Positions 1-64,000 of a DNA stretch of 64,000 nucleotides are shown piece after piece. The DNA is from Bacteroidales bacterium. GTDB taxonomy: Bacteria > Bacteroidota > Bacteroidia > Bacteroidales > UBA10428. The stretch lies in NCBI GenBank assembly GCA_016931575.1, contig JAFGEO010000045.1, positions 1 through 64,000 on the forward strand, in the 5' to 3' direction. Positions within the stretch are counted from its first letter, which is position 1. Every line of letters begins with the position of its first letter. The position numbers and the translations under genes are program-made. The notes beneath the pieces were generated by a model. That model saw nothing but the letters and a program-made list of their open reading frames with translations. It did not search any database and was not told the DNA's origin.

Positions 1-61
1 AAAGGATAATATGTAGTTAACTGTATTACCTGTCCCTTCACTCCAAAAATCTTCGCATAGT

Positions 62-1159
62 ATGAAAATCTCTGAAGTTACGGCAGTACTGGAAGAACTG
101 GCTCCTTTGGGCTTGCAGGAATCCTACGATAACGCCGGTCTGTTGATCGGAAATCCTTCCTGGGAAGTAAAAGCCGTTCTGTGCACGATTGATGTAACTG
201 CTGAAGTCTTACGGGAGGCCCAAAAGCTTGGTTGTAACCTTATTGTTGCACACCATCCCCTGATCTTCGGAAACCTGAAATCCTTAACCGGAAAAACTGA
301 GGAAGAAAGGATTATCATCGAAGCTATCCGGAGCGATATTGCGATTTATGCATCCCATACCAACCTTGATAACATTCGGGAAGGCGTAAACGCCATGATC
401 TGTCAAAAACTTGGGCTGGTCAATGCCCGCATTCTTGCTCCTGCCAGGGGTCAGCTTAGCAAGCTGGTAAGCTTTGTCCCCACAGACCATGCCAATGCGG
501 TCAGGGAAGCCATTTTCAATGCCGGTGCCGGACATATTGGCAACTACGACAGTTGTAGTTTTAGCCTTGCCGGCGAAGGCACCTTCAGAGGGGGTGAAAG
601 TGCCAATCCTTTTGTTGGCAAAAAGGGAGAGTTGCACAGGGAGCCAGAAGTAAGAATAGAAACCATCGTACCCAACACCCTGATTAACCAGGTTGTCCAG
701 GCTATGCTCCAAAGTCATCCTTACGAAGAGGTTGCCTATGATATCTATCCCCTTGAGAACAGGTATGAGGGTGTCGGGGCCGGTATGATCGGTGAATTTC
801 CCCACCCGATGCAGCAGGATGATTTCATGCGGCACCTAAAAAACAGCTTCAAGACCCGGGTAATCCGTTATGCCGGCCCGGAAAAAGGATCGTACCGGAA
901 AGTTGCCGTATGCGGAGGATCCGGAAGTTTCCTTATCAAACAGGCGCGGGCCGCCAGGGCAGATGTTTTCATCACAGGCGACCTTAAGTACCACCAGTTT
1001 TTTGAAGCGGGAAATGAGCTGTTGATTTGTGATATCGGACACTATGAAAGTGAGCAGTTTACCAAAGAAATTTTTTATTCAGCGATTACAAAAAAATTCA
1101 GTACATTTGCCGTTCATTTGACAAGCATAGTCACTAATCCGATAAAATACTTCGAATAA
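62..1159 (+). CDS. Nif3-like dinuclear metal centre protein
   Basis: Nif3/YbgI/YqfO family, 365 residues. Members form toroidal hexamers with a two-metal site; GTP cyclohydrolase-like or hydrolase activity has been proposed but the true substrate is unsettled. Metal-ligand motifs are visible: AHHPLIF (H64, H65), SHTNLD near residue 99 and GHYESE near residue 326. The extra middle block (about residues 126-235) is the PII-like insertion of the long YqfO-type members, so the length is normal for that subgroup. The next gene starts one base after the stop, so the two are probably co-transcribed, a pairing common in Bacteroidota. The family call is secure; the function is not known. Confidence 0.93.
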   Translation: MKISEVTAVLEELAPLGLQESYDNAGLLIGNPSWEVKAVLCTIDVTAEVLREAQKLGCNLIVAHHPLIFGNLKSLTGKTEEERIIIEAIRSDIAIYASHTNLDNIREGVNAMICQKLGLVNARILAPARGQLSKLVSFVPTDHANAVREAIFNAGAGHIGNYDSCSFSLAGEGTFRGGESANPFVGKKGELHREPEVRIETIVPNTLINQVVQAMLQSHPYEEVAYDIYPLENRYEGVGAGMIGEFPHPMQQDDFMRHLKNSFKTRVIRYAGPEKGSYRKVAVCGGSGSFLIKQARAARADVFITGDLKYHQFFEAGNELLICDIGHYESEQFTKEIFYSAITKKFSTFAVHLTSIVTNPIKYFE

Positions 1160-1160
1160 A

Positions 1161-1937
1161 ATGGCAGTAGAAAAAACAAAAGCGGCAGAAAAATCAGATA
1201 TATCGGTAGAAGAAAAACTCCGCACGCTTTATCAATTACAGGTTGTGCATTCTGACATTGATAAGATCAGGACCCTCCGTGGTGAATTACCCCTCGAGGT
1301 ACAGGATCTTGAAGACGAAATCGTAGGACTTGAAACCCGCATCAACAAATATAAAGAAGAGGTGAAAAGCCTCGAGCAGAATATCACTGCCAAGAAAAAT
1401 GAGATTTCAGAGGCAGAAGGACTGATCACAAAATACAAGGATCAGCAAAACAACGTAAGGAATAACCGTGAGTTTGACTCCCTCTCAAAAGAAATTGAAT
1501 ACCAGACATTGGAAATCGAACTCTGTGAGAAAAGGATCCGTGAATTTACCGTGCTGATCAAGGAAAAAAATGAAGTGATCGATAGCTCTAAGGCTGTCTT
1601 TGAGGAACGCAGCAAAGACCTTGAGGATAAAAAATCGGAGTTAGACGAGATCGTTGGCGACACTAAAAAGGAAGAAGAAGAACTCCAGAATAGTTCAAAT
1701 GCCTACGAAACTAAAATTGAAGAGCGCCTTCTTTCTGCATACAAAAAGATCCGTAAAAATGCACGCAACGGTTTGGCCGTTGTAAGTGTCGAACGTGATG
1801 CCTGCGGAGGATGCTTCAATAAGATCCCTCCTCAAAGGCAACTGGATATCAAATCAAGGAAAAAAATCATTGTTTGTGAATACTGCGGACGTATCCTTGT
1901 TGATGCAGACATCCTGGAAGATAATCCGACAGAATAG
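1161..1937 (+). CDS. Coiled-coil protein with C4 zinc ribbon
   Basis: 258 residues. About residues 20-190 are a long charged heptad-rich coiled coil (many E/K/L), followed by a zinc ribbon with CGGC near residue 214 and CEYC near residue 238. This is the architecture of the C4-type zinc-ribbon family (zf-RING_7, CT398-like), widespread and found next to Nif3 genes. Structural work on relatives suggests a nucleic-acid or protein-binding adaptor, but no reaction is known. It lies one base behind the Nif3 gene and ends just before a strong terminator, so the two form a compact operon. It is cytoplasmic, with no signal peptide or membrane segment. Confidence 0.9.
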   Translation: MAVEKTKAAEKSDISVEEKLRTLYQLQVVHSDIDKIRTLRGELPLEVQDLEDEIVGLETRINKYKEEVKSLEQNITAKKNEISEAEGLITKYKDQQNNVRNNREFDSLSKEIEYQTLEIELCEKRIREFTVLIKEKNEVIDSSKAVFEERSKDLEDKKSELDEIVGDTKKEEEELQNSSNAYETKIEERLLSAYKKIRKNARNGLAVVSVERDACGGCFNKIPPQRQLDIKSRKKIIVCEYCGRILVDADILEDNPTE

Positions 1938-1960
1938 TCACCACAAAAAAAAATAATGCG

Positions 1961-1989
1961 AGCTGTTACCCCTGGTGACAGCTTTTTTT
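1961..1989 (+). terminator. Rho-independent terminator of the Nif3 operon
   Basis: A 10-bp stem (1961-1970 with 1974-1983, one G-T pair) with a three-base loop is followed by seven T (1983-1989). It lies 23 bases after the zinc-ribbon gene stop and just before the convergent CapA-like gene. Confidence 0.88.
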
Positions 1990-2005
1990 GTTTTCGATAT
2001 TTGTA

Positions 2006-3307
2006 TTACTGAATAATCGTGAACCCTCGTTCCAGGATCTCCCTATCCAAAATTTGTTCATCGTCCTCGTTTGGCAGCTCTCCTTCAACAGGGGCTATAA
2101 TGGGTTCAACTTTCAGTTTTAACTCCCTCGCCTTTAACCTGTAAAAATCCGATTCCGGAATTCCTTCCAGGTGGCTCCGGGTATCCCGGGCAAAACGAGT
2201 CAGCTTATCGCTGTCAGATGCTTTAAGGTTGATCTCTCCGGCAAATTCCTCATAGCGTGAAACGGGCACCACATAAAATACCTGCCTCCCCAGCTGCTGG
2301 TTTTCCTCCCTCCACACCCAGTAGGGTAAATAGCTCAAAGAATCGAGTTTTACACTGGCTACCGCTTCCCCTCCCTTCTCTGTTGAACACAGCGTGGTCC
2401 GCTTACTCAGGTGAAGTTCCGCAACAACTCCCCCATCCTTGTATTGTTCACGTTGATTGGAGACAAAGTTGCCTAGGGAAAAAACCACAGGCTGTATGAG
2501 GGAATCTTTCCGGTCAGATCCATAAAACCGGATGGGTTGTACCACATGAGGATGCGAGCCGATGATGGCATCCGCCCCGTGGCAGAACATAAATTCTGCC
2601 AGCCGACGCTGCTCTGCGTTTTCTTCCCGCTGGTATTCCAATCCCCAGTGAATGCAAACAATGACGTAGTCGGGGTCGGCTTCAAGGGCTTTCTGTAACT
2701 CTATCCGGATCATCGTTGTGTCGATCCGGTTAATCTGCCCCGGTTCAGGGATGGTCAGACCATTTGTTCCATAGGTATAATTGAGCAGGGCCAGGCGTAG
2801 GTTATTCTTTTCAAAGACCAGGGGATGCAGTCTGTTTCGTTCGGCCTGATCACGGTAGGTTCCTGCCCGAAGGACCGGGAGGGTATCCAGTACATCGAGA
2901 GTTCGCAAAAATCCCTTCTCCCCCCTGTCGAGGGCGTGATTATTTGCTGTTATCAGTACGTCGAATCCGGCATCCCGTAATTCAAGGGCCAGTTCATCGG
3001 GACTTGAAAAGGCAGGGTATCCCTTGTAGGGAGTTCCTCCAAGGGTGACTTCCAGGTTGGCCACTGCCACATCAGCGCTGGACAGATAATCCCTGATGTA
3101 GCGGAACGTGGGCTCATAATCGTATTTTTTTTTCACAGGATCCCAGGCTCCGTTGATCTGTCCGTCATGCCCCATAATATCACCGGCAAAAATGATGGAA
3201 AGATGATCGGTAGTAATGAGGGTATCCTCATTCTGTGCCAACGATACAAAGGGTAAAAACCAAAGAAGTATCATTGCCGGAACGGTCCTGCAAATAACCT
3301 GTCCCAT
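2006..3307 (-). CDS. CapA-family metallophosphoesterase-like secreted protein
   Basis: CapA/PgsA (poly-gamma-glutamate capsule) family. Fold motifs are clear: FAGDIMGH near the start of the mature protein, VANLEVTLGG, ITANNHALDRG, IHWGLEY and IGSHPHVVQP. In capsule producers the family is needed for polyglutamate export; many Bacteroidota copies stand alone and their role is unknown. I place the start at 3307, giving the signal peptide MGQVICRTVPAMILLWF ending near SLAQ. An in-frame ATG lies at 3340 and a GTG at 3409. A perfect -7 box at 3345-3352 on this strand puts transcription at about 3339, which rules out 3409 and makes 3340 possible only as a leaderless start. Probably periplasmic. Confidence 0.86.
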   Translation of the reverse strand: MGQVICRTVPAMILLWFLPFVSLAQNEDTLITTDHLSIIFAGDIMGHDGQINGAWDPVKKKYDYEPTFRYIRDYLSSADVAVANLEVTLGGTPYKGYPAFSSPDELALELRDAGFDVLITANNHALDRGEKGFLRTLDVLDTLPVLRAGTYRDQAERNRLHPLVFEKNNLRLALLNYTYGTNGLTIPEPGQINRIDTTMIRIELQKALEADPDYVIVCIHWGLEYQREENAEQRRLAEFMFCHGADAIIGSHPHVVQPIRFYGSDRKDSLIQPVVFSLGNFVSNQREQYKDGGVVAELHLSKRTTLCSTEKGGEAVASVKLDSLSYLPYWVWREENQQLGRQVFYVVPVSRYEEFAGEINLKASDSDKLTRFARDTRSHLEGIPESDFYRLKARELKLKVEPIIAPVEGELPNEDDEQILDREILERGFTIIQ

Positions 3308-3344
3308 CCGGTTGAAGAATCTGTTTTCTGCAATAGTCATGTAA

Positions 3345-3352
3345 CAAATATA
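3345..3352 (-). promoter_or_regulatory. Bacteroidota -7 promoter element for CapA-like gene
   Basis: TATATTTG on the minus strand matches the phylum consensus TAnnTTTG exactly. It predicts transcription from about 3339 and so helps decide the start of the CapA-like gene. No clear -33 box was seen. Confidence 0.55.
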
Positions 3353-3393
3353 GAAGAATTTCAGTTTAAATATGATATGATAAATTATTGGCA

Positions 3394-3401
3394 TAATTTT
3401 G
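3394..3401 (+). promoter_or_regulatory. Bacteroidota -7 promoter element for small secreted protein
   Basis: TAATTTTG exactly matches TAnnTTTG, 27 bases before the ATG at 3428. Together with the opposite-strand box at 3345-3352 it makes a divergent promoter pair. Confidence 0.55.
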
Positions 3402-3427
3402 GTAAACACTAACTTAAAAAAACCGAT

Positions 3428-3844
3428 ATGAAAGCTTATAGATTACTGTTAGTTGGGGCCCTGTTCCTCCTGGCTGCGGAGTGTGAATTTACAGATAATA
3501 CCGGTCTGAGTGTAGCACAACGCCTTGAAGGAAAGTGGCATGTGGAAGATACTGAGCTAAAGAATGCAGATGATTGGTACGACACCGATATTTACATCAG
3601 TGAACTGGATTCAAACAGCCTGGTCATTGAAAATTTCCATAACCTTGGAGGATCTATGGTTGCCAATATTGCCGGCATGACCCTGGACGTTCCGAATCAG
3701 GAAGTGGCAAACGGATACACGATCGAAGGTTCCGCAACTATCTCATTCGATTACAATCAACTGGTCTGGACCTACAGACTTGATGACGGAAGTGGCATCT
3801 GGACAAACTGGTCTGCTACCTATACGAAAATTGAAGGATATTAA
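3428..3844 (+). CDS. Small secreted protein of unknown function
   Basis: 138 residues with a clear export signal (MKAYRLLLVGALFLLAAEC) and then a small beta-rich domain with many Trp, Tyr and Asp. The pattern GKWHVEDTE early and a final TYTKIEGY strand resembles lipocalin-like or DUF-type lipoproteins of Bacteroidota, but I do not recognise a family. Cys19 could be a lipidation site, yet the residue before it is Glu where lipoboxes have Gly, Ala or Ser, so lipidation is doubtful. The gene is transcribed divergently from the CapA-like gene from its own promoter and is probably monocistronic. Confidence 0.72.
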   Translation: MKAYRLLLVGALFLLAAECEFTDNTGLSVAQRLEGKWHVEDTELKNADDWYDTDIYISELDSNSLVIENFHNLGGSMVANIAGMTLDVPNQEVANGYTIEGSATISFDYNQLVWTYRLDDGSGIWTNWSATYTKIEGY

Positions 3845-3904
3845 ATCTTGAATTTGAGATCTTTTTAGCGTATCATTGATTCATGAAAACAGAAAGTCCT
3901 TCGG

Positions 3905-4798
3905 GTGGAAACATTATCGGAATTTAGTAAGATATTAGTCCCTGTAGATTATTCAGAATGCAGCCTGCTGGCATCACGTTATGCCTGCAAACTCGCCAGG
4001 CTGTCAGGTGCTGAAGTTCTTTTTTTTCATGCATTCTACTCTCCCGCCTACGATCTGATTGAGCTGACGGGAAATAAAAACACCCAAAAAAAACTCCGGG
4101 AAGAAGTGACCCAGAAGTTGCTGACTTCCGAGTTACCCCGCATGACTGAGTTCAGGAAAAAGCTAAGTGACTATCCGGAGTCCCGGAACCTGAATTCTGA
4201 TCGTACCCTGTCAAAGATCAGCCCGGGGCTTGCCAGCAGTGAAATCCAGAAGCAGGCCCAGGAATACAAGCCTGATCTTATTGTGATGGGCACCAGGGGA
4301 AAGGATAAAAGACAAAACTCAATCCTGGGCAGCATTACCGAGATTATCATTAAAAAGATCAGGCTGCCCGTTCTTGCTGTTCCTGAAAACTACACCTTCC
4401 TGGGTCCAGGAAACCTTAATAATATCCTTTACCTGACAGATTACGACGAATCGGACTTCATCAGCATCCGGAAGCTCATAGGATTCGCCAGCCTGATGAA
4501 ACTTACGATTTTTTGTCTGCACGTAGGCCCAAAAGCCGACAAGTGGGAAAAAATGAAAATGCGAGGTTTGAAGGAATACTTCGCTTCAAACTATGACGAT
4601 ATCAACGTCGAGTGTGAGGTCATGGAACAACATGCCAATTTACTGAGTTCTATCGACGAGTATATCAGGGAAAAGGAGGTGAACATCATCTCAATCACCA
4701 CCCGCAAGCGTAATATTATAGAGAAATACTTCAAACCCAGCATTACCAAACGTTTGTTCTATCATAGCAATGTACCCTTACTGGTCTTTCATTCATAG
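3905..4798 (+). CDS. Tandem universal stress protein (UspA family)
   Basis: 297 residues, two Usp domains. Domain 1 (about 5-160) begins with FSKILVPVDYSECS and carries the ATP-binding signature as GTRGKDKRQNSILGS followed by LPVLAVPE. Domain 2 (about 170-297) is shorter and ends LFYHSNVPLLVFHS; its glycine signature is lost, so only the first domain is expected to bind ATP. Tandem Usp proteins of this length are common in Bacteroidota and act in stress survival; the partners are unknown. The start is GTG at 3905; the nearby ATG at 3883 is in another frame. The gene faces the membrane-protein gene across a 6-base gap. Confidence 0.9.
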   Translation: METLSEFSKILVPVDYSECSLLASRYACKLARLSGAEVLFFHAFYSPAYDLIELTGNKNTQKKLREEVTQKLLTSELPRMTEFRKKLSDYPESRNLNSDRTLSKISPGLASSEIQKQAQEYKPDLIVMGTRGKDKRQNSILGSITEIIIKKIRLPVLAVPENYTFLGPGNLNNILYLTDYDESDFISIRKLIGFASLMKLTIFCLHVGPKADKWEKMKMRGLKEYFASNYDDINVECEVMEQHANLLSSIDEYIREKEVNIISITTRKRNIIEKYFKPSITKRLFYHSNVPLLVFHS

Positions 4799-4804
4799 AC
4801 CTGA

Positions 4805-5374
4805 CTACACATTCCACAACACCAGGGCATAAATCAGGAATCGCAGGAACCTCGACAGGGCGAAGACTACATACTTCCTGAAAGGGAACTTGACAGATCC
4901 CACCAGCATGCTTACTCCTGAGAAAGGCACCGGAGTCAGGGCAGCCAGGACAATCAGGTAGATTCCGTATTGCTGAAGCCGTCTGTCGAGCTTCCTAAGG
5001 AAACGGCGTTTAACGAACCGGTAATAAACGGAAGTATTCAGGTAGCGTCCGATAAAATACCCCAGAATTCCGGCTCCGTAGGAAATAATCGATAGCAGCA
5101 GGATAAGTGCAGAGTACTCCAGGAGTTTTTCATTTCTGAGCGCCCATATAATGAACAGCTCGGGGGGAATAATCCCGATAATTACCTCGGAGCACAGAAA
5201 AATGAACAGGATAAGCCCTTCATTATCAAAGAATGGCTCCAACTGTGGAAGGTAATCAACTTTGAGGTACCTCCTGTAAAAAACATATAAGCAGGCAAAT
5301 ACACCCAGCCAGAGAATCGACCTGAGAGCACGGCTCCAAACGTATGAATCCCTGAATTGCCTCATGTTACCCAT
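4805..5374 (-). CDS. DedA/SNARE-associated (VTT)-like membrane protein
   Basis: About 189 residues from the ATG at 5374. I chose this start because it lies 8 bases after the stop of the upstream CoA-binding gene; longer frames would run inside that gene. An ATG at 5365 is an alternative. Hydrophobic segments occur near LGVFACLYVFY, LILFIFLCSEVIIGIIP, LILLLSIISYGAGILGYFIG and the C terminus. The mid-protein pattern GAGILGYFIGRYL, then LTPVPFSGVSMLVGS, resembles the VTT/DedA fold involved in lipid flipping and envelope homeostasis. It is shorter and more divergent than typical DedA proteins. The pairing with the CoA-binding gene suggests an operon. Confidence 0.75.
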   Translation of the reverse strand: MGNMRQFRDSYVWSRALRSILWLGVFACLYVFYRRYLKVDYLPQLEPFFDNEGLILFIFLCSEVIIGIIPPELFIIWALRNEKLLEYSALILLLSIISYGAGILGYFIGRYLNTSVYYRFVKRRFLRKLDRRLQQYGIYLIVLAALTPVPFSGVSMLVGSVKFPFRKYVVFALSRFLRFLIYALVLWNV

Positions 5375-5381
5375 TATTTCG

Positions 5382-5741
5382 CTAAAACATGCCTGCGTCC
5401 AGTAGGACCAGTGCACAATCGTAACGGATTTCCACACGGTTCCGGACAGCGAGCCCTGCAAGTTCAGGATTCTCGGTTCCCGGATTAAAAATGATCTCCC
5501 CGGGCCTCAACCGGAAGATATAGTCATAATACTCCCGCTGAACCTGCGCATTTATATATAGGACTACTTTGTCAACTTCCTGAACGGGGGGTAATCCTGT
5601 GATAATCTCTACATCTCCAACCTTACCTGGCCTCCTCCCAATAGCTACAACCTCGTAGCCGTTTCGATGTAATGACCGCACAGCCTGGTTCGAATATCGT
5701 GCAGGATTCATGCTTGCACCGATCAATACAATTTTACCCAT
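5382..5741 (-). CDS. CoA-binding protein (YccU-like)
   Basis: 119 residues, a single Rossmann-type CoA-binding domain (CoA_binding_2). Visible features are IVLIGASMNPARYSNQAV at the N terminus (nucleotide-binding loop, serine-proline-like NPARYS), GYEVVAIGRRPGKV, and IIFNPGTENPEL in the second half. Relatives bind CoA and resemble the N-terminal domain of succinyl-CoA synthetase alpha, but lack catalytic parts; the role is not established. The length is normal. It is first in a two-gene unit with the membrane protein downstream. Confidence 0.88.
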   Translation of the reverse strand: MGKIVLIGASMNPARYSNQAVRSLHRNGYEVVAIGRRPGKVGDVEIITGLPPVQEVDKVVLYINAQVQREYYDYIFRLRPGEIIFNPGTENPELAGLAVRNRVEIRYDCALVLLDAGMF

Positions 5742-6317
5742 CCTTACATGACTTTCTATAAATTTAGGAAAAGTTCATGAGACGGAAAGGGTTTACCCCC
5801 GGAATAAAACTAAAATCCTCAGGTCATTATGAATCAGAACGAAAGATTAGGTAGTCAAGGATTACACGAATGTTTTTGCTCTTTGATTACCCTTGGTGAA
5901 CTCCATGGAGCCAGCGGAACATGAAAATCGGAGTGCGGCTTTAGTCCTGAAAGATCCGGAGAAGTTGGTCCGCAAACCATTCCCCCATGCGCATTATTGT
6001 ACCTGGGGTGCAGAATATCCCTTGCTCCCATAAAAAGCCGGAGCGTGTAAGTGACTATCTCTTCGATGTTCTGCCACCCCCGGGTTGATGGCGTATCGCT
6101 TTAGCCATAGCGGTGGAGCAAGCCTGGACTTAGTAAGGAGCATTGAGATAAACTGGTGCATATTCAAAACAGGATGGGGAAAAGAGGAATTCTATCATCT
6201 TAAGCCCACCACCAATCCAAAAAGCACTCTCAAGTTTATAGTTTCGAACACGAAGGTGAATCCCCGTGGGTCGGTTTGTACGGATCCTCGTAAGTAAAGA
6301 GCTTAAGTCCAAAGGGG
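5742..6317. other. Gene-poor interval, nothing recognised
   Basis: 576 bases between the CoA-binding gene and ispF. The longest frames are a 42-codon plus-strand frame from 5905, one of about 70 codons (6085-6297) and a 60-codon minus frame (6130-6312). None has a promoter box, hydrophobic pattern or family motif I recognise. I compared it by eye with tRNA, tmRNA, SRP RNA and RNase P signatures and found no match. It may hold a decayed gene, a long ispF downstream region, or an unknown RNA. Confidence 0.45.
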
Positions 6318-6800
6318 CTAAAGGCTGGTAATAAGTACAACAGCCTGAGCAGCTATACCTTCTTCGCGCCCGACAAATCCAAGCTTTTCTGTAGTAGTGG
6401 CTTTGATACTGAGCGCGCTGGTTTCCATCCCCAGGATCGTGGCCAGCACTTCCCGCATCGTATCGATGTGCGGGCGCAGCTTTGGACGTTCAAGGGAAAC
6501 GGTTGAGTCGATATTGCCAATGGAATAGCCTCTTGCTTCAATCAGCTTTCTGACCTTTGCCAGAAGTACTTTGCTGTCAATATCCTTAAAATCGCTGGAC
6601 GTATCCGGAAAATGAAGCCCGATATCGCCAAGACCTGCAGCTCCCAGCAAGGCATCGCAGATGGCATGGATCAGAACATCCCCGTCAGAATGTGCAAGGG
6701 GACCCTTCCCGAAAGGTATCTCTATTCCCCCCAGTACGAATTTACGCCCTTCTGCCAGCTGATGGACATCATAGCCAAAGCCTACCCTGAAGCCACTCAT
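6318..6800 (-). CDS. ispF: 2-C-methyl-D-erythritol 2,4-cyclodiphosphate synthase
   Basis: 160 residues, full length. IspF converts CDP-methylerythritol 2-phosphate to the cyclodiphosphate in the MEP isoprenoid pathway, as a zinc-dependent trimer in the cytoplasm. Signature pieces are GFGYDVHQL near the N terminus (metal-binding D-x-H), HSDGDVLIHAICDALLGAAGLGDIG, FPDTSSDFKDIDS, and the C-terminal ATTTEKLGFVGREEGI. It follows porV by 2 bases, so isoprenoid synthesis is co-transcribed with a T9SS gene, an arrangement seen in other Bacteroidota. No other MEP genes are present in the window. Confidence 0.97.
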   Translation of the reverse strand: MSGFRVGFGYDVHQLAEGRKFVLGGIEIPFGKGPLAHSDGDVLIHAICDALLGAAGLGDIGLHFPDTSSDFKDIDSKVLLAKVRKLIEARGYSIGNIDSTVSLERPKLRPHIDTMREVLATILGMETSALSIKATTTEKLGFVGREEGIAAQAVVLITSL

Positions 6801-6802
6801 GC

Positions 6803-7981
6803 TTAGAAGTTGAAGCCCAGGGTAAAGCGCATGGTTTTATCCAGGGGGTTACTGGAATTTGCGATAAGGTATGAGAAATCTAAGGTGAATACATTCATTT
6901 TCAATCCGATACCCGCTGAGAAATATTTCCGGTTCCCCTTATTCTGGCTTTCATAAAAATATCCGGCCCTTACTGCAAACTGCTGTCGGTACCAGTACTC
7001 TAATCCCAGGCTTACCATGACCTCATTCAACTCTTCAATGAATTTTCCGCTGTAAAGGCCATCCTCATCAAGAACACCGGGCGCATCATAGAAGGAACGA
7101 TAGATGCCGGTAAGCGTACCTACGTTATCGTCATATCCTGACAGGATGCTATCGTTATCCAGGTTCCACTTTGGGGGTGTGGGAACGAGAAGCTTATTGA
7201 AATCGAGCGACACTCCAAGGGAGTTGTACTCATCCAGATCGACAGTTACGCGCCCACCCAGTTTCATATTTGTGGGAATGAAATTCTTCTGTGCCCCCTC
7301 TGAATAGGACATCTTGGATCCGATGTTCGAGATATTCATCCCGAAGGCCATTTCCGCATCATAAGACTGAATCTGGATCGGCTTTTGATAGTACATGGAA
7401 ATATCAGCCGCATAAGACTGTCCTTTATTAATTTCGATATTATTGAGGGTGCTTTGTCCACCGGCAATATCTGAAAGAATGTAGCGGAAAGCGAGGCCAC
7501 CGCTGAAATTCTCACCAAACATCCTGGAGTAGGCCAGATCAATCGCGAATTCGTTGGGATAGCCTGTTCCGATATCATGACCAAGAAGGTTCGTATAATC
7601 TACAGTTCCCAGGTTGAAGTAGCGCAAACCCATACTCGCAGCCTGCTTATCATCAAATTTATAGTATCCGGAAAAATAGACAATGTTGATATCACTCATT
7701 CCTAACGAAGTAAGCCAGGGTGTGAAGGCGATGTCGAATCCGGCTGTATTTTCCATGAAAACGTACTTTGATGGATTCCAATATTGTGAGCTCGGATCCG
7801 GTGAAGTAGCAACTCCAGCATCGCCAAGAGCTCCGCCCCTTGCATCGGGTGAAATTGTCAGAAAAGGTACAAGGGTCAGAATAGGATTCATCTCCGATGT
7901 AGTGGTCTCGTCCTGTGCTGATCCGTATAGTACTATAAGTGAACAGAATAAGCTGATAAATATCTTCTTTGTCATTCCCAT
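6803..7981 (-). CDS. porV: Type IX secretion outer-membrane shuttle protein PorV
   Basis: 392 residues; signal peptide MTKKIFISLFCSLIVLYGSAQ, then a FadL-like beta-barrel with alternating strands ending in FTLGFNF, the usual C-terminal aromatic. The N-terminal stretch TLVPFLTISPDARGGALGD followed by ATSPDPSSQYWNPSKY is characteristic of PorV/LptO. PorV collects T9SS cargo from the translocon and passes it to PorU for cleavage and attachment to the surface. It lies just behind porU and ahead of ispF, and has its own promoter box at 7997-8004. A second ATG two codons in (7975) is equally plausible as the start. Confidence 0.95.
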   Translation of the reverse strand: MGMTKKIFISLFCSLIVLYGSAQDETTTSEMNPILTLVPFLTISPDARGGALGDAGVATSPDPSSQYWNPSKYVFMENTAGFDIAFTPWLTSLGMSDINIVYFSGYYKFDDKQAASMGLRYFNLGTVDYTNLLGHDIGTGYPNEFAIDLAYSRMFGENFSGGLAFRYILSDIAGGQSTLNNIEINKGQSYAADISMYYQKPIQIQSYDAEMAFGMNISNIGSKMSYSEGAQKNFIPTNMKLGGRVTVDLDEYNSLGVSLDFNKLLVPTPPKWNLDNDSILSGYDDNVGTLTGIYRSFYDAPGVLDEDGLYSGKFIEELNEVMVSLGLEYWYRQQFAVRAGYFYESQNKGNRKYFSAGIGLKMNVFTLDFSYLIANSSNPLDKTMRFTLGFNF

Positions 7982-7996
7982 AAAATTTTATGTCCG

Positions 7997-8004
7997 CAAA
8001 TATA
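7997..8004 (-). promoter_or_regulatory. -7 promoter element for porV-ispF
   Basis: TATATTTG (minus strand) is an exact TAnnTTTG match in the 47-base gap between porU and porV. It implies porV-ispF can be transcribed independently of porU, with a very short leader. Confidence 0.55.
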
Positions 8005-8028
8005 AAAATTAATTAATTAACGTGGGTT

Positions 8029-11000
8029 TTACCGGATTATTATTAACCTGTTATTAATAACCGAAGTACCCAGGGGTGTAGTGACCTCCAACTGGTACGG
8101 GTAAATTCCCGGTCCGATCGCTGAGCCAAAGCTCCACTGTATTGGTTCGGAGACGTATCCGGTTTCATAGTGGGTATACTCTTTCCTGGCAATTAGCCTG
8201 CCCATAGGATCATATATTTTCAGTACAATTTCATGCTCCATTTCAGCGGAATTGTGCGTATAGATAAACTGCGTGAAATCAGCTGCCGGATTCGGATAAT
8301 TATAAGCTTTGTCCAGCACGAGCCCGCCATCCGTCATCACAACAAATCCTACGCTTGCTTCAGAGGAGTTATTATATACATCCCACACCTTCAGGATAAC
8401 ATAGTGATCACCCTCCCCAAGGCCACTCAGGGGGTAAGACACAATGCCCTGCGTATAGTCATCAGCGAGTGCCTCATAATGATCATTCAGAATAAACGGA
8501 TCAGCGTATTCACCGTCCAGTACGGCAACAATGTCGTGCCCTATTCCTGCACCCGTGGTATTAATGCCGTTATCGTCAAACAATTCTGCGTAGATCCTGG
8601 GACTCTCATTGGTCATGCCGCCGTCCTCAAAACGGTTATCATTTATATAGAGTGCTATCTCTGGTCCTAAATCATCCGGACTTGCCTGATTATCAGTGCC
8701 GCCAACATACACTTCGGTATATTCACCCATTGCATCGATTACGCCATTTTCAGCATAATAGCTGATTTTACCCATATCAACATTGTAAGCAATATCCTTG
8801 GGAACCACAAACGTGAATCGGAAACGGCCATTGCTTACGCTAGCCTTACCTTTATAAAGCAGGTTCTTTTGGTCCCAATAGGTATAACTTGGTTGTTCAT
8901 CATTCCCGAATGTTTTGATTTGTACAGCTTTATCGTATATCTGAGGATAAACATACCCGTTAAAATCATCCATGATGGTGCTATCGCTGTAGGCAACATA
9001 ACCGCTTATGCTTACTTCGCTAAAAGCTTTCAGGGTATCCGTTGCTTCGGCTACCGGCACCCCGTTGATACTGTCCGTACAGACCATATACCGGGGGTAG
9101 TTGAGTACCATGGCCGGATCCCCCAGGAGGGTAAAGTTCAATTTATTGATACTTCCGGTAGACATTTCATTTTTTGCTTTCATTATGGCCTCTCCCAGGG
9201 TACAGGGATTGCCCTCCTCATCACAGGCAAACAAATGGGAAAAGGTATTGCTGGCAAGTATGAAATTCTCGGTGGAACTGACAACCCGGGAAGTGCTGAG
9301 CAGCGCCACAGCGCCTCCATCCGGATTGAGGATGCCGGATTCGCCGGCCGAGGTCAGTGCTTCAATTTTGTAATCGTTATCTTCTTCAATTGCCACATGG
9401 TCATATCGGCTGAACTGACAGGTTGCTGTCACGAAGAGCGGCAGGACCGATTTATTTTTCATGGTTTGCATGTCGGACTTTTGAAGAATGATCTCCCCGG
9501 TAATCTGATTCTCACTGCCATGACCAAAGTAACAGAAGACCAGCAACCCCCTGTCAAAAAGATCCCTAAGTTCTTTATTCACATCAGGATAGGAATCGCC
9601 TGTGGCACTGCTGACCTGTGGGTAGGCATCCAGCAGTACTTTTTTAACATCAAAACCGGGGTAGGCGCTTAACACCTGATCTGCCAGTTCATTTGCATGC
9701 TTCATATGATATATCTCACCAGAGGCTCCTCCCGGGTCATACTGGTCATCCCCGACAACACATAATCTCCTTCGCCAGTCTTTATGATCGCTGGAATAGT
9801 ATCCCAGGATCTTGTTAACAACCCCTTTTGCCTCCGAATCGCTACCATCAACAGCAGCTACAGGAAGACGCCCCACACCGATATCCATTAACCCGGCGAC
9901 CTCCCCCTCATTATCATCGAGCATGCCAAAAAAATCATCAGAGGTATAGGACCTGGTACCAATGAGTGACTCCCCGGACTGGTAGGTCAGGACATAATTC
10001 GTATTGCCTTCTTTATAAAAATGGTTATTGAACGAACCATCGCCAAATAGAAGCACATAGTTGAGCCGGAAGTCTGAGTCACCCTTTTTATACTGGTGAC
10101 GAAAGAAATCCCTGATTGCAGAAATATCGGGGGTACCTGAGGAGAATTCATTGTAGATCTCCTGAGGATCCACAACCGATACGGTTAGTCCCCCTTCGTA
10201 CCGGTGAAAATCAGCCAGGCGTTCAGCCTGCCGGGCGAATACCGGGGGAGCAACAATAATATAGTTCGCTGGTGCGCTGCTTCTCAGATTCTGATTGGGA
10301 ACCTCTCCCACGCCTCTCTCATCCCTGCTGATCAGTGGTTTTGGAAAGTCGCCGTTAATATTTACAGCCAGGTATTGCCGCAGTGTATCGGCTGGCGCTT
10401 TAAAATTCAGCGCGCTTCCTGAAAGTTCACCCTTAAGGGAATGAACCTGGTTGATATTCGTTATGTCCCAAATTTTTATGGAAGAAGAGGCATTCTGCAG
10501 GGAAAACCGGGCGATATTTCCTTCGCCAACGGAATTTATATCCCTGAAATAGGTTTGATTGCCCGCTACTTTAAGTTCACTTCTGCCATTAAGGGTAATG
10601 TAGTCGATGTATGCTTCGTCTGTCTGATCAATCTTATCGTATGACACGCCCACATTGATCTGCGAACTACCTGCCACCAGTTTATCTTTAAAGTAGAGAT
10701 CCTGAGCATATTTACTGTAGCTGGGCGTCAGGTATACCGTAGGGAAAAGCTCTGATTGTTTTTGTACCCCGTCCACCCACAGGTAAACTCTTCTGGACCC
10801 GGCAGACCGCCCCGCAACTTTTGCCTCAAGCATGAAAGTATCCCCGGCAGAAAGATTGTTGAAGGTGAATGTAGTATCGAAATCATTAAGATCAATGCGT
10901 GAGGAATACCAGACCCTACCGGAGCCTATCAGGTTATATACTTCATGCTCATAGTAAACATATTCGTCGTATTCATTTACCTCAACCGTTGAATTCAGCG

Positions 11001-11913
11001 CGGAATAGTCGGTTTGTTGTATCCTGGCCCCCTCACCGTGGGAACTGGTGGCAAAATAAAAAATCGCCTGGGAATAGCCGTGTATTTTCTGCCTGAAGAA
11101 ATCGTCAGAGGCATCATAGTCCCAGGTCAGGGGCCCTTCCGCATAAAAGAGAATGTAATCACCCTCTCCGAAGGTGCCGTCACTGCCTTTATTCATATAT
11201 ACCGGGATCTCCTTCATATCAACCGGGCGGGGATCGCTGTTCCAGTAGCTGAGCTGCCTGCCTCCATGCCCAAACAGTCTGACATTTCCCGGGTTTGACA
11301 GGCCCATCTCAACCAGGTCGGCATAGCTTAGCCTATACACCCCGCTTTCCTTCACCTTGAATTTATACCAGTATCCGGATCCCAACAGGGAAGAATCATA
11401 GGACATTGCAGCTTTAGTCGTCTTGCCCTCAGTCTCCTCGGTCTTTTTGGATCCAATGCTAAAAGAGGCCAGTCTTTCCACCTTTCCCGTCAGAGGATTA
11501 ATGCGGATAGCCGGAATGTTTATATCCAGGGAATAATACTCACCTTTGGAACCAAAGCTATGAATAGCCGGGACGTCCGAAGGCAATACTTCAGGCAGTT
11601 GTACCTCGTTAAGCAGGGAATCGGGGACAGACTCGTACCGAAGATCCTTAATATAATAGAGCCTTTCAGGCTTCCCATTCAAACCGATGACATCCAGATA
11701 CCTGGGTACACCATTGGCATCATACTCAGCCCCCTCAAAGTGGAGAAACTGTTCTGTAATCCTTTTACCCTGATACTCATGAGTTTCAGAGATATTTCCT
11801 GTCCACTTGAGTCTGTAAACTCCCTCCTGTCCGTAAGTATAATACTTGAAGAAAGAAAAACCGGTAGCCAGCAAGATAATCAGGACTTTTTTTCTGATTG
11901 CAACACACTTCAT
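8029..11913 (-). CDS. porU: Type IX secretion sortase PorU (C25 peptidase family)
   Basis: 1294 residues with an N-terminal signal peptide ending near YYTYGQ. PorU is the outer-membrane gingipain-like (C25) protease that removes the C-terminal sorting domain of T9SS cargo and links it to anionic LPS. Catalytic residues are visible: His798 in FGHGSE and Cys832 in TATCQFSRYD, 34 residues apart as expected. The middle region IIVAPPVFARQAERLADFH followed by VVDPQEIYNEFSSG is typical. The C-terminal 90 residues (YNYPNPAADFT ... NNRLIIIR) resemble a type A sorting domain, as in known PorU proteins. Transcribed divergently from the PorP/SprF-like gene. Confidence 0.96.
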   Translation of the reverse strand: MKCVAIRKKVLIILLATGFSFFKYYTYGQEGVYRLKWTGNISETHEYQGKRITEQFLHFEGAEYDANGVPRYLDVIGLNGKPERLYYIKDLRYESVPDSLLNEVQLPEVLPSDVPAIHSFGSKGEYYSLDINIPAIRINPLTGKVERLASFSIGSKKTEETEGKTTKAAMSYDSSLLGSGYWYKFKVKESGVYRLSYADLVEMGLSNPGNVRLFGHGGRQLSYWNSDPRPVDMKEIPVYMNKGSDGTFGEGDYILFYAEGPLTWDYDASDDFFRQKIHGYSQAIFYFATSSHGEGARIQQTDYSALNSTVEVNEYDEYVYYEHEVYNLIGSGRVWYSSRIDLNDFDTTFTFNNLSAGDTFMLEAKVAGRSAGSRRVYLWVDGVQKQSELFPTVYLTPSYSKYAQDLYFKDKLVAGSSQINVGVSYDKIDQTDEAYIDYITLNGRSELKVAGNQTYFRDINSVGEGNIARFSLQNASSSIKIWDITNINQVHSLKGELSGSALNFKAPADTLRQYLAVNINGDFPKPLISRDERGVGEVPNQNLRSSAPANYIIVAPPVFARQAERLADFHRYEGGLTVSVVDPQEIYNEFSSGTPDISAIRDFFRHQYKKGDSDFRLNYVLLFGDGSFNNHFYKEGNTNYVLTYQSGESLIGTRSYTSDDFFGMLDDNEGEVAGLMDIGVGRLPVAAVDGSDSEAKGVVNKILGYYSSDHKDWRRRLCVVGDDQYDPGGASGEIYHMKHANELADQVLSAYPGFDVKKVLLDAYPQVSSATGDSYPDVNKELRDLFDRGLLVFCYFGHGSENQITGEIILQKSDMQTMKNKSVLPLFVTATCQFSRYDHVAIEEDNDYKIEALTSAGESGILNPDGGAVALLSTSRVVSSTENFILASNTFSHLFACDEEGNPCTLGEAIMKAKNEMSTGSINKLNFTLLGDPAMVLNYPRYMVCTDSINGVPVAEATDTLKAFSEVSISGYVAYSDSTIMDDFNGYVYPQIYDKAVQIKTFGNDEQPSYTYWDQKNLLYKGKASVSNGRFRFTFVVPKDIAYNVDMGKISYYAENGVIDAMGEYTEVYVGGTDNQASPDDLGPEIALYINDNRFEDGGMTNESPRIYAELFDDNGINTTGAGIGHDIVAVLDGEYADPFILNDHYEALADDYTQGIVSYPLSGLGEGDHYVILKVWDVYNNSSEASVGFVVMTDGGLVLDKAYNYPNPAADFTQFIYTHNSAEMEHEIVLKIYDPMGRLIARKEYTHYETGYVSEPIQWSFGSAIGPGIYPYQLEVTTPLGTSVINNRLIIIR

Positions 11914-12021
11914 GGGTATGTAAATAAGTTTAGTATGATAAAACGATCTCTTTTATCTAATATTGCTCCGAAAATAGAGATTATCGGAATAATTAAACAA
12001 ATAAAACAGCGTTTTAGTTTA

Positions 12022-12981
12022 ATGCGATTCCAGTCAGGTAAATTTTGGATTCTGAGTTCCCTTTGGCTTTTCGCCGTGCTGAGTACGGCGGAGACACAAC
12101 CCTTTCATTATTCCGACCAGCACGAAAATCTGTTTAAATCAAATCCGGCATCAATTGCAAACGTTGAGAGCCTTTCCTTCCAACTAACTTACCGCAACCA
12201 GTGGCCCGGAAACAGTGATTTTGTCACCTACGATGGTTCCGCCATCATCAGCTCCGAAGCACTGAAAAGCAGTTTGGGTGTGTATGCTTTCAGGGATGTT
12301 CAGGGAGAGGGGATCATCAGTCAAACCGGTGCCTCACTGATGTATGCCTACCGGACCCGCATAAGCCCCGAAATGAGGCTGTCAGCAGGTATTATGGCTG
12401 CATTCGCACAGTACCAGACAAATTTCTCCGGCCTGGTTTTCGAAAATAGTCTGCCTGTGGCTGACGAAAACTACCTGCACATCGACTTCTCCACCGGGAT
12501 CGAGCTGCAATTTCGGGAAACTGCCTGGTTCGGCATTGCCGTCAATAAGCTGGGAGCCTATATCCCAAATCAGTCGGATCACTTAAGCCCCTCCATTTCC
12601 GCTTATTACCAGGGCCATATCGGGGGATCAGGCGGCTACAGCAAGGGCACAATTACCTGGGAACCGCTGGTATATACTGCCATTAGCAGGGATGCCGGAG
12701 AACTTCTCTTTGGGGGCCGGATGAATTACCAAAATGTATACGGGGGCCTATACCTGCGCCAAAACTACCGTTTTCAGTACGATGCGGCAATAATTTTGTT
12801 AGGAACTCGTTTCGGAAATGCAGAAATGTTTTATACTTATGATATAAATTTGTCTGGAGTGAATTCAAATTTCACAAATTTGGCTGCGCATGAAGTAACT
12901 TTTTTATACCATTTAGAGTATAACACAAATAACAAAAGCAAAAGCAGAAAACACGGGGCAATAAAATGTCCTAAGATTTAG
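12022..12981 (+). CDS. PorP/SprF-family T9SS membrane protein
   Basis: 319 residues from the ATG at 12022, chosen because it gives a clean signal peptide (MRFQSGKFWILSSLWLFAVL ... AETQPF); an ATG at 11935 and still longer frames are open upstream. The mature part is an outer-membrane beta-barrel pattern opening with HYSDQHENLFKSNPASIA and ending with the basic tail KSRKHGAIKCPKI, typical of PorP/SprF proteins encoded next to gldJ. PorP interacts with the PorK/PorN ring; SprF-like paralogues assist secretion of particular adhesins. Its position directly before gldJ supports a T9SS role; the specific partner is unknown. Confidence 0.9.
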   Translation: MRFQSGKFWILSSLWLFAVLSTAETQPFHYSDQHENLFKSNPASIANVESLSFQLTYRNQWPGNSDFVTYDGSAIISSEALKSSLGVYAFRDVQGEGIISQTGASLMYAYRTRISPEMRLSAGIMAAFAQYQTNFSGLVFENSLPVADENYLHIDFSTGIELQFRETAWFGIAVNKLGAYIPNQSDHLSPSISAYYQGHIGGSGGYSKGTITWEPLVYTAISRDAGELLFGGRMNYQNVYGGLYLRQNYRFQYDAAIILLGTRFGNAEMFYTYDINLSGVNSNFTNLAAHEVTFLYHLEYNTNNKSKSRKHGAIKCPKI

Positions 12982-13045
12982 TTTATTAGAAAAGAAAATA
13001 TTATATTTAAAATTAGGAATTAAATATCAATAAAATCGTTATACC

Positions 13046-14533
13046 ATGAATTTTAAGCTGTCTGTAATTTCACAATTAGTCATTCTTGCATTCATTTTGG
13101 CTTCTTGTGGTGGTGGAGGCAAATCCACTTCATCAACAACAGGATGGAGATACAATGATCCTGATAATGGTGGTTTCGAAGTACAATACGGTTACGAACA
13201 GGAAAATGGCCCTGGCCTGGTGCTTATCGAAGGTGGTACTTTCACCATGGGACGCGTTGAGCAGGATGTCATGTATGACTGGAATAACGTTCCAAAACGA
13301 GTAACAGTTAGTTCTTTTTACATGGACCAGACTGAAGTCAGGAATGTTGACTACCGGGAATACCTGCACTGGATCAAACGCGTATTCGTTGATTATCCTG
13401 AAGTATACCGGAACGCTCTCCCTGATACACTGGTTTGGAGAAGGCCAATGGCCTATAACGAGCCTTATGTTCAGTATTATTTCCGCCATCCTTCCTACAA
13501 TGAATATCCCATCGTAGGTGTAAACTGGCTGCAGGCAACTGACTATTGTGCCTGGAGGACTGACAGGGTTAACGAAGGGATCCTGATCCGTGAGGGTATT
13601 TTAAACCCCGATCCTAACCAGATCAATGAAGAAAACTTTAATACTGAAGCATATTTTGCCGGACAGTATGAAGGGCTGGTGCGTGAAAACCTCCCAGACC
13701 TTGATCCTAACAAGGATACCCGCCGGGTACGTCTCGAAGACGGTATTCTCCTTCCACGCTACAGGCTTCCCACCGAAGCTGAGTGGGAATATGCTGCCCT
13801 CGCCCTGATTGGAAATTCATTTGAAGAAAGGGTGTATGAGAGAAGAATTTACCCATGGGATGGTCACAATGTTCGCCAGGATTCTAAAAGCGACCGTGGT
13901 GAAATGCGCGCCAACTTTGTCCGTGGACGTGGTGACATGATGGGAGTTGCCGGCGACCTGAACGACAACGCAACTGTTCCTGCTCCTGTAGAATCATACT
14001 GGCCAAACGACTATGGCCTATACTGTATGGCAGGTAACGTTAATGAATGGGTTCAGGATGTTTATCGTCCGCTTTCATTCGAAGATATTGATGAATTCAA
14101 CCCTTTCAGAGGTAACGTATTCACAAAACTTGCTACCGACGAAGAAGGAAATGTCGCTGAAAAAGATAGTCTTGGACGACTCAGATATGTTGAAATAAGT
14201 GCTGACGAAGCCATCAACCGCTGGAACTATAAGAAAGCGGACTACAGAAACTACCAGGATGGTGACTATGAATCAAGCATCGTTGAAGGTGGAAACTGGG
14301 TATCTGACGGCAGCACTCAGGAACGGGGCTCAAGCCGCATGTACAAGAGCGATATCGGTGACGAAAGCTCACTCATCACAGATCAGTCACGTGTATACAA
14401 AGGAGGATCCTGGAGAGACAGGGCCTACTGGATGACACCTGGCGCCAGAAGATTCCTGGATGAAAAGGGAACACGAGATGACCTTGGATTCCGCTGCGCT
14501 ATGATCCGTGTTGGAAGTCCCGGAGGAAATTAA
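13046..14533 (+). CDS. gldJ: T9SS/gliding lipoprotein GldJ
   Basis: 495 residues. Lipoprotein signal with lipobox LASC (Cys21) followed by GGGGKSTSS. The rest is a formylglycine-generating-enzyme (sulfatase-modifying) fold: VLIEGGTFTMGRVEQDVMYDW, YPIVGVNWLQATDYCAWR, RLPTEAEWEYAAL, CMAGNVNEWVQDVY, and a C-terminal KGGSWRDRAYWMTPGARRF plus LGFRCAM. This matches GldJ, a paralogue of GldK/PorK that stabilises the T9SS core and is needed for gliding where motility exists. It probably has no catalytic activity. Followed by a perfect terminator and murF. Presence does not by itself prove gliding. Confidence 0.94.
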   Translation: MNFKLSVISQLVILAFILASCGGGGKSTSSTTGWRYNDPDNGGFEVQYGYEQENGPGLVLIEGGTFTMGRVEQDVMYDWNNVPKRVTVSSFYMDQTEVRNVDYREYLHWIKRVFVDYPEVYRNALPDTLVWRRPMAYNEPYVQYYFRHPSYNEYPIVGVNWLQATDYCAWRTDRVNEGILIREGILNPDPNQINEENFNTEAYFAGQYEGLVRENLPDLDPNKDTRRVRLEDGILLPRYRLPTEAEWEYAALALIGNSFEERVYERRIYPWDGHNVRQDSKSDRGEMRANFVRGRGDMMGVAGDLNDNATVPAPVESYWPNDYGLYCMAGNVNEWVQDVYRPLSFEDIDEFNPFRGNVFTKLATDEEGNVAEKDSLGRLRYVEISADEAINRWNYKKADYRNYQDGDYESSIVEGGNWVSDGSTQERGSSRMYKSDIGDESSLITDQSRVYKGGSWRDRAYWMTPGARRFLDEKGTRDDLGFRCAMIRVGSPGGN

Positions 14534-14554
14534 CAGCTTAAAATAGTATCTTTG

Positions 14555-14580
14555 AAGGCTGCCAAATGGCAGCCTTTTTT
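14555..14580 (+). terminator. Rho-independent terminator after gldJ
   Basis: Perfect 10-bp stem (14555-14564 with 14567-14576) closed by a two-base gap, running into a T tract. It separates gldJ from murF and contains the ATG at 14566 that would otherwise extend the murF frame, so that ATG is not the start. Confidence 0.88.
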
Positions 14581-14586
14581 AGTATT

Positions 14587-15894
14587 ATGGAAATCAGCAG
14601 CTTCTATCAGACCTACTTTAAGGAAGGGAATGTCACTACTGACACCCGAAAGATCGCTCCCGGGGATATCTTTATAGCCCTGAAAGGTGAAAATTTCAAT
14701 GGTAACCGTTTTGCCGCAGATGCCATCCGGGCAGGAGCATCGGTAGCCGTGGTTGATGAGGATGTCCGGGAGACGGGATTAGCGCTTGTCAGGGTCGATA
14801 ACTGCCTTAACTTCCTCCAGCAACTGGGAAATTATCACCGGAAATCGAGGGGGTTCAACGTCATCGCAATTACCGGCACCAACGGAAAAACCACGACTAA
14901 GGAGTTACTCCATAGCGTCCTGAAACAGAAGTTCACCGTACAGGCTACCGAAGGCAACCTGAACAATCATATTGGGGTTCCACTGACCCTCCTTTCCATT
15001 TGCTGCGGGACAGACATCGCCATTGTTGAAATGGGCGCAAATCATGAAGGAGAGATCAGCACGCTCTGCTCCATCGCCGAACCTGATTGCGGATTGATCA
15101 CCAACATTGGAAAGGCACACCTGGAGGGCTTCGGGGATCTGGAGGGTGTGAAACGCGCCAAATCGGAGCTATATTCCTTTCTGAAACTGAAGGGCGGCAG
15201 CATCTTTATCAATGCCTCTGACCCTATCCTCATGGACCTTGCCGGATCATTTGAAAAGCTGGTCCCTTATAACGACGGTAAGAGTTTAAAAGCAGAAATC
15301 AGGCAGACGATCCCCAGGCTCGAGGTAATGCTTACGGATACCTCCGGAAAAGCGGTATTGGTCCGCTCCGGACTATTTGGGGAGTACAACCTGAACAACA
15401 TGCTGGCAGCAGCAGCCGTTGGGAGGTTTTTCAACATTGATATCGGAACTATCGGAAAAGGTATTGAATCCTATATCCCGAAAAACTTTCGGTCACAAGT
15501 CCTCGAAATTAAGTCTGCACAGCTTATCCTGGACTGCTACAATGCCAATCCAACCAGCATGAACCTGGCCATTCGGGAATTCCTGCGAATGGAAAAACAG
15601 AATAAAATTGCCATTCTTGGCAGTATGAAGGAACTGGGACCTGCTTCTGTTGATGAGCATGCAGGGATCATTGAACTGCTTCATCGCGAGGGAATGGACA
15701 ACAGCATTCTGATCGGAAGCGAGTTTAAGCCGGCAAGAAAATACCAAATGAAGGTGTTTAACACAGCTGAAGAAGCCATTCCAATGATCGGCCAGCTGGA
15801 TCTGGAAGGAGCCGCCATTCTGCTGAAAGGATCCAGGGCTAACCAACTCGAAAAATTGCAGCATGTAATCCAGCAGAAGCTGCTGGAAGAGTAA
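14587..15894 (+). CDS. murF: UDP-N-acetylmuramoyl-tripeptide--D-alanyl-D-alanine ligase
   Basis: 435 residues. MurF adds D-Ala-D-Ala to the UDP-MurNAc tripeptide using ATP, the last cytoplasmic step of muropeptide synthesis. Visible: substrate domain with TDTRKIAPGDIFIALKG and FNGNRFAADAI, the P-loop ITGTNGKTTTKELL, EMGANHEGEI, NIGKAHLEGFG, and the C-terminal domain with LDCYNANPTSM and LGSMKELG. I start at 14587 (MEISSFYQTYF); the upstream ATG at 14566 sits in the gldJ terminator. The gldJ-murF order recurs across Bacteroidota. The plus-strand gene converges on the glycosyltransferase. Confidence 0.96.
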   Translation: MEISSFYQTYFKEGNVTTDTRKIAPGDIFIALKGENFNGNRFAADAIRAGASVAVVDEDVRETGLALVRVDNCLNFLQQLGNYHRKSRGFNVIAITGTNGKTTTKELLHSVLKQKFTVQATEGNLNNHIGVPLTLLSICCGTDIAIVEMGANHEGEISTLCSIAEPDCGLITNIGKAHLEGFGDLEGVKRAKSELYSFLKLKGGSIFINASDPILMDLAGSFEKLVPYNDGKSLKAEIRQTIPRLEVMLTDTSGKAVLVRSGLFGEYNLNNMLAAAAVGRFFNIDIGTIGKGIESYIPKNFRSQVLEIKSAQLILDCYNANPTSMNLAIREFLRMEKQNKIAILGSMKELGPASVDEHAGIIELLHREGMDNSILIGSEFKPARKYQMKVFNTAEEAIPMIGQLDLEGAAILLKGSRANQLEKLQHVIQQKLLEE

Positions 15895-15925
15895 ACCCGG
15901 GAGAAGGAAGAAAAAGGCATTCTGC

Positions 15926-16954
15926 CTATTCGAAATCCAGCGAACTGTATTTCCTTTTACCTTTCAGGAAATATGCCAGAACGATGCTTCCATCGTAGAT
16001 CATTGAAACGTGTGCCTTGGCGATGATTTTGTTGAAAATGCGCCGCTTGTTCACCAGCATCCGCAGGCTAAGGTAAAAACGTATATGGGCCCGCAAAACA
16101 GAAATTGCGAAAAGGAATTTACCCTGTAAAAGGTAGACTGCGGCAGAGACCCCGTCGAGGATCATCCGGGGAAGCAGAATGGTAAAAAAGCCGGAATAAC
16201 TGACATTCTTAAACAGGAGATACAGGCTGTTCCGGTAATTATAGTATAGTTTCCGGGGATTATCGTTCGGGAGGGTTCCGCCGCCAACATGATAGACCAC
16301 CGAGTCGGCACAATAGTGGATGCTGTATCCCAGCCGCTTTAAACGCCAGCATAAATCGATTTCCTCCATATGCGCGAAGAAATCCCCATCCAGACCGCCT
16401 GTCCTCGAGTAGGCTGATGCTCTAAGGACCATGCAGGCCCCTGAGGCCCAGAAGATTTCAGAAGATTCATCGTACTGTCCCTCATCCCTTTCTATGGTAC
16501 TCAGGATCCTTCCACGGCAAAAAGGATAACCATACCGGTCGATAAAACCGCCGGCTGCACCGGCATACTCAAAATAATCCCGGTTGGCGTACGACCTGAT
16601 CCTGGGCATTACCGCAGCTACCCCGGGCTGCCGTTCCATCAAATCTACCATTGGAGCCAGCCAGTTTTCAGTGACCTCAACATCTGAATTAAGCAGTACG
16701 TAATAATCCGCAGCTATTTGGGGCAAAGCCAGGGAGTAACCCCGGGCAAATCCGTGATTCTGGTGAAACCGGATAAGCTCGACACGGGGGTATTTCTTTC
16801 CGATAAATTCACAGGAATCGTCGGTTGAATTATTATCAACAATAACAATGCTTGTGTCAGATCCTGAAGAATGGTTGACAACAGAGGGCAGAAACCTTTC
16901 CAGGTATGATCTGCCATTCCAGTTTAAAATGACAACAGCTACCTTTGCACTCAT
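15926..16954 (-). CDS. Family 2 glycosyltransferase
   Basis: 342 residues, GT-A fold of GT2 (rhamnosyltransferase-like, WcaA type). Visible: VAVVILNWNGRSYLERFL at the N terminus, VDNNSTDDS, the acidic metal site as LLNSDVEV, ASGACMVLRASAY, and HMEEIDLCWRLKRLGY, which holds the catalytic-base region. A hydrophobic or basic C-terminal part may contact the membrane. The start overlaps the end of the acyltransferase gene by 4 bases, so translation is coupled. The linkage suggests a role in lipopolysaccharide or other envelope glycolipid assembly, but the donor and acceptor sugars cannot be read from the sequence. Confidence 0.92.
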   Translation of the reverse strand: MSAKVAVVILNWNGRSYLERFLPSVVNHSSGSDTSIVIVDNNSTDDSCEFIGKKYPRVELIRFHQNHGFARGYSLALPQIAADYYVLLNSDVEVTENWLAPMVDLMERQPGVAAVMPRIRSYANRDYFEYAGAAGGFIDRYGYPFCRGRILSTIERDEGQYDESSEIFWASGACMVLRASAYSRTGGLDGDFFAHMEEIDLCWRLKRLGYSIHYCADSVVYHVGGGTLPNDNPRKLYYNYRNSLYLLFKNVSYSGFFTILLPRMILDGVSAAVYLLQGKFLFAISVLRAHIRFYLSLRMLVNKRRIFNKIIAKAHVSMIYDGSIVLAYFLKGKRKYSSLDFE

Positions 16955-17859
16955 GCATTCTCCTCCTTGTTGATATACTCATCATAAGAGAATTTCCACC
17001 TCTTGTGCGACCATAGATAGAGTTCAGGTTGTTTACGTATGAGTGCTTCGAGGTGCTTCATGTATTTATCAGTAATTTCATTTGGCAGGGTATCCCTTGG
17101 ATTTGCTTCGATCATATCATAGCTTACTTCGTAATACCCCCGTCGTGTTCGTAAAACATTTACAAAGATAACAGGCAGATCGTATTTTCGTGCAATTTTA
17201 TCCATTCCTGAGATAACCGGAGTCTTTTGATTCATAAAATCAGTCCAGTAATTAATCTCATCCTTCATCGGCCGTTGATCTGCAACAAAATAAACAGCAA
17301 ATATTTCCTTATTTTTTATAGCTTCTGTAATGGTCCGCAGGGTTTGTTTCATCGGTACCGGTGTCGAGCCGTGTTTGCTCCTGAGGTGATATACAAAACG
17401 GTCCATTCGCTTATTGCTGAGTGGCTTGTATATCCCATAAATGGAATAGTCATAGATGAGTGCAAAGATGGAGGCCCATTCCCAGTTGCCGAAATGACCG
17501 TTTGCCGCAGCCAGGCAACGCCCTTCTGCGTATAGCCTGTCGATCAGTTCCCTGTTTTTGGTTGTATACCGCCGTTGACATTCTGCATCACTCATATTCA
17601 ACAGATAGATGCTTTCGATAAGCAGGTCACAGAGGTAGTGAAAAAACTTCCTTTCGATTTCGTGAAGCTCCTTATCACTCTTTTCAGGGAAAGAATTTTT
17701 AAGGTTGGTAAATACCACCCCCCGCCGATATCTCACGAGATAAAAGATCAGGATAAACAGAAGGTCGGCGATCAGGTAAAGCACACGCAGCGGCAGGAGT
17801 GACAACGCCCAGATGGGGAAGAGAATAATTTTATCGCCTATGGTCAGAGTGCCCTTCAT
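16951..17859 (-). CDS. Lipid A biosynthesis acyltransferase-like protein (LpxL/HtrB family)
   Basis: 302 residues. An N-terminal membrane anchor (IILFPIWALSLLPLRVLYLIAD region) precedes the acyltransferase domain. The catalytic H-x4-E motif is present as NGHFGNWEW near residue 124, followed by IYGIYKPLSNKRMD and VYFVADQRPMKDE, typical of HtrB/LpxL/MsbB-like enzymes that add a secondary acyl chain to lipid A at the inner membrane. It overlaps the downstream glycosyltransferase and starts one base after the phosphatase stop. Bacteroidota lipid A is usually penta-acylated by such a single late acyltransferase, but the exact substrate is an inference. Confidence 0.9.
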   Translation of the reverse strand: MKGTLTIGDKIILFPIWALSLLPLRVLYLIADLLFILIFYLVRYRRGVVFTNLKNSFPEKSDKELHEIERKFFHYLCDLLIESIYLLNMSDAECQRRYTTKNRELIDRLYAEGRCLAAANGHFGNWEWASIFALIYDYSIYGIYKPLSNKRMDRFVYHLRSKHGSTPVPMKQTLRTITEAIKNKEIFAVYFVADQRPMKDEINYWTDFMNQKTPVISGMDKIARKYDLPVIFVNVLRTRRGYYEVSYDMIEANPRDTLPNEITDKYMKHLEALIRKQPELYLWSHKRWKFSYDEYINKEENA

Positions 17860-17860
17860 C

Positions 17861-18655
17861 CTAGCTATTCATGAATTCTCCAACTTTATGGACAAATTCC
17901 GCATAAACCAGGTCGTTTGCCGCCACGATCTCACCGCCGAAAATATAATTCCCGCCTGCTTTAAAGTCGCCCACCTTTCCGCCGGCCTGTTGTACAAGAA
18001 AGGCTCCTGCGGCAACATCCCACGGATTCAGGTTGTACTCATAAAAAGAATCGTATCTGCCACACGCCACATAGGCCAGGTCCATGGCAGCCGATCCAAG
18101 TCGCCTTACCCCATGCGAGTTCAGAAAGAAATATCCAAGGGAATCCATGAAGGGCTTCATCCGGTCATAGTTACTATAAGGAAACCCTGTGGCAATCAGA
18201 GAGTCCGAAAGTTTTTCAGCTTTAGATACCCGGATGGGTTTACCATCCAGGAAAGCTTCCTGGTTTCCGAAGGAGTAAAACATCTCTCCCGATACAATTT
18301 CGTGAACAATACCCAGTATCACCCCTTCGTCTTCCATAAGGGCCACACTAATGGAATAGGGCGGGGCCCCATGAATAAAATTGGTCGTTCCGTCCAGCGG
18401 ATCGATCACCCAACGGTATTTTTCCCCGCCGTCAGTACTGGTTCCCTCCTCGGCGATAAATCCTGCTTCCGGCAGTACCTCATGCAAACCATTGACCAGC
18501 AACTGCTCAGCCTTCTTGTCAACATAGGTAACAAAATTATGTTTACCCTTCGACTCGATCCTATCCGTATCGAATTTACTTCTCTCTTCTTTAATAAACC
18601 TTCCGGCTTTCCTGACAAGCTCAAGGGCTGCATTCCCGATCAACTGAATATTCAT
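17861..18655 (-). CDS. Inositol monophosphatase family protein
   Basis: 264 residues, full-length IMPase/SuhB-type magnesium-dependent phosphatase. Metal and catalytic motifs are intact: AEEGTS, WVIDPLDGTTNFIHGAP (D-x-D-G-T) and NPWDVAAGAFLVQQAGG. The family dephosphorylates inositol-1-phosphate or related small sugar phosphates; in bacteria SuhB also binds the transcription machinery. The substrate here is unknown. It has its own -7 box (18676-18683) and is followed closely by the lipid A-type acyltransferase, so it may lead a three-gene envelope-related operon. Confidence 0.94.
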   Translation of the reverse strand: MNIQLIGNAALELVRKAGRFIKEERSKFDTDRIESKGKHNFVTYVDKKAEQLLVNGLHEVLPEAGFIAEEGTSTDGGEKYRWVIDPLDGTTNFIHGAPPYSISVALMEDEGVILGIVHEIVSGEMFYSFGNQEAFLDGKPIRVSKAEKLSDSLIATGFPYSNYDRMKPFMDSLGYFFLNSHGVRRLGSAAMDLAYVACGRYDSFYEYNLNPWDVAAGAFLVQQAGGKVGDFKAGGNYIFGGEIVAANDLVYAEFVHKVGEFMNS

Positions 18656-18675
18656 AACAAATTATTTTCAAGGCG

Positions 18676-18683
18676 CAAATATA
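18676..18683 (-). promoter_or_regulatory. -7 promoter element for inositol monophosphatase gene
   Basis: TATATTTG (minus strand), exact TAnnTTTG match, 20 bases before the ATG at 18655 and downstream of the ppk1 stop. Confidence 0.5.
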
Positions 18684-18733
18684 CAAGCTTAATTAGCATA
18701 AAAAAAGGAATGGCTGGGGTGTCTTTGACCCGA

Positions 18734-20803
18734 TCACTGAGTAAATAGCTTCTTTTTATAGTAATCGTGGAGAATAAATTGTGAACGGAGAGGTTCCTGC
18801 TCGTTGGAGGCAACATACTGATTATCCTGTTCTTCATTGATAATCCTTGCTTTCACGTTATCGCTAAGCTGAATTTCAATCATATCCCTAATTTCCTGCT
18901 GAATTTCCTTGTCGTAGATGGGACATGCAATCTCTATCCTGCGATCAAGGTTCCTTCCCATCCAGTCGGCAGAAGAAATGAAATACAGTTCGTCACCCTT
19001 ATTATGGAAGATGAGGATCCTGGAATGCTCAAGGAACTTGTCGACAATACTGATCGCCTTTATATTTTCGCTCATTCCGGGAATGCCGGGAATCAGGGAG
19101 CAGGATCCCCTGAGAATGAGGATTATTTCCACCCCTGCATTATTTGCCTGGTAGAGTTTATAAATAATCTCCTTATCCACGAGGGTATTCAGCTTGATGA
19201 TAATCTTAGCCTTCTTTCCTTCCTTCGCGAATTTGATTTCGTTTTCGATAAGCTTATACAGCTTCTTGCGCATGTAGAGCGGAGAAGCTATAAGGTGCCG
19301 GTAGAACTGGTTTTTGTGAGTATTGGCGAAGAAATCGAAGACCTTTTTCACTTCATTGGTTATGCGGGTATCGGCAGTGAAGAGAATCAGGTCGGAATAG
19401 ACTTTTGCATTGCCTTCATGGAAATTCCCTGTGCTGATGCAGGAAAAGTTTTCCGTTTTGCGACCCTCCTTACGTGTTATACAGAGCAACTTGGCGTGAA
19501 CTTTCAGACGGGGGATCCCGAAAAAAATATTTGCCCCTACCTCTTCAAGCTTTCTTGACCAGTAAATATTTGACTCCTCGTCGAAGCGGGCCTGCAATTC
19601 AATCACTACATTCACGCGCTTTCCATTCTGGCAGGCATTCATCAGGGCATTGATAACCTTTGAATTCTTTGCTACACGGTAGATGGTCAGGGAAATCTCT
19701 GTAACCTTCGGATCGATGGCAGCTTCCTGCAGGAGGCTGATGAATATGTTGAAATCCTGGTAAGGCACGTGCAGCATAAAATCCCTTTCACGCATTACCG
19801 CCATAATGCTTTTATGGTATTCAACCATCTTATGCCAGACAGGGGGCACTTTTTCATAGACCAGGTTGGGGCTACCGATGCCCGGGAAATTCATGAAATC
19901 CTTAAAGTTATGGTACCTCCCGCCCGGAATCAGGTTACTGACCTCGATAAGGTCCAGTTTTTGAATGATGAAATCGAGCAGGTCTTTGGCAATGCTATTA
20001 TCAAAAACGAAACGGACGGGCTGACCGGTTTTCCTGCCACTGACACTCCTGGATATCTGTTCCAGGAAGCTCTGTGATACATCGTTATCCATATCAAGCT
20101 CTGCATCGCGGGTAAGCTTAATGGTCCAGGCTTCGCAGGTATCAAATTTAAAAATGGCAAAGATGTCATCCAGCGCAAAACGGATAATATCTTCCATCAG
20201 GATGATGAAAACGCGTTCAGATTCAGTAGGTAGCTCAATAAACCGAGGCAGGGTTTCGGTGGGCAATTCAATTAGCGCATACTGGTCCTCAACCTCCCTG
20301 CCGGAACTCATCAGCTTGATCGCAAAATAGACGGATTTATCTTTCAGGTAGGGAAACGACTCCACATTTTGCAGCATGATGGGCGAAATAACCGGCATGA
20401 CTTTATCCTTGAAATACTTCCGGACAAAGATCTCCTGTGACGGGTTCAGTTCCTTTTCATTAATGATGAATATGTCGTGCTGTTCCAGCTCTCCAAGAAT
20501 GTTGTGAAATGCTGTTTCAAACTTATTCTGAAGCTTCAGGACCTTTTTCTGGATCTTATTCATCAGTTTCCTGGGCTTTTCACCTTCAACTCTCTGCCGT
20601 CCTTCCTGTATGTCAATCATTCGTTTGATGGTTGCCACACGGACCTTAAAGAACTCATCCAGGTTGTTGGAAAAGATCCCCAGAAAATGGATCCGTTCAA
20701 TCAAAGGTACATTTTTAATATCCTGTGCTTCCTGTAGTACTCTGTCATTGAATGATAACCAACTGAGCTCACGATTAATTATTTTCTGCCTTCGATTTGT
20801 CAT
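18734..20803 (-). CDS. ppk1: Polyphosphate kinase 1
   Basis: 689 residues, full length. Ppk1 reversibly polymerises the gamma-phosphate of ATP into polyphosphate through a phosphohistidine intermediate. Visible: N-terminal domain NRELSWLSFNDRVLQEA, head-domain segment with VISPIMLQNVESFPYLKDKS, the PLD-like catalytic domains with VTEISLTIYRVAKNSKVI, KVHAKLLCITR (active-site His) and STGNFHEGNAKVYSDL (second His motif), and SSADWMGRNLDRRIE near the C terminus. A -7 box at 20823-20830 gives it its own promoter. A polyphosphate glucokinase lies 35 kb away, so both synthesis and use of polyphosphate are encoded here. Confidence 0.97.
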   Translation of the reverse strand: MTNRRQKIINRELSWLSFNDRVLQEAQDIKNVPLIERIHFLGIFSNNLDEFFKVRVATIKRMIDIQEGRQRVEGEKPRKLMNKIQKKVLKLQNKFETAFHNILGELEQHDIFIINEKELNPSQEIFVRKYFKDKVMPVISPIMLQNVESFPYLKDKSVYFAIKLMSSGREVEDQYALIELPTETLPRFIELPTESERVFIILMEDIIRFALDDIFAIFKFDTCEAWTIKLTRDAELDMDNDVSQSFLEQISRSVSGRKTGQPVRFVFDNSIAKDLLDFIIQKLDLIEVSNLIPGGRYHNFKDFMNFPGIGSPNLVYEKVPPVWHKMVEYHKSIMAVMRERDFMLHVPYQDFNIFISLLQEAAIDPKVTEISLTIYRVAKNSKVINALMNACQNGKRVNVVIELQARFDEESNIYWSRKLEEVGANIFFGIPRLKVHAKLLCITRKEGRKTENFSCISTGNFHEGNAKVYSDLILFTADTRITNEVKKVFDFFANTHKNQFYRHLIASPLYMRKKLYKLIENEIKFAKEGKKAKIIIKLNTLVDKEIIYKLYQANNAGVEIILILRGSCSLIPGIPGMSENIKAISIVDKFLEHSRILIFHNKGDELYFISSADWMGRNLDRRIEIACPIYDKEIQQEIRDMIEIQLSDNVKARIINEEQDNQYVASNEQEPLRSQFILHDYYKKKLFTQ

Positions 20804-20822
20804 GAAATATTCTGAATTTCTG

Positions 20823-20830
20823 CAAAGATA
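20823..20830 (-). promoter_or_regulatory. -7 promoter element for ppk1
   Basis: TATCTTTG (minus strand), exact TAnnTTTG match directly after the SixA-like gene stop and 20 bases before the ppk1 ATG. Confidence 0.5.
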
Positions 20831-21334
20831 CTAAAACTCCTTCTTCGGAAAGTCAAAGAACTCATTCGTCTGCAGTTCTTTACTGATTTCCGACCACTTT
20901 TGACAAGAAAACGTAAATTTCGCCAGGCCACAGGTTGGCAATTCGAAAACCTGGTTTTTGGCATATCTCCTTACAAGTTCGGAAAAATCAGGGTTATGAC
21001 CAAAAATCATCAGTTTATTAATGCTGTTATCCTGTGAGGTGATCAGTTCCAGAATTTCATCTGTTCCCCTTCCATAGAGGCGTTCATCAACCAAAAGTTT
21101 ATTATAGGAAATCTCCAGGACGCGAAGAAAAATGGAGGCGGTGTGCAGCGCCCGGTTTGCCGGACTTGAAATAAACAATTGCGGGATCCTCCGTTCAATT
21201 TTCATCCGACGGGCCATTTCATATGCATTTCTGATCCCCCTTAATTTCAGGGGCCGGTCCATATCGGATATTTCCTCAAGGTCCCAGTTTGATTTCGCAT
21301 GACGTAAAATAAACAGTTCTTTCTTTGCGGGCAT
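20831..21334 (-). CDS. SixA-like histidine phosphatase
   Basis: 167 residues, single histidine-phosphatase (phosphoglycerate mutase-like) domain of the small SixA branch. The catalytic motif is LRHAKSNWDL (RHG replaced by RHA, as usual in SixA), with ISSPANRALHTA and MIFGHNPDFSELVRRY holding the other active-site Arg/His. E. coli SixA removes phosphate from phosphohistidine proteins; the target here is unknown. It sits between a PhoH-like gene (15-base gap) and ppk1 (28-base gap), so it may share the PhoH transcript. Confidence 0.9.
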   Translation of the reverse strand: MPAKKELFILRHAKSNWDLEEISDMDRPLKLRGIRNAYEMARRMKIERRIPQLFISSPANRALHTASIFLRVLEISYNKLLVDERLYGRGTDEILELITSQDNSINKLMIFGHNPDFSELVRRYAKNQVFELPTCGLAKFTFSCQKWSEISKELQTNEFFDFPKKEF

Positions 21335-21349
21335 ATACCTACTATTTTT

Positions 21350-22681
21350 TTATAATAAATTACTTGCCAATTCTGCGAGGAAGCTCCTTTCCCCTTTTAC
21401 CAGGTTAATATGAGCAAATACATCCTGGCCAATCATTTTATCGGTCAGATAGGATAATCCGTTGGATTTCATATCGAGGTAGGGTGTATCGATCTGCTCG
21501 ATGTCACCTGTAAACACCATTTTTGTGCCCTCTCCTGCCCGGGTAATAATTGTTTTTATCTCGTGCGGGGTCAGGTTCTGTGCTTCATCAACGATAAAGA
21601 ATACGTTTGAAAGGCTCCTTCCCCGGATGTATGCCAGCGGGGTAATGTTGAGTTTCTCATTCTTAACCATCTCTTCGATCTTCTGATAGTCCTTGCTGGT
21701 AGGGCTAAACTTATTCTTGATCACATCCAGGTTGTCAAACAGGGGTTGCATATAGGGCCCTATCTTTTCCTTGGCATCTCCGGGAAGAAATCCGATATCG
21801 CGGTTGGAAAGCGGCACTATGGGCCTTGCCAGGAATATCTGGGTAAATTGCTGTTTCTGGTGAATCGCTGCTGCCAGGGCAAGAAGCGTTTTCCCCGTTC
21901 CGGCTTTCCCGGTGATGGAGATGAGGTGTATGTCGTCCCTTAGCAAGGCATCCAGCGCAAAAGTCTGCTCGGCATTCCGGGGTTCGATCCCATATACTTT
22001 TTGCTTAAGAACCCGATTGAAAATCTTTCCAGGGTGATCGTAATGTACCAGGGCACTCGACCGGCTTCCCTTCAGAATGAAGTACTGGTTTGGTGTGGGT
22101 GCAGGTTCCACCCTGACTTCTTCTTCCGGGACACCTTCAGCCTCTTCATACACCCGTGCAATGATCGAATCATTGATATTCTCCAGGGTGTAGATGCCTT
22201 TATAGATCTCATCAATGTTCTGAACCTTATCACTTTCATAGTCGCCAGCCAAAACGCCAATGGACTTGGCCTTCATCCTCAGGTTTATATCCTTGGTGAC
22301 TAGGACAACCTGCGCATCTGTACGGTTGAGGGAAATATATTCTGCAATAGCCAGGATCCGGTGGTCGGGTGTATTTTCAGGAAAGGAATCCTTTATATGC
22401 GCCGAGAAGGGTTTCCCGGTTTCGATCTTCAGTTTTCCCAGATCCTTACCCAGGGAAACTCCGCCGTTAAAAAGCTTATCTCCGGAAAGCCTGTCCAGTT
22501 CCCGTGTAAATTCGCGGGCATGAAAGTTGATCAGGTCATTCCCCTTTTTAAATTTATCCAGCTCTTCCAGCACGGTGATGGGGATCACGATATCATTCTC
22601 CTGGAAATTGTAAATACACTTATAGTCGTGTAAAAGAACGTTCGTGTCCAGCACAAAAATCTTTCTTTTCTTCTTCGCCAT
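21350..22681 (-). CDS. PIN domain-PhoH ATPase fusion
   Basis: 443 residues. N-terminal PIN nuclease-like domain (about 5-140: KIFVLDTNVLLHDYKCI, ITVLEELDKFKKG, ILAIAEYI, VVLVTKDINLRMKA) joined to a PhoH ATPase domain (about 230-443) with Walker A GKAGTGKTLLALAAAIH and Walker B VFFIVDEAQNLTPHEIK. This is the PhoH2/YlaK-type architecture; mycobacterial PhoH2 is an RNA helicase-RNase. Acidic residues needed in PIN (LDTN, TVLEELD, TKD) appear kept. First gene of a minus-strand run. Cytoplasmic; the physiological RNA target is not known. Confidence 0.95.
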   Translation of the reverse strand: MAKKKRKIFVLDTNVLLHDYKCIYNFQENDIVIPITVLEELDKFKKGNDLINFHAREFTRELDRLSGDKLFNGGVSLGKDLGKLKIETGKPFSAHIKDSFPENTPDHRILAIAEYISLNRTDAQVVLVTKDINLRMKAKSIGVLAGDYESDKVQNIDEIYKGIYTLENINDSIIARVYEEAEGVPEEEVRVEPAPTPNQYFILKGSRSSALVHYDHPGKIFNRVLKQKVYGIEPRNAEQTFALDALLRDDIHLISITGKAGTGKTLLALAAAIHQKQQFTQIFLARPIVPLSNRDIGFLPGDAKEKIGPYMQPLFDNLDVIKNKFSPTSKDYQKIEEMVKNEKLNITPLAYIRGRSLSNVFFIVDEAQNLTPHEIKTIITRAGEGTKMVFTGDIEQIDTPYLDMKSNGLSYLTDKMIGQDVFAHINLVKGERSFLAELASNLL

Positions 22682-22733
22682 CGCTTCAATCCTTTATTGT
22701 TGTCCAACACTAAAATTAGAAATTAATTCTTAA

Positions 22734-22741
22734 TATTTTTG
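22734..22741 (+). promoter_or_regulatory. -7 promoter element for nitroreductase gene
   Basis: TATTTTTG, exact TAnnTTTG match. Transcription from about 22748 would begin after the GTG at 22741, so the ATG at 22774 is the real start of the nitroreductase. Confidence 0.55.
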
Positions 22742-22773
22742 TGGTGCACCAGTCATCAAAAATAAGCAAAAGC

Positions 22774-23283
22774 ATGGACGTTTTTGAAGCAATCTTTACA
22801 AGACGCAGTATCAGAAGATATTCTGATAAAAAAATCGAAAAAGAAGTCGTTGATAAAATTATTCAGGCAGGCATGTATGCCCCTTCAGCCGTTAATAAAC
22901 AGCCCTGGCATTTTATTATTTTCAGCGATCTGAAAACCCGTGATGCCATTATTGAGGTCCACCCGAACGCTTCGATGCTGACAGGGGCACAGATGGGCAT
23001 CCTGATCTGTTATGACGAGAGCCTGCAGCATGATGAGGGTTACGGACCTGTCGACTGTGCCGCCGCCACTCAGAACATGCTCCTGGCTGCCCATGCACAG
23101 GGCCTGGGTGCCTGCTGGGTAGGAGTTTATCCCCGTCAAAACCGTATTGTGGCACTGAAAGAAATTTTCAGCCTGCCTTCGCGGGTAGTCCCCTTTGCAG
23201 TGATCTCGCTGGGTTACCCGGCAGAACAGAAAGGAACTCCGGACAGGGTGAAAGAAGAACGGATCCGCCGGGAAAAATGGTAG
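22774..23283 (+). CDS. Nitroreductase family flavoprotein
   Basis: 169 residues from the ATG at 22774; the frame is open to a GTG at 22741 but the promoter lies there. FMN-binding nitroreductase fold: FEAIFTRRSIRRYSDKKIE (RRSxRxF/Y phosphate-binding segment), MYAPSAVNKQPWHFIIF, CAAATQNMLLAAHAQGLGACWVG and the C-terminal VISLGYPAEQKGTPDRV. Small members reduce nitro compounds, quinones or flavins with NAD(P)H as dimers; the substrate cannot be inferred. folC starts 15 bases downstream, so the two are probably co-transcribed. Confidence 0.93.
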   Translation: MDVFEAIFTRRSIRRYSDKKIEKEVVDKIIQAGMYAPSAVNKQPWHFIIFSDLKTRDAIIEVHPNASMLTGAQMGILICYDESLQHDEGYGPVDCAAATQNMLLAAHAQGLGACWVGVYPRQNRIVALKEIFSLPSRVVPFAVISLGYPAEQKGTPDRVKEERIRREKW

Positions 23284-23298
23284 TCACAGAATACGAGG

Positions 23299-24615
23299 AT
23301 GACCTACGACCAGACCATATCCTATCTTTTTGAGTCGCTCCCTATGTACCAGCGCATAGGGCATACTGCCTACAAAGCCGACCTGGAGAATGCCTGGGAA
23401 CTTGACAGGTATTTTGGGCATCCACACAGGAAATTCAAAAGCCTGCATGTTGCTGGCACAAACGGGAAGGGATCCGTCAGTCATATGCTGGCTGCAGTTC
23501 TGCAGGCTGAAGGATATAGAGTTGGTTTGTACACGTCTCCTCACCTACTCGATTTCAGGGAGCGTGTTAAGATCAACGGTGAAATGATCAGCAGGGAATT
23601 TGTCTGTGATTTCGTGGAAGCAAACCGGAAGAAATTTGAAGAGGTTCAGCCTTCATTTTTTGAGATGAGTGTGTTCATGGCTTTCTGTTATTTCGTTTCA
23701 GAAAAAGTTGATGTCGCGATTATCGAGGTAGGACTGGGAGGCAGGCTGGATACAACAAACATCATCCACCCACTGATCTCGGTGATTACCAATATCGGGT
23801 TGGATCACACCCGTTTTCTCGGTGATACCCTGCCTGAGATTGCCCGGGAAAAGGCGGGCATTCTTAAGGAATCTGTTCCTGCAATTATCGGGCGAACCGA
23901 TGACCGGGTCCGGGAGGTCTTTGAAACCAAGGCGCTGCAATTACACTGCCCCATCCATTTTGCGGATCAGGAATACCGGGCTGAATACAGCCTGCAGAAT
24001 ACCGACGCAAGTGTTTGCTGGCACTACCTTAAGAGGGAAAAGAACCAAAAAATCGAAGTGACCACTGACCTTGCCGGCTTCTACCAAAAGGAAAACCTGG
24101 GAACTGTGCTCACTATCCTCGATCTTCTCCGAAAGCAGGATATGCCCATAGCAGAGAGTTCAGTCGATCAGGGACTGAAAAATGTTGTAAAAACAACGGG
24201 CCTGTCAGGCCGCTGGCAGGTAGTTGCTGTAAATCCCCTGCAGATCTGCGATATCGCCCACAACGAAGACGGCTTACAGGCAGTACTGCAACAACTGAAC
24301 AATACGGCATATAAGCGGCTTCACCTTGTTTTGGGCTTTGTGAACGATAAAAACCTTGAAAGCATTGTCAGGATACTACCTTCTGATGGCGCCTACTACC
24401 TCTGTGAACCCTCCATTCCCAGGGCGATGAAAATGGCCGATCTAGAACCGGTTTTTCAGAGGGCAGGATACTCCTACAGGGCCTTTCCGAATGTTGGAGA
24501 GGCACATCAGGAAGCCCTGAAATTGGCCGATCCGGAAGATCTGATCTACATCGGGGGCAGCACCTTCATAGTGGCGGATTTCTTATTATCGAAAAAAAAT
24601 CAGAAAATTTTTTGA
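23299..24615 (+). CDS. folC: Bifunctional folylpolyglutamate synthase/dihydrofolate synthase
   Basis: 438 residues. Mur-ligase relative that joins glutamate to dihydropteroate and later to folates, using ATP. Visible: SYLFESLPMYQRIGHTAYK at the N terminus, P-loop VAGTNGKGSVSHMLAAVL, YTSPHLLDFRERVKING, EVGLGGRLDTTN, TNIGLDHTRFLGDT and KAGILKE, then the C-terminal domain with ICDIAHNEDGL and LVLGFVNDKN. Complete. The end of the gene overlaps the -33 box of the downstream tRNA promoter. Confidence 0.96.
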   Translation: MTYDQTISYLFESLPMYQRIGHTAYKADLENAWELDRYFGHPHRKFKSLHVAGTNGKGSVSHMLAAVLQAEGYRVGLYTSPHLLDFRERVKINGEMISREFVCDFVEANRKKFEEVQPSFFEMSVFMAFCYFVSEKVDVAIIEVGLGGRLDTTNIIHPLISVITNIGLDHTRFLGDTLPEIAREKAGILKESVPAIIGRTDDRVREVFETKALQLHCPIHFADQEYRAEYSLQNTDASVCWHYLKREKNQKIEVTTDLAGFYQKENLGTVLTILDLLRKQDMPIAESSVDQGLKNVVKTTGLSGRWQVVAVNPLQICDIAHNEDGLQAVLQQLNNTAYKRLHLVLGFVNDKNLESIVRILPSDGAYYLCEPSIPRAMKMADLEPVFQRAGYSYRAFPNVGEAHQEALKLADPEDLIYIGGSTFIVADFLLSKKNQKIF

Positions 24616-24640
24616 ATTCCATAAAAGACACTTATATTTG
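24611..24640 (+). promoter_or_regulatory. Strong promoter for the tRNA-Val transcript
   Basis: TTTG at 24611-24614 and TATATTTG at 24633-24640, separated by 18 bases, fit the Bacteroidota -33/-7 consensus (TTTG, about 19, TAnnTTTG) very well. It overlaps the last codons of folC and predicts transcription from about 24647, some 175 bases before the tRNA. Confidence 0.75.
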
Positions 24641-24651
24641 CAGCGCCTTTG

Positions 24652-24681
24652 ACCGCCGTAGCTAATGTGGAGGCGGTTTTT
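24652..24681 (+). terminator. Hairpin plus T tract after folC
   Basis: ACCGCC (24652-24657) pairs with GGCGGT (24672-24677), followed by TTTTT. It could end the folC transcript. But it lies just downstream of the tRNA promoter start point, so it would also be the first structure in the tRNA leader. Its loop contains CCGTAGC, a short motif repeated nearby. Confidence 0.55.
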
Positions 24682-24725
24682 AACCATAGAACAGAGTGGT
24701 TTTGAGGCAAGCTGAAGTGAAAAAG

Positions 24726-24815
24726 GGACAAGGCCTGCTTTACTGAAGTTTTTGAAATAAAGCCTGGTTTTAAAGTTGAAGGAGGACAAAGCCCGCCTTC
24801 GCTGAAGCTACGGTG
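24726..24815. repeat. Imperfect direct repeat in the tRNA leader
   Basis: Two related copies at about 24726-24757 (GGACAAGGCCTGCTTTACTG...) and 24784-24815 (GGACAAAGCCCGCCTTCGCTG...), each continuing with GAAG and GTGAA/TTGAA-like bases. The second copy contains GAAGCTACGG, the reverse complement of the CCGTAGC motif found in the two nearby hairpins. Confidence 0.5.
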
Positions 24816-24821
24816 AACAAG

Positions 24822-24896
24822 GGGAGCTTAGCTCAGCTGGTTCAGAGCACCTGCCTTACAAGCAGGGGGTCACTGGTTCGAATCCAGTAGTTCCCA
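24822..24896 (+). tRNA. tRNA-Val (anticodon TAC)
   Basis: A 75-base cloverleaf fits well: acceptor GGGAGCT with AGTTCCC (one G-T pair), D arm with GCTC...GAGC, anticodon stem CCTGC/GCAGG around loop CTTACAA giving anticodon TAC, T arm ACTGG TTCGAAT CCAGT, discriminator A. CCA is not encoded. The call is by manual folding. Confidence 0.95.
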
Positions 24897-24908
24897 CAAA
24901 AACAGAAT

Positions 24909-24940
24909 GAGAGTGAGACGACAGTCGACAGACAGCGGAT
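24909..24940. repeat. 32-base direct repeat, copy 1
   Basis: GAGAGTGAG, four variable bases, then CAGTCGACAGACAGCGGAT. The same layout recurs at 25153-25184, identical outside the four central bases. Confidence 0.8.
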
Positions 24941-24980
24941 CATTCTCATTTTGTTTTTCAGGATACTCACTCTGATTTTT

Positions 24981-25005
24981 ACCACCGTAGCGAAGCGGAG
25001 GTGGT
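24981..25005. repeat. CCGTAGC palindromic element
   Basis: ACCACC (24981-24986) pairs with GGTGGT (25000-25005) around GTAGCGAAGCGGA. It shares CCGTAGC and the closing GGAGG with the hairpin at 24652-24681, suggesting a dispersed short repeat family. A run of three CTGACA units follows at 25013-25030. Confidence 0.6.
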
Positions 25006-25152
25006 CTCGAGTCTGACACTGACACTGACACTGGATTAAGCATATTTTCTGGGGATTTGAACATTTAAGCATAAATTTTAGAGAGTCTGTATAAGAAGAA
25101 AGGGATGTTTCTTACTCCACGGAACTGAGACCTGAATGCTTAAAATCAGAGC

Positions 25153-25184
25153 GAGAGTGAGTGAGCAGTCGACAGACAGCGGAT
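25153..25184. repeat. 32-base direct repeat, copy 2
   Basis: Second copy of the repeat at 24909-24940, 244 bases downstream and in the same orientation. Confidence 0.8.
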
Positions 25185-25486
25185 GGATCAAGGAACCATC
25201 CTATTCCGTAAACCTTTTCAAAATAGAACCCAAGATCTATAAATGCACGCCAGATAGGGAGGGGGTTTACACCCGTCCATTCCAGCCAGGTGAGAACTAT
25301 TTTATATCTCTTATTTATATCTTATTAACGGAGATGGTATCTGTATATCATGGGGTTTAATAAAAAAAAATCCCTGCATGTTCGAAAATGATTGTACAGT
25401 ATCGCTACGAATACTCTATCTTGTATGTTATTTTCTGAAATCATTAACTACAGGGAATAACAAAGTCTCATTAAACTGAAATAAAA

Positions 25487-27085
25487 ATGGCAACAAAAAT
25501 AAGCCTATTAAGAGATCAAATTAGTTCGAACTACAGCAAGAGTGACCATTACGATTTAGTCATTGTTGGTGCCGGAATCAGCGGTTTATCAACGGCACTG
25601 ATGTGGCTGAAAAATACCAAAAACAAAAAGACTTTGATTCTGGATAAAAATAGTTATGCTGGGGGCTACAGTACTGCTTTCCAAAAGGGAGATTATATTT
25701 TTGAAACCACCCAGCTCTTCCCTGATATTATTGAAATGATGGAATATCTGGGGATAGAAATAAATTTGAAGCGGTACGAAAAAGATTTCATGAGACGGAT
25801 TGTGGTGAAAGGGGACCGGATAGATGAATATAAAATCCCGGCAGGTGCTGAAAACTTTACAAGATATCTCAAAGAGCGGTTTCCTGAAGATGCGGACAAG
25901 ATTGACAAGTTCATGAATTATTCTACATCGATGTTTTCACAAGTACGAAAACTGAAGGTAATTCCAAGCTTGAAAGATACCCTTGTCACGCCATTTAAGG
26001 CTCCTAAGGTAGTTGCCAATCTGAATCGTACCTATTCCGGATTGTTAGATAAATTTGGCATCACCAATACAGAACTCCGTGAGCTATTGGAAACATTTAC
26101 TTCCTTTTCAGGGGTGCCTTCAGAGTATGCCTCCGCCATTTATGCAACTGGAGCCATGCTTTCCTCTATGACACGATGTTTCAGACCTTATGGGTATTTT
26201 GATGAATTCCCGGCAAAAATGGCTACCCTCTTCCAGGAAAGAGGAGGAGAACTCAGGTTAAATGCTGAAGTTGAAGATTATGTAATTGAGAATGGTACAA
26301 TAACCGGGGTAAAAGTTAAAGGTGATGATGCTATGATCAGCGCAGAAACCGTTGTTACAACCGTTGACACTATGCTGGCTATGCGAAAATATGTCGGATT
26401 GGAAAACCTGCCTGATAAATACATAAAACGTTTAGACAATACAGTGATGTCCACGTCATCCATTAATATTGCATTAGGCCTGGATGATAAAATTGATTTG
26501 TCAAAAATGGACCTGGATTATCCCTATAATGTTGTCTCAACAGGGTTGGGAACTTCCGAGAAACTTTTTGAAGGTTTTATGGCTGGGGACAATGCTTTTT
26601 CTGAAGACTGTTTCCATGCGGCAGTCATCTGTCCGTCGCTTACCACCGGCTCCAAAAATACCATAACCATACGTTGCACGCCTTTTGGCATTAATGGTTG
26701 GCTCGATTGGCGAAAAAATGATCCGGAAAAATACCAGGCTGAAAAAGAACGGTGGGGAGACTTTTTTATCAATATCGCTGAGAAATATTTTATCCCAGGC
26801 TTGAGTAAACATATTGTGGTTAAAGATATTTCAACTCCTGCAAGCTATTCACGTTACTCAGGTTCTCCCTCAGGAAGCCTGTACGATATGGCATCTATTG
26901 TATCCCAATTCGGACCTAAACGCCTGCCTTTTAAAACTCCAATTAAAAACCTGTATCAGCCAAAATTTGCCCACGGCTTATATGGGTGTATGATGAATGG
27001 AGTGCAAATGGTTGATATGCTGCTGGATCGTAAGTTTAATGACGGTAACTCTCTGTTTACAGCAAAAAACAAGAATTTTAAATAG
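25487..27085 (+). CDS. FAD-dependent oxidoreductase, phytoene desaturase/CrtI-like
   Basis: 532 residues. Rossmann FAD site DLVIVGAGISGLSTALMW near residue 25, followed by LDKNSYAGGYSTAF (the GGxSxxF segment of CrtI/RetSat-like enzymes), and a C-terminal FAD motif as FAHGLYGCMMNGVQMVDMLL. A middle block with AIYATGAMLSSMTRCFRPYGYFDEFP and LFQERGGELRLNAEVEDYV is typical of the carotenoid isomerase/desaturase superfamily. No carotenoid genes (crtB, crtY) lie in the window, so the substrate is unknown; lipid or isoprenoid double bonds are the family norm. Stand-alone gene with a 400-base AT-rich upstream region. Base composition looks more AT-rich than its neighbours. Confidence 0.85.
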   Translation: MATKISLLRDQISSNYSKSDHYDLVIVGAGISGLSTALMWLKNTKNKKTLILDKNSYAGGYSTAFQKGDYIFETTQLFPDIIEMMEYLGIEINLKRYEKDFMRRIVVKGDRIDEYKIPAGAENFTRYLKERFPEDADKIDKFMNYSTSMFSQVRKLKVIPSLKDTLVTPFKAPKVVANLNRTYSGLLDKFGITNTELRELLETFTSFSGVPSEYASAIYATGAMLSSMTRCFRPYGYFDEFPAKMATLFQERGGELRLNAEVEDYVIENGTITGVKVKGDDAMISAETVVTTVDTMLAMRKYVGLENLPDKYIKRLDNTVMSTSSINIALGLDDKIDLSKMDLDYPYNVVSTGLGTSEKLFEGFMAGDNAFSEDCFHAAVICPSLTTGSKNTITIRCTPFGINGWLDWRKNDPEKYQAEKERWGDFFINIAEKYFIPGLSKHIVVKDISTPASYSRYSGSPSGSLYDMASIVSQFGPKRLPFKTPIKNLYQPKFAHGLYGCMMNGVQMVDMLLDRKFNDGNSLFTAKNKNFK

Positions 27086-27173
27086 CAGGTTACAAACCCT
27101 GGTCTCATTAACAAGTAAAAACCTGACAACTGCTATTGGCAGAAGTCGATGTCAAGCCGCCTCCCCGCTAACT

Positions 27174-27217
27174 AAAAAAAATCAGGATGCCGGCAGCAAA
27201 GCTGCCAACATCCTGAT
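27174..27217 (-). terminator. Terminator of the xylanase gene
   Basis: On the minus strand, a long hairpin (9-bp outer stem 27181-27189/27209-27217, small mismatch, 6-bp inner stem GGCAGC/GCTGCC, AAA loop) is followed by a run of T (A run 27174-27181 on the plus strand). It lies 24 bases beyond the xylanase stop. Confidence 0.85.
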
Positions 27218-27240
27218 GGATTATGATTCATTACGCTGTA

Positions 27241-30180
27241 TTACTTAATAATTACCTCGGCTTCTGTGGACTCGGCGCCGTTTACCAGCCGGAGCAGGTA
27301 GATGCCGGACTTGAGTTCCAGAGACAGGGTGAGGTTGGTTGCCGGGCTGGTGAGGTTCTCGCGAACTACTTCCTTACCTTCCAGGTTGAAGAGCACAAGA
27401 GAGGTGAAACCCTTTTCCCAGGACACCTGCAACTGATCATGTGCCGGATTCGGGAAGATGGTCAATCCCTGTTCGATCACTGTCTCAAGATTGTCAACTG
27501 CTGTAGATGCATTGTTAACCTGAGCATCCTCAAAGCCCAGCAGACTATTGCCATTTGTGGCTTTTACCGTACCGGGCTGGTAGCTTAGGCTAACTTCCTG
27601 TCCGGCATAGACCTTCTCTGTCAGATTGAATACAATCTTTGTGGAATCGACACCGTTTGCGGTTATGCTGCTGATTTCAGCGGGCTGTCCGTCTACCGAC
27701 AGGGTAAAAGCATCCTGGTTCAGGACGACATCTTCCAGCAGACCGTCAAATAGCGCAATGGCACGGGTTCCGGCTGAATTGATCTGGGAGCTTACCAGTT
27801 GCGGCCAGTAGTTTTTCACGGTAAGAACCGCTGATGACTGGCATGCAAATCCTTCGTCGTTTGTCAGGGTACCTCCGGTATATTGTATTCTTGGTGCATT
27901 GGCGCTGGTCAATGGTGTGGAGAAATGGAACACAGCCATGCTGGAATCTCCTTCCATGTAATCGAATTCATCAAAGCTAAGAGCCTCCCCATTATCCGTG
28001 AGGGTGAAAGAAGCTTCATTGTCGAGAAGTCCTCTGACAACATAGTTAAAGGATGCTTCAATGGTATACCCGTCGTTCGTAACTTCCGCACTGATGAGGC
28101 CTGTCGACAGGTTTATCACTTCCACAGGGCCGAAAGCCTTCGATTTTCCGCCATCCGTGGATGCCAGGCTTCCCGGGAAGTAAGAAACGCACAGGTAATC
28201 ATCGGGGGTGATAACACCCTGCAGGGTGACATGCACCAGGGAGCTGTCGGCCGCATCCGTTTTTATATCCTGGATGCGCATGGCATGGTCGGAGAAGAAT
28301 TTAAAATCTCCACCGATAATGGATTCATCCTGAATAGGTTTATCAAATGTGATCACCAGGCTGGAATCGCTGGTCTGAACAGCCGACACCACTTCAGGTC
28401 CCCTGATAACTGCATCGGTTTCATGCAGGATAAATACCGAGTCAGTATGAGCTTCAAGACAGGGAATGGTAAAGACTTTAACCATGTCGCCAAAGTTCAC
28501 CTCAACGGTATAGTCGCCGTAATACGCGTCAAACAGAACCGGGTTGGCATCCACCAGGGTGGTATCGAATTTCGTTGCCCAGTGTTCATTCAGCAGGTAG
28601 AAAAGGGTATCTGCAGCAAGTTTAGGCCGGCGGTTATCGTCAAAATAGCCGGAGTTCTCGCGCCATGCCCCGGCATCGCTCAGTGCCCAGCTGACAACTC
28701 CGTTCATCATCGGATGTGAGAAAGCAATGGTAAATACTTTCACGACATCCTCAGCCTGTTGCGCTTCCGTCAGCTCAGAACCATTGTCAAATTCTGTAAA
28801 TTTAATTGGCAGGCCGGCTTCAGCAACAATGTTAACATTGGTAACAAGCTCCGTAATATTCGGGCGCATTCCATCCCAGAAATGAGCCTGCATACCAACA
28901 CCGATTACGGGGCCACCCTCTTCCTTGATTTTCAGGACCAGGTCGCGGTATGCTGCGGCATCTCCCCAGTTGTATTCAACATTGTATTCGTTGATAAATA
29001 ATTCAGCATCGGGGTCAGCCTCCCGGGCCCATTTGAAGCAGTTCCAGTTTATTGAATCGCCGACAATATCAGAGAGGTAGGTGGCATGAAGGGGCTCGTT
29101 CATTACATCATATTCTTTGATGATCCCCTTATACCGGCTTACCTCACGGCTTACCCTCATCTTACAGGTATCCGTGATAGCCTCCGGAGTTGGCAGGTCT
29201 TTCACCCAGCGGGGCATTTCGTGATCGCCGGTATACTCATAGCCCCCCCAAAGCAGGGTATGTGCCCGAAGGTCCCAACCGATGCTCTGTGTCCAGCTGA
29301 CGGCATGTTCAAAATTGGTGTAATCCGGCTCAGTATGCTGTGGCTGAATGCCGCTCCATTTAAAGGAATTCCCGGACACTCCGTAGTTAAAATACTTCTG
29401 CATGGTCGCTTTCATCCATTGTTCCTCACTTGGAAATCGCGATGCATTCCCATCGAAGAAATCCTCATCGCTAAGGTAATCATGGCCATCGGAAGTGGTC
29501 AGTGCACCCCCGCCGCAGTTGATATATTCCACCCAGTCGCCTTCGACAGTACGGATCTCTATGCCTTTGATCGCAGCATTATCCAGACTGGCAACCATTT
29601 CCAGGTTGATCAGGGTATCCGCGGCAGTGATCGTAAAGCTGGTGTCGATGGCAATATTCCTGTCGCCGGCAACCGCTACCATGTCAAAATCGGAGAGCAC
29701 CTTGTCCCCTTCCACGAAAACATCAAATATCCTTGAGCCAGTGGTAGTGAAATAGATCTCGGCAAATTTCAGAGTCAGGATGTAATCACGGCCCTCCTCT
29801 ACGGGGATGGCGTAAGCAAGAAATGAATAGTACCGTTCAGACTGGTAAATTTCAGCATCGGCATCGGCAGTAATGGTATTGGTAGTAGAATAACGATTCC
29901 CGTTATTTACGGCCCCTTCGTACAGGTCAAAGGCAATACCGAATGGATATTCATGTTTGGTCAAGCGTACCGAGACATCCCCGGTAAAAGGCTGGTCATT
30001 CTTATCTATGATCACCAGACCGAAAGAACCCTTCCGAAGGGTGTCTATGCGTTCCTGGGCATGGTCGTACCATTCCTGGGCCGACTGGGCACTGAGCATG
30101 CTGAACATGCATAGCAGTCCAGTAACAGCTATAAAAAACTTTATCCCCGTATGTCCAGGGGTAGCATTCATTCTTCTCAT
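27241..30180 (-). CDS. Secreted GH10 endo-1,4-beta-xylanase with inserted malectin-like domain and T9SS sorting domain
   Basis: 979 residues. Signal peptide to about residue 31; GH10 start RKGSFGLVIIDKNDQPF at 49-65; then a malectin/CBM57-like block (about 105-247) inserted before the barrel, which resumes at YFNYGVSGNSFKWSGIQP. Catalytic residues: acid/base Glu362 in YDVMNEPLH and nucleophile Glu463 in IKFTEFDNGSE. Residues about 590-890 form three related Ig-like beta domains, and the last 80 (FPNPAHDQLQVSW ... GIYLLRLVNG ... AEVIIK) are a type A T9SS sorting domain, so the enzyme should be exported and surface-attached or released. It should cleave xylan backbones. No SusC/SusD genes are nearby, so it is not in a standard polysaccharide utilisation locus. 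Order inside the malectin block is unusual (see findings). Confidence 0.93.
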   Translation of the reverse strand: MRRMNATPGHTGIKFFIAVTGLLCMFSMLSAQSAQEWYDHAQERIDTLRKGSFGLVIIDKNDQPFTGDVSVRLTKHEYPFGIAFDLYEGAVNNGNRYSTTNTITADADAEIYQSERYYSFLAYAIPVEEGRDYILTLKFAEIYFTTTGSRIFDVFVEGDKVLSDFDMVAVAGDRNIAIDTSFTITAADTLINLEMVASLDNAAIKGIEIRTVEGDWVEYINCGGGALTTSDGHDYLSDEDFFDGNASRFPSEEQWMKATMQKYFNYGVSGNSFKWSGIQPQHTEPDYTNFEHAVSWTQSIGWDLRAHTLLWGGYEYTGDHEMPRWVKDLPTPEAITDTCKMRVSREVSRYKGIIKEYDVMNEPLHATYLSDIVGDSINWNCFKWAREADPDAELFINEYNVEYNWGDAAAYRDLVLKIKEEGGPVIGVGMQAHFWDGMRPNITELVTNVNIVAEAGLPIKFTEFDNGSELTEAQQAEDVVKVFTIAFSHPMMNGVVSWALSDAGAWRENSGYFDDNRRPKLAADTLFYLLNEHWATKFDTTLVDANPVLFDAYYGDYTVEVNFGDMVKVFTIPCLEAHTDSVFILHETDAVIRGPEVVSAVQTSDSSLVITFDKPIQDESIIGGDFKFFSDHAMRIQDIKTDAADSSLVHVTLQGVITPDDYLCVSYFPGSLASTDGGKSKAFGPVEVINLSTGLISAEVTNDGYTIEASFNYVVRGLLDNEASFTLTDNGEALSFDEFDYMEGDSSMAVFHFSTPLTSANAPRIQYTGGTLTNDEGFACQSSAVLTVKNYWPQLVSSQINSAGTRAIALFDGLLEDVVLNQDAFTLSVDGQPAEISSITANGVDSTKIVFNLTEKVYAGQEVSLSYQPGTVKATNGNSLLGFEDAQVNNASTAVDNLETVIEQGLTIFPNPAHDQLQVSWEKGFTSLVLFNLEGKEVVRENLTSPATNLTLSLELKSGIYLLRLVNGAESTEAEVIIK

Positions 30181-30431
30181 TGTCCGATAGTTTAAATTTT
30201 TATTAGCTCATTTCTTCCGGCAGTTTTCCGGATTAAAAGATGAAATTATCAATTCGGACAGACTCTTGCTATAATATATCAGGAAAAGACTCACAAAAAT
30301 GTTGCAGGAGAGGCGCAGGCAGAGAAATATTCAGGCGCAAAGTCCGGAACGAAGTTTGCAGCTACGAGGAATGTGCATGATTCCATCGCAGGTCATGCTA
30401 ACTATATCCCCCCTGGATCAAGGCTGACTGT

Positions 30432-30455
30432 CAATCCTGAAACAAGTTCAGGATG
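30432..30455. repeat. Short palindromic repeat (CCTGAA...TTCAGG type)
   Basis: CCTGAA and TTCAGG flank ACAAG. From memory this resembles a widespread short intergenic repeat in bacterial genomes containing CATCCTGAACTTG. Only one copy is in the window, so family membership is tentative. Confidence 0.4.
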
Positions 30456-30463
30456 AGGGCAGG

Positions 30464-30493
30464 AAAACCGGATGACATCGCTTCATCCGGTTT
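30464..30493 (-). terminator. Terminator-like hairpin after the MaoC-like gene
   Basis: An 11-bp stem (30465-30475 with 30483-30493) with a 7-base loop; on the minus strand it is followed by a short T run (30464-30467). It lies 11 bases beyond the MaoC-like stop. Confidence 0.65.
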
Positions 30494-30504
30494 GTCATAA
30501 TGTT

Positions 30505-30972
30505 TTAGGAATTAAAATGATAAAGAAATATCACCACCGCTTCGAAAGCAGGTTTTGCGCTTCCTTCCACCTCAAGCGTGGCCTTCATGTGTGCGCGGGT
30601 AATTCCCCTCAGGTCCTTAATGGATTCAAGTTTTGCCCGAAGGCGGACCCTGCTGTTCACGGCAACACTCTGGTTGAACTTCAGGCTTTCGATGCCGTAG
30701 TTCACCATCAGTTTGACATTCACCACATCCACAATCTGCAGCCAAAGGTGTGTCATCATGGACAGGGTAAGGTATCCATGTGCTATGGTGGTTTTGAAAG
30801 GTGATTCTACTTTTGCACGCTCAGGATCAACATGAATCCACTGGTGATCAAGGGTGGCATCGGCAAACTGGTTGATCTGCTCCTGGGTAATAGTATGGTA
30901 ATCGGAAACGCCTATTTCTTTTCCTAAAAAGGCAGCCAATTCATCGTAACAGCTAATCGTAATTTTGCTCAC
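30505..30972 (-). CDS. MaoC-like dehydratase (hotdog fold)
   Basis: 155 residues with a GTG start at 30972. MaoC/R-specific enoyl-CoA hydratase motif: ITQEQINQFADATLDHQWIHVDPERA (hydratase 2 Asp/His pair) and the GYLTLSMMTHL segment. Members hydrate trans-2-enoyl-CoA or related thioesters; the stand-alone bacterial form is often annotated as nodulation protein N-like. The substrate is not determinable here. It is monocistronic between a terminator-like hairpin and a large inverted repeat. Confidence 0.92.
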   Translation of the reverse strand: MSKITISCYDELAAFLGKEIGVSDYHTITQEQINQFADATLDHQWIHVDPERAKVESPFKTTIAHGYLTLSMMTHLWLQIVDVVNVKLMVNYGIESLKFNQSVAVNSRVRLRAKLESIKDLRGITRAHMKATLEVEGSAKPAFEAVVIFLYHFNS

Positions 30973-31070
30973 AATATAAATTGTTTGGTTAATACTTTGG
31001 TTTCACCCCGCAAAATTAAGAATGTTTACCGGTTATTAAACAGATAAATGTGGTTCGTTTCGTATATTGG

Positions 31071-31120
31071 AATGAATGACTCATCGGATGATTTCGAAGT
31101 CATCCGATGAGTCATTCATT
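31071..31120. repeat. Perfect 21-bp inverted repeat, strong hairpin
   Basis: The arm at 31071-31091 is the exact reverse complement of 31100-31120, with 8 bases between (TTTCGAAG, itself nearly self-complementary). It lies between the cupin gene stop and the MaoC-like gene start. It could be a terminator for the cupin operon, but there is no T tract on the minus strand. Confidence 0.8.
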
Positions 31121-31133
31121 CTCCCTCCCATCA

Positions 31134-31466
31134 CTAGTTCGATTTGATCATCAACAGCAGCATCTTGAAAGGAACTACTGCCTCCACAGCATGGGGAATA
31201 TTGGCCGGCATGATGATCATGTCCCCTTCTTTCAGTTTGTAGGCTTCCCTGTTTATCAGGATAGTCCCCTCCCCTTCGATCACTTGCACCATGGCATCAA
31301 AGGGAGCGCTGTGCTCGCTCAGGTTTTGCCCTTTGTCGAATGCAAAGAGGGTAATATTTCCGGCTTCCTTGCGCGCAACAATCTTACTGACAATGGCACC
31401 TTCCGAGTAATCTACAGCTTTCTTCAGCGTGTAGATGCTTGCTGTCTTAAATGTTGATGTTTCCAT
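31134..31466 (-). CDS. Small cupin-domain protein
   Basis: 110 residues, one cupin barrel: SEHSAPFDAMVQVIEGEGTILINREAY (cupin motif 1, with only one of the usual two histidines) and GDMIIMPANIPHAVEAVVPFKMLLL (motif 2, with His). No enzymatic role is known for these short cupins; many bind a metal or ligand. It lies 12 bases after the Fe-S protein gene, so both are probably in one transcript under the Crp/Fnr-type operator. Its linkage to Fe-S and Crp genes suggests a redox or nitrosative stress context, but this is an inference. Confidence 0.88.
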   Translation of the reverse strand: METSTFKTASIYTLKKAVDYSEGAIVSKIVARKEAGNITLFAFDKGQNLSEHSAPFDAMVQVIEGEGTILINREAYKLKEGDMIIMPANIPHAVEAVVPFKMLLLMIKSN

Positions 31467-31478
31467 ATTCGTATTATT

Positions 31479-32345
31479 TTATAACCATTCTTCTTTGAGT
31501 ATTTGCCCTTCAATACCCACAACCGTGTATTTAACAGGTACTTTCCGGCCGGCCTCCTGAACTGCCTGATTTACCATCTGCAGCAGTCCCCCGCAACAGG
31601 GAACCTGCATGATCATAACATGAAGGGTATTTACCTTTGCCTCGTTGATCAGCGCCCTGATCTTCTGCATATAGGCTTCCTGGTTGCTGTCCAGCTTGGG
31701 ACAGGCAATAGCCAGGCTCTTACCCTTCAGGTAATTCTGATGAAAGTTCCCAAGAGCAAAGGCTACACAATCGGCGGCAAGAACAACATCCGCCTGTTGA
31801 AAATAACCGGCATTGGGATTAACCAGGTGCATTTGAACAGGCCACTGACGCAATTCCGACTGCCCTGAAACGAGCTTTTCCGTGGAAAGAACTGCAGCCT
31901 TAGGTTCAAAGGATATTTCGCGTGATCCTGGACACCCTCCGCCTGAATGATGCTGACCGGAATGGTATACCTCCCGGATAACCTCTTTTACGTCAAATTG
32001 TATCTGCTCCTGGTTTGTATTCAGGAAACGGACTGCTTCTTTCAGAAACTCCGTTTCATTGTGGTCCTTCAGGTGTCTCATATGGGCAACAACGATATTT
32101 TTACCCTTGCCTACCATGATCTCCATAACTTTTACTTCGTCGTAAGGCTCCGCTTCACGCTCCTCAATGCTTATTGCACCCTGGGGACAGTGGCCCAGGC
32201 ATGCACCCAAACCATCACACATCAAATCACTCACCAGCCGGGCCTTCCCGTCAATGATCTGAAGAGCTCCCTCGTGACAGGCAGGTACGCATTCTGCGCA
32301 TCCGTTGCACAATTCTTCATCGATAGTAACTATTTCCCGTTTCAT
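31479..32345 (-). CDS. Ferredoxin-like 4Fe-4S protein with C-terminal extension
   Basis: 288 residues. N-terminal bacterial ferredoxin domain: first cluster motif complete as CNGCAECVPAC; the second reads CDGLGACLGHC, with the second cysteine replaced, so it may hold a three-cysteine cluster or none. The remaining 200 residues have further cysteines (GGGCPG, IACPKLD, VPCCGG) and no recognised enzyme domain. The same architecture occurs near hcp-type genes in anaerobes. It is read divergently from the Crp/Fnr gene; a TATTTTCG box (one mismatch to TAnnTTTG) at 32365-32372 puts the operator about 40 bases upstream of the start of transcription, where an activator would bind. Confidence 0.85.
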   Translation of the reverse strand: MKREIVTIDEELCNGCAECVPACHEGALQIIDGKARLVSDLMCDGLGACLGHCPQGAISIEEREAEPYDEVKVMEIMVGKGKNIVVAHMRHLKDHNETEFLKEAVRFLNTNQEQIQFDVKEVIREVYHSGQHHSGGGCPGSREISFEPKAAVLSTEKLVSGQSELRQWPVQMHLVNPNAGYFQQADVVLAADCVAFALGNFHQNYLKGKSLAIACPKLDSNQEAYMQKIRALINEAKVNTLHVMIMQVPCCGGLLQMVNQAVQEAGRKVPVKYTVVGIEGQILKEEWL

Positions 32346-32364
32346 AATTTCAAGGTTTATACTG

Positions 32365-32372
32365 CGAAAATA
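32365..32372 (-). promoter_or_regulatory. Probable -7 element for the Fe-S/cupin operon
   Basis: TATTTTCG on the minus strand, one mismatch from TAnnTTTG, 20 bases before the ATG at 32345. The palindrome at 32392-32411 is centred about 40 bases upstream of the predicted start. Confidence 0.4.
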
Positions 32373-32387
32373 TGACAGGAGATTCTA

Positions 32388-32395
32388 TATCTTTG
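32388..32395 (+). promoter_or_regulatory. -7 promoter element for the Crp/Fnr regulator gene
   Basis: TATCTTTG, exact TAnnTTTG match. It overlaps the operator palindrome, so a bound protein would block this promoter. It supports the TTG start at 32422, since all upstream in-frame starts lie before or inside the promoter. Confidence 0.6.
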
Positions 32396-32411
32396 TAACA
32401 AATGTTACAAA
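32392..32411. promoter_or_regulatory. Crp/Fnr-type operator, HcpR-like palindrome
   Basis: A perfect 20-base palindrome, TTTGTAACA-AA-TGTTACAAA. Half-sites match the TTGTnAC...GTnACAA pattern known for HcpR-type Crp/Fnr regulators of nitrosative stress genes. It sits between the two divergent genes and is most likely the site of the regulator encoded next to it. Confidence 0.75.
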
Positions 32412-32421
32412 GATTAGAAAA

Positions 32422-33147
32422 TTGAAAAATAGTTTTGTTGAGCCCTGCAATCCGGGATGTAGTTTTTGCTTCCTGAATTTTACGGATGTTCTGTGCAAAA
32501 CCCACCTGTTCGCCGGTGTAAATCCTGAGGAGATCGGCAGAATGATCAAAATGGTCCACCACCAGGTGCGGAAATATAGTAAGAATGACCTGATTGCACA
32601 AAGTGGGGATGATTACCACAGCCTGTATTTCATTGTAGAAGGAAATGTGGTTGGTGAGATCATTGATTTCGAAGGAAAAGTCCTGCGTATTGAAGAGCTC
32701 CATGCCCCTGATACCATTGCCAGTGCTTTTCTATTTGGCGACCATACTCAACTTCCTGTGAATGTTACAGCCCTTTCCGATACCAAGATCCTGATCCTCC
32801 CCCGCCAGGACCTTCTCCGGCTGTTTCGGGAAAATGAGAGGATACTGCGGAATTTCCTTGATATGGTCTGCAACCGGACCCAGAACCTGACGCGAAAGAT
32901 TAAGATGCTCAGTTTGGGTTCCATCCGGAGCAAGTTCGCCCTGCACCTGTTAAACCAATTGGGAAAGAGTTCTGATGATACCATTATCCTCAAAAACTCA
33001 CAGTCTGAACTGGCTGAAATATTTGGTGTTGCCCGTCCCTCACTTGCCCGGGTCATTCGTGAAATGAATGAAGAAGGTTTAATCAGATCCTCGGGAAAGA
33101 CCATTAAAGTCCTGGATAAGAACCAACTTTCGTCCCTGTTAAACTGA
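32422..33147 (+). CDS. Crp/Fnr-family transcription regulator with N-terminal cysteines
   Basis: 241 residues from TTG at 32422, placed 27 bases after a perfect -7 box; the longer frame back to 32305 runs through the promoter and the divergent gene start. N-terminal cysteines C9, C13, C16 and C25 recall the Fe-S ligands of Fnr, though the spacing differs. Next comes the cyclic-nucleotide-binding-like beta-roll (LIAQSGDDYHSLYFIVEGNVV ... LPVNVTALSDTKILILPR), a long dimer helix, and a C-terminal winged helix with SELAEIFGVARPSLARVIREMNEEGLI. It probably senses oxygen, NO or redox state. It is likely autoregulated and an activator of the divergent Fe-S/cupin genes (both inferred from operator position). 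Confidence 0.9.
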   Translation: MKNSFVEPCNPGCSFCFLNFTDVLCKTHLFAGVNPEEIGRMIKMVHHQVRKYSKNDLIAQSGDDYHSLYFIVEGNVVGEIIDFEGKVLRIEELHAPDTIASAFLFGDHTQLPVNVTALSDTKILILPRQDLLRLFRENERILRNFLDMVCNRTQNLTRKIKMLSLGSIRSKFALHLLNQLGKSSDDTIILKNSQSELAEIFGVARPSLARVIREMNEEGLIRSSGKTIKVLDKNQLSSLLN

Positions 33148-33287
33148 TATTCATCAATACCCCCTGAAACACCTACACAGAAATACCTCCCAGATCAATG
33201 CAAAAATGTTGTTCATCAATAGATTGAATCCGGGATGATTCCTTCACGTACACATAAGCAGGATTATGAACCGATGGAGGAAAGAAA

Positions 33288-33662
33288 ATGGAATCAATAC
33301 AAAATTTAAACCTGGAAGCTACCAAATCAGCACCTGCCGTAGCATTTAACATTGACGGTCACCTTAAACTTGAGGGAAAATTTATCCCGGATAATGCCAT
33401 CACAGTTTTCGAACCCCTTTTCGCCTGGATACAACACCTGGAAGCAGAAAAAGTCGTTTTCGATATCAATCTTGAATACCTGAACACCTCTTCGTCTATG
33501 CAGTTATTCTCCCTTCTGCGGAAACTGGAGGAAAATTGCCTGATCAAATCCATCGTGATCAACTGGTATTTTGAGAAAGATGACGAGGACCATTATGATA
33601 CAGGCCTGTTCTTCGAGGAGAAACTCTATCGTGCCAAATTCAATTACCTGTCAGTTGCCTGA
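33288..33662 (+). CDS. SiaC-like regulatory phosphoprotein (DUF1987)
   Basis: 124 residues, one DUF1987/SiaC domain. The conserved phosphosite segment is present as EYLNTSSSMQLF (Thr67, equivalent to Thr68 of Pseudomonas SiaC), with FDINLEYL before and INWYFEKDDED after. In Pseudomonas, SiaC is phosphorylated by SiaB, dephosphorylated by SiaA, and in the unphosphorylated form activates the diguanylate cyclase SiaD. None of these partners is in the window. Here the next genes encode hybrid kinases. Unusually for this phylum a good Shine-Dalgarno sequence (GGAGG, 33276-33280) stands 7 bases before the ATG. Confidence 0.9.
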   Translation: MESIQNLNLEATKSAPAVAFNIDGHLKLEGKFIPDNAITVFEPLFAWIQHLEAEKVVFDINLEYLNTSSSMQLFSLLRKLEENCLIKSIVINWYFEKDDEDHYDTGLFFEEKLYRAKFNYLSVA

Positions 33663-33831
33663 ACGGTTATAGGGAATAGCAGCAGGAAAAGTATCATCCT
33701 GTTCTTTATGAGTATACCCCTTTTCTTTCATGAAAAAGTTCTGTAAATTTAATATGCCTTCATATTTGCAGGGAATTAAAAATTATGAGAACCAGCCGAC
33801 CCTTCAATACTAATATTCCGCGAGGTAGTAT

Positions 33832-36800
33832 ATGAACAAGAATTCAGGTTTCACAAAGCAGGATCAATTTCTCACTGAGCTGGAATTGTACCAGCAACTG
33901 GTGAATACGGCCAATCTGATTTTTCTTGCACTCAACAAAGAAGGGAGAGTGGAACTCATTAATGACACTGGGTGCCTCCTCTTGGAATACGAGAGGGAGG
34001 AGCTCATCCATAAAAACTGGTTTGAAAATTTCCTCCCCGAAGAACCTGAACGGAAAAAGGCTCTGAAAGACTTCAATGAGCATTTTAACAGTGATGTAAG
34101 GCTTTCACATTCGAGTGAATACCTGATCATTACGAAATCCGGTAACAGAAGACTGATCAAATGGAACCACACTTTCATTAAAGACAAGAAGGGTGCCATC
34201 GCAGGCTGCATTAATTCCGGTGAAGATGTCACGATACAGCGGCGGTTGATCACTGAACTAAATGAAAGTGAACTAAAATACCGGAACCTGGTGGATGATT
34301 CACTGGCAGGCATTTTCCAGTCTTCTGTAAACGGTGAAGTCACCTATGCAAATACTACAATGGCCCAAATCCTGGAGCTGGGTAACCAGCAACAGGTTAT
34401 GTCCCTGAATGCCGCGGAGATCTATGCTGATAAAACCGACCGTGACAAGCTGATTGAAAAGCTCAAAGAGGCAAGGCTGATAAAAAACTTCGAAACAGTG
34501 ATCAGAACTGCGAAAGGAAGGCTCAGGAGCGTGATCATCAATGCCCGCCTCCATGAGGACACCTTAAGCGGTATGATGTATGACATCACGGAATATAAAG
34601 AAGCTTTGCTTAAACTCGATGAACGTGAAAATCAGATCAGGGAACTGTTCAGTAAAGCGGGTGACCCAATCTATTTGATTAATACGAAAGGGAGGCTCAT
34701 TGATGTGAATCCCGCCGCTAGTATTGAACTGGGATACACCAGAAAAGAACTGCTTGGTATGTCAATTTCGGATGTTGATCCTGAATTCATGACAAGAAGT
34801 TCTGTTACAGATTTTTGGCACAATCTCCCACTGGATGAGTCAATTACATTCGAAGCCCAACATACAAAAAAGAATGGGAAAATATTTCCTGTTGAAATAA
34901 AACTATCTTGTTTTGAGGCAGGTGGCGAAACGTACCTGTACGCATTGGCAAGGAACCTAACGATCAGAAAACGGGAAGAGCAGCTTATTAAAGATAATGA
35001 AGCAAAATACCACTCCCTCTTAGATAATCTGCCACAAAAGATCTTCTACAAAGACTTGAATCTAAACTTTATAGCTGTTAATCCAAGTTTTGCGAAATCC
35101 GCCGGGGCACTTCCTGAAGAAATGGTTGGCCATAATGATTTCGATTTCTTTACGCCTGAAGCTGCGGAAGCCCACCAGGAAGCAGACCGGAAAGTGCTCA
35201 GAAATAACAGGCCGATCGAGTATGAAGAAGCATACTTTGAGAAGGGGAGGAAAGTCACCAATCAGGTATTTAAAACACCTATCTACAATGATATGGGGGA
35301 TCCTCTGGGTCTCCTGGGCATTTTCTGGGATATTACGGACCGAAAATCTGCAGAGGAAGACCTTAAACGAAGTGAAGAACAATTCAGGCGTATTTTCAGA
35401 TCGATACACGAAGGCTATTTTTTAACCGACATGAACGGAACCCTCCGGAATGTAAATCCCTCAACCCTAAGGATCCTGAAGTACGATAGTAAGAGAAAAC
35501 TGCTTAATCACTCCATCGCCAGTAAGTTATTTAAAACCGCGTCCGACTTTAAATCCATGAAGTCCAGCCTCCTTGAAGAAAAGGAGCTAAATAACTATCG
35601 CCTTGAACTAGTGTGTTGTGATAATACAAATCTCATTGCTGTCTGCAGTATTCATCTTATCCTTGACGATGGTAAACCTGTTGGGATTGAGGGCACCTTC
35701 CGTGATGAGACTGAAAGGATCTGGGATGAAGAAGCAGTGAAATCATCCCTGGTGCTAAACCGGATCATGCAAAACCTCAGTGTTGAAGAAATGATCGAGC
35801 AGGGACTTGAAGAAGCAGTGCGTCTGACATCCAGCCATATAGGTTTTTTCCATTTTGTAAATGAGAAGGAAGGTACAATATCCCTGCAGACCTGGTCCAG
35901 GGAAACAAAACAGCATTGCACGGTTCCGGACAAGCTGGAGCACTATCCCATTGCCGCAGCAGGTATCTGGGTTGAGTGTATTACAGAAAAAGAAGCAGTA
36001 ATCCATAATGATTATGCCAGTGCAAAAAACAAAAAAGGTCTGCCGGACGGACACTTCCCGCTAATTCGGGAAATGGTGGTCCCAATCATGGAAAATGATG
36101 AGGTTGTTGCTATTATTGGCGTTGGGAATAAAATCACCGAATACACCGATTTTGATGTAAAACAACTTATCTTCTATGCGGAGAATGTGTGGAGCATTAT
36201 CCGCAGAAAACAAGCCGACAATGCGCTGAAAATTGCAAAAGATGAAGCTGTTAAGGCAAACCAGGCAAAAAGTACCTTCCTGGCTAATATGTCGCACGAA
36301 ATCCGGACTCCTTTGAATTCAGTGATAGGATTTGCCGATCTCCTCGAGGCTCATATAAAAGACCGTACGCAAAAGAATTACCTTCACTCTATCAAGTCCA
36401 GCGGGCGAACCCTGCTCCAACTGATCAATGATATACTTGATCTTTCCAGGATTGAGGCAGGGCGTATGCTTCTCCAGCCTGAACCCATTAACATCAGGAT
36501 GTTGCTGGAGGAGATACAGAATATCTTTCTGATTCAAACCCAACAAAAAAGTATAAGACTGGACTACTCCATCAGTGAAAATATGCCCTATCTGTTTGAG
36601 CTGGATGAAATCAGGTTAAGGCAGATCCTTCTAAATCTGGTAGGGAACGCGGTGAAATTTACAGAAGAGGGCCGTGTACAGATCCATGCATCCTATCAGG
36701 AGTCCTGCACTTTGAAGATCTCAGTACAAGATACCGGAATTGGTATTCCTACAGGCGTCCATGAGTCGATCTTTGATTCCTTTAAACAGCAGGATGAACA

Positions 36801-37698
36801 GGATATGAAAAAGTATGGTGGAACGGGGCTTGGTTTGGCCATTTCCAAAAAGCTCGCTGAACTGATGGGGGGACAGATCACCCTTGAGAGCCAGGTGGGT
36901 AAAGGAAGTACTTTTACACTGACGATTACGCAGGTAAAACCGAGTTCCCGGGATTTATCAAGGAAAGACCTCCCAAAACCACAAATTGATTTTGATCCGG
37001 CTACTATTCTGGTAGCGGATGATAACCAGTCGAACCGGAATCTGATCATCGGATATCTAAAAGATACAGCCCTCACCGTGATTGAGGCTGAAGATGGCGA
37101 GATGGCCATCCGTCAGGCACAAAAATACAAACCTGACCTCATCCTGATGGACATCAGAATGCCGCTTATGGATGGCATTGAAGCCACGTGCATTCTTCAG
37201 AGTGATAAGAACCTGCGACATATTCCAATTCTTGCACTAACCGCCTCCATATCTGCCACCAAGGAAATTGACGCAAAACGGTATTTCAAAAAGATCCTGG
37301 TAAAACCGATAGCACTCTATGAGCTGATCACTGAACTTTCTCATTATCTGAAGCATCAGAAGAAACTAAAAAAGAAACACTTTAACTCTAAAAAGCTCAC
37401 AAGTTTACCGGGACAATCCGATCCCAAAGCGCTTAAGGAATTATTGGAAAAACTGGAATCTCATCTGTACCTGAAATGGGAATCCGTGAGAAATGCATCA
37501 ACGATTGCAGAGTTTGAAAACTTTGGGAGTGAACTGATGGACCTTGCCCAACTATATGAATTCAGCTACCTGTTGAGCTATGCTGAGCGTCTGGTGTCCT
37601 TTGCCGGGGATTTTGACATTGAGCATCTGCAATTAGAAATGAAACAATTCCCAAAAATTATTGAGGAACTTAAAACCTCACTCGAGGATAAAACGTAA
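33832..37698 (+). CDS. Multi-PAS hybrid sensor histidine kinase with GAF and receiver domains
   Basis: 1288 residues, no signal peptide or membrane segment, so cytoplasmic. Five PAS-like repeats fill about residues 15-625 (each with the NxxxxxxxGY or NPAA core), then a GAF domain (about 645-800), HisKA with His822 in [12 protein letters not shown], HATPase ([26 protein letters not shown]), and a receiver with Asp1107 in LILMDIRMP. The last 90 residues are helical and resemble an HPt module but lack a histidine in the expected place. Next gene (20 bases on) is another receiver-kinase, so phosphotransfer between them is likely. The signal is unknown. Confidence 0.93.
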
Positions 37699-37717
37699 CT
37701 TAACCAAAACAAGCCCT

Positions 37718-38845
37718 ATGGCACTTCAGCATATCCTGTTAGTTGATGATGTAGCAAAAAATATTCAGGTTGCAGCGAATATACTTAAGCAGACGGGTTG
37801 CACCATAAGTTTTGCGCAGTCGGGTGAACGGGCTCTTGAAATTCTGAGGAAGGGGCCTGTTGATTTGGTCCTACTGGATGTTATGATGCCTGGTTTAGAC
37901 GGATATGAAACCTGCATTCTAATTAAGAATGATCGCGCACTGTCAGACATTCCCGTAATTTTCCTGACGGCAAGGGACGACCCAAGAAGCATAAGCCAGG
38001 CTTTCGAATCGGGAGGGATAGACTACATAGCCAAGCCCTTCAATAGCGAAGAGTTACTGGCACGGGTAAATACCCAGCTAAAACTGGTACAAGCCCTGAA
38101 AGAAATCCGTGAACAAAAGGAGCACCTGGAAAAAACCAATTCGGTGAAGGACCAGCTCTTTTCGATTGTTGCACATGACCTCAGAAATCCTTTTAACGGG
38201 TTGATGGTCATGACGGAAATAATGAACTACAAGCTCGAGCAGATGAATACCACACAGATCAGGGAAATGATCAACCTGCTCTACGATGCATCGCGGGAGG
38301 GCTACCTCCTGCTCGATAACCTGCTTGAGTGGAGCCGTTCTCAACGTGAAGAGATAGAATTCAAACCTGTATCTGTCGATATTGAAGTCCTGATAAAAGG
38401 GAACCTGAACCTGATTTATCCTCTTGCCCGAACCAAAGGTGTGGAAATCGAGACCGATTTTGATGGATTACCAGGCATTGAAGCTGATTCCCATATGCTC
38501 GACATCGTCATCCGCAACCTCCTTTCCAATGCAATTAAGTTTGCCCCTCAGAAAGGAAAAATTGAGATCGTTGCCTATGTGAAGGACCTCTTCATAGAGT
38601 TCTCTGTCAGGGATAATGGCATGGGGGTACCTGAAAATATCAGGGAGACCTTATTCGACCCGGTCAGGAAATCGTCCACTCCGGGAACTGCTAATGAACG
38701 TGGCTCAGGTTTGGGACTAATTCTTTGCAAGGAATTTGTTGAGAGGCATAAGGGAAAACTATGGGTGGAAACCGAACCTGGGAAGGGCAGTACTTTTGGC
38801 TTCACCCTCCCCATTAACATTGAGAAGTTCCGCGCCTTCAGCTGA
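37718..38845 (+). CDS. Receiver-histidine kinase hybrid protein
   Basis: 375 residues from the ATG at 37718; the frame is open further upstream but into the previous gene. Order is receiver first (about 4-120, phospho-acceptor Asp54 in VLLDVMMPGLDG, Lys in YIAKPFN), a short coiled linker, then HisKA (SIVAHDLRNPFNGL) and HATPase (NLLSNAIKFAP, VRDNGMGVP, GSGLGLILC, GKGSTFGF). In this class the receiver usually controls the kinase and output goes to a separate regulator. It sits 20 bases after the multi-PAS kinase and probably shares its transcript. The 3' end overlaps the convergent chorismatase-like gene by 8 bases. Confidence 0.93.
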   Translation: MALQHILLVDDVAKNIQVAANILKQTGCTISFAQSGERALEILRKGPVDLVLLDVMMPGLDGYETCILIKNDRALSDIPVIFLTARDDPRSISQAFESGGIDYIAKPFNSEELLARVNTQLKLVQALKEIREQKEHLEKTNSVKDQLFSIVAHDLRNPFNGLMVMTEIMNYKLEQMNTTQIREMINLLYDASREGYLLLDNLLEWSRSQREEIEFKPVSVDIEVLIKGNLNLIYPLARTKGVEIETDFDGLPGIEADSHMLDIVIRNLLSNAIKFAPQKGKIEIVAYVKDLFIEFSVRDNGMGVPENIRETLFDPVRKSSTPGTANERGSGLGLILCKEFVERHKGKLWVETEPGKGSTFGFTLPINIEKFRAFS

Positions 38846-40076
38846 TCTCGACTACCCCTTCTATTTCAATCAGGAGGTTATCCCTGCAAACATCCGCAAG
38901 CAGGTAATGTAGCGGAATATCCTTATAAAAATCGTCACATAAACTTATGACCAGGGCAACATCCTTTCTGTTCTTAATGTACACCCGGATAAACTTGTAC
39001 CGGCTCGTCCCGGAATTCTTAATCCCAAGACTGCTTAGGTGTGTACGGTCTATGAGGTTGGAAATGTTTTCCATGCTAATCCGGGCTTGCATGGCAATAT
39101 CCTCATCACCGATGGTCTTTTCATTTTGAATAGAGGCAGTTCCCGAAATATAAACAGTCCCGAGACTAACCCTGCCCACAAATTTGGCACGTTCAAATTT
39201 TGGAGTGCTTTTCTTTTTATTATGTTCCAATGCATTGCCCACAAGAACCTCCTCTGAATAATCATAGGCATTAACCTGTATGGGATTTTCAATCGGCACG
39301 ATCTGCATCGGTTGATGTGGCTTGACCGCATAGATCTCCAGCAGGATGCCTCCTGCATTAATTCCTATTCCGGTACCAGCAGGGTAACCCTTATCAAAAC
39401 TACTCATTTCATAGTACCTCGAACGCACATCGTTCAGGACCTGGTAATTCTGCAAATGGTCTCCCTCAACCTCGTTGATAGTCAAAATGCCCTCAACATA
39501 ATTCCATTGCCTGGAAATATCAGAAAAAAACATACCCTCACGCTTCAGGATAGCATCCAGAAGCATAAAGGCTTCCTCAACCTGCTTCACAAAAGGATCA
39601 TACGGTTTTACCGGTGAAATGCCCCCAACATAAATTTCCTTACTGCTTGTTGAGGAAAGGACGGTATAATTCACGTCCCCTTCCCGGGAATAGGACAATC
39701 TAAGATCTGCGGATGGATTAGTCAGCAAAATAAGCTCAACGGTTATCTCATGCCCCCTGGCAGGTGGTTGAGCAATTATGCTTGTGGAACACTTTACCGG
39801 ATTTCCGGCTATACTGTCCTGAATGGTGCGATACCTTTCGAGGTAGACCTCATTATTCTCTGCGTTAATAAAGAATGATTGTTGCACAAGCTGACTTCCG
39901 GTCCACAGAATGTACTTTTCTATCTCTTGCACACAATTAGCCAGCTGTTCACTAAAAAGGTCTCCACGCTCTGGTACAATCAGTATTCTGTCGATCCTGT
40001 TTTCCATTCCTATACTTCCAGACACCTGCAACAAACGGTTGAAAACCATGGTGATCCCAGGTACTGGCCAAGCCAT
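38838..40076 (-). CDS. Chorismatase-like protein (FkbO/Hyg5 and RidA-related fold)
   Basis: 412 residues. The C-terminal two-thirds line up by eye with chorismatases of the FkbO/Hyg5 family: RQWNYVEGI, YPAGTGIGINAGGILLEI, IENPIQVNAYDY, FERAKFVG, GTVYISGTASIQNEKTIGDE (the RidA-like core) and the ending LLIEIEGVVEIS, which holds the Glu found in the active site. Known members cleave chorismate to pyruvate plus a dihydroxycyclohexadiene acid or hydroxybenzoate. The bacterial homologues outside actinomycetes have no assigned role. The start is uncertain: GTG/ATG options include 40076 and 40007 (MENRIDRILIV). It is transcribed alone, convergent with the kinase. Confidence 0.75.
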   Translation of the reverse strand: MAWPVPGITMVFNRLLQVSGSIGMENRIDRILIVPERGDLFSEQLANCVQEIEKYILWTGSQLVQQSFFINAENNEVYLERYRTIQDSIAGNPVKCSTSIIAQPPARGHEITVELILLTNPSADLRLSYSREGDVNYTVLSSTSSKEIYVGGISPVKPYDPFVKQVEEAFMLLDAILKREGMFFSDISRQWNYVEGILTINEVEGDHLQNYQVLNDVRSRYYEMSSFDKGYPAGTGIGINAGGILLEIYAVKPHQPMQIVPIENPIQVNAYDYSEEVLVGNALEHNKKKSTPKFERAKFVGRVSLGTVYISGTASIQNEKTIGDEDIAMQARISMENISNLIDRTHLSSLGIKNSGTSRYKFIRVYIKNRKDVALVISLCDDFYKDIPLHYLLADVCRDNLLIEIEGVVEIS

Positions 40077-40273
40077 TTAATGATTATTAAGCGCCAAATA
40101 TAAAAATAAACATGATCATTTCGGGCCATTAAACCATGACTTTTATCTGGTTTTTGGTTTCATCCATTGCCAAAAAGCAAAAAAGTCCGGGTTCCCGGTA
40201 AGCCAGGAATTATTTTCCTTAAACCTCAGATAACCAGATAGTAAACAGGCATGAGACAGAATAGCCCGGATTG

Positions 40274-40798
40274 CTATCCGGCATCCTGACCAAGTTCCAG
40301 CTCCAGAAAGTTAGACCTGATCTTATCTGCAGTTTGGAGCTTATCAGGATCCTTTTCTTCTGTGAGAAATGCATTAAGGGTATAACTCGAACCTTTAAGA
40401 ATTACTGCACCACTACCCTCCTGGCCAGACAAGATCTTCCTTACAGGAACACGCAGGCTCAGGGTCTCATGAGCTTTTAATGTGAGGCTGCAAAGCGATT
40501 TCCCATGAAGTTCGGAATGAAGCACTTCCTCTGAAACCGGGAAACGTGCAACAACCCCTCCGGATATAGACCTCACCTCCAGGACAATCAGTCCATCAGG
40601 TAATTTCACGGAGGCGGAAGATTTGTTATTCATAACAAGATTCACATAATCAGGGATCTCATTACTTTCTTCATCAGACTCATAGGCCAGATTCAGATCG
40701 AGAGACCTGGCCTTTTCGATGGTTTTCTCCTGTAGAAAACTACTGGCAGAAAAAAACACAACTCCGGCAATCAATAAAATTTTAATTTTCATAATCAT
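40274..40798 (-). CDS. Secreted protein of unknown function
   Basis: 174 residues with a signal peptide (KIKILLIAGVVFFSASSF). The mature part is beta-rich, like a small Ig-type domain (LVMNNKSSASVKLPDGLIVLEV ... LSLRVPVRKIL) and is acidic at both ends. No family is recognised and there are no catalytic motifs. It stands between the chorismatase-like gene and uxuA, separated from each by 90-200 bases, so it is probably not part of either unit. It could be periplasmic or exported to the surface. Confidence 0.65.
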   Translation of the reverse strand: MIMKIKILLIAGVVFFSASSFLQEKTIEKARSLDLNLAYESDEESNEIPDYVNLVMNNKSSASVKLPDGLIVLEVRSISGGVVARFPVSEEVLHSELHGKSLCSLTLKAHETLSLRVPVRKILSGQEGSGAVILKGSSYTLNAFLTEEKDPDKLQTADKIRSNFLELELGQDAG

Positions 40799-40886
40799 CA
40801 GGAATTAATACGACAAGCTTCTCTTTTGAGAACGTTCCCCGGAAGGAATTATTTTAACCCCTTTGATATTTTCTGACCAACTTACC

Positions 40887-42071
40887 CTATTCCTCCAAAC
40901 TGCTGCGAATCCCAATCTCCAGTCCACGCAACTCAGCAAGGTTTTTCATACGTCCATAAAGGGAATAACCGGGATAATTATCTTTCCCAAGATCTCCCAG
41001 CATCTGGTTCCCGTGGTCGGGCCTCATCGGAATTTGCCAATCCGGCCTGCCCTCCCTGATGCGTTTTTGTTCCTCTAAAACCAGGGCTTTCATTACCCTG
41101 AAAACATTCACATCGCCGTTGAAGAGGTAATCTTCATTGAAGTTAAGGTACTCATCCCGTTTTACATTCCGGATATGCGCAAAATTGATGCGATGCGCAA
41201 ATTTCTGCGCCATTTCATCCACCTGGTTAAAGTATCCGGCACCCAGTGACCCCGTGCAAAGTGTAATCCCGTTTACCGGTGTATCTACGGCACGGATAAT
41301 ATCATTTAAGTCCTCTTCCGTGCTGACTACCCTGGGCAATCCCATCAGTGACCAGGGCGGATCATCGGGATGAATAGCCAGCCGGATACCCGCTTCCTCC
41401 GCAACCGGAACAATTTCCCTCAGGAAATGCTGCAGGTGGTCCTTAAGCTTTGCCCGGTCTATGGTTTTATACTCAGACAACATCGCTTTCAGCTGATCGA
41501 GCGTGAAGGTCTCTCCCGAACCCGGCAAACCCAGCAGGACAGTATCCTGCAGATCTTTCTTCTGAGCATTGGAAAGGGTACTGAAGAACGCTGTTGCCTG
41601 ATCAACTGCCTCCCGGGGATAGGAATCCACGGCACCTTCCCTCTTCAGAATAAACAGGTCAAAAGCAATAAAGATTGCATACTCAAAACGGGTTACTTCA
41701 GAACCGTCACTAAATTTATAGATCAGATTGGTCCTCGACCAGTCCAGGACAGGCATGAAATTGTAACATACTGTCTTAATGCCAGCCATCCCAAGGTTCC
41801 TGAGTGTTTGCTTGTAATTCTCAATATGCTCAAAGTACTTCCCGGTGTGCTTTTTGATATCTTCATGCACAGGCACACTCTCAACCACAGACCAGGTCAG
41901 TCCCGATTCTTCAATCAGGGATTTTCTGGCGAGTATCTCATCACTCAACCACACATCCCCGACAGGGATATGATGAAGTGCAGTGACAATGCCTGTTGCA
42001 CCAGCTTGCTTTATCTCCCCAAAGCTGATCCTGTCCCCTGGACCAAACCAGCGCCATGTCTGTTCTAACAT
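40887..42071 (-). CDS. uxuA: Mannonate dehydratase
   Basis: 394 residues, full length. UxuA dehydrates D-mannonate to 2-keto-3-deoxy-D-gluconate with Fe2+/Mn2+, in hexuronate breakdown. TIM-barrel family pattern: LEQTWRWFGPGDRI, GATGIVTALHHIPVGDVW, CYNFMPVLDWSRT, LAIHPDDPPWSLMGLPRVVS, NGITLCTGSLGAGYFN, and the late MRPDHGNQMLGD (metal-binding Asp/His). It ends a three-gene unit eda-SDR-uxuA that covers fructuronate to pyruvate plus glyceraldehyde-3-phosphate, apart from KDG kinase and UxaC, which are not in the window. Confidence 0.96.
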   Translation of the reverse strand: MLEQTWRWFGPGDRISFGEIKQAGATGIVTALHHIPVGDVWLSDEILARKSLIEESGLTWSVVESVPVHEDIKKHTGKYFEHIENYKQTLRNLGMAGIKTVCYNFMPVLDWSRTNLIYKFSDGSEVTRFEYAIFIAFDLFILKREGAVDSYPREAVDQATAFFSTLSNAQKKDLQDTVLLGLPGSGETFTLDQLKAMLSEYKTIDRAKLKDHLQHFLREIVPVAEEAGIRLAIHPDDPPWSLMGLPRVVSTEEDLNDIIRAVDTPVNGITLCTGSLGAGYFNQVDEMAQKFAHRINFAHIRNVKRDEYLNFNEDYLFNGDVNVFRVMKALVLEEQKRIREGRPDWQIPMRPDHGNQMLGDLGKDNYPGYSLYGRMKNLAELRGLEIGIRSSLEE

Positions 42072-42088
42072 CGTTCCCCGAATTTGGA

Positions 42089-42919
42089 TTACACACCGCT
42101 AAATATGCTGAAGCCACCATCCACGGGAAGCACCACACCTGTAACAAAGCCTGCAGCATCGCTCACCAGATAGAGCACAGCCCCCACCAGTTCATGAGCC
42201 TCTCCGAATCGTCCCATCGGAGTTTTTGAGATTACCTTTTGTCCCCTTTCTGTAAACGACCCATCCGGATTAGTTAGCAGGGCCCGATTCTGATTTCCAA
42301 TGAAAAAGCCGGGAGCTATCGCATTTACCCTGATTTTTCCTTCAAACTTCATGGCCATTTCCATTGCCAGCCACATCGTAAAATTGCTCACTGCAGCTTT
42401 GGCAGCTGAATAACCAACCACCCTCGTGATGGCCTGCATGGCAGCCATAGAGGAAATATTTATGATATTCCCTCCGGTTTCCTGAATACTCATCTGCTTC
42501 CCAAAAACCATGGAAGGGAGGACCGTCCCCTTGAAATTCAGGTCGGAAACCTTATCCATATCGCTGATATCAAGATCAAAAATATTTTTCTCAGGGGGAA
42601 TGGTAGCGCCCGGCATATTTCCACCGGCAGCATTCAGCAGAATATCGATTCCTGAATATTTCTTAAGAATGTCATCACGTGAAGCTTCAAGGGAAGCCAT
42701 ATCTAAAACGTTTGACCCAATCCCAATAGCTTCGCCGCCCAAGCTGCAAACGAGGTTTGCAGCTTCTTCGGCCCTTTCCTTATTGATATCGGCAAAAACA
42801 ATTTTCACTCCTGCCTTTGCCAGACCTTCGCCAATGGCCCCGGCAAGCACTCCGCCACCACCGGTAAGCAGGGCAACTTTTCCCTCCAGGTTGAATAATT
42901 CTGATACGTATCCCATCAC
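42089..42919 (-). CDS. SDR oxidoreductase, probable D-mannonate oxidoreductase
   Basis: 276 residues, classical short-chain dehydrogenase. Cofactor loop LLTGGGGVLAGAIGEGL, NAAGGN, catalytic Ser in INISSMAAM, YSAAKAAV (Tyr-x3-Lys), and PGFFIGNQNRALL near the C terminus. In Bacteroidota a SDR of this type next to uxuA replaces the unrelated UxuB of E. coli and reduces fructuronate to mannonate with NAD(P)H; context supports that here but the sequence alone does not prove the substrate. It starts 110 bases after eda and ends 17 bases before uxuA. Likely repressed by the LacI regulator. Confidence 0.92.
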   Translation of the reverse strand: MMGYVSELFNLEGKVALLTGGGGVLAGAIGEGLAKAGVKIVFADINKERAEEAANLVCSLGGEAIGIGSNVLDMASLEASRDDILKKYSGIDILLNAAGGNMPGATIPPEKNIFDLDISDMDKVSDLNFKGTVLPSMVFGKQMSIQETGGNIINISSMAAMQAITRVVGYSAAKAAVSNFTMWLAMEMAMKFEGKIRVNAIAPGFFIGNQNRALLTNPDGSFTERGQKVISKTPMGRFGEAHELVGAVLYLVSDAAGFVTGVVLPVDGGFSIFSGV

Positions 42920-43029
42920 ACACTATATTATTTAATTCTAGTTCTTTTAAACAAGGATTTTCCCACTACACAGTAACAAATTACTATCAGGGTGGTTTAA
43001 AATAATTTGGACTGAGTTATGCCCTGGAC

Positions 43030-43728
43030 TTAATGATCAATCGCCTGGCTGTTCAGTTCCTTACGCACACGCGCAAGAAGCTTCACCGCTTCGGACACTC
43101 GATTCCGGATCGAAGTAAAATCGCCAGCCTTCAACTCAGCTTTAGGAAAGAGGTTTGATCCCATTCCTACGCACCATGCTCCGGCAGCAAACCATTTCGA
43201 GAGGTTTTCATAGCTGGGGTCAACCCCGCCTGAGGGCATGATACTGGACCAGGGCATGGGCCCCTTAATGTTTTTCAGGAAGGATGGCCCACCAACTTCT
43301 CCTGCAGGAAATATCTTGACAACTTCAGCTCCAAGTTCTTCGGCGAAGCTAATTTCAGTCGCACTTCCGCAACCGGGGCTCCAGGAAATTTTCCGGCGGT
43401 TACAAACCTTTGCAACCTCAGCATTAAGAATGGGTGACACCACAAAATTGGCCCCGGTCTGGATGTATTGGGCCGCAGATGCCGGATCGACAATAGAGCC
43501 CACTCCCAGGATCATTCCAGGAAGGTTTTCATTTGCGAACTTAAGCAATGAAGTAAAAATCTCGTGGGCGCCGTCGCCGCGGTTTGTGAACTCAAATACA
43601 CGCAATCCACCATCGTAAACCGCCTTAAGGACGTTCTTGCAAACTTCGGGATCGGGATGGTAAAAAACGGGTACAATTCCTGAATCCTTCATTGTCAGAG
43701 CAGTTTCAATTCTTGTATATTTTGCCAT
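43030..43728 (-). CDS. eda: KDPG/KHG aldolase
   Basis: 232 residues. Class I aldolase that splits 2-keto-3-deoxy-6-phosphogluconate into pyruvate and glyceraldehyde-3-phosphate. Visible: GIVPVFYHPDPEVC, FEFTNRGDGA (catalytic Glu), GVGSIVDPASA, FVVSPILNAEVA, SPGCGSATEI, and VKIFPAGEVGG with the Schiff-base lysine. It is first in the eda-SDR-uxuA unit. A -7 box (43794-43801) and a palindromic operator lie upstream, shared with the divergent LacI gene, so repression released by a uronate intermediate is likely. Confidence 0.95.
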   Translation of the reverse strand: MAKYTRIETALTMKDSGIVPVFYHPDPEVCKNVLKAVYDGGLRVFEFTNRGDGAHEIFTSLLKFANENLPGMILGVGSIVDPASAAQYIQTGANFVVSPILNAEVAKVCNRRKISWSPGCGSATEISFAEELGAEVVKIFPAGEVGGPSFLKNIKGPMPWSSIMPSGGVDPSYENLSKWFAAGAWCVGMGSNLFPKAELKAGDFTSIRNRVSEAVKLLARVRKELNSQAIDH

Positions 43729-43793
43729 GAATTACTGGGGTTAGTTACACCTTAAAGTAAGCTAAAACTTAGAAAATAGATTGTTCACAGGAA

Positions 43794-43801
43794 CAAAGAT
43801 A
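43794..43801 (-). promoter_or_regulatory. -7 promoter element for the eda-SDR-uxuA unit
   Basis: TATCTTTG on the minus strand, an exact TAnnTTTG match, 65 bases before the eda ATG. The operator lies 17-34 bases upstream of it, over the expected -33 region. Confidence 0.6.
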
Positions 43802-43817
43802 GATAATCCTGATAAGT

Positions 43818-43835
43818 TGCGCAATCGATTGCGCA
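43818..43835. promoter_or_regulatory. Palindromic LacI-family operator
   Basis: TGCGCAATCGATTGCGCA is a perfect 18-base palindrome with the central CG step typical of LacI-family sites. It lies between the two divergent -7 boxes (43794-43801 and 43843-43850), so one bound dimer could control both directions. Confidence 0.85.
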
Positions 43836-43842
43836 TTTTTTT

Positions 43843-43850
43843 TAACTTTG
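43843..43850 (+). promoter_or_regulatory. -7 promoter element for the LacI regulator gene
   Basis: TAACTTTG, an exact TAnnTTTG match, 16 bases before the ATG at 43867. The operator covers the region just upstream, consistent with autorepression. Confidence 0.6.
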
Positions 43851-43866
43851 CCAAAAAGGCTATTAT

Positions 43867-44898
43867 ATGATCAGGAAACCGGCAACCATACACGACATTG
43901 CAAATCACCTGAACATTTCGCCCTCAACCGTTTCGAGGGCGCTGTCTGACCATCCGCGAATCAGTGCCGCAACAAAAAAGCTGGTAGTTGAAACCGCCCG
44001 CGTACTCAATTACAATCCAAACCGGCTGGCTTCAAACCTGCGAAAGGGAGCGGGCAGTACGATCGGGGTAGTGCTTCCCCTGATCAACCGGCACTTCTTC
44101 GCCAATATCATCTCAGGTATTGAGAAAGTCACTGCAAATCGAGGGTTTTCAGTCATTATTTGCCAATCGAGTGAAAAGCTGGAAAACGAGATTGAGAGTC
44201 TGCATACCCTCCTGCGTAACCGGGTAGCAGGCATCCTGATCTCACTATCCTCAGAAAGCAGGGACAACTCCCACCTGAAGGCACTCAAAAACAGCAATGT
44301 TCCCATTGTGCTGTTTGACCGGAGTATTGAGGATCCGGAATTTGACAAAGTAATTATCAATGACTTCAGAGGTGCCTACCTGGCTACCAGCCACATGATC
44401 GATCAGGGATACACCAACATCCTTCATTTCAGCGGCCCACTCCAGATATCAACCTATCGCAGGCGCTTCGAAGGTTACAGGCAGGCATTACTGGATCGCG
44501 GTATTCCCTTTGATCCCAAAAAAGTCTATGAGAATGTCATTAATCGTGAAAAAGCCGAATTGCTGACTGAAGAGTTGATTCGATCCGGACTGCCCATGGA
44601 TGCAATCTTTTCCGCCAGTGACATGTCAGCCCTTGGGGCGCTGATCCGCCTAAAAGCCCATCATATCAAGGTGCCTGAGGAGATAGGCGTTGCTGGTTAT
44701 GTTAATGAACCTTTTGCCGCATTTATCGATCCTTCATTAACCTCTATTGAGCAGTTTGGGGAAAAAATTGGCATCAGGGCTGCTGAAACACTGCTAAAGA
44801 AAATCGACGGAAGTGCAAATCCTGAAGATACCCAGCTGATTGAACCCGAACTGATTGTGCGCAAATCTACTGACAGAATTATACAGCAACAACGGTAG
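43867..44898 (+). CDS. LacI-family transcription regulator of uronate genes
   Basis: 343 residues. N-terminal helix-turn-helix (ATIHDIANHLNISPSTVSRALSDHPRIS) and hinge (YNPNRLASNLRKG), followed by a periplasmic-binding-protein-like sensor domain (GSTIGVVLPLINRHFFANIISGIE ... FSASDMSALGALIRL ... SLTSIEQFGEKIGIRAAETLL). Read divergently from eda. By position and by the shared palindrome it probably represses the eda-SDR-uxuA unit and itself; the effector is likely a hexuronate pathway intermediate, but this is an inference. Confidence 0.95.
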   Translation: MIRKPATIHDIANHLNISPSTVSRALSDHPRISAATKKLVVETARVLNYNPNRLASNLRKGAGSTIGVVLPLINRHFFANIISGIEKVTANRGFSVIICQSSEKLENEIESLHTLLRNRVAGILISLSSESRDNSHLKALKNSNVPIVLFDRSIEDPEFDKVIINDFRGAYLATSHMIDQGYTNILHFSGPLQISTYRRRFEGYRQALLDRGIPFDPKKVYENVINREKAELLTEELIRSGLPMDAIFSASDMSALGALIRLKAHHIKVPEEIGVAGYVNEPFAAFIDPSLTSIEQFGEKIGIRAAETLLKKIDGSANPEDTQLIEPELIVRKSTDRIIQQQR

Positions 44899-45040
44899 GG
44901 GATCTTTATTCCTTAAGTCCATAACCGCCAGTATCCGTCACACCCTAATCAATTCTTCACTATTTTTTTTCAATGGATCCAAAAAAACAGGATCAATATT
45001 TAAAAAAAAGTCGTTTATTTTATACGATAATATTGTAACT

Positions 45041-45048
45041 TAATTTTG
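45041..45048 (+). promoter_or_regulatory. -7 promoter element for two small genes
   Basis: TAATTTTG, an exact TAnnTTTG match, 19 bases before the ATG at 45068. It supports the small basic gene being transcribed. Confidence 0.55.
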
Positions 45049-45067
45049 ATTTTTAACAAAAGTAATC

Positions 45068-45193
45068 ATGTCACGCACTTTTAAGAAAAAGCCTAATAAT
45101 GAGAGGCATAAGAAATCAAAACAGGAAGGTTTTAAGAAACAATCATTAAAACGTCCAATGGATTATAGCAGAAACGAGGATGAAAATGATTAG
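45068..45193 (+). CDS. Very small basic protein of unknown function
   Basis: 41 residues, MSRTFKKKPNNERHKKSKQE then GFKKQSLKRPMDYSRNEDEND. A third of the residues are Lys or Arg, in a protein with an acidic tail, suggesting nucleic acid or ribosome association. The ATG lies 19 bases after a perfect -7 box and the frame ends 26 bases before the next small gene. It is too short for automatic gene callers in many settings. I recognise no family. Confidence 0.55.
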   Translation: MSRTFKKKPNNERHKKSKQEGFKKQSLKRPMDYSRNEDEND

Positions 45194-45219
45194 TCTTAAA
45201 TGTCTAAATCTATGAAGCC

Positions 45220-45408
45220 ATGGCAACCAGGAAAACTACAAATGCAAAAAGCAAACCAACACCAACAGCTACTAAAAAAAGGAAGATCAGTGCAGAGGAC
45301 ATTCGCCTCCGTGCGGTAGAGATATATAAGGAACGATTGAAAAACGGCCATTCCGGGGATGAACTTTCCGACTGGCTATCAGCAGAGAAAGAGTTATCGA
45401 AAAGCTGA
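45220..45408 (+). CDS. Small DUF2934-like protein
   Basis: 62 residues. A Lys/Thr-rich N terminus (MATRKTTNAKSKPTPTATKK) precedes a compact helical domain, RLRAVEIYKERLKNGHSGDE then LSDWLSAEKEL, that matches the DUF2934 pattern (IRxRAYEIYxxR ... DWLxAExEL). The function of DUF2934 is unknown. It probably shares the transcript of the 41-residue gene upstream. A large hairpin follows at 45438-45474. Confidence 0.78.
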   Translation: MATRKTTNAKSKPTPTATKKRKISAEDIRLRAVEIYKERLKNGHSGDELSDWLSAEKELSKS

Positions 45409-45775
45409 TATAAAACAGAACTTACCGATTAACACCCAATCACTGCAAATCTGCGGATTTTCGGTGCAGTGATTTGTATGCCTGGTTCAAATCCTATCCG
45501 AATACTTTATTCTGAGTAAGATCGGATTCTATGATCTTTTTGGGCAGGTAGCTGTGGGTGATCAGGTAATCAGGAAGGCAGGTGATCAGGTAGAAAGTTT
45601 GTCAGGCAGGTGGTTAGTCAATCCTCAACAATTAACCCTTAACACCTGAATTATATAGCGTATCATGTTGAACTCCGTCAACGAATAACTGCACTGGCAC
45701 CGAAGCTACAGCACAGGAGCATGATGCGCTGGAAGGACCGGTTTCAGGCAGTCAGATGATAATCCGGTCAGAATC
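45409..45775. other. Gene-poor interval between the DUF2934 gene and hom
   Basis: 367 bases. Contents seen: a hairpin at 45438-45474, and two copies of GGTGATCAGGTA (45557-45568 and 45581-45592) inside a GT/CAGG-rich stretch. No open frame or promoter of note. Confidence 0.5.
45438..45474. terminator. Hairpin after the DUF2934 gene
   Basis: A perfect 10-bp outer stem (45438-45447 with 45465-45474) encloses a 4-bp inner stem (AATC with GATT). No T tract follows on the plus strand, so a terminator role is only likely by position. Confidence 0.5.
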
Positions 45776-47101
45776 TTAATATAATATTGGGATCACTTTA
45801 GGCTCCGACAACAGGACACTTGGATTTTTCTCCTTTACTTCCAGTATGGCATCCTCAACCTGTCTGAGGGTACAGGGCATGGTAACAATACTGAATATCG
45901 CGCGGTCCTTTTCATGGCGGTTATGGCTCACGGTGTCAATGTTAATCTTCTGTTTGCCTATGCAGGTAGTTGTAAGACCTGTAATCCCCGGGATGTCTTC
46001 AGTCTCAAAGGTGATGATATACGGAAATTTGAAATGCCGTGCATCTGTAAATTGAAGTTTGGCCACTTTTTCCTTTTCCTCATGAAGGGCCCTATCTGCA
46101 TAGCGGGCAGCGAAAACAATATCAGCAACAATGGAACTTGCTGTTTCCAGTGAACCTGCGCCGGCCCCAATCAGGATATGCCTGCCTGAATATTTATTAA
46201 GGAAACGCACCGCATTGGTCGCTCCACTTACTTCAGCAAGGAAATTGGAGTTCTTAACCATCATCGGACAAACGGTAGCATAAATCTTTCCATCCAACTT
46301 CTGGGCAAAACAAATCAGTTTGATTTTCGCATTAATTTCGCTGGCGAATTCAATATCTTCTTTTTTGATGTTCTGAATCCCCATGCGGGCAAGTTCTTCC
46401 ATGGTGATATTCACACCAAAGGCCAGTCTGATCAATAGAATTAATTTGTGGGCTGCATCTCCCCCATCAATATCAAGTGTCGGATCAGCTTCCGCATAAC
46501 CGTTCTCCTGTGCCAGTTTAAGCGCTTCGTGGAAGTCCATTCCTTCATGCTGCATCATGGTAAGGATGTAGTTGCTTGTTCCGTTAAGGATTCCTGAGAT
46601 CGATTCAATCTGATCGCCGGTAAAACTCTCCTTAATGGTTTTAATCACCGGGATCGCGCCACAAACAGCTGCCTCATATCCCAGGCTGACTTTATTAATT
46701 TTAGCAGCTTCAAAAATTGACACCCCGCGTTCTGCAAGCAGGGCTTTATTAGCGGTAACCAGATGTTTTCCGGCGTGGCAGACACTAATGGCCAGGTTTT
46801 CGACAAAATCATTACTTCCCCCAATGGTTTCAACAACCAGGTCAATATTTTTATCCTGCAGGATTTCCTCTATATACCTGTTAGCTTCTTCCTTGCTCAG
46901 GTCCTTACCACCCCCGCAAAATATATGAGCGGGAATTTCAAAACGCTCCACTGCTTCCGAAGCTGATAACTCCACAATCTTACTCAAATGTATACGCCGT
47001 GTAGATGAACCTGAAAGCTGTTCACTCATCTCCAGCATAATTTTAGCCACTCCGCCGCCAACAGTTCCACAACCGAGTATTGCTACATTGAAATCTTTCA
47101 T
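45776..47101 (-). CDS. hom: Homoserine dehydrogenase
   Basis: 441 residues. Reduces aspartate semialdehyde to homoserine with NAD(P)H, on the way to threonine and methionine. Visible: VAILGCGTVGGGVAKIM (Rossmann motif), VTANKALLAERG, GYEAAVCGAIPVI, GILNGTSNYILTMM, YAEADPTLDIDGGDAAHKL with catalytic Asp/Lys, and a C-terminal ACT domain (TFETEDIPGITGLTTTC), so feedback by threonine is possible. This is the stand-alone form; no fused aspartate kinase. No other threonine genes are adjacent. The upstream 334 bases separate it from the divergent kinase. Confidence 0.96.
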   Translation of the reverse strand: MKDFNVAILGCGTVGGGVAKIMLEMSEQLSGSSTRRIHLSKIVELSASEAVERFEIPAHIFCGGGKDLSKEEANRYIEEILQDKNIDLVVETIGGSNDFVENLAISVCHAGKHLVTANKALLAERGVSIFEAAKINKVSLGYEAAVCGAIPVIKTIKESFTGDQIESISGILNGTSNYILTMMQHEGMDFHEALKLAQENGYAEADPTLDIDGGDAAHKLILLIRLAFGVNITMEELARMGIQNIKKEDIEFASEINAKIKLICFAQKLDGKIYATVCPMMVKNSNFLAEVSGATNAVRFLNKYSGRHILIGAGAGSLETASSIVADIVFAARYADRALHEEKEKVAKLQFTDARHFKFPYIITFETEDIPGITGLTTTCIGKQKINIDTVSHNRHEKDRAIFSIVTMPCTLRQVEDAILEVKEKNPSVLLSEPKVIPILY

Positions 47102-47435
47102 AATTACTGAAACTTAATCGAATGAGCTGCGAAAATACAGCAAAAAATAGTATATGTCGCACTGATCTGGGAAGAAATCCTTTAAAACGAGGTGTTTTTA
47201 GGAGATGCTTTCCCCTGAAAAACGTATTGTGCGCCGGACCTCATACCATAGGAATGCGTGCAGATGACATGCAAACCAACAAGACTGATGGTTGATTCTT
47301 CACAGACCATGTTTCCTAAACCACTGTCTACCCTAAATAGTTGCTTTGGAATTGCCAGAGCTTTTATTTCCCGAACTACTGATTTGATTAGCACTTTTAC
47401 AGATATTTCATTACATTTAAAGAAAGAATGAATGA
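47102..47435. other. Divergent intergenic region between hom and the propeller kinase
   Basis: 334 bases. A TATTTTCG box (one mismatch to TAnnTTTG) lies near the hom start on the minus strand. A 91-codon minus frame (47182-47457) overlaps the kinase start and has no coding features. No operator palindrome or RNA structure was recognised. Confidence 0.4.
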
Positions 47436-50400
47436 ATGAGGAAGGATCGATATACAACGCTAATTCTATTGTTACTCCTCCTTATTATCACGCCTGGATA
47501 TTCCCAGTCAGGCCATGTGCAAATAAGATCAGTCTCCTTTGAAGACGGGCTCTCCAATACAAATATTCAGTGCATTGTACAGGACAGTACAGGATTCATG
47601 TGGTTTGGATCATCCGATGGACTTAACCGGTATGATGGTTACGAAATTAAGACCTACTACCGTAAAGAAGGGGATAAAAACAGCCTTCTGTCCAGTAATA
47701 TCCGATCTCTTTTCGTCGATAAGGAAGGGCAGCTCTGGATAGGAACCTCAAAAGGCCTCTGCCGGTATGATCCTGCCCAAGATCATTTCATAGCAGTTCT
47801 GGCAGAAAATAACACCTCCCTGGGGGAATATGATATTGTAAATATCATGAATGACAACGATGGCTATTTATGGCTCTCCAGCTACAGGGTGGGACTTATC
47901 CGATACAAGCCCAGGGATGGTTCACTGACCCGGTACCGGCACGATCATCTGGATCCGACCAGTATAAGCAGCGATGTGGTTTACAGCAGCTTTCAGGACA
48001 GCCGGGGCAATATATGGGCTACCACTCACGATGGCGGGGTAAATCTGTACCATCCGGATAAGGGAAACTTTACACGCTACATGCACAACCCGGACGATCC
48101 CGAAAGCATCCTCGGTAATAATGTGCATGTTATGGCTGAAAGTCCTGACGGGAATTTATGGTTTGCCTGTAATTATGCCGGGCTCTCCACCCTCGCCATG
48201 GATAAAATCCCTGAGGGAAAATTTACAAACCTTACCCATACCGGTAATCCTGCCGGACTGATTAATAACAATACAAGGATCATTTGCGCAGCCAAAAAAG
48301 GAGGTTTATGGATAGGTACTGAGCTTGGCCAGCTGGAATATTACCAGGGGGGAACTTTTAATCACTATCAGATTAAAACCGACAATTCCCCGGGGATAGG
48401 TCTTTTTAATGCACTTTATGTTGACCGGGAAAACAATCTGTGGGTAGGAAGCAGTTATGCAGGAGTCTTCCTGGTCCACCACACATCCCGGGCTTTTAAG
48501 TCATTTGATACGAAGAATGGCCTTTCAAACAATGAGGTTTGGGAATTTGCCGAAGATCAGCAAGGCCTTATCTGGATTGCTACCGATGGCGGCGGACTTA
48601 ACTGTTTTAATCCTGAAAAAGAAAGGTTTACCATTTTTAATTCCCAGAATACAAATTTGGTCAATGATCATGTGCTCACCGTATTTGTCGACTCGGAAAA
48701 CCAGGTCTGGACAGGTTGCTGGGGCGGAGGGCTAAGCCTTTTTGACAGATCTACTGATCGTTTTCAGAACTTTAATGCAACAAATTCACAACTTTCAAGC
48801 AATAATGTTTTCGACATCACGGAAGATCAGGATGGGAATCTTTGGATTGCCACACAAAACGGATTAAACAAGTACTTAAAAAAGACAGGGGAATTCAGGG
48901 TATACACCAAGGATAACAGCGGCCTTCCTTTTAACCAGATTGAAGTCGTTGAAACCGACCTGCAAGGAAATATTCTGATCGGAAATGTAAATGGCCTGAT
49001 TATTTACAGCCCTTTCACTTCAGAGTGGAAAAGTTTTCACAGGCAAACCGGCAATGCATTTTCCCTTTCTAACGATTTTGTGACTTCGATCCTGGCAGAA
49101 GATTCATCAACACTTTGGGTTGCAACACACTTTGGGCTGAACAAACTGGACCGTCAAACCGGAAGGTTTAACAGGTTCTTTATGAAAGACGGGCTGCCCA
49201 GCGACATTATTTATGGCCTGGAAAAGGATGAGAATGGCGATTTCTGGATAAGCACCAACCGGGGACTGGTCCGCATGGATCCCTGGGCAAATGCTATTAA
49301 AACATTCGGTCCCTCTGATGGCCTTCAGGATTATATCTTCCTGAAAAAAAGCCACCTGCGCGCAAAGAATGGCCTCTTGTATTTCGGGGGAATCAACGGA
49401 TTCAATGTTGTCGATCCGACACAGGTCAGACACGAAACATTCAGTGCTCCCGTTATTTTTACTCAGTTAATGGTCAACCATAAACCGGTTTCTCCAAATG
49501 ATGAAACCGGAATTCTCCTCCAAACCCTCAACCAGACCGATCACATTACCCTAACCCACCGATATCAGAATTTCACCATCCAATTTTCTGCTCTGGAATA
49601 TACAAAAACCGATGCAGTGCAATATGCATACAAACTTGAAGGGTATGACAAGGAGTGGAATTATAACGGGAAACTACGATCAGCGACTTATACCAATCTG
49701 AATGAGGGAGACTACACGCTATTGGTAAAAAGCTTTGCGGATAGTCCGGGCGAAAATGGAAACACAATCTCCCTCAGGATAACCGTTCTCCCGCCCTGGT
49801 GGAAAACAATTCTTTTCAGGGTTCTGATCATTATTTTCCTTATCCTGTTGCTGGTTACCATCTACTTCCTGCGGGTCCGGAAATTCAGGATCCAAAAGCA
49901 GGCGCTGGAGAAAGAGGTCGGACTGCGAACCAATGAACTCCGCATCTCCAATGAAAAACTTCAGATAGAACAGGAAAAATTATGGCAGACAAACAGCATG
50001 CTGGAAGAAACTCAACATGAAATCCTGACCCAGAAAGAGGAACTTGAAAACCACAGGAACCACCTGGAAAGCCTCATCACAGAAAGAACCGCTGAGCTAC
50101 TGGCGGCCAAGGAAAAAGCCGAAGAATCTGACCGGTTAAAAACTGCATTTCTGGCAAATCTTTCGCATGAGATCCGTACCCCGCTGAATGCTATCACCGG
50201 CTTTTCTTCCCTGCTTGCCACGACTGAACTGACCAGAGAGGAAAAAAAGAAATTCATTGAAATGATCATCAGCAACTCTGATTCATTGACCTTACTGATA
50301 AATGATATCATTGATATCTCACTTATTGAATCAAAACAGCTTAAACTAAACAATGAACCCTTTGATGTCAATCTAATTATTGAAGAACTCCTGGATCACT

Positions 50401-51236
50401 ACAGTTCTTTAAATACGAAAGAAATTCAATTCCTCTTCGAGAAAAAAAGTAAGGAGCGTGAAATGATTATTATGGGCGATCATGCCCGGTTTAAACAGAC
50501 CCTGAACAACCTGATAGGAAATGCCTGCAAGTATACAGACAAGGGTAGTATCCGTATAGGTTATGAATCAAATGAAAAAGAAATTCGCTTTTATGTCTCC
50601 GATACGGGAATCGGCATACAACCTTCCGATCAGCAATCGATTTTCAGTCGTTTTCACAAGCTGGATACATCACAGGAAAAAATCTATCGCGGGGTGGGTA
50701 TCGGCTTGACGATCTGCAGCCACCTGATAGAATTAATGAAGGGCAAGATCTGGGTTGAATCAGTTCCCGGTGAAGGTTCTACATTCATTTTCACTCTGCC
50801 AACTCCCCTGAATAAACCGGTACAAGTACCTGATAGTGACAGGAGCAGCAATTCCCCGGATCTGAGCAGCTACACCATTCTTGTTGCTGAAGACGACTCC
50901 ACCAATTACATTCTTATAGAGAAATTCCTTAAGGACACCCGCGCCAGGGTGATTTGGGCAAAAAATGGTCAGGAAGCGGTTGAAGAAGTGAAAAACTTCA
51001 GGGACAGGGATAGGTTAATCATACTGATGGATATTAAAATGCCCGTGATGAATGGATTTGAAGCATTACGACAGATCCGTAACAAGTTCAAGACAATTCC
51101 AATAGTTGCGGTTACAGCTTATGCCCAGGAGAAAGACCGCCTCGAGATATTAAAAAACAATTTCGATGGATATGTTACAAAACCCATCATGCGTAAAATA
51201 CTCCTGGAAACCATTCGAAAGGCGATCGAAAAATAA
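47436..51236 (+). CDS. Propeller-type hybrid two-component sensor without DNA-binding domain
   Basis: 1266 residues. Signal peptide (LILLLLLLIITPGYSQ), then about 14 two-component-regulator-propeller repeats (WFGSSDGLNRYDG, LWIGTSKGLCRYD and similar) forming two seven-bladed propellers, a Y_Y_Y domain (about 705-785), one membrane span (FRVLIIIFLILLLVTIYFL), a coiled coil, HisKA with His911 in [10 protein letters not shown], HATPase (IGNACKYTD, DTGIGI) and a receiver with Asp1199 in ILMDIKMP. Classic HTCS proteins of Bacteroidota carry an AraC domain after the receiver and sense polysaccharide fragments; here the protein stops after the receiver, so the output must go through another protein or be lost. 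No glycan locus is next to it. Confidence 0.94.
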   Translation: MRKDRYTTLILLLLLLIITPGYSQSGHVQIRSVSFEDGLSNTNIQCIVQDSTGFMWFGSSDGLNRYDGYEIKTYYRKEGDKNSLLSSNIRSLFVDKEGQLWIGTSKGLCRYDPAQDHFIAVLAENNTSLGEYDIVNIMNDNDGYLWLSSYRVGLIRYKPRDGSLTRYRHDHLDPTSISSDVVYSSFQDSRGNIWATTHDGGVNLYHPDKGNFTRYMHNPDDPESILGNNVHVMAESPDGNLWFACNYAGLSTLAMDKIPEGKFTNLTHTGNPAGLINNNTRIICAAKKGGLWIGTELGQLEYYQGGTFNHYQIKTDNSPGIGLFNALYVDRENNLWVGSSYAGVFLVHHTSRAFKSFDTKNGLSNNEVWEFAEDQQGLIWIATDGGGLNCFNPEKERFTIFNSQNTNLVNDHVLTVFVDSENQVWTGCWGGGLSLFDRSTDRFQNFNATNSQLSSNNVFDITEDQDGNLWIATQNGLNKYLKKTGEFRVYTKDNSGLPFNQIEVVETDLQGNILIGNVNGLIIYSPFTSEWKSFHRQTGNAFSLSNDFVTSILAEDSSTLWVATHFGLNKLDRQTGRFNRFFMKDGLPSDIIYGLEKDENGDFWISTNRGLVRMDPWANAIKTFGPSDGLQDYIFLKKSHLRAKNGLLYFGGINGFNVVDPTQVRHETFSAPVIFTQLMVNHKPVSPNDETGILLQTLNQTDHITLTHRYQNFTIQFSALEYTKTDAVQYAYKLEGYDKEWNYNGKLRSATYTNLNEGDYTLLVKSFADSPGENGNTISLRITVLPPWWKTILFRVLIIIFLILLLVTIYFLRVRKFRIQKQALEKEVGLRTNELRISNEKLQIEQEKLWQTNSMLEETQHEILTQKEELENHRNHLESLITERTAELLAAKEKAEESDRLKTAFLANLSHEIRTPLNAITGFSSLLATTELTREEKKKFIEMIISNSDSLTLLINDIIDISLIESKQLKLNNEPFDVNLIIEELLDHYSSLNTKEIQFLFEKKSKEREMIIMGDHARFKQTLNNLIGNACKYTDKGSIRIGYESNEKEIRFYVSDTGIGIQPSDQQSIFSRFHKLDTSQEKIYRGVGIGLTICSHLIELMKGKIWVESVPGEGSTFIFTLPTPLNKPVQVPDSDRSSNSPDLSSYTILVAEDDSTNYILIEKFLKDTRARVIWAKNGQEAVEEVKNFRDRDRLIILMDIKMPVMNGFEALRQIRNKFKTIPIVAVTAYAQEKDRLEILKNNFDGYVTKPIMRKILLETIRKAIEK

Positions 51237-51252
51237 GTTCCGAAAAAAGGTA

Positions 51253-52230
51253 TTATACCGGAATGTAAGGTTCAAAGACCAACCTTCCAAATCCCTGTCC
51301 AAAATAATCTTCAGAAAGCGAACGGGTGCTCATCCAAACGGCATTACCCCTGAAAACCGTTGGCAGCATGCGCTTGTCTGAACGGAAAGTGAATTCGTAC
51401 TTCCTGCATTGAAATTTACAGGGTTCGCTGGTTGGATGAGAATCTTTTCCAGGCTGTGTATGCGCGGCGATCGCACAGCTGCGACTGCTGGTAATATAGG
51501 TCCATGGCCAATATAAATCAACCGGGAACCCCCATTTTTTGAGGGTCTTTGCATCCACAGTCTGGCTCAGGGTGTCAACACTGATTCGTTCCACCCCTTT
51601 TTCTTTGAGAAAGTCCTGATAAACCGGCAGCTCAAAGGAAGAAGCCTTAATTGCTTCTTTCTGGTTTTCTTCCACACGTTTCAGGTTCTTAATCTCAATA
51701 TTTGAGATATCAAAGCCTGACATGGAAAATCGTGGATCCCTCTTCATCTTATTCAACAGTCTGCCTATAATAGGGGTCAGGTTGCTGAATTCCGTATCCA
51801 GTAAATGCAATACGCCATAATCGTTCACAACCACTTCAGCGTCCTTTACTTCCTGATTCAGGTAGTCAAGATGTTTGCGAAGCCGTTCCATCCCCTTTGG
51901 TCCCACGTAAGGGGTTACAAAGGTAAACTGGTATTCATTCCTTTTGCAGAATTCAACGGCTTCCTGCAAATGCTTTGTGGAAGGAATGAGGTTTTCACAG
52001 GTCTCCTGCCCGAAATAAATCCCTTCGATATAATCCTCAAAGTTGACCCCGTAATGGGTATCCATGAATTTCTTCAGGGCAACAAGGGATGTCTGATTGA
52101 CTTGAAGGTTGTTATCCATCAGCTCAAAGAATTCTGGTGCAGGTTTGGCAATGATCGTCAGTGTTTCTTTCAGGTTCAGGAGGTGTTCAATCCTGCTGAG
52201 GTATATATGTAAATCGAACTTATTCTTCAT
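51253..52230 (-). CDS. UbiV-like U32-family protein
   Basis: 325 residues. The cysteine layout follows UbiV, the 4Fe-4S member of the UbiU/UbiV pair: an early Cys in GIYFGQETC (compare IYLGEAVC in E. coli UbiV), and then SCAIAAHTQ...SEPCKFQC, with VVNDYGVLHLL in between. UbiU/UbiV perform oxygen-independent hydroxylation of ubiquinone with prephenate as likely oxygen source. Bacteroidota normally make menaquinone and no ubi genes are in the window, so the substrate must be something else. The protein is longer than UbiV, with extra C-terminal and middle parts. It follows its partner by 12 bases. Confidence 0.75.
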   Translation of the reverse strand: MKNKFDLHIYLSRIEHLLNLKETLTIIAKPAPEFFELMDNNLQVNQTSLVALKKFMDTHYGVNFEDYIEGIYFGQETCENLIPSTKHLQEAVEFCKRNEYQFTFVTPYVGPKGMERLRKHLDYLNQEVKDAEVVVNDYGVLHLLDTEFSNLTPIIGRLLNKMKRDPRFSMSGFDISNIEIKNLKRVEENQKEAIKASSFELPVYQDFLKEKGVERISVDTLSQTVDAKTLKKWGFPVDLYWPWTYITSSRSCAIAAHTQPGKDSHPTSEPCKFQCRKYEFTFRSDKRMLPTVFRGNAVWMSTRSLSEDYFGQGFGRLVFEPYIPV

Positions 52231-52242
52231 AATATCGGGTAC

Positions 52243-53310
52243 TTATTTGGGATAGGGATAATTATAGTAACAGCTCTGGCCTGAACAGAAATTAGGGCTC
52301 CCCATCAGGTTCTGACAAAACTGCGGCGTTGCATTCTTTTCATTAATCGTCCTGCGTGCAAGATCGACAATAGCGAGGTTACCCTTGTGGTTTTGTCCCC
52401 GCAACGGAAGCTTTACGGCTTCAATGCCCCAGTCCTTAAATTTCTGGAAGGCACATAAACCACATTTATTCAGGCTGGCCAGTACATGCAGAATACTCAT
52501 CTCATGTCCGCTTACCTGCTTTTTTGGGTGCTGCTTTTGATATTCGGCACGCATGGTGCTGATTTCGGCCTGAAGCTGTGCCTGCCTGAGGTAGTAAGCC
52601 CCTACATCCTGACTGCCCAGCTCCTGCTTCCAGTTCTCCGTAAAAAGAAGGGGACGGGTTTCCCTGAATTCGTACATTGGCGACTGGCAGAAACATTTAT
52701 TAGTTGATCCGTGCCAGGTAAAACAATACTCATCGTTAAACACACAATATGCTGCCATGCCAAAGGCTTCCAAACGGATATTATTTTCACGCGCATAGGC
52801 AGCGATTGTTTCAATCTCCTCAATGGTAAGCTTCCTGGGAAGAATAAACCGCCCAATATTATCGAAATTACTTTTAAAGAAATTCAGGGTCTCAATGTTG
52901 TTACTCCCCCCTCCGATACTAATATTGATTTCCTGTTCAAATCCCTGCTTCTGTAATTCGATGATCAAACCCAGATTACTGATAATAAAGCCGTCAAATT
53001 CGATATCCCTGACAGACTGTAATATCTTAACGAGCAATTTGGTTTGTTTGATGTTGTATTCGTGCGCATTTAGCGTGAGATATACTTTCTTGCCGTTTTG
53101 ATGGATCAGGTCCACAACAGTTTCCATATCCTCTTTTTCGCGATACTGATAACTGGCCGTTTCCCTGCGGTTGCTGGAAAGTTCCCATCCATATTCATCA
53201 CTCCATTCTTTTGGAATATAGCCTACAAAAAACTCATCCACCCCGGCTTCAACATACGCCTGTATTTCATTGGGACTGTGTGCATTACTTATTCCTGTTA
53301 TAATTTTCAT
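52243..53310 (-). CDS. UbiU-like U32-family protein
   Basis: 355 residues. U32 peptidase-like TIM barrel: MKIITGISNAHSPNEIQAYVEAGVDEFFVGYIP, VYLTLNAHEYN, DGFIISNLGLIIELQ, GRFILPRKLTIEEI, and the cysteine cluster AAYCVFNDEYCFTWHGS (C-x6-C) followed by NKCFC and a late NKCGLC. This matches the Fe-S ligand pattern of UbiU/RlhA/TrhP. Family members hydroxylate quinones or RNA bases. It is first of the pair and lies 86 bases after the symporter, so the three may form one transcript. The family call is firm; the substrate is unknown. Confidence 0.82.
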   Translation of the reverse strand: MKIITGISNAHSPNEIQAYVEAGVDEFFVGYIPKEWSDEYGWELSSNRRETASYQYREKEDMETVVDLIHQNGKKVYLTLNAHEYNIKQTKLLVKILQSVRDIEFDGFIISNLGLIIELQKQGFEQEINISIGGGSNNIETLNFFKSNFDNIGRFILPRKLTIEEIETIAAYARENNIRLEAFGMAAYCVFNDEYCFTWHGSTNKCFCQSPMYEFRETRPLLFTENWKQELGSQDVGAYYLRQAQLQAEISTMRAEYQKQHPKKQVSGHEMSILHVLASLNKCGLCAFQKFKDWGIEAVKLPLRGQNHKGNLAIVDLARRTINEKNATPQFCQNLMGSPNFCSGQSCYYNYPYPK

Positions 53311-53396
53311 CGGATTCCTGTTTTCAATGCAAGTATAAATGCTTTCTGTAAATTTCTGCTATTTAATAATTTTTAACGGGTATTCATAAAACAAAG

Positions 53397-54869
53397 TTAT
53401 TCTGTTTGAACAGGTATTTTAGCTTTTCCGGGACTTTTTGAAATGATCATCAATCCGGCAAAGCTGATAATACCGTTTAGTATTAATAATTCAAAAGCAA
53501 ACTGATAGGATGCAAAGTGTTCAACCCCCATTTTCAGGAGGTAGGTTAATCCCGGTGAAAGAACCGCCACCAACGGAACCCATTTATCCTTTACTTGTAA
53601 CTTTGTCAGCAAACCAAAGGCAAATAAACCCAATAAGGGTCCATAAGTATAACTGGCTATCTCGTAAAGCTTTTTGATCACTGCTTCGTTATTCAGTAAG
53701 CGGAAGGCGAAAATAATGATCCCAATGATCACTGCCATTCCGATATGCACCTTCCACCGCAGGTTTTTCAACTTTTTTTCAGGAAGCTTGTCTCCTTCAA
53801 GGATATCAATTGTAAAGGAGGTAGTAAGTGCTGTCAGAGCCGAATCGGCACTGGAGTATGCTGCCGCAATCAGGCCAAGCAGAAATACAATGCCCAGGAG
53901 CTGAGGGTGGGAGATCGACTGAATCACCATCGGGAACAATTCATCGGTTTTTCCCGGCATAAGTAGGCCGGGGGTGACATTGACATACATGATCAGCAGT
54001 ACACCCAGTCCAAGGAAAAGGAGGTTGATGGGCACAAACATGCTTCCATACCAGTACATATTCTTTTTCGCGTCCTTCAAATTCCGGCAGCTCAAGTTCT
54101 TTTGCATCATATCCTGATCCAAACCCGTCATAACAATCGCCATAAATATTCCGCTGATAAATTGCTTAGGAAAAAAACCTGCTGCTTTCCAGTCCCAGTT
54201 GAACAATTTCGCATGCGGATCTGAAGAGATCGCGGAGACCATACTACCGAAGTTCAGATCCAGTAAGCGGGAAATAAAATAGATACTCAGCCCGACCGCC
54301 AGCAACATAAAAAAAGTCTGCAAGGTATCCGTCCACACAATCGTCCGTATCCCTCCTTTGAACGTGTATACAAAAATTAAAGCCAGGGTAATCCCGACCG
54401 TCCCCAGGTAGTGAACATGCAAACTTTCGAAGACGGTCAGGTGCAGCACTTCCGCAACCAGGAATAGCCGGAATGAAGCTCCGATCAAACGGGAAATCAA
54501 AAAGAAAAATGATCCTGTTTTATAGCTCGACCTGCCATAGCGCTCACCAAGGTATGCATAGATAGAAGTTAGTTGGAGCCTGTAATATAAAGGCAGAAGC
54601 ACCTCAGCAATTACTGCATAGCCTATCACAAAACCCAGTACCATCTGCATATAATAAAAATCGCCTGTCACTACATAGCCGGGGACTGAAATATAGGTAA
54701 CCCCGGAAAGCGAGGCTCCGATCATCCCGAAAGCAACCACATACCAGGGTGAAACCCTGTTTCCGACAAAAAAACTGTTATTATCTGCCTTACGGGAGGT
54801 GAAATAGCTGATTACAAGCAGAAGCAGAAAATATCCAAGAATAATACAAAGTATGAGAACCGGTTTCAT
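53397..54869 (-). CDS. Sodium:solute symporter (SSS family)
   Basis: 490 residues, about 13 membrane spans. SSS family signature seen as FMIGASLSGVTYISVPGYV, GGIRTIVWTDTLQTFFMLLAV, GLDQDMMQKNLSCR, and LGLIAAAYSSADSALTALTTSFTIDI (sodium-binding region, Ser-rich). Bacteroidota members import sugars, sialic acid, amino acids or vitamins; the solute cannot be told. It is transcribed toward the U32 pair. The start region diverges from recR. There is no fused kinase domain. Probably inner-membrane. Confidence 0.93.
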   Translation of the reverse strand: MKPVLILCIILGYFLLLLVISYFTSRKADNNSFFVGNRVSPWYVVAFGMIGASLSGVTYISVPGYVVTGDFYYMQMVLGFVIGYAVIAEVLLPLYYRLQLTSIYAYLGERYGRSSYKTGSFFFLISRLIGASFRLFLVAEVLHLTVFESLHVHYLGTVGITLALIFVYTFKGGIRTIVWTDTLQTFFMLLAVGLSIYFISRLLDLNFGSMVSAISSDPHAKLFNWDWKAAGFFPKQFISGIFMAIVMTGLDQDMMQKNLSCRNLKDAKKNMYWYGSMFVPINLLFLGLGVLLIMYVNVTPGLLMPGKTDELFPMVIQSISHPQLLGIVFLLGLIAAAYSSADSALTALTTSFTIDILEGDKLPEKKLKNLRWKVHIGMAVIIGIIIFAFRLLNNEAVIKKLYEIASYTYGPLLGLFAFGLLTKLQVKDKWVPLVAVLSPGLTYLLKMGVEHFASYQFAFELLILNGIISFAGLMIISKSPGKAKIPVQTE

Positions 54870-54902
54870 GAATCGGATTGTTAATCATTTGCCAGGGATT
54901 AG

Positions 54903-54933
54903 TTGGCATTAAAATGCAATGATAGTAATTTTG
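54903..54933 (+). promoter_or_regulatory. recR promoter (-33 TTG, -7 TAATTTTG)
   Basis: TTG at 54903-54905 and TAATTTTG at 54926-54933, 20 bases apart, fit the Bacteroidota consensus. The start of transcription falls at about 54940, after the ATG at 54919, so that ATG cannot be the recR start on this transcript. Confidence 0.65.
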
Positions 54934-54957
54934 TACCACATCCTTACGGAACAGATC

Positions 54958-55584
54958 GTGCAAGAAAAATATCCATCAAAGCTATTACATAACGTTGTCC
55001 GGCAATTTGCACAATTGCCGGGTATTGGCGAACGGACCGCCCTGCGCCTTGTTCTTCATCTGCTGCGTTCAGGCAAAGAGAATACCCTGGAGTTCAGCAG
55101 TTCGATACAGGAATTTATTGAAGGGATCCGTTTCTGTTCAGTCTGTTATAACATTTCCGATACTGAAGTGTGTCCAATTTGCTCATCCGGAAACCGGGAC
55201 CGGACCCTGGTGTGTGTTGTCGAAAATGTGAAAGACGTAATGGCCATCGAAAACACCCAACAATACAAAGGCTTATATCATGTACTGGGAGGTTTAATCT
55301 CCCCGATGGAAGGTTTGGGTCCGAACGACCTGCAGATCATCCCCCTGATTCAGAGGATAAAAGAAGATGAGGTGCGTGAAGTGATCCTGGCACTAAGCGC
55401 AACCATGGAAGGAGATACAACCAATTATTACCTTTACCGGAAACTGAACGAGTTCCCGGTTAAGATCTCGATGATTGCCCGCGGGGTATCCTTCGGAGAT
55501 GAAATTGAGTACACAAACGAACTCACGCTGGGGAAATCGATCCTGAATCGCACCCCGTTCGACGGAAGTCATTCCGGATCTTAA
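54958..55584 (+). CDS. recR: Recombination mediator protein RecR
   Basis: 208 residues from GTG at 54958; the frame is open from ATG at 54919 but that lies before the promoter start, and the family starts with the EKYPSKLL segment. RecR loads RecA on gaps with RecF/RecO. Visible: [17 protein letters not shown] (helix-hairpin-helix), zinc finger CSVC...CPIC, Toprim [30 protein letters not shown], and a C-terminal [17 protein letters not shown]. Convergent with ppgK, with a 4-base overlap of the stop codons. Confidence 0.95.
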
Positions 55585-56348
55585 TAAGGCTTAAGACTTT
55601 TCCTGTTTGCCCTGGCTGCCAGAGCTGCACCAATGATACCTGCTTCATTTTTAGCACTGGCTATGGTAAGTTTCGTATGGAGGTCAAGTTCATTAATGAA
55701 CAATTGTTTCTTTTTACTGACACCACCTCCGATAATGATAAGTTCCGGCCAGAACAACCTTTCCATTTCTTTCAGGTATACATTGAACCTCTGCCCCCAT
55801 TCGTTCCATTCCAGATTTTCCTTTTTACGGGTGGCATCCGAGGCAAATTCTTCTGCCTCCCTGCCTGAGGGAAGGTATATGTGTCCGAGTTCTGAATTGG
55901 GAACAAGCTTACCCTGAGAGAAAAGCACTGTGCCAATGCCGGTACCAACTGTCACGAGTAATACCAAACCATTCATGCCCTTACCTGCACCAAACTTCAT
56001 CTCTGCCATTCCGGCAGCGTCGGCATCATTAACAACCAGCGCAGGCAGGCCTGTAGCCTGCCTGACCATTTTAGCCGCATTCATTCCTATCCAGGATTGA
56101 TCAATATTCGACGCAGTTTTTACAATCCCATTCTGAACAACTGCCGGGAAGGCAATTCCGATTGGTCCGTCCCATTTAAAAGAATTTGCAATCTTCTTAA
56201 TTACCTGAATGACATTTTCAGGATTGGCCGGATTCGGTGTAGGGATCCGGTACCGCTCAGCCAGCAGAACACCCTCCTTAGTATCAACCGGTGCGCCTTT
56301 GATGCCTGAGCCCCCAAAATCGATACCCAATACATTTCTGAATTTCAT
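55581..56348 (-). CDS. ppgK: Polyphosphate glucokinase
   Basis: 255 residues, ROK family. Phosphorylates glucose with polyphosphate (and often ATP). Phosphate loop [16 protein letters not shown], catalytic [28 protein letters not shown] and [13 protein letters not shown] are typical of PPGK rather than of ATP-only ROK kinases, which have a zinc motif that is absent here. Its presence with ppk1 at 18.7-20.8 kb suggests polyphosphate is used as an energy or phosphate store for sugar entry. Diverges from the HU/SPOR gene. Confidence 0.92.
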
Positions 56349-56450
56349 TATTGTTTATTTCTTAAGTAGTGTTTTAACAAAGAAAGTAAAAACGAATTAA
56401 AACATTCTGAATTTCGAAAAGTTGTTTGCAATCAATTGTTAACAAATACA

Positions 56451-56482
56451 TTGAGCAGGGACAATCATATATGTTAAATTTG
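56451..56482 (+). promoter_or_regulatory. Promoter for the HU/SPOR gene
   Basis: TTG at 56451-56453 and TAAATTTG at 56475-56482, 21 bases apart, match the Bacteroidota consensus; predicted transcription from about 56489, before the ATG at 56514. Confidence 0.6.
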
Positions 56483-56513
56483 ATTTTATTAAATTTACGA
56501 AAAATCTTATCAC

Positions 56514-57908
56514 ATGGAAACATATATTCTCCAGATCCTAGAAAAGAATAACCGGCTGATCGTACCCGAATTTGGTGCTTTTATTGTTAAGCAAAGAAAC
56601 CCCCTGACTATCGTATTCAATGAGTTCCTCCAGTATAATGACGGAATGCTTGTCGATTTTGTAGCCCAGGCCGAAGGCATAACAAAGGACCAGGCAAAGG
56701 ATAAGATTGATAAATTTGTTGACGGAATCAACACGGGTATTACTAAGAATACGACTCATCCGCTTGGTGAACTGGGGATCCTTAAAAAAAGTGCCGCTGG
56801 AAAGATTTCCATAGAAAAGGCTGTTGAGAAGGCTGGACCTGCAAAAAAAGATGTTCCGAAAGCAGAAAGCAAACCTGCTCCAATGGAGACCCCCAAACCT
56901 GTTAAAGCTGCTAAAGAAGAAAAGGCTCCTGCTGGAAAAGAGGAAGTGACGAAACCTGTGGCAGCCGAAGCTGCCAAAGCAACTGATATAAAAGTAAAGA
57001 CCAACGAATCAAAAAACGAAGCTCCTGCAGAACCGGAAAAGAAGGCCAAAGACGAAAAGAAAGAAGAGAAAGCCCCTTCCGACATTAAAGCTGCAACTCC
57101 TGTAACAGCGCAAGCTGGCGATATTAAGAAGAGTGAATCCCCTAAACCTGAGCCGGCAAAAGCCCCGGTAAGCACCCCAGAGAAATCTCCAGTAAACGAG
57201 CCGCTGCCTGAAGCGAAAAAGGAAGATTCTAAAGCCCCCACGCTGAAGACTTCACCCATGCAGAATACTACAGCCGGAGGACCCCCGCCCACAAAGAGGA
57301 CAAAGAGAAAAAAAGCCCAGATCATAATTTGGGTCATCCTGATCATCCTGGTAAATGGAATACTGGTAAGCTATTTCCTCTTCCAGGATGAGTTTGAAGA
57401 AGTAACAGAAACTATTGCCGGGAAGGTGGAAGACATTTTTGGAAAGGATAACGACGAAGACGATGCCGTCGACAATCGCGATAACAATATCCTGGTCGTT
57501 TCGGACGCTGAAAAAGATAGTATGATGGCCGGCGAAGAAGATATTTTATCGGAGGCAGGCTCGGAAGAACAGTATGCCGGGGGTACACCCTCATCAAAAA
57601 GGGAAAAAGCCGTACAAACCGCCTCCCCGACTTCCGGGAGACCGCAGACAACAACACAACCCGCAGCCTCATCTGCTTCCGGGAGATACTGGGTGATCGC
57701 AGGGGCATTTTTCAATGAAAATTACGCCAACAATAAAGTCTCTGAACTTCAGACGGCCGGCTATGGTGCCCAGAAAAAATATGCCCAGAGCAACGGTATG
57801 TTCTATGTTTGCTATGGCTCATTTGATAATTTTTCCCAGGCCCAGGGACTCCTGAATGAGATCAGAGGGAGTAATATTCAGGCGGACGCCTGGATCAAAA
57901 AATGGTAA
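56514..57908 (+). CDS. HU-CCDC81-like/SPOR domain membrane protein
   Basis: 464 residues. N-terminal bacterial HU-CCDC81-type domain (about 1-85: METYILQILEKNNRLIVPEF ... HPLGELGIL), then a long Lys/Glu/Ala/Pro-rich linker (about 90-260, low complexity), a single membrane span (IIIWVILIILVNGILVSYFL), an acidic linker, and a C-terminal SPOR domain (YWVIAGAFFNENYA ... YVCYGSFDNFSQAQ). SPOR domains bind denuded peptidoglycan at the division site. The orientation is cytoplasmic HU-like part and periplasmic SPOR, as in the family. HU-CCDC81 is not thought to bind DNA as a dimer. Role in division or envelope linkage is inferred. Confidence 0.92.
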   Translation: METYILQILEKNNRLIVPEFGAFIVKQRNPLTIVFNEFLQYNDGMLVDFVAQAEGITKDQAKDKIDKFVDGINTGITKNTTHPLGELGILKKSAAGKISIEKAVEKAGPAKKDVPKAESKPAPMETPKPVKAAKEEKAPAGKEEVTKPVAAEAAKATDIKVKTNESKNEAPAEPEKKAKDEKKEEKAPSDIKAATPVTAQAGDIKKSESPKPEPAKAPVSTPEKSPVNEPLPEAKKEDSKAPTLKTSPMQNTTAGGPPPTKRTKRKKAQIIIWVILIILVNGILVSYFLFQDEFEEVTETIAGKVEDIFGKDNDEDDAVDNRDNNILVVSDAEKDSMMAGEEDILSEAGSEEQYAGGTPSSKREKAVQTASPTSGRPQTTTQPAASSASGRYWVIAGAFFNENYANNKVSELQTAGYGAQKKYAQSNGMFYVCYGSFDNFSQAQGLLNEIRGSNIQADAWIKKW

Positions 57909-57989
57909 ACTACCCCTGAACCCTTAACTTCTTAGCATGAGAGCCTCCGGTTTACCCAATTATTTGTACATTTAGTTTGGGTGACGATC

Positions 57990-59882
57990 ATGGAGTTTTT
58001 AGACAAATATTACCTACGGCTTAAGAAATTTGCAGACCACTGGTTCGTTATTCAGGATAAGGAGCTCCGGAAGGAGTATTACAAGGAAGTGGCCTTTCTG
58101 AATTTCCACAGGCAGAAATACTTCAGCTATTTCCTGCTTGCCATGGGAATATTTCAGCTAGTGTCAGATATCGTCTGGAGTGACTTGTGGGAATCATCCC
58201 AGATCACCTTGTTCGTCCTGCTTGACATCACTGCGGTAGCAGCTGCTGTAGTTATACTGGTAATTTCCTATACCAATCCGCCCTCGCGTGCAAGTGAAAT
58301 TGAACCCTGGCACAAAGCCTATTTCTACATCTATCTGAGCTATCATTTGCTGTGGGCCACCTTAATCTCCATCATTGAAGCCAGGACTTCCAACAGCGTA
58401 CCAACCTACCTGATCGGTGTTTTTGCTGCGACAACCCTTTTCCTCCACCGAAGTATCCCAATTTTAATTTACCTCTTTTCAAGCCTCCTAATCCTGTTTT
58501 ACGGCCTATACAGGAGTGGAGTCACCCTTAGCCATTTCATCACCAACTATTTACCTACCATCATTCTGGTTGCTATCGCATGGATAGTCTCCATTATCCT
58601 GATGAATACCCGCAAACATGCATTTCTGACAAAAAAGGACATCGAACAAGCCCGGGACAATCTTGACGCTACCGTGAAAGAACGTACCCTGGAGTTGCAG
58701 AAAATTAACGATCAGCTGCTTGAAGAGATTAAGGAAAGACAAAAGTTTGAAAAGAACCTGAAAGCCGAGAAGAAAAAAGTCGAGGAAGCGGACCGTCTGA
58801 AATCAGTTTTCCTCGCAAATATGTCTCATGAAATACGAACTCCGTTGAATGGCATCATCGGATTTGGTGACCTGCTGAAAAATCCGGAATTATCAAACGA
58901 GAAAAAGCACAGGTACATTGAGATTATCAGAAGTAACGGGCAACAATTACTAAAACTGATTGATGACCTTATGGACATCTCTATGATTGAATCCAACCAG
59001 CTGAAGCTGAATATTCAAAAATTCCGAATGACTCAGCTCTTCCCTGATACTGAAGTGTTTTTTAAGGATTATCTCAGACTGAATAACAAGGACCATATCA
59101 TAATTATTAATGATGGCGTAAGCGCGGGTGAGAGTGATATAATCGAGAGTGATCCCTACCGCGTGCAGCAGGTACTTTATAATCTGTTGAGCAACGCAAC
59201 AAAATTTACTCATGAGGGGCATATCCGTTTCGGAGGGAAAATTGAAAAGGGATTTGCCCTGTTTTATGTGCAGGATACCGGAATTGGGATTAATAAAGCA
59301 AGCAGTCAGACCATCTTCCGACGATTCAGACAGGGTGAGGAATCAGCCTCGAGATCCTATGGGGGGACGGGCCTGGGCCTATCAATTTCCGAAGGAATTA
59401 TTGACCTGCTGGGTGGAATGATCTGGGTGGATATGTCCTATCAGCAGGGGGCCCGATTTTGTTTTTCACTGCCCACTACCAAAGCAGTGACGGGAGAAAA
59501 ACCAACATACATCAGAAGAAGCCTCAAATACATGCAGAACCATGGGGTCTACATCTCTGGTAATGGAGAAGGCACACCAGCTTACTTTGACCATACGGCT
59601 ATCTGCAACAAAATTGATATCCCCCGCCATCATCAGGATCAACTGACAAAACTTAAATCCGGTTCAAAAAAAATTCTGCTGGTCGATCTAAAGGAAACCG
59701 AAGCCATGCTTTATGCAAAAGTCCTCAGTCCGTTGAAAGGATTTAGCGGAAAAATCATCGCCAATATAAACCCAAACCCGGAAAACAAACAATCCCTTTA
59801 CGAGCTTGGTTGTTACCGGGTCTACGAAAATCCTGTGAATATCAACCTGCTCCTGGCTGATATAAGTGAGCTAAGCCAATAG
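57990..59882 (+). CDS. Membrane histidine kinase with truncated receiver-like tail
   Basis: 630 residues from ATG at 57990; a GTG at 57981 is possible. About six membrane spans (residues 35-210), a coiled coil, HisKA with His280 in [11 protein letters not shown], and HATPase (LSNATKFTHEG, DTGIGI, GGTGLGLSI). The last 75 residues begin KKILLVDLKETEAMLYAK and end YRVYENPVNINLLLADI, like the two ends of a receiver domain, but the block with the phospho-acceptor Asp (usually LILMDI) is missing. So it should be a kinase without a working receiver; a partner regulator must exist elsewhere. The signal is unknown. Confidence 0.9.
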   Translation: MEFLDKYYLRLKKFADHWFVIQDKELRKEYYKEVAFLNFHRQKYFSYFLLAMGIFQLVSDIVWSDLWESSQITLFVLLDITAVAAAVVILVISYTNPPSRASEIEPWHKAYFYIYLSYHLLWATLISIIEARTSNSVPTYLIGVFAATTLFLHRSIPILIYLFSSLLILFYGLYRSGVTLSHFITNYLPTIILVAIAWIVSIILMNTRKHAFLTKKDIEQARDNLDATVKERTLELQKINDQLLEEIKERQKFEKNLKAEKKKVEEADRLKSVFLANMSHEIRTPLNGIIGFGDLLKNPELSNEKKHRYIEIIRSNGQQLLKLIDDLMDISMIESNQLKLNIQKFRMTQLFPDTEVFFKDYLRLNNKDHIIIINDGVSAGESDIIESDPYRVQQVLYNLLSNATKFTHEGHIRFGGKIEKGFALFYVQDTGIGINKASSQTIFRRFRQGEESASRSYGGTGLGLSISEGIIDLLGGMIWVDMSYQQGARFCFSLPTTKAVTGEKPTYIRRSLKYMQNHGVYISGNGEGTPAYFDHTAICNKIDIPRHHQDQLTKLKSGSKKILLVDLKETEAMLYAKVLSPLKGFSGKIIANINPNPENKQSLYELGCYRVYENPVNINLLLADISELSQ

Positions 59883-59888
59883 GATCCT

Positions 59889-62273
59889 TCAGGGTAAAAA
59901 CTTCATCTCATAGCGCTTGTTGCGTACTACGCTTTCCTTACTGAAATAATCGGGATGGTACTCACCGCTGACATAGAGTTCAGTTTGGTCACAATAATGA
60001 TCGCTCGAGGGTATCCCGGACATTCCGGTTGGAATAACCGAAATTGAATTGTCCCAGTCAGACAGATCATAAATGCTCCTGTGAGAAGCTCCATGTACAA
60101 TTTCTTCAGGTTTAAAGAAGGTATACCGGTAGGGTGAAACAGTATGAAAACTGCCTCCAACTTTAAACGGACCCTGGTTCAGCCTGAAAATAAAATCCAT
60201 GATCTTCACCTTCGCGATCGGATGAGACAGGGTAAAGGTATGATGATCACCCCACTTCCATTTAGCAAGATCGGAACCTTTTTTCTCTTCGAGTTCCTTT
60301 ATCGCGGCTTTGAAGCTGGATACCGCAATGTCTTCAAGCTGCTCTGTCTTTTCTGTGTTTACATTATCAAGCCAGGCAGAGTTTCCTGTCTGTAGCAACC
60401 GGTTAACTGATGCACGATGGATGCTGTTTACCTCAGAGAATTTATCAAAGAGCTCCCTGCCCAGTTCATCCCGGTAGGTTTTGTCCATAAAATGGTACCA
60501 CCAGTACTCACTGATCGTTGCAGCAGCACTTGAGACCGAAAGGGTATAATCCCATTTCTCCAGTGCCTGAAGTGCTTTTTTCTCCATATGGCCCAGATTA
60601 TGACTATTTTGCACAGCAGGCAGGAGCTTTGCTAAAAATAATTCAGAGAAAACCGAGTGCTGATCATTCTGAATGCGCTTAAAATCACTCACTGAATAGC
60701 TCTCATTCTCTGAGAGAAGTACATTAATACGGTCCAGGCGATAAGGCATATCGTACCAGGTTCCGATGTGATAGGGATAGGTGCTGTCTGCCGTCCGGTT
60801 ATTTGCAGAGGATACATATCCTCTTTCCGGATTATACTCAAAAGGAAGTTCTTCAAAAGGGATCATGCCCTGCCAGTCGTAAAGACTGGTATCCCCGGGC
60901 AAAACCGCAAATACCCGGTCGCGCTGCCGAAGGGGTACACCTGCACAGGCATACAGTCCAATATTCCCCTGCTTATCAGCATAAACAATATTCTGGCTGA
61001 TCGACCGGAAAGATGCAAATGCATCTTTAAACTCGCCCCAGTTGTCTGCACGGTTTACCAGGTATATGCTCCTCATCTCGTTGCTGTTCTCCTCCCCTAC
61101 CCAATGCATGGTAAGTACCCTGTCCTTAATATCCTTGAACTCGGAAATCACAGGTCCACGATGACTAAGGCGATAACTTTCCCGGTGTTCCTCACCTTTG
61201 CTTTTTATGACTTCCCTGCATACTTTAAAGTTTCGCCATTCCCCGTTATACCGGTATTGACCGGGATCTTCAGGATTGACTTCCTCCTCATAAAAATCGA
61301 GGTTATCCACATAGGTGTTGGTCATTCCCCAGGCAATGGAATCATTATGCCCGACGATAACCAGGGGTTGTCCCGGAAGTACCAGGCCTGTAACATTAAG
61401 TTTTCCGTCGATGACCTGGTGCATCTGCATCCATATACCGGGAATATTAAATCCCAGGTGCATATCATTTGCCAGCAGGGGCTTCCCGTTAATAGTTTTA
61501 GCGCCCGAAACCGCCCAGTTATTACTTCCTGAGAAAATATCCAACCCAAGCTCCTCCAGTTTATTTAACTCCATCAAGCGGTTATTTGCCAGAAGCTGAC
61601 CTGCACCCTCCCTGAACACATAGGACTTCTGAAAGGAAACATCCGGCAGCAGCTCTGCCAGGTGGATGCTATCCACTTTTTGAGCAATGCTCTCAAGGAC
61701 CAGCTCACTCCAGCCTGCCTTCAGGTCCCAAGCCATATACCCGATCAGGTTGAGCGAGTGGATAATCTGCCAGGGTTCCGGTTCATATCCGAGCACTTTA
61801 AATTCAAAGGGGAAATTCCCTTTATGGTCCCTGATATAAGCATTTACCCCGTCCGTATATGCCTGCAGGGCATTGATGATAGACGTGTCCGTGGACTCAA
61901 CGAGTGCCCCGGATTTTTCGCTGAACCTGAGAGAGCGAAGCAACAGATCGGTCTTGATAAAATCATCTCCGAAAATTTCCGATAACCTTCCCAGGGAGAC
62001 CCGTCTCAAAAGGTCCATCTGCCACATCCTGTCCTGCGCGGAGAGATACCCTACCGCTTTGTAGAGATCATACTCGTTCCCGGCATAGACATGGGGAATA
62101 GCATAGGCATCCCTATAAACCGTGACAGGTTTACTGATACCCGTTAGCCTGATATCTTCGTTATAATCGGGCAATCCGGAACGATAGATACTTCTACCAA
62201 AGAGGAATGCGGCCAATAGGATAACCACCAGGACAATCCCGGATATTACAATAGCCTTTTGATACTTTTTCAT
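59889..62273 (-). CDS. Penicillin acylase-family hydrolase
   Basis: 794 residues, Ntn-hydrolase superfamily. N-terminal membrane or signal anchor (IVISGIVLVVILLAAFLF), A-chain part with VYRDAYAIPHVYAGNEYDLY and a linker, then the autocatalytic site GSNNWAVSG with nucleophile Ser250, and NDMHLGFNIPG (with the family Asp/His). Downstream conserved parts include QPLVIVGHNDSIAWGMTN and YVSSANNRTAD. Relatives hydrolyse acylated homoserine lactones, beta-lactams or amides; the substrate here is not known. Exported, probably periplasmic. It follows the M1 peptidase gene by 12 bases, so it may share a transcript with it. Confidence 0.93.
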   Translation of the reverse strand: MKKYQKAIVISGIVLVVILLAAFLFGRSIYRSGLPDYNEDIRLTGISKPVTVYRDAYAIPHVYAGNEYDLYKAVGYLSAQDRMWQMDLLRRVSLGRLSEIFGDDFIKTDLLLRSLRFSEKSGALVESTDTSIINALQAYTDGVNAYIRDHKGNFPFEFKVLGYEPEPWQIIHSLNLIGYMAWDLKAGWSELVLESIAQKVDSIHLAELLPDVSFQKSYVFREGAGQLLANNRLMELNKLEELGLDIFSGSNNWAVSGAKTINGKPLLANDMHLGFNIPGIWMQMHQVIDGKLNVTGLVLPGQPLVIVGHNDSIAWGMTNTYVDNLDFYEEEVNPEDPGQYRYNGEWRNFKVCREVIKSKGEEHRESYRLSHRGPVISEFKDIKDRVLTMHWVGEENSNEMRSIYLVNRADNWGEFKDAFASFRSISQNIVYADKQGNIGLYACAGVPLRQRDRVFAVLPGDTSLYDWQGMIPFEELPFEYNPERGYVSSANNRTADSTYPYHIGTWYDMPYRLDRINVLLSENESYSVSDFKRIQNDQHSVFSELFLAKLLPAVQNSHNLGHMEKKALQALEKWDYTLSVSSAAATISEYWWYHFMDKTYRDELGRELFDKFSEVNSIHRASVNRLLQTGNSAWLDNVNTEKTEQLEDIAVSSFKAAIKELEEKKGSDLAKWKWGDHHTFTLSHPIAKVKIMDFIFRLNQGPFKVGGSFHTVSPYRYTFFKPEEIVHGASHRSIYDLSDWDNSISVIPTGMSGIPSSDHYCDQTELYVSGEYHPDYFSKESVVRNKRYEMKFLP

Positions 62274-62285
62274 AGCTGCTGTATA

Positions 62286-64000
62286 TTAATAAATGTCTGT
62301 TTCGAAAACATTGTCAGACCTGTTTCTGTCTGGCAAGATCTTATCATTTAGTTTAATGCTGACGAGTTCCCTGCTTATAGGAAGGCTTAATGCCAGTACC
62401 TTATCCTCTTTCCAGGTATCCGCGCTGTAGCGTATCACTTCCGGATCCCCGTCTGTAAATTCCAACTTCAGCTCTGCCGGCACAACAATGGATCCTTTAT
62501 TCCTGATCACCAAACTCAGCGTATCATCTGTAAGCTCGACATTCTCAATTGCAAGATCCGGCCATCCCTGCTTATAGAACCACTCATCAATTAACCAGTC
62601 AAGGTCTTTCGGACTGTGATTTTTAATACAACTGAAAAAATCGTTGGGAGTAGGGTGCTTATATTGCCAGACAGAGATAAAATCCCTGATGGCTGTCCTG
62701 AATACCTCCTGTCCGAGGTAATCCTCAAGCAGGTGGAAGGCAATAGCCGGCCTGGCATAGGTATGGAAAAAGTAGGCGATATCCCGGGTGTTGTATGAGG
62801 ATATTCCCAGGGGGACATCATAATCGGAACCAGCAAATTGTTCGTAGCGCATCACCATTTTTGAAAGGGGAAAATAGTCTGACCCGAGAAATTCTTCTGT
62901 TTCTGCCGGCAAATAGGTAGTCAATCCTTCATCCATCCAGGCGTATTTCCGCTCATTCAATCCCGTTAAAAAAGGGAAATAAGCATGGGCTATTTCGTGC
63001 ATTGTCACGAAAACCGTTCCGTTCAGCATAAAAGTTTCTCCATCATTCACCATCATGGGGAATTCCATTCCTCCTTCCCCGTTGAAAACTGTAACTCCGG
63101 GATAGGGATAGGGTAGTCCGTAACTTGAAAAACTCATGTGATTAATCGCCCGGGCCCCTATATCTGCAACCTTATTGAAATGATCAGTTCCCTTGGGATA
63201 CACTGCACTGGCACGGACCCTCCGGGCAGTAACCGAATCAACGATGGTACTCCTTGAATCCCACAAATAGCTGTCGGAGACGGCGAAAGCAAAATCAGGA
63301 ATGCTGTCAAAACGAAAGTGAAAAGTCTTTTTCTTTTTATTAGTACTCCAGGAATTCCCATTTATATTTTCCTGGGAAATGATCTGAATAGTTTCATCGC
63401 TTTCTCCTGCCTCGCGGTAAAGCTTCAGGCAGCTTTCAGAAAGGATCTCTTCCGGATTCAGCCACTCTCCCGATGCCCAAACCATATGTTTCCCCGGTAC
63501 GGTTATCTGAACATCATAGCTGTTAAAATCGTTATAGAACTCCTGGGTGCCATTGTAAGTATGTATATCCCAGCCATCAATATCATCGTAAACCGAAATC
63601 TGCGGGTACCAATAGGCAATAAAATAAGATCCCTCATCATATTTTCCGAAACGATGAACATCCTCAGGGGGTACAAGCAGTTCCCAGGTTATGCTGAGCC
63701 TGACCTCAGCCGAAGGAGACAGGGCCTGTGGAAGGATCAGGGACATATTCGTTCCGTTTACCCTTGCCACTTTTTTCAATTTATTTGTCAGATCCGCGCC
63801 ATCAATCCCCAGGGAAGTAATCGTAACACCTTCATAGATTACCTCAGCGGGAAGCTCAACATCCCTGATTCCCCCTTCTTTCAGAAAATTATGATACAGA
63901 CGAATAACTACTCTTCTTAGCGTATCCGGGCTTTCGTTATGGTAAACCATCTCAGCCGTTCCCCTGAGCCTTCCATTGGATGGTTCGAACTCCACCTTCA
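62286..64000 (-). CDS. M1-family metallopeptidase, partial (5' end beyond window)
   Basis: At least 571 codons are visible; the frame is open to the window end and the first residues (MEFEPSNGRLRGTAEM) are internal to the N-terminal domain, so the true start lies beyond 64000. Zinc site is intact: VTMHEIAHAYFPF and, 18 residues on, WMDEGLTTYLPAE (HExxH-x18-E). GEGGMEFPMMVNDG is the GAMEN-like exopeptidase segment in a variant form, so aminopeptidase function is likely but the specificity is unclear. Leading gene of a pair with the penicillin acylase-like gene. Confidence 0.92.
   Translation of the reverse strand, partial: KVEFEPSNGRLRGTAEMVYHNESPDTLRRVVIRLYHNFLKEGGIRDVELPAEVIYEGVTITSLGIDGADLTNKLKKVARVNGTNMSLILPQALSPSAEVRLSITWELLVPPEDVHRFGKYDEGSYFIAYWYPQISVYDDIDGWDIHTYNGTQEFYNDFNSYDVQITVPGKHMVWASGEWLNPEEILSESCLKLYREAGESDETIQIISQENINGNSWSTNKKKKTFHFRFDSIPDFAFAVSDSYLWDSRSTIVDSVTARRVRASAVYPKGTDHFNKVADIGARAINHMSFSSYGLPYPYPGVTVFNGEGGMEFPMMVNDGETFMLNGTVFVTMHEIAHAYFPFLTGLNERKYAWMDEGLTTYLPAETEEFLGSDYFPLSKMVMRYEQFAGSDYDVPLGISSYNTRDIAYFFHTYARPAIAFHLLEDYLGQEVFRTAIRDFISVWQYKHPTPNDFFSCIKNHSPKDLDWLIDEWFYKQGWPDLAIENVELTDDTLSLVIRNKGSIVVPAELKLEFTDGDPEVIRYSADTWKEDKVLALSLPISRELVSIKLNDKILPDRNRSDNVFETDIY

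Follow-up and report, generated by a model that had tools for sequence, protein, structure and literature searches.

The locus described here raises the question of whether a malectin-like domain whose first segment appears to stand last, and which lies inside a glycoside hydrolase of family 10 (GH10), is genuinely circularly permuted, and of how such an arrangement may have come about. Within the window, by which we mean the entire analysed stretch of 64,000 nucleotides, the open reading frame in question occupies positions 27241 to 30180 on the reverse strand. As assigned from its translation by means of Pfam and NCBIfam, it encodes a GH10 protein of 979 amino acids which harbours the permuted malectin insert, a C-terminal SWM-type repeat and a type A sorting tail of the type IX secretion system (T9SS). 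Pfam recognises GH10 (PF00331) at residues 255 to 524 (154.4 bits compared to a cut-off of 22.1) and Malectin (PF11721) at residues 96 to 194 (89.0 bits compared to a cut-off of 23), the latter match covering positions 40 to 138 only of the 163 profile positions. Both GH10 catalytic glutamates are present, Glu362 within the NEP motif (DVMNEP) and Glu463 within the TE.D motif (FTEFD); as in GH10 enzymes generally, they presumably act as the acid/base and the nucleophile, respectively. The N-terminus, as judged by eye, resembles a signal peptide, while the sorting tail at residues 908 to 978 (positions 27247 to 27459, reverse strand) is matched by PF18962 and TIGR04183. The protein is read as a secreted GH10 enzyme, most likely an endo-xylanase, and it is the C-terminal tail which suggests export through the type IX system. 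Elsewhere in the window (positions 8029 to 11913, reverse strand) a Peptidase C25 protein of 1294 amino acids is encoded which is possibly a PorU-type sortase of this system and, if so, might process the tail of the xylanase.

As put forward in the earlier note, the blocks of the malectin domain follow each other in the order IYQSERY, AIPVEEG, LKFAEIYF, IFDVFVEG, DFDMVAVAG and GIEIRTVEG, and only behind these does YINCGG appear, an order with which the translation agrees. YINCGG corresponds to residues 219 to 224 within GALTTSDGHDYLSD, so that the first malectin segment (YINCGGGALTTSDGHDYLSDEDFF) comes last in the malectin domain of residues 86 to 244. The core, i.e. the canonical second part which here stands first, comprises residues 86 to 209 (positions 29554 to 29925, reverse strand), as seen from the Pfam match and from the VIA-align alignment with human malectin. 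The relocated first segment VEYINCGGGALTTSDGHDYLSDEDFFDG, assigned by profile tests and AlphaFold, spans residues 217 to 244 (positions 29449 to 29532, reverse strand). While the internal position of the domain had been proposed correctly (about residues 105 to 247), its start had not, since the insert extends from residue 86 to about residue 244 (about 29449 to 29925 of the window).

Several profile comparisons bear on the order of these segments. Isolated from the barrel, the insert scores 95.0 bits against Pfam Malectin as found (profile positions 41 to 139) and 104.4 bits when re-ordered (positions 5 to 139). For the wider family, whose counts refer to 20 members and leave out the loci L033 and L034, we used a canonical reference profile of 24 Bacteroidota malectin domains from 30 loci searched, into which a domain was admitted only if it fitted a regular expression. 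All 20 members, once re-ordered, cover this profile end to end (from positions 2 to 4 up to positions 147 to 150 of 169) and score 12.3 to 17.6 bits more than the core does by itself. Doubled sequences reach a median of 114.3 bits compared to 99.8 bits as found, and in the doubled window sequence the match crosses the junction, extending from position 4 to 149. Throughout, the INAGG-type segment is situated C-terminally of the core (20 of 20 members); the canonical order with this segment in front is found in none. Compared with the solved malectin 2jwp, the family profile aligns in two swapped pieces, profile positions 131 to 154 corresponding to 5 to 28 and positions 22 to 109 to 51 to 138. 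The core piece is strongly matched by solved malectins (65.4 bits) while the relocated piece is matched very weakly (-1.1 bits; 6.7 bits for 9hhu), for which reason the statistical weight is carried by the canonical profile of bacterial malectins and by the conservation seen within the family rather than by the match to vertebrate malectins.

The same data bear on the notion that we are dealing with a truncated malectin which has lost its first strand and is followed by an unrelated linker resembling INAGG by chance. Pfam alone indeed returns just the core, and taken by itself the relocated segment scores near zero bits against vertebrate malectins. Against the canonical bacterial profile, however, this segment by itself achieves 12.7 to 17.9 bits in all 20 members, and none of 4000 shuffled segments reaches the re-ordered score. 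Moreover, I-N-C-G-G together with one threonine, one glycine and one tyrosine is invariant in 20 of 20 members, and the segment is predicted to form confident strands within the isolated domain (residues 217 to 221, VEYIN, running into CGG, and residues 234 to 237). On these grounds we rejected truncation combined with chance similarity as highly improbable.

The AlphaFold model of residues 37 to 538 exhibits a mean pLDDT of 87.7 and a pTM of 0.71, the latter leaving the relative placement of the domains unsure. Its predicted barrel aligns with the GH10 structure 7d89 (Z 37.4, rmsd 3.8, 321 residues aligned over model residues 1 to 502) with the insert being skipped, and both the fold search and the alignment performed with the whole model return GH10-type folds throughout the best 50 entries of each. 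Predicted on its own (residues 85 to 248), the insert attains a pLDDT of 91.9 and a pTM of 0.88 and adopts a malectin β-sandwich. Using VIA-align, it aligns with human malectin (9ikp) with Z 12.3 and rmsd 3.1 over 128 residues (model residues 6 to 134 on chain residues 32 to 178) and with ANXUR1 (5y96) with Z 13.8 and rmsd 2.1 over 126 residues (model residues 7 to 132). Among the best 16 of 50 entries, which are malectins, plant malectin-like receptors and GH2 glucuronidases, no alignment proceeds beyond model residue 134 of 164. Hence, the relocated segment of the insert and the N-terminal strand of malectin both stay unaligned, as a permutation predicts for alignments which, like those of VIA-align, are sequential and whose reach ends short of a spatial coincidence of the relocated strand with malectin strand 1. 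The structure prediction proposed at the outset thus yielded a malectin-type fold which is complete and whose ends are shifted. In five of the 50 entries (the CBM35 structures 2w3j, 2w46 and 2w87 and two entries of one peptidase; Z 6.7 to 7.6) insert residues 8 to 161 of the model are involved, the alignment continuing through the relocated strand to model residues 159 to 161. Other sandwich families may therefore carry a strand at this place in the order of the insert, and the permuted malectin is perhaps similar to a CBM35-like strand order.

As to the origin of the inserted unit, the simplest source would be a slice of a tandem malectin array comprising the core of one copy and the first segment of the next, since such a slice would provide the observed order in one step and without separate joining of ends. 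Alternatively, a single domain may have been opened at a loop and its native ends joined. Tandem malectins do occur in the phylum (L037, L040 and L044), the copies in L044 lying, by eye, about 12 residues apart, and in the GH10 family core and relocated segment are separated by 10 residues in 15 of 15 members measured (the pattern used missed five of the 20). The genome from which the window originates offers no malectin donor, as the GH10 protein gives its sole Malectin match in a Pfam search of the whole genome, which contains four GH10 matches. The existence of tandem arrays, which makes a slice a natural origin, also speaks for a variant in which the core is followed by the first segment of a second, otherwise lost malectin whose INCGG strand pairs between molecules by domain swapping. 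As a slice origin is equally compatible with a circular permutation, this variant differs solely in the inter-molecular pairing, and since the single-chain model is confident without any partner we consider it improbable.

The site of insertion becomes apparent from a comparison with three relatives devoid of the insert (L007, L071 and L006), which belong to the same GH10 subfamily and share the same type of start (WYDEAEERIDTLRKG...). L006 and L007 stem from the same genus as the genome of the window. In all three, strand β1 leads directly to helix α1; core and relocated segment are both absent, and the barrel is otherwise intact. In the window protein the end of β1, FGIAFD (residues 80 to 85; positions 29926 to 29943, reverse strand), as located by residue numbering, by alignment with the insert-free relatives and by GH10 sequence and structure alignments, directly precedes the insert. 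Behind the relocated segment the barrel restarts with WMKATMQKYFN (residues 255 to 265), and its remainder, identified by PF00331 and the positions of the catalytic motifs, extends over residues 254 to 538 (positions 28567 to 29421, reverse strand). The suspected insertion within GH10 can accordingly be placed in the β1-α1 loop. That the INCGG segment might belong to the xylanase barrel instead is suggested by its immediate vicinity to the resuming barrel sequence, but it is contradicted by the insert-free relatives, which lack the segment, by the alignment of the barrel with GH10 structures, in which the insert is left out, and by the model of the isolated insert, which is predicted to fold with the segment included. 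We regard such a membership as vanishingly improbable and have discarded it.

In a tree of the barrels, from which L072 and L073 were excluded by a motif filter and in which L006 is present as its C-terminal part only, the 20 insert-bearing sequences make up one side of a branch. The malectins of the insert-bearing GH10 proteins form one clade (100/100). With the barrel branch being moderately supported (82/76), the sequences suggest a single gain of the insert within this line of GH10 proteins. A scan of genome contigs with two peptide patterns of the permuted family, which other forms could escape, revealed no malectin in canonical order at the GH10 site. Sequence comparison and structure prediction together establish the permuted order, the homology to canonical malectin, the intact surrounding barrel and the conservation across the family. 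On the strength of profile tests, predicted fold, insertion and conserved family, the protein is very probably a GH10 enzyme with a malectin/CBM57-type domain which is circularly permuted at the loop following its first segment and inserted between β1 and α1, in agreement with the permutation and the insertion surmised at the outset.

GH10 proteins with the same order, a search for which had been suggested, do form a family. Of 70 stretches obtained in the scan of genome contigs 21 were confirmed, two of which (L033 and L034) are apparently fragments of one gene, while the other 19, all loci additional to the window, span the whole query of 265 residues in line. These derive mostly from Prolixibacteraceae and allies; judged by their titles, the carriers are Prolixibacteraceae including Draconibacterium, Natronoflexus and Alkalitalea as well as metagenome-assembled genomes labelled Bacteroidales, Paludibacter, Bacteroides, Sphingobacteriia and Bacteroidota. 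An assembly artefact was ruled out, since 19 other loci are collinear with the entire query, and four of these belong to named strains (Draconibacterium sediminis, Draconibacterium mangrovi, Natronoflexus pectinivorans and Alkalitalea saponilacus). At the family level, matches to the whole query are found in two of 23 genomes sampled, plus one divided between two contigs. Five of 393 genomes sampled at the level of the order match nearly the entire query, the window's own among them. At the level of the phylum some match is present in 36 of 395 genomes, the query being spanned solely in the window's own. The acid/base motif NEP is retained in 19 of 20 sequences. In one insert-bearing sequence (L021, 781 to 2286) the acid/base glutamate reads as alanine (INAPL for INEPL), by true variation or possibly through a sequencing error. 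A collection of viral sequences yielded one relative, a protein with a malectin domain and a length of about 390 amino acids on the IMG/VR contig L014, in which the order, by eye, is apparently canonical.

The same order was encountered in a second host. In GH2-like proteins from other Bacteroidota families (L042, L045 and L049) the malectin core is followed by VNCGG or INCGG, with no such motif preceding it, and the domain is flanked on either side by one half of a C-terminal region to which Pfam assigns no name. This arrangement was observed in at least three of 395 genomes of the phylum (eight loci read by eye), and in one of 1500 shuffles the re-ordered score of the GH2-like set is attained. 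The host itself gives a single Pfam hint, a sub-threshold match to the GH2 barrel (18.7 bits compared to a cut-off of 21). With NCBIfam NF049877 (BT0996-type enzymes) the window protein reaches 24.7 bits, far below the cut-off, and the GH2-like set aligns at profile positions 1112 to 1235 of 1400. A search for a GH2-like host free of the insert revealed none, the two matching genomes of 198 both being known carriers. By eye, the permuted malectins of both hosts are opened at the same loop. In the malectin tree the GH10 and GH2-like sets form separate clades (100/100 and 100/98), the AU test giving p 0.483 for their union. It is conceivable, though we put it at somewhat below an even chance, that the permuted malectin, opened at about the same loop, represents a plug-in form which has been reused as an internal module in the GH10 β1/α1 loop and in the C-terminal domain of L042, L045 and L049. 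If so, permutation would be the step rendering a terminal lectin domain insertable, and tandem malectin arrays would constitute the supply.

A circular permutation between two families of carbohydrate-binding modules (CBMs), CBM36 and CBM60, was reportedly described by Montanier et al. in 2010; it would likewise be a natural permutation among such modules, in families other than malectin. The window protein shares sequence profile, predicted fold and proposed sugar-contact positions with malectin (PF11721)/CBM57, yet it differs in its segment order and in the location of the domain within a catalytic barrel. Internal CBMs as such are described for GH10, GH5, GH13, GH26 and GH148 in three reports (PMC13357471, PMC9063844, PMC7848910). 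The closest of these in host is the Xyn10C-like GH10 Pm25 with its internal CBM4 pair, also a Bacteroidota GH10 interrupted by binding modules and preceded in its locus by a TonB receptor/SusD pair (PMC7848910); directly upstream of the permuted GH10 such a pair is present in two of five loci examined (L015 and L032). In the Xyn10C-like enzymes, however, CBM4 (in relatives CBM22 or an unclassified module) resides in the β3/α3 loop, whereas the window protein carries no CBM4 there but a permuted malectin after β1 and before α1 (PMC7848910). GH5 MtGlu5 with a CBM29-like domain and a GH26 with CBM112 likewise contain a β-sandwich CBM within the catalytic domain but represent other CBM and GH families, and the string "permut" is absent from the main text of both papers (PMC9063844, PMC13357471). 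Among the open-licence PubMed Central papers listed, no title or abstract opening mentions a permuted malectin. Inserted CBMs and permuted CBMs are already known; what appears new, as far as these listings show, is a permuted malectin. With pre-insertion relatives, post-insertion family, canonical domain and tandem copies all at hand in one natural case, the role of permutation in domain insertion becomes testable by swapping the order. For xylan enzymes the β1/α1 loop is marked out as a site for an inserted module, and profile searches should be read with the caveat that they display the permuted domain as a truncated malectin.

With respect to function, the residues of Xenopus malectin proposed for sugar contact are Tyr67, Tyr89, Tyr116, Phe117 and Asp186 (PMC7783096). 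All have counterparts in the window malectin, Tyr97, Tyr117, Tyr143 and Phe144 by alignment and Asp200 by motif only. Across the 20 members, position 97 is Tyr or Phe in 20, position 117 Trp or Tyr in 20, position 143 Tyr, Phe or Trp in 19 and Val in one, position 144 (Xenopus Phe117) Phe in 13, His in six and Met in one, and position 200 Asp in 19. The permutation would place both termini of the domain side by side at a single loop and could thereby allow its accommodation on the barrel's catalytic face. From the barrel fold, a module in the β1/α1 loop should be near the substrate cleft, where the conserved aromatics might bind glycan and thereby keep xylan or attached chains in place for cleavage. 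A role of the insert as a carbohydrate-binding module beside the cleft is suggested by its likeness to the inserted CBM of MtGlu5 and to the CBM4 pair of Pm25. In MtGlu5, deletion of the CBM29-like domain lowers catalytic efficiency (PMC9063844). The GH26 enzyme showed the same activity after removal of CBM112 (PMC13357471), and the malectin-like domains of plant ANX1 bound none of the sugars tried (PMC6038381), both of which speak against a simple targeting role. The gene context was inspected for five of 19 loci and for part of the open reading frames in each. Glycosidase genes (GH43-CBM6, GH3, GH97, GH127, GH5 or GH31) are present nearby in all five, and the window has none among ten proteins examined. 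At positions 47436 to 51236 of its forward strand the window encodes a hybrid two-component system regulator (Reg_prop, HisKA, Response_reg), and regulators of this type frequently control polysaccharide loci.
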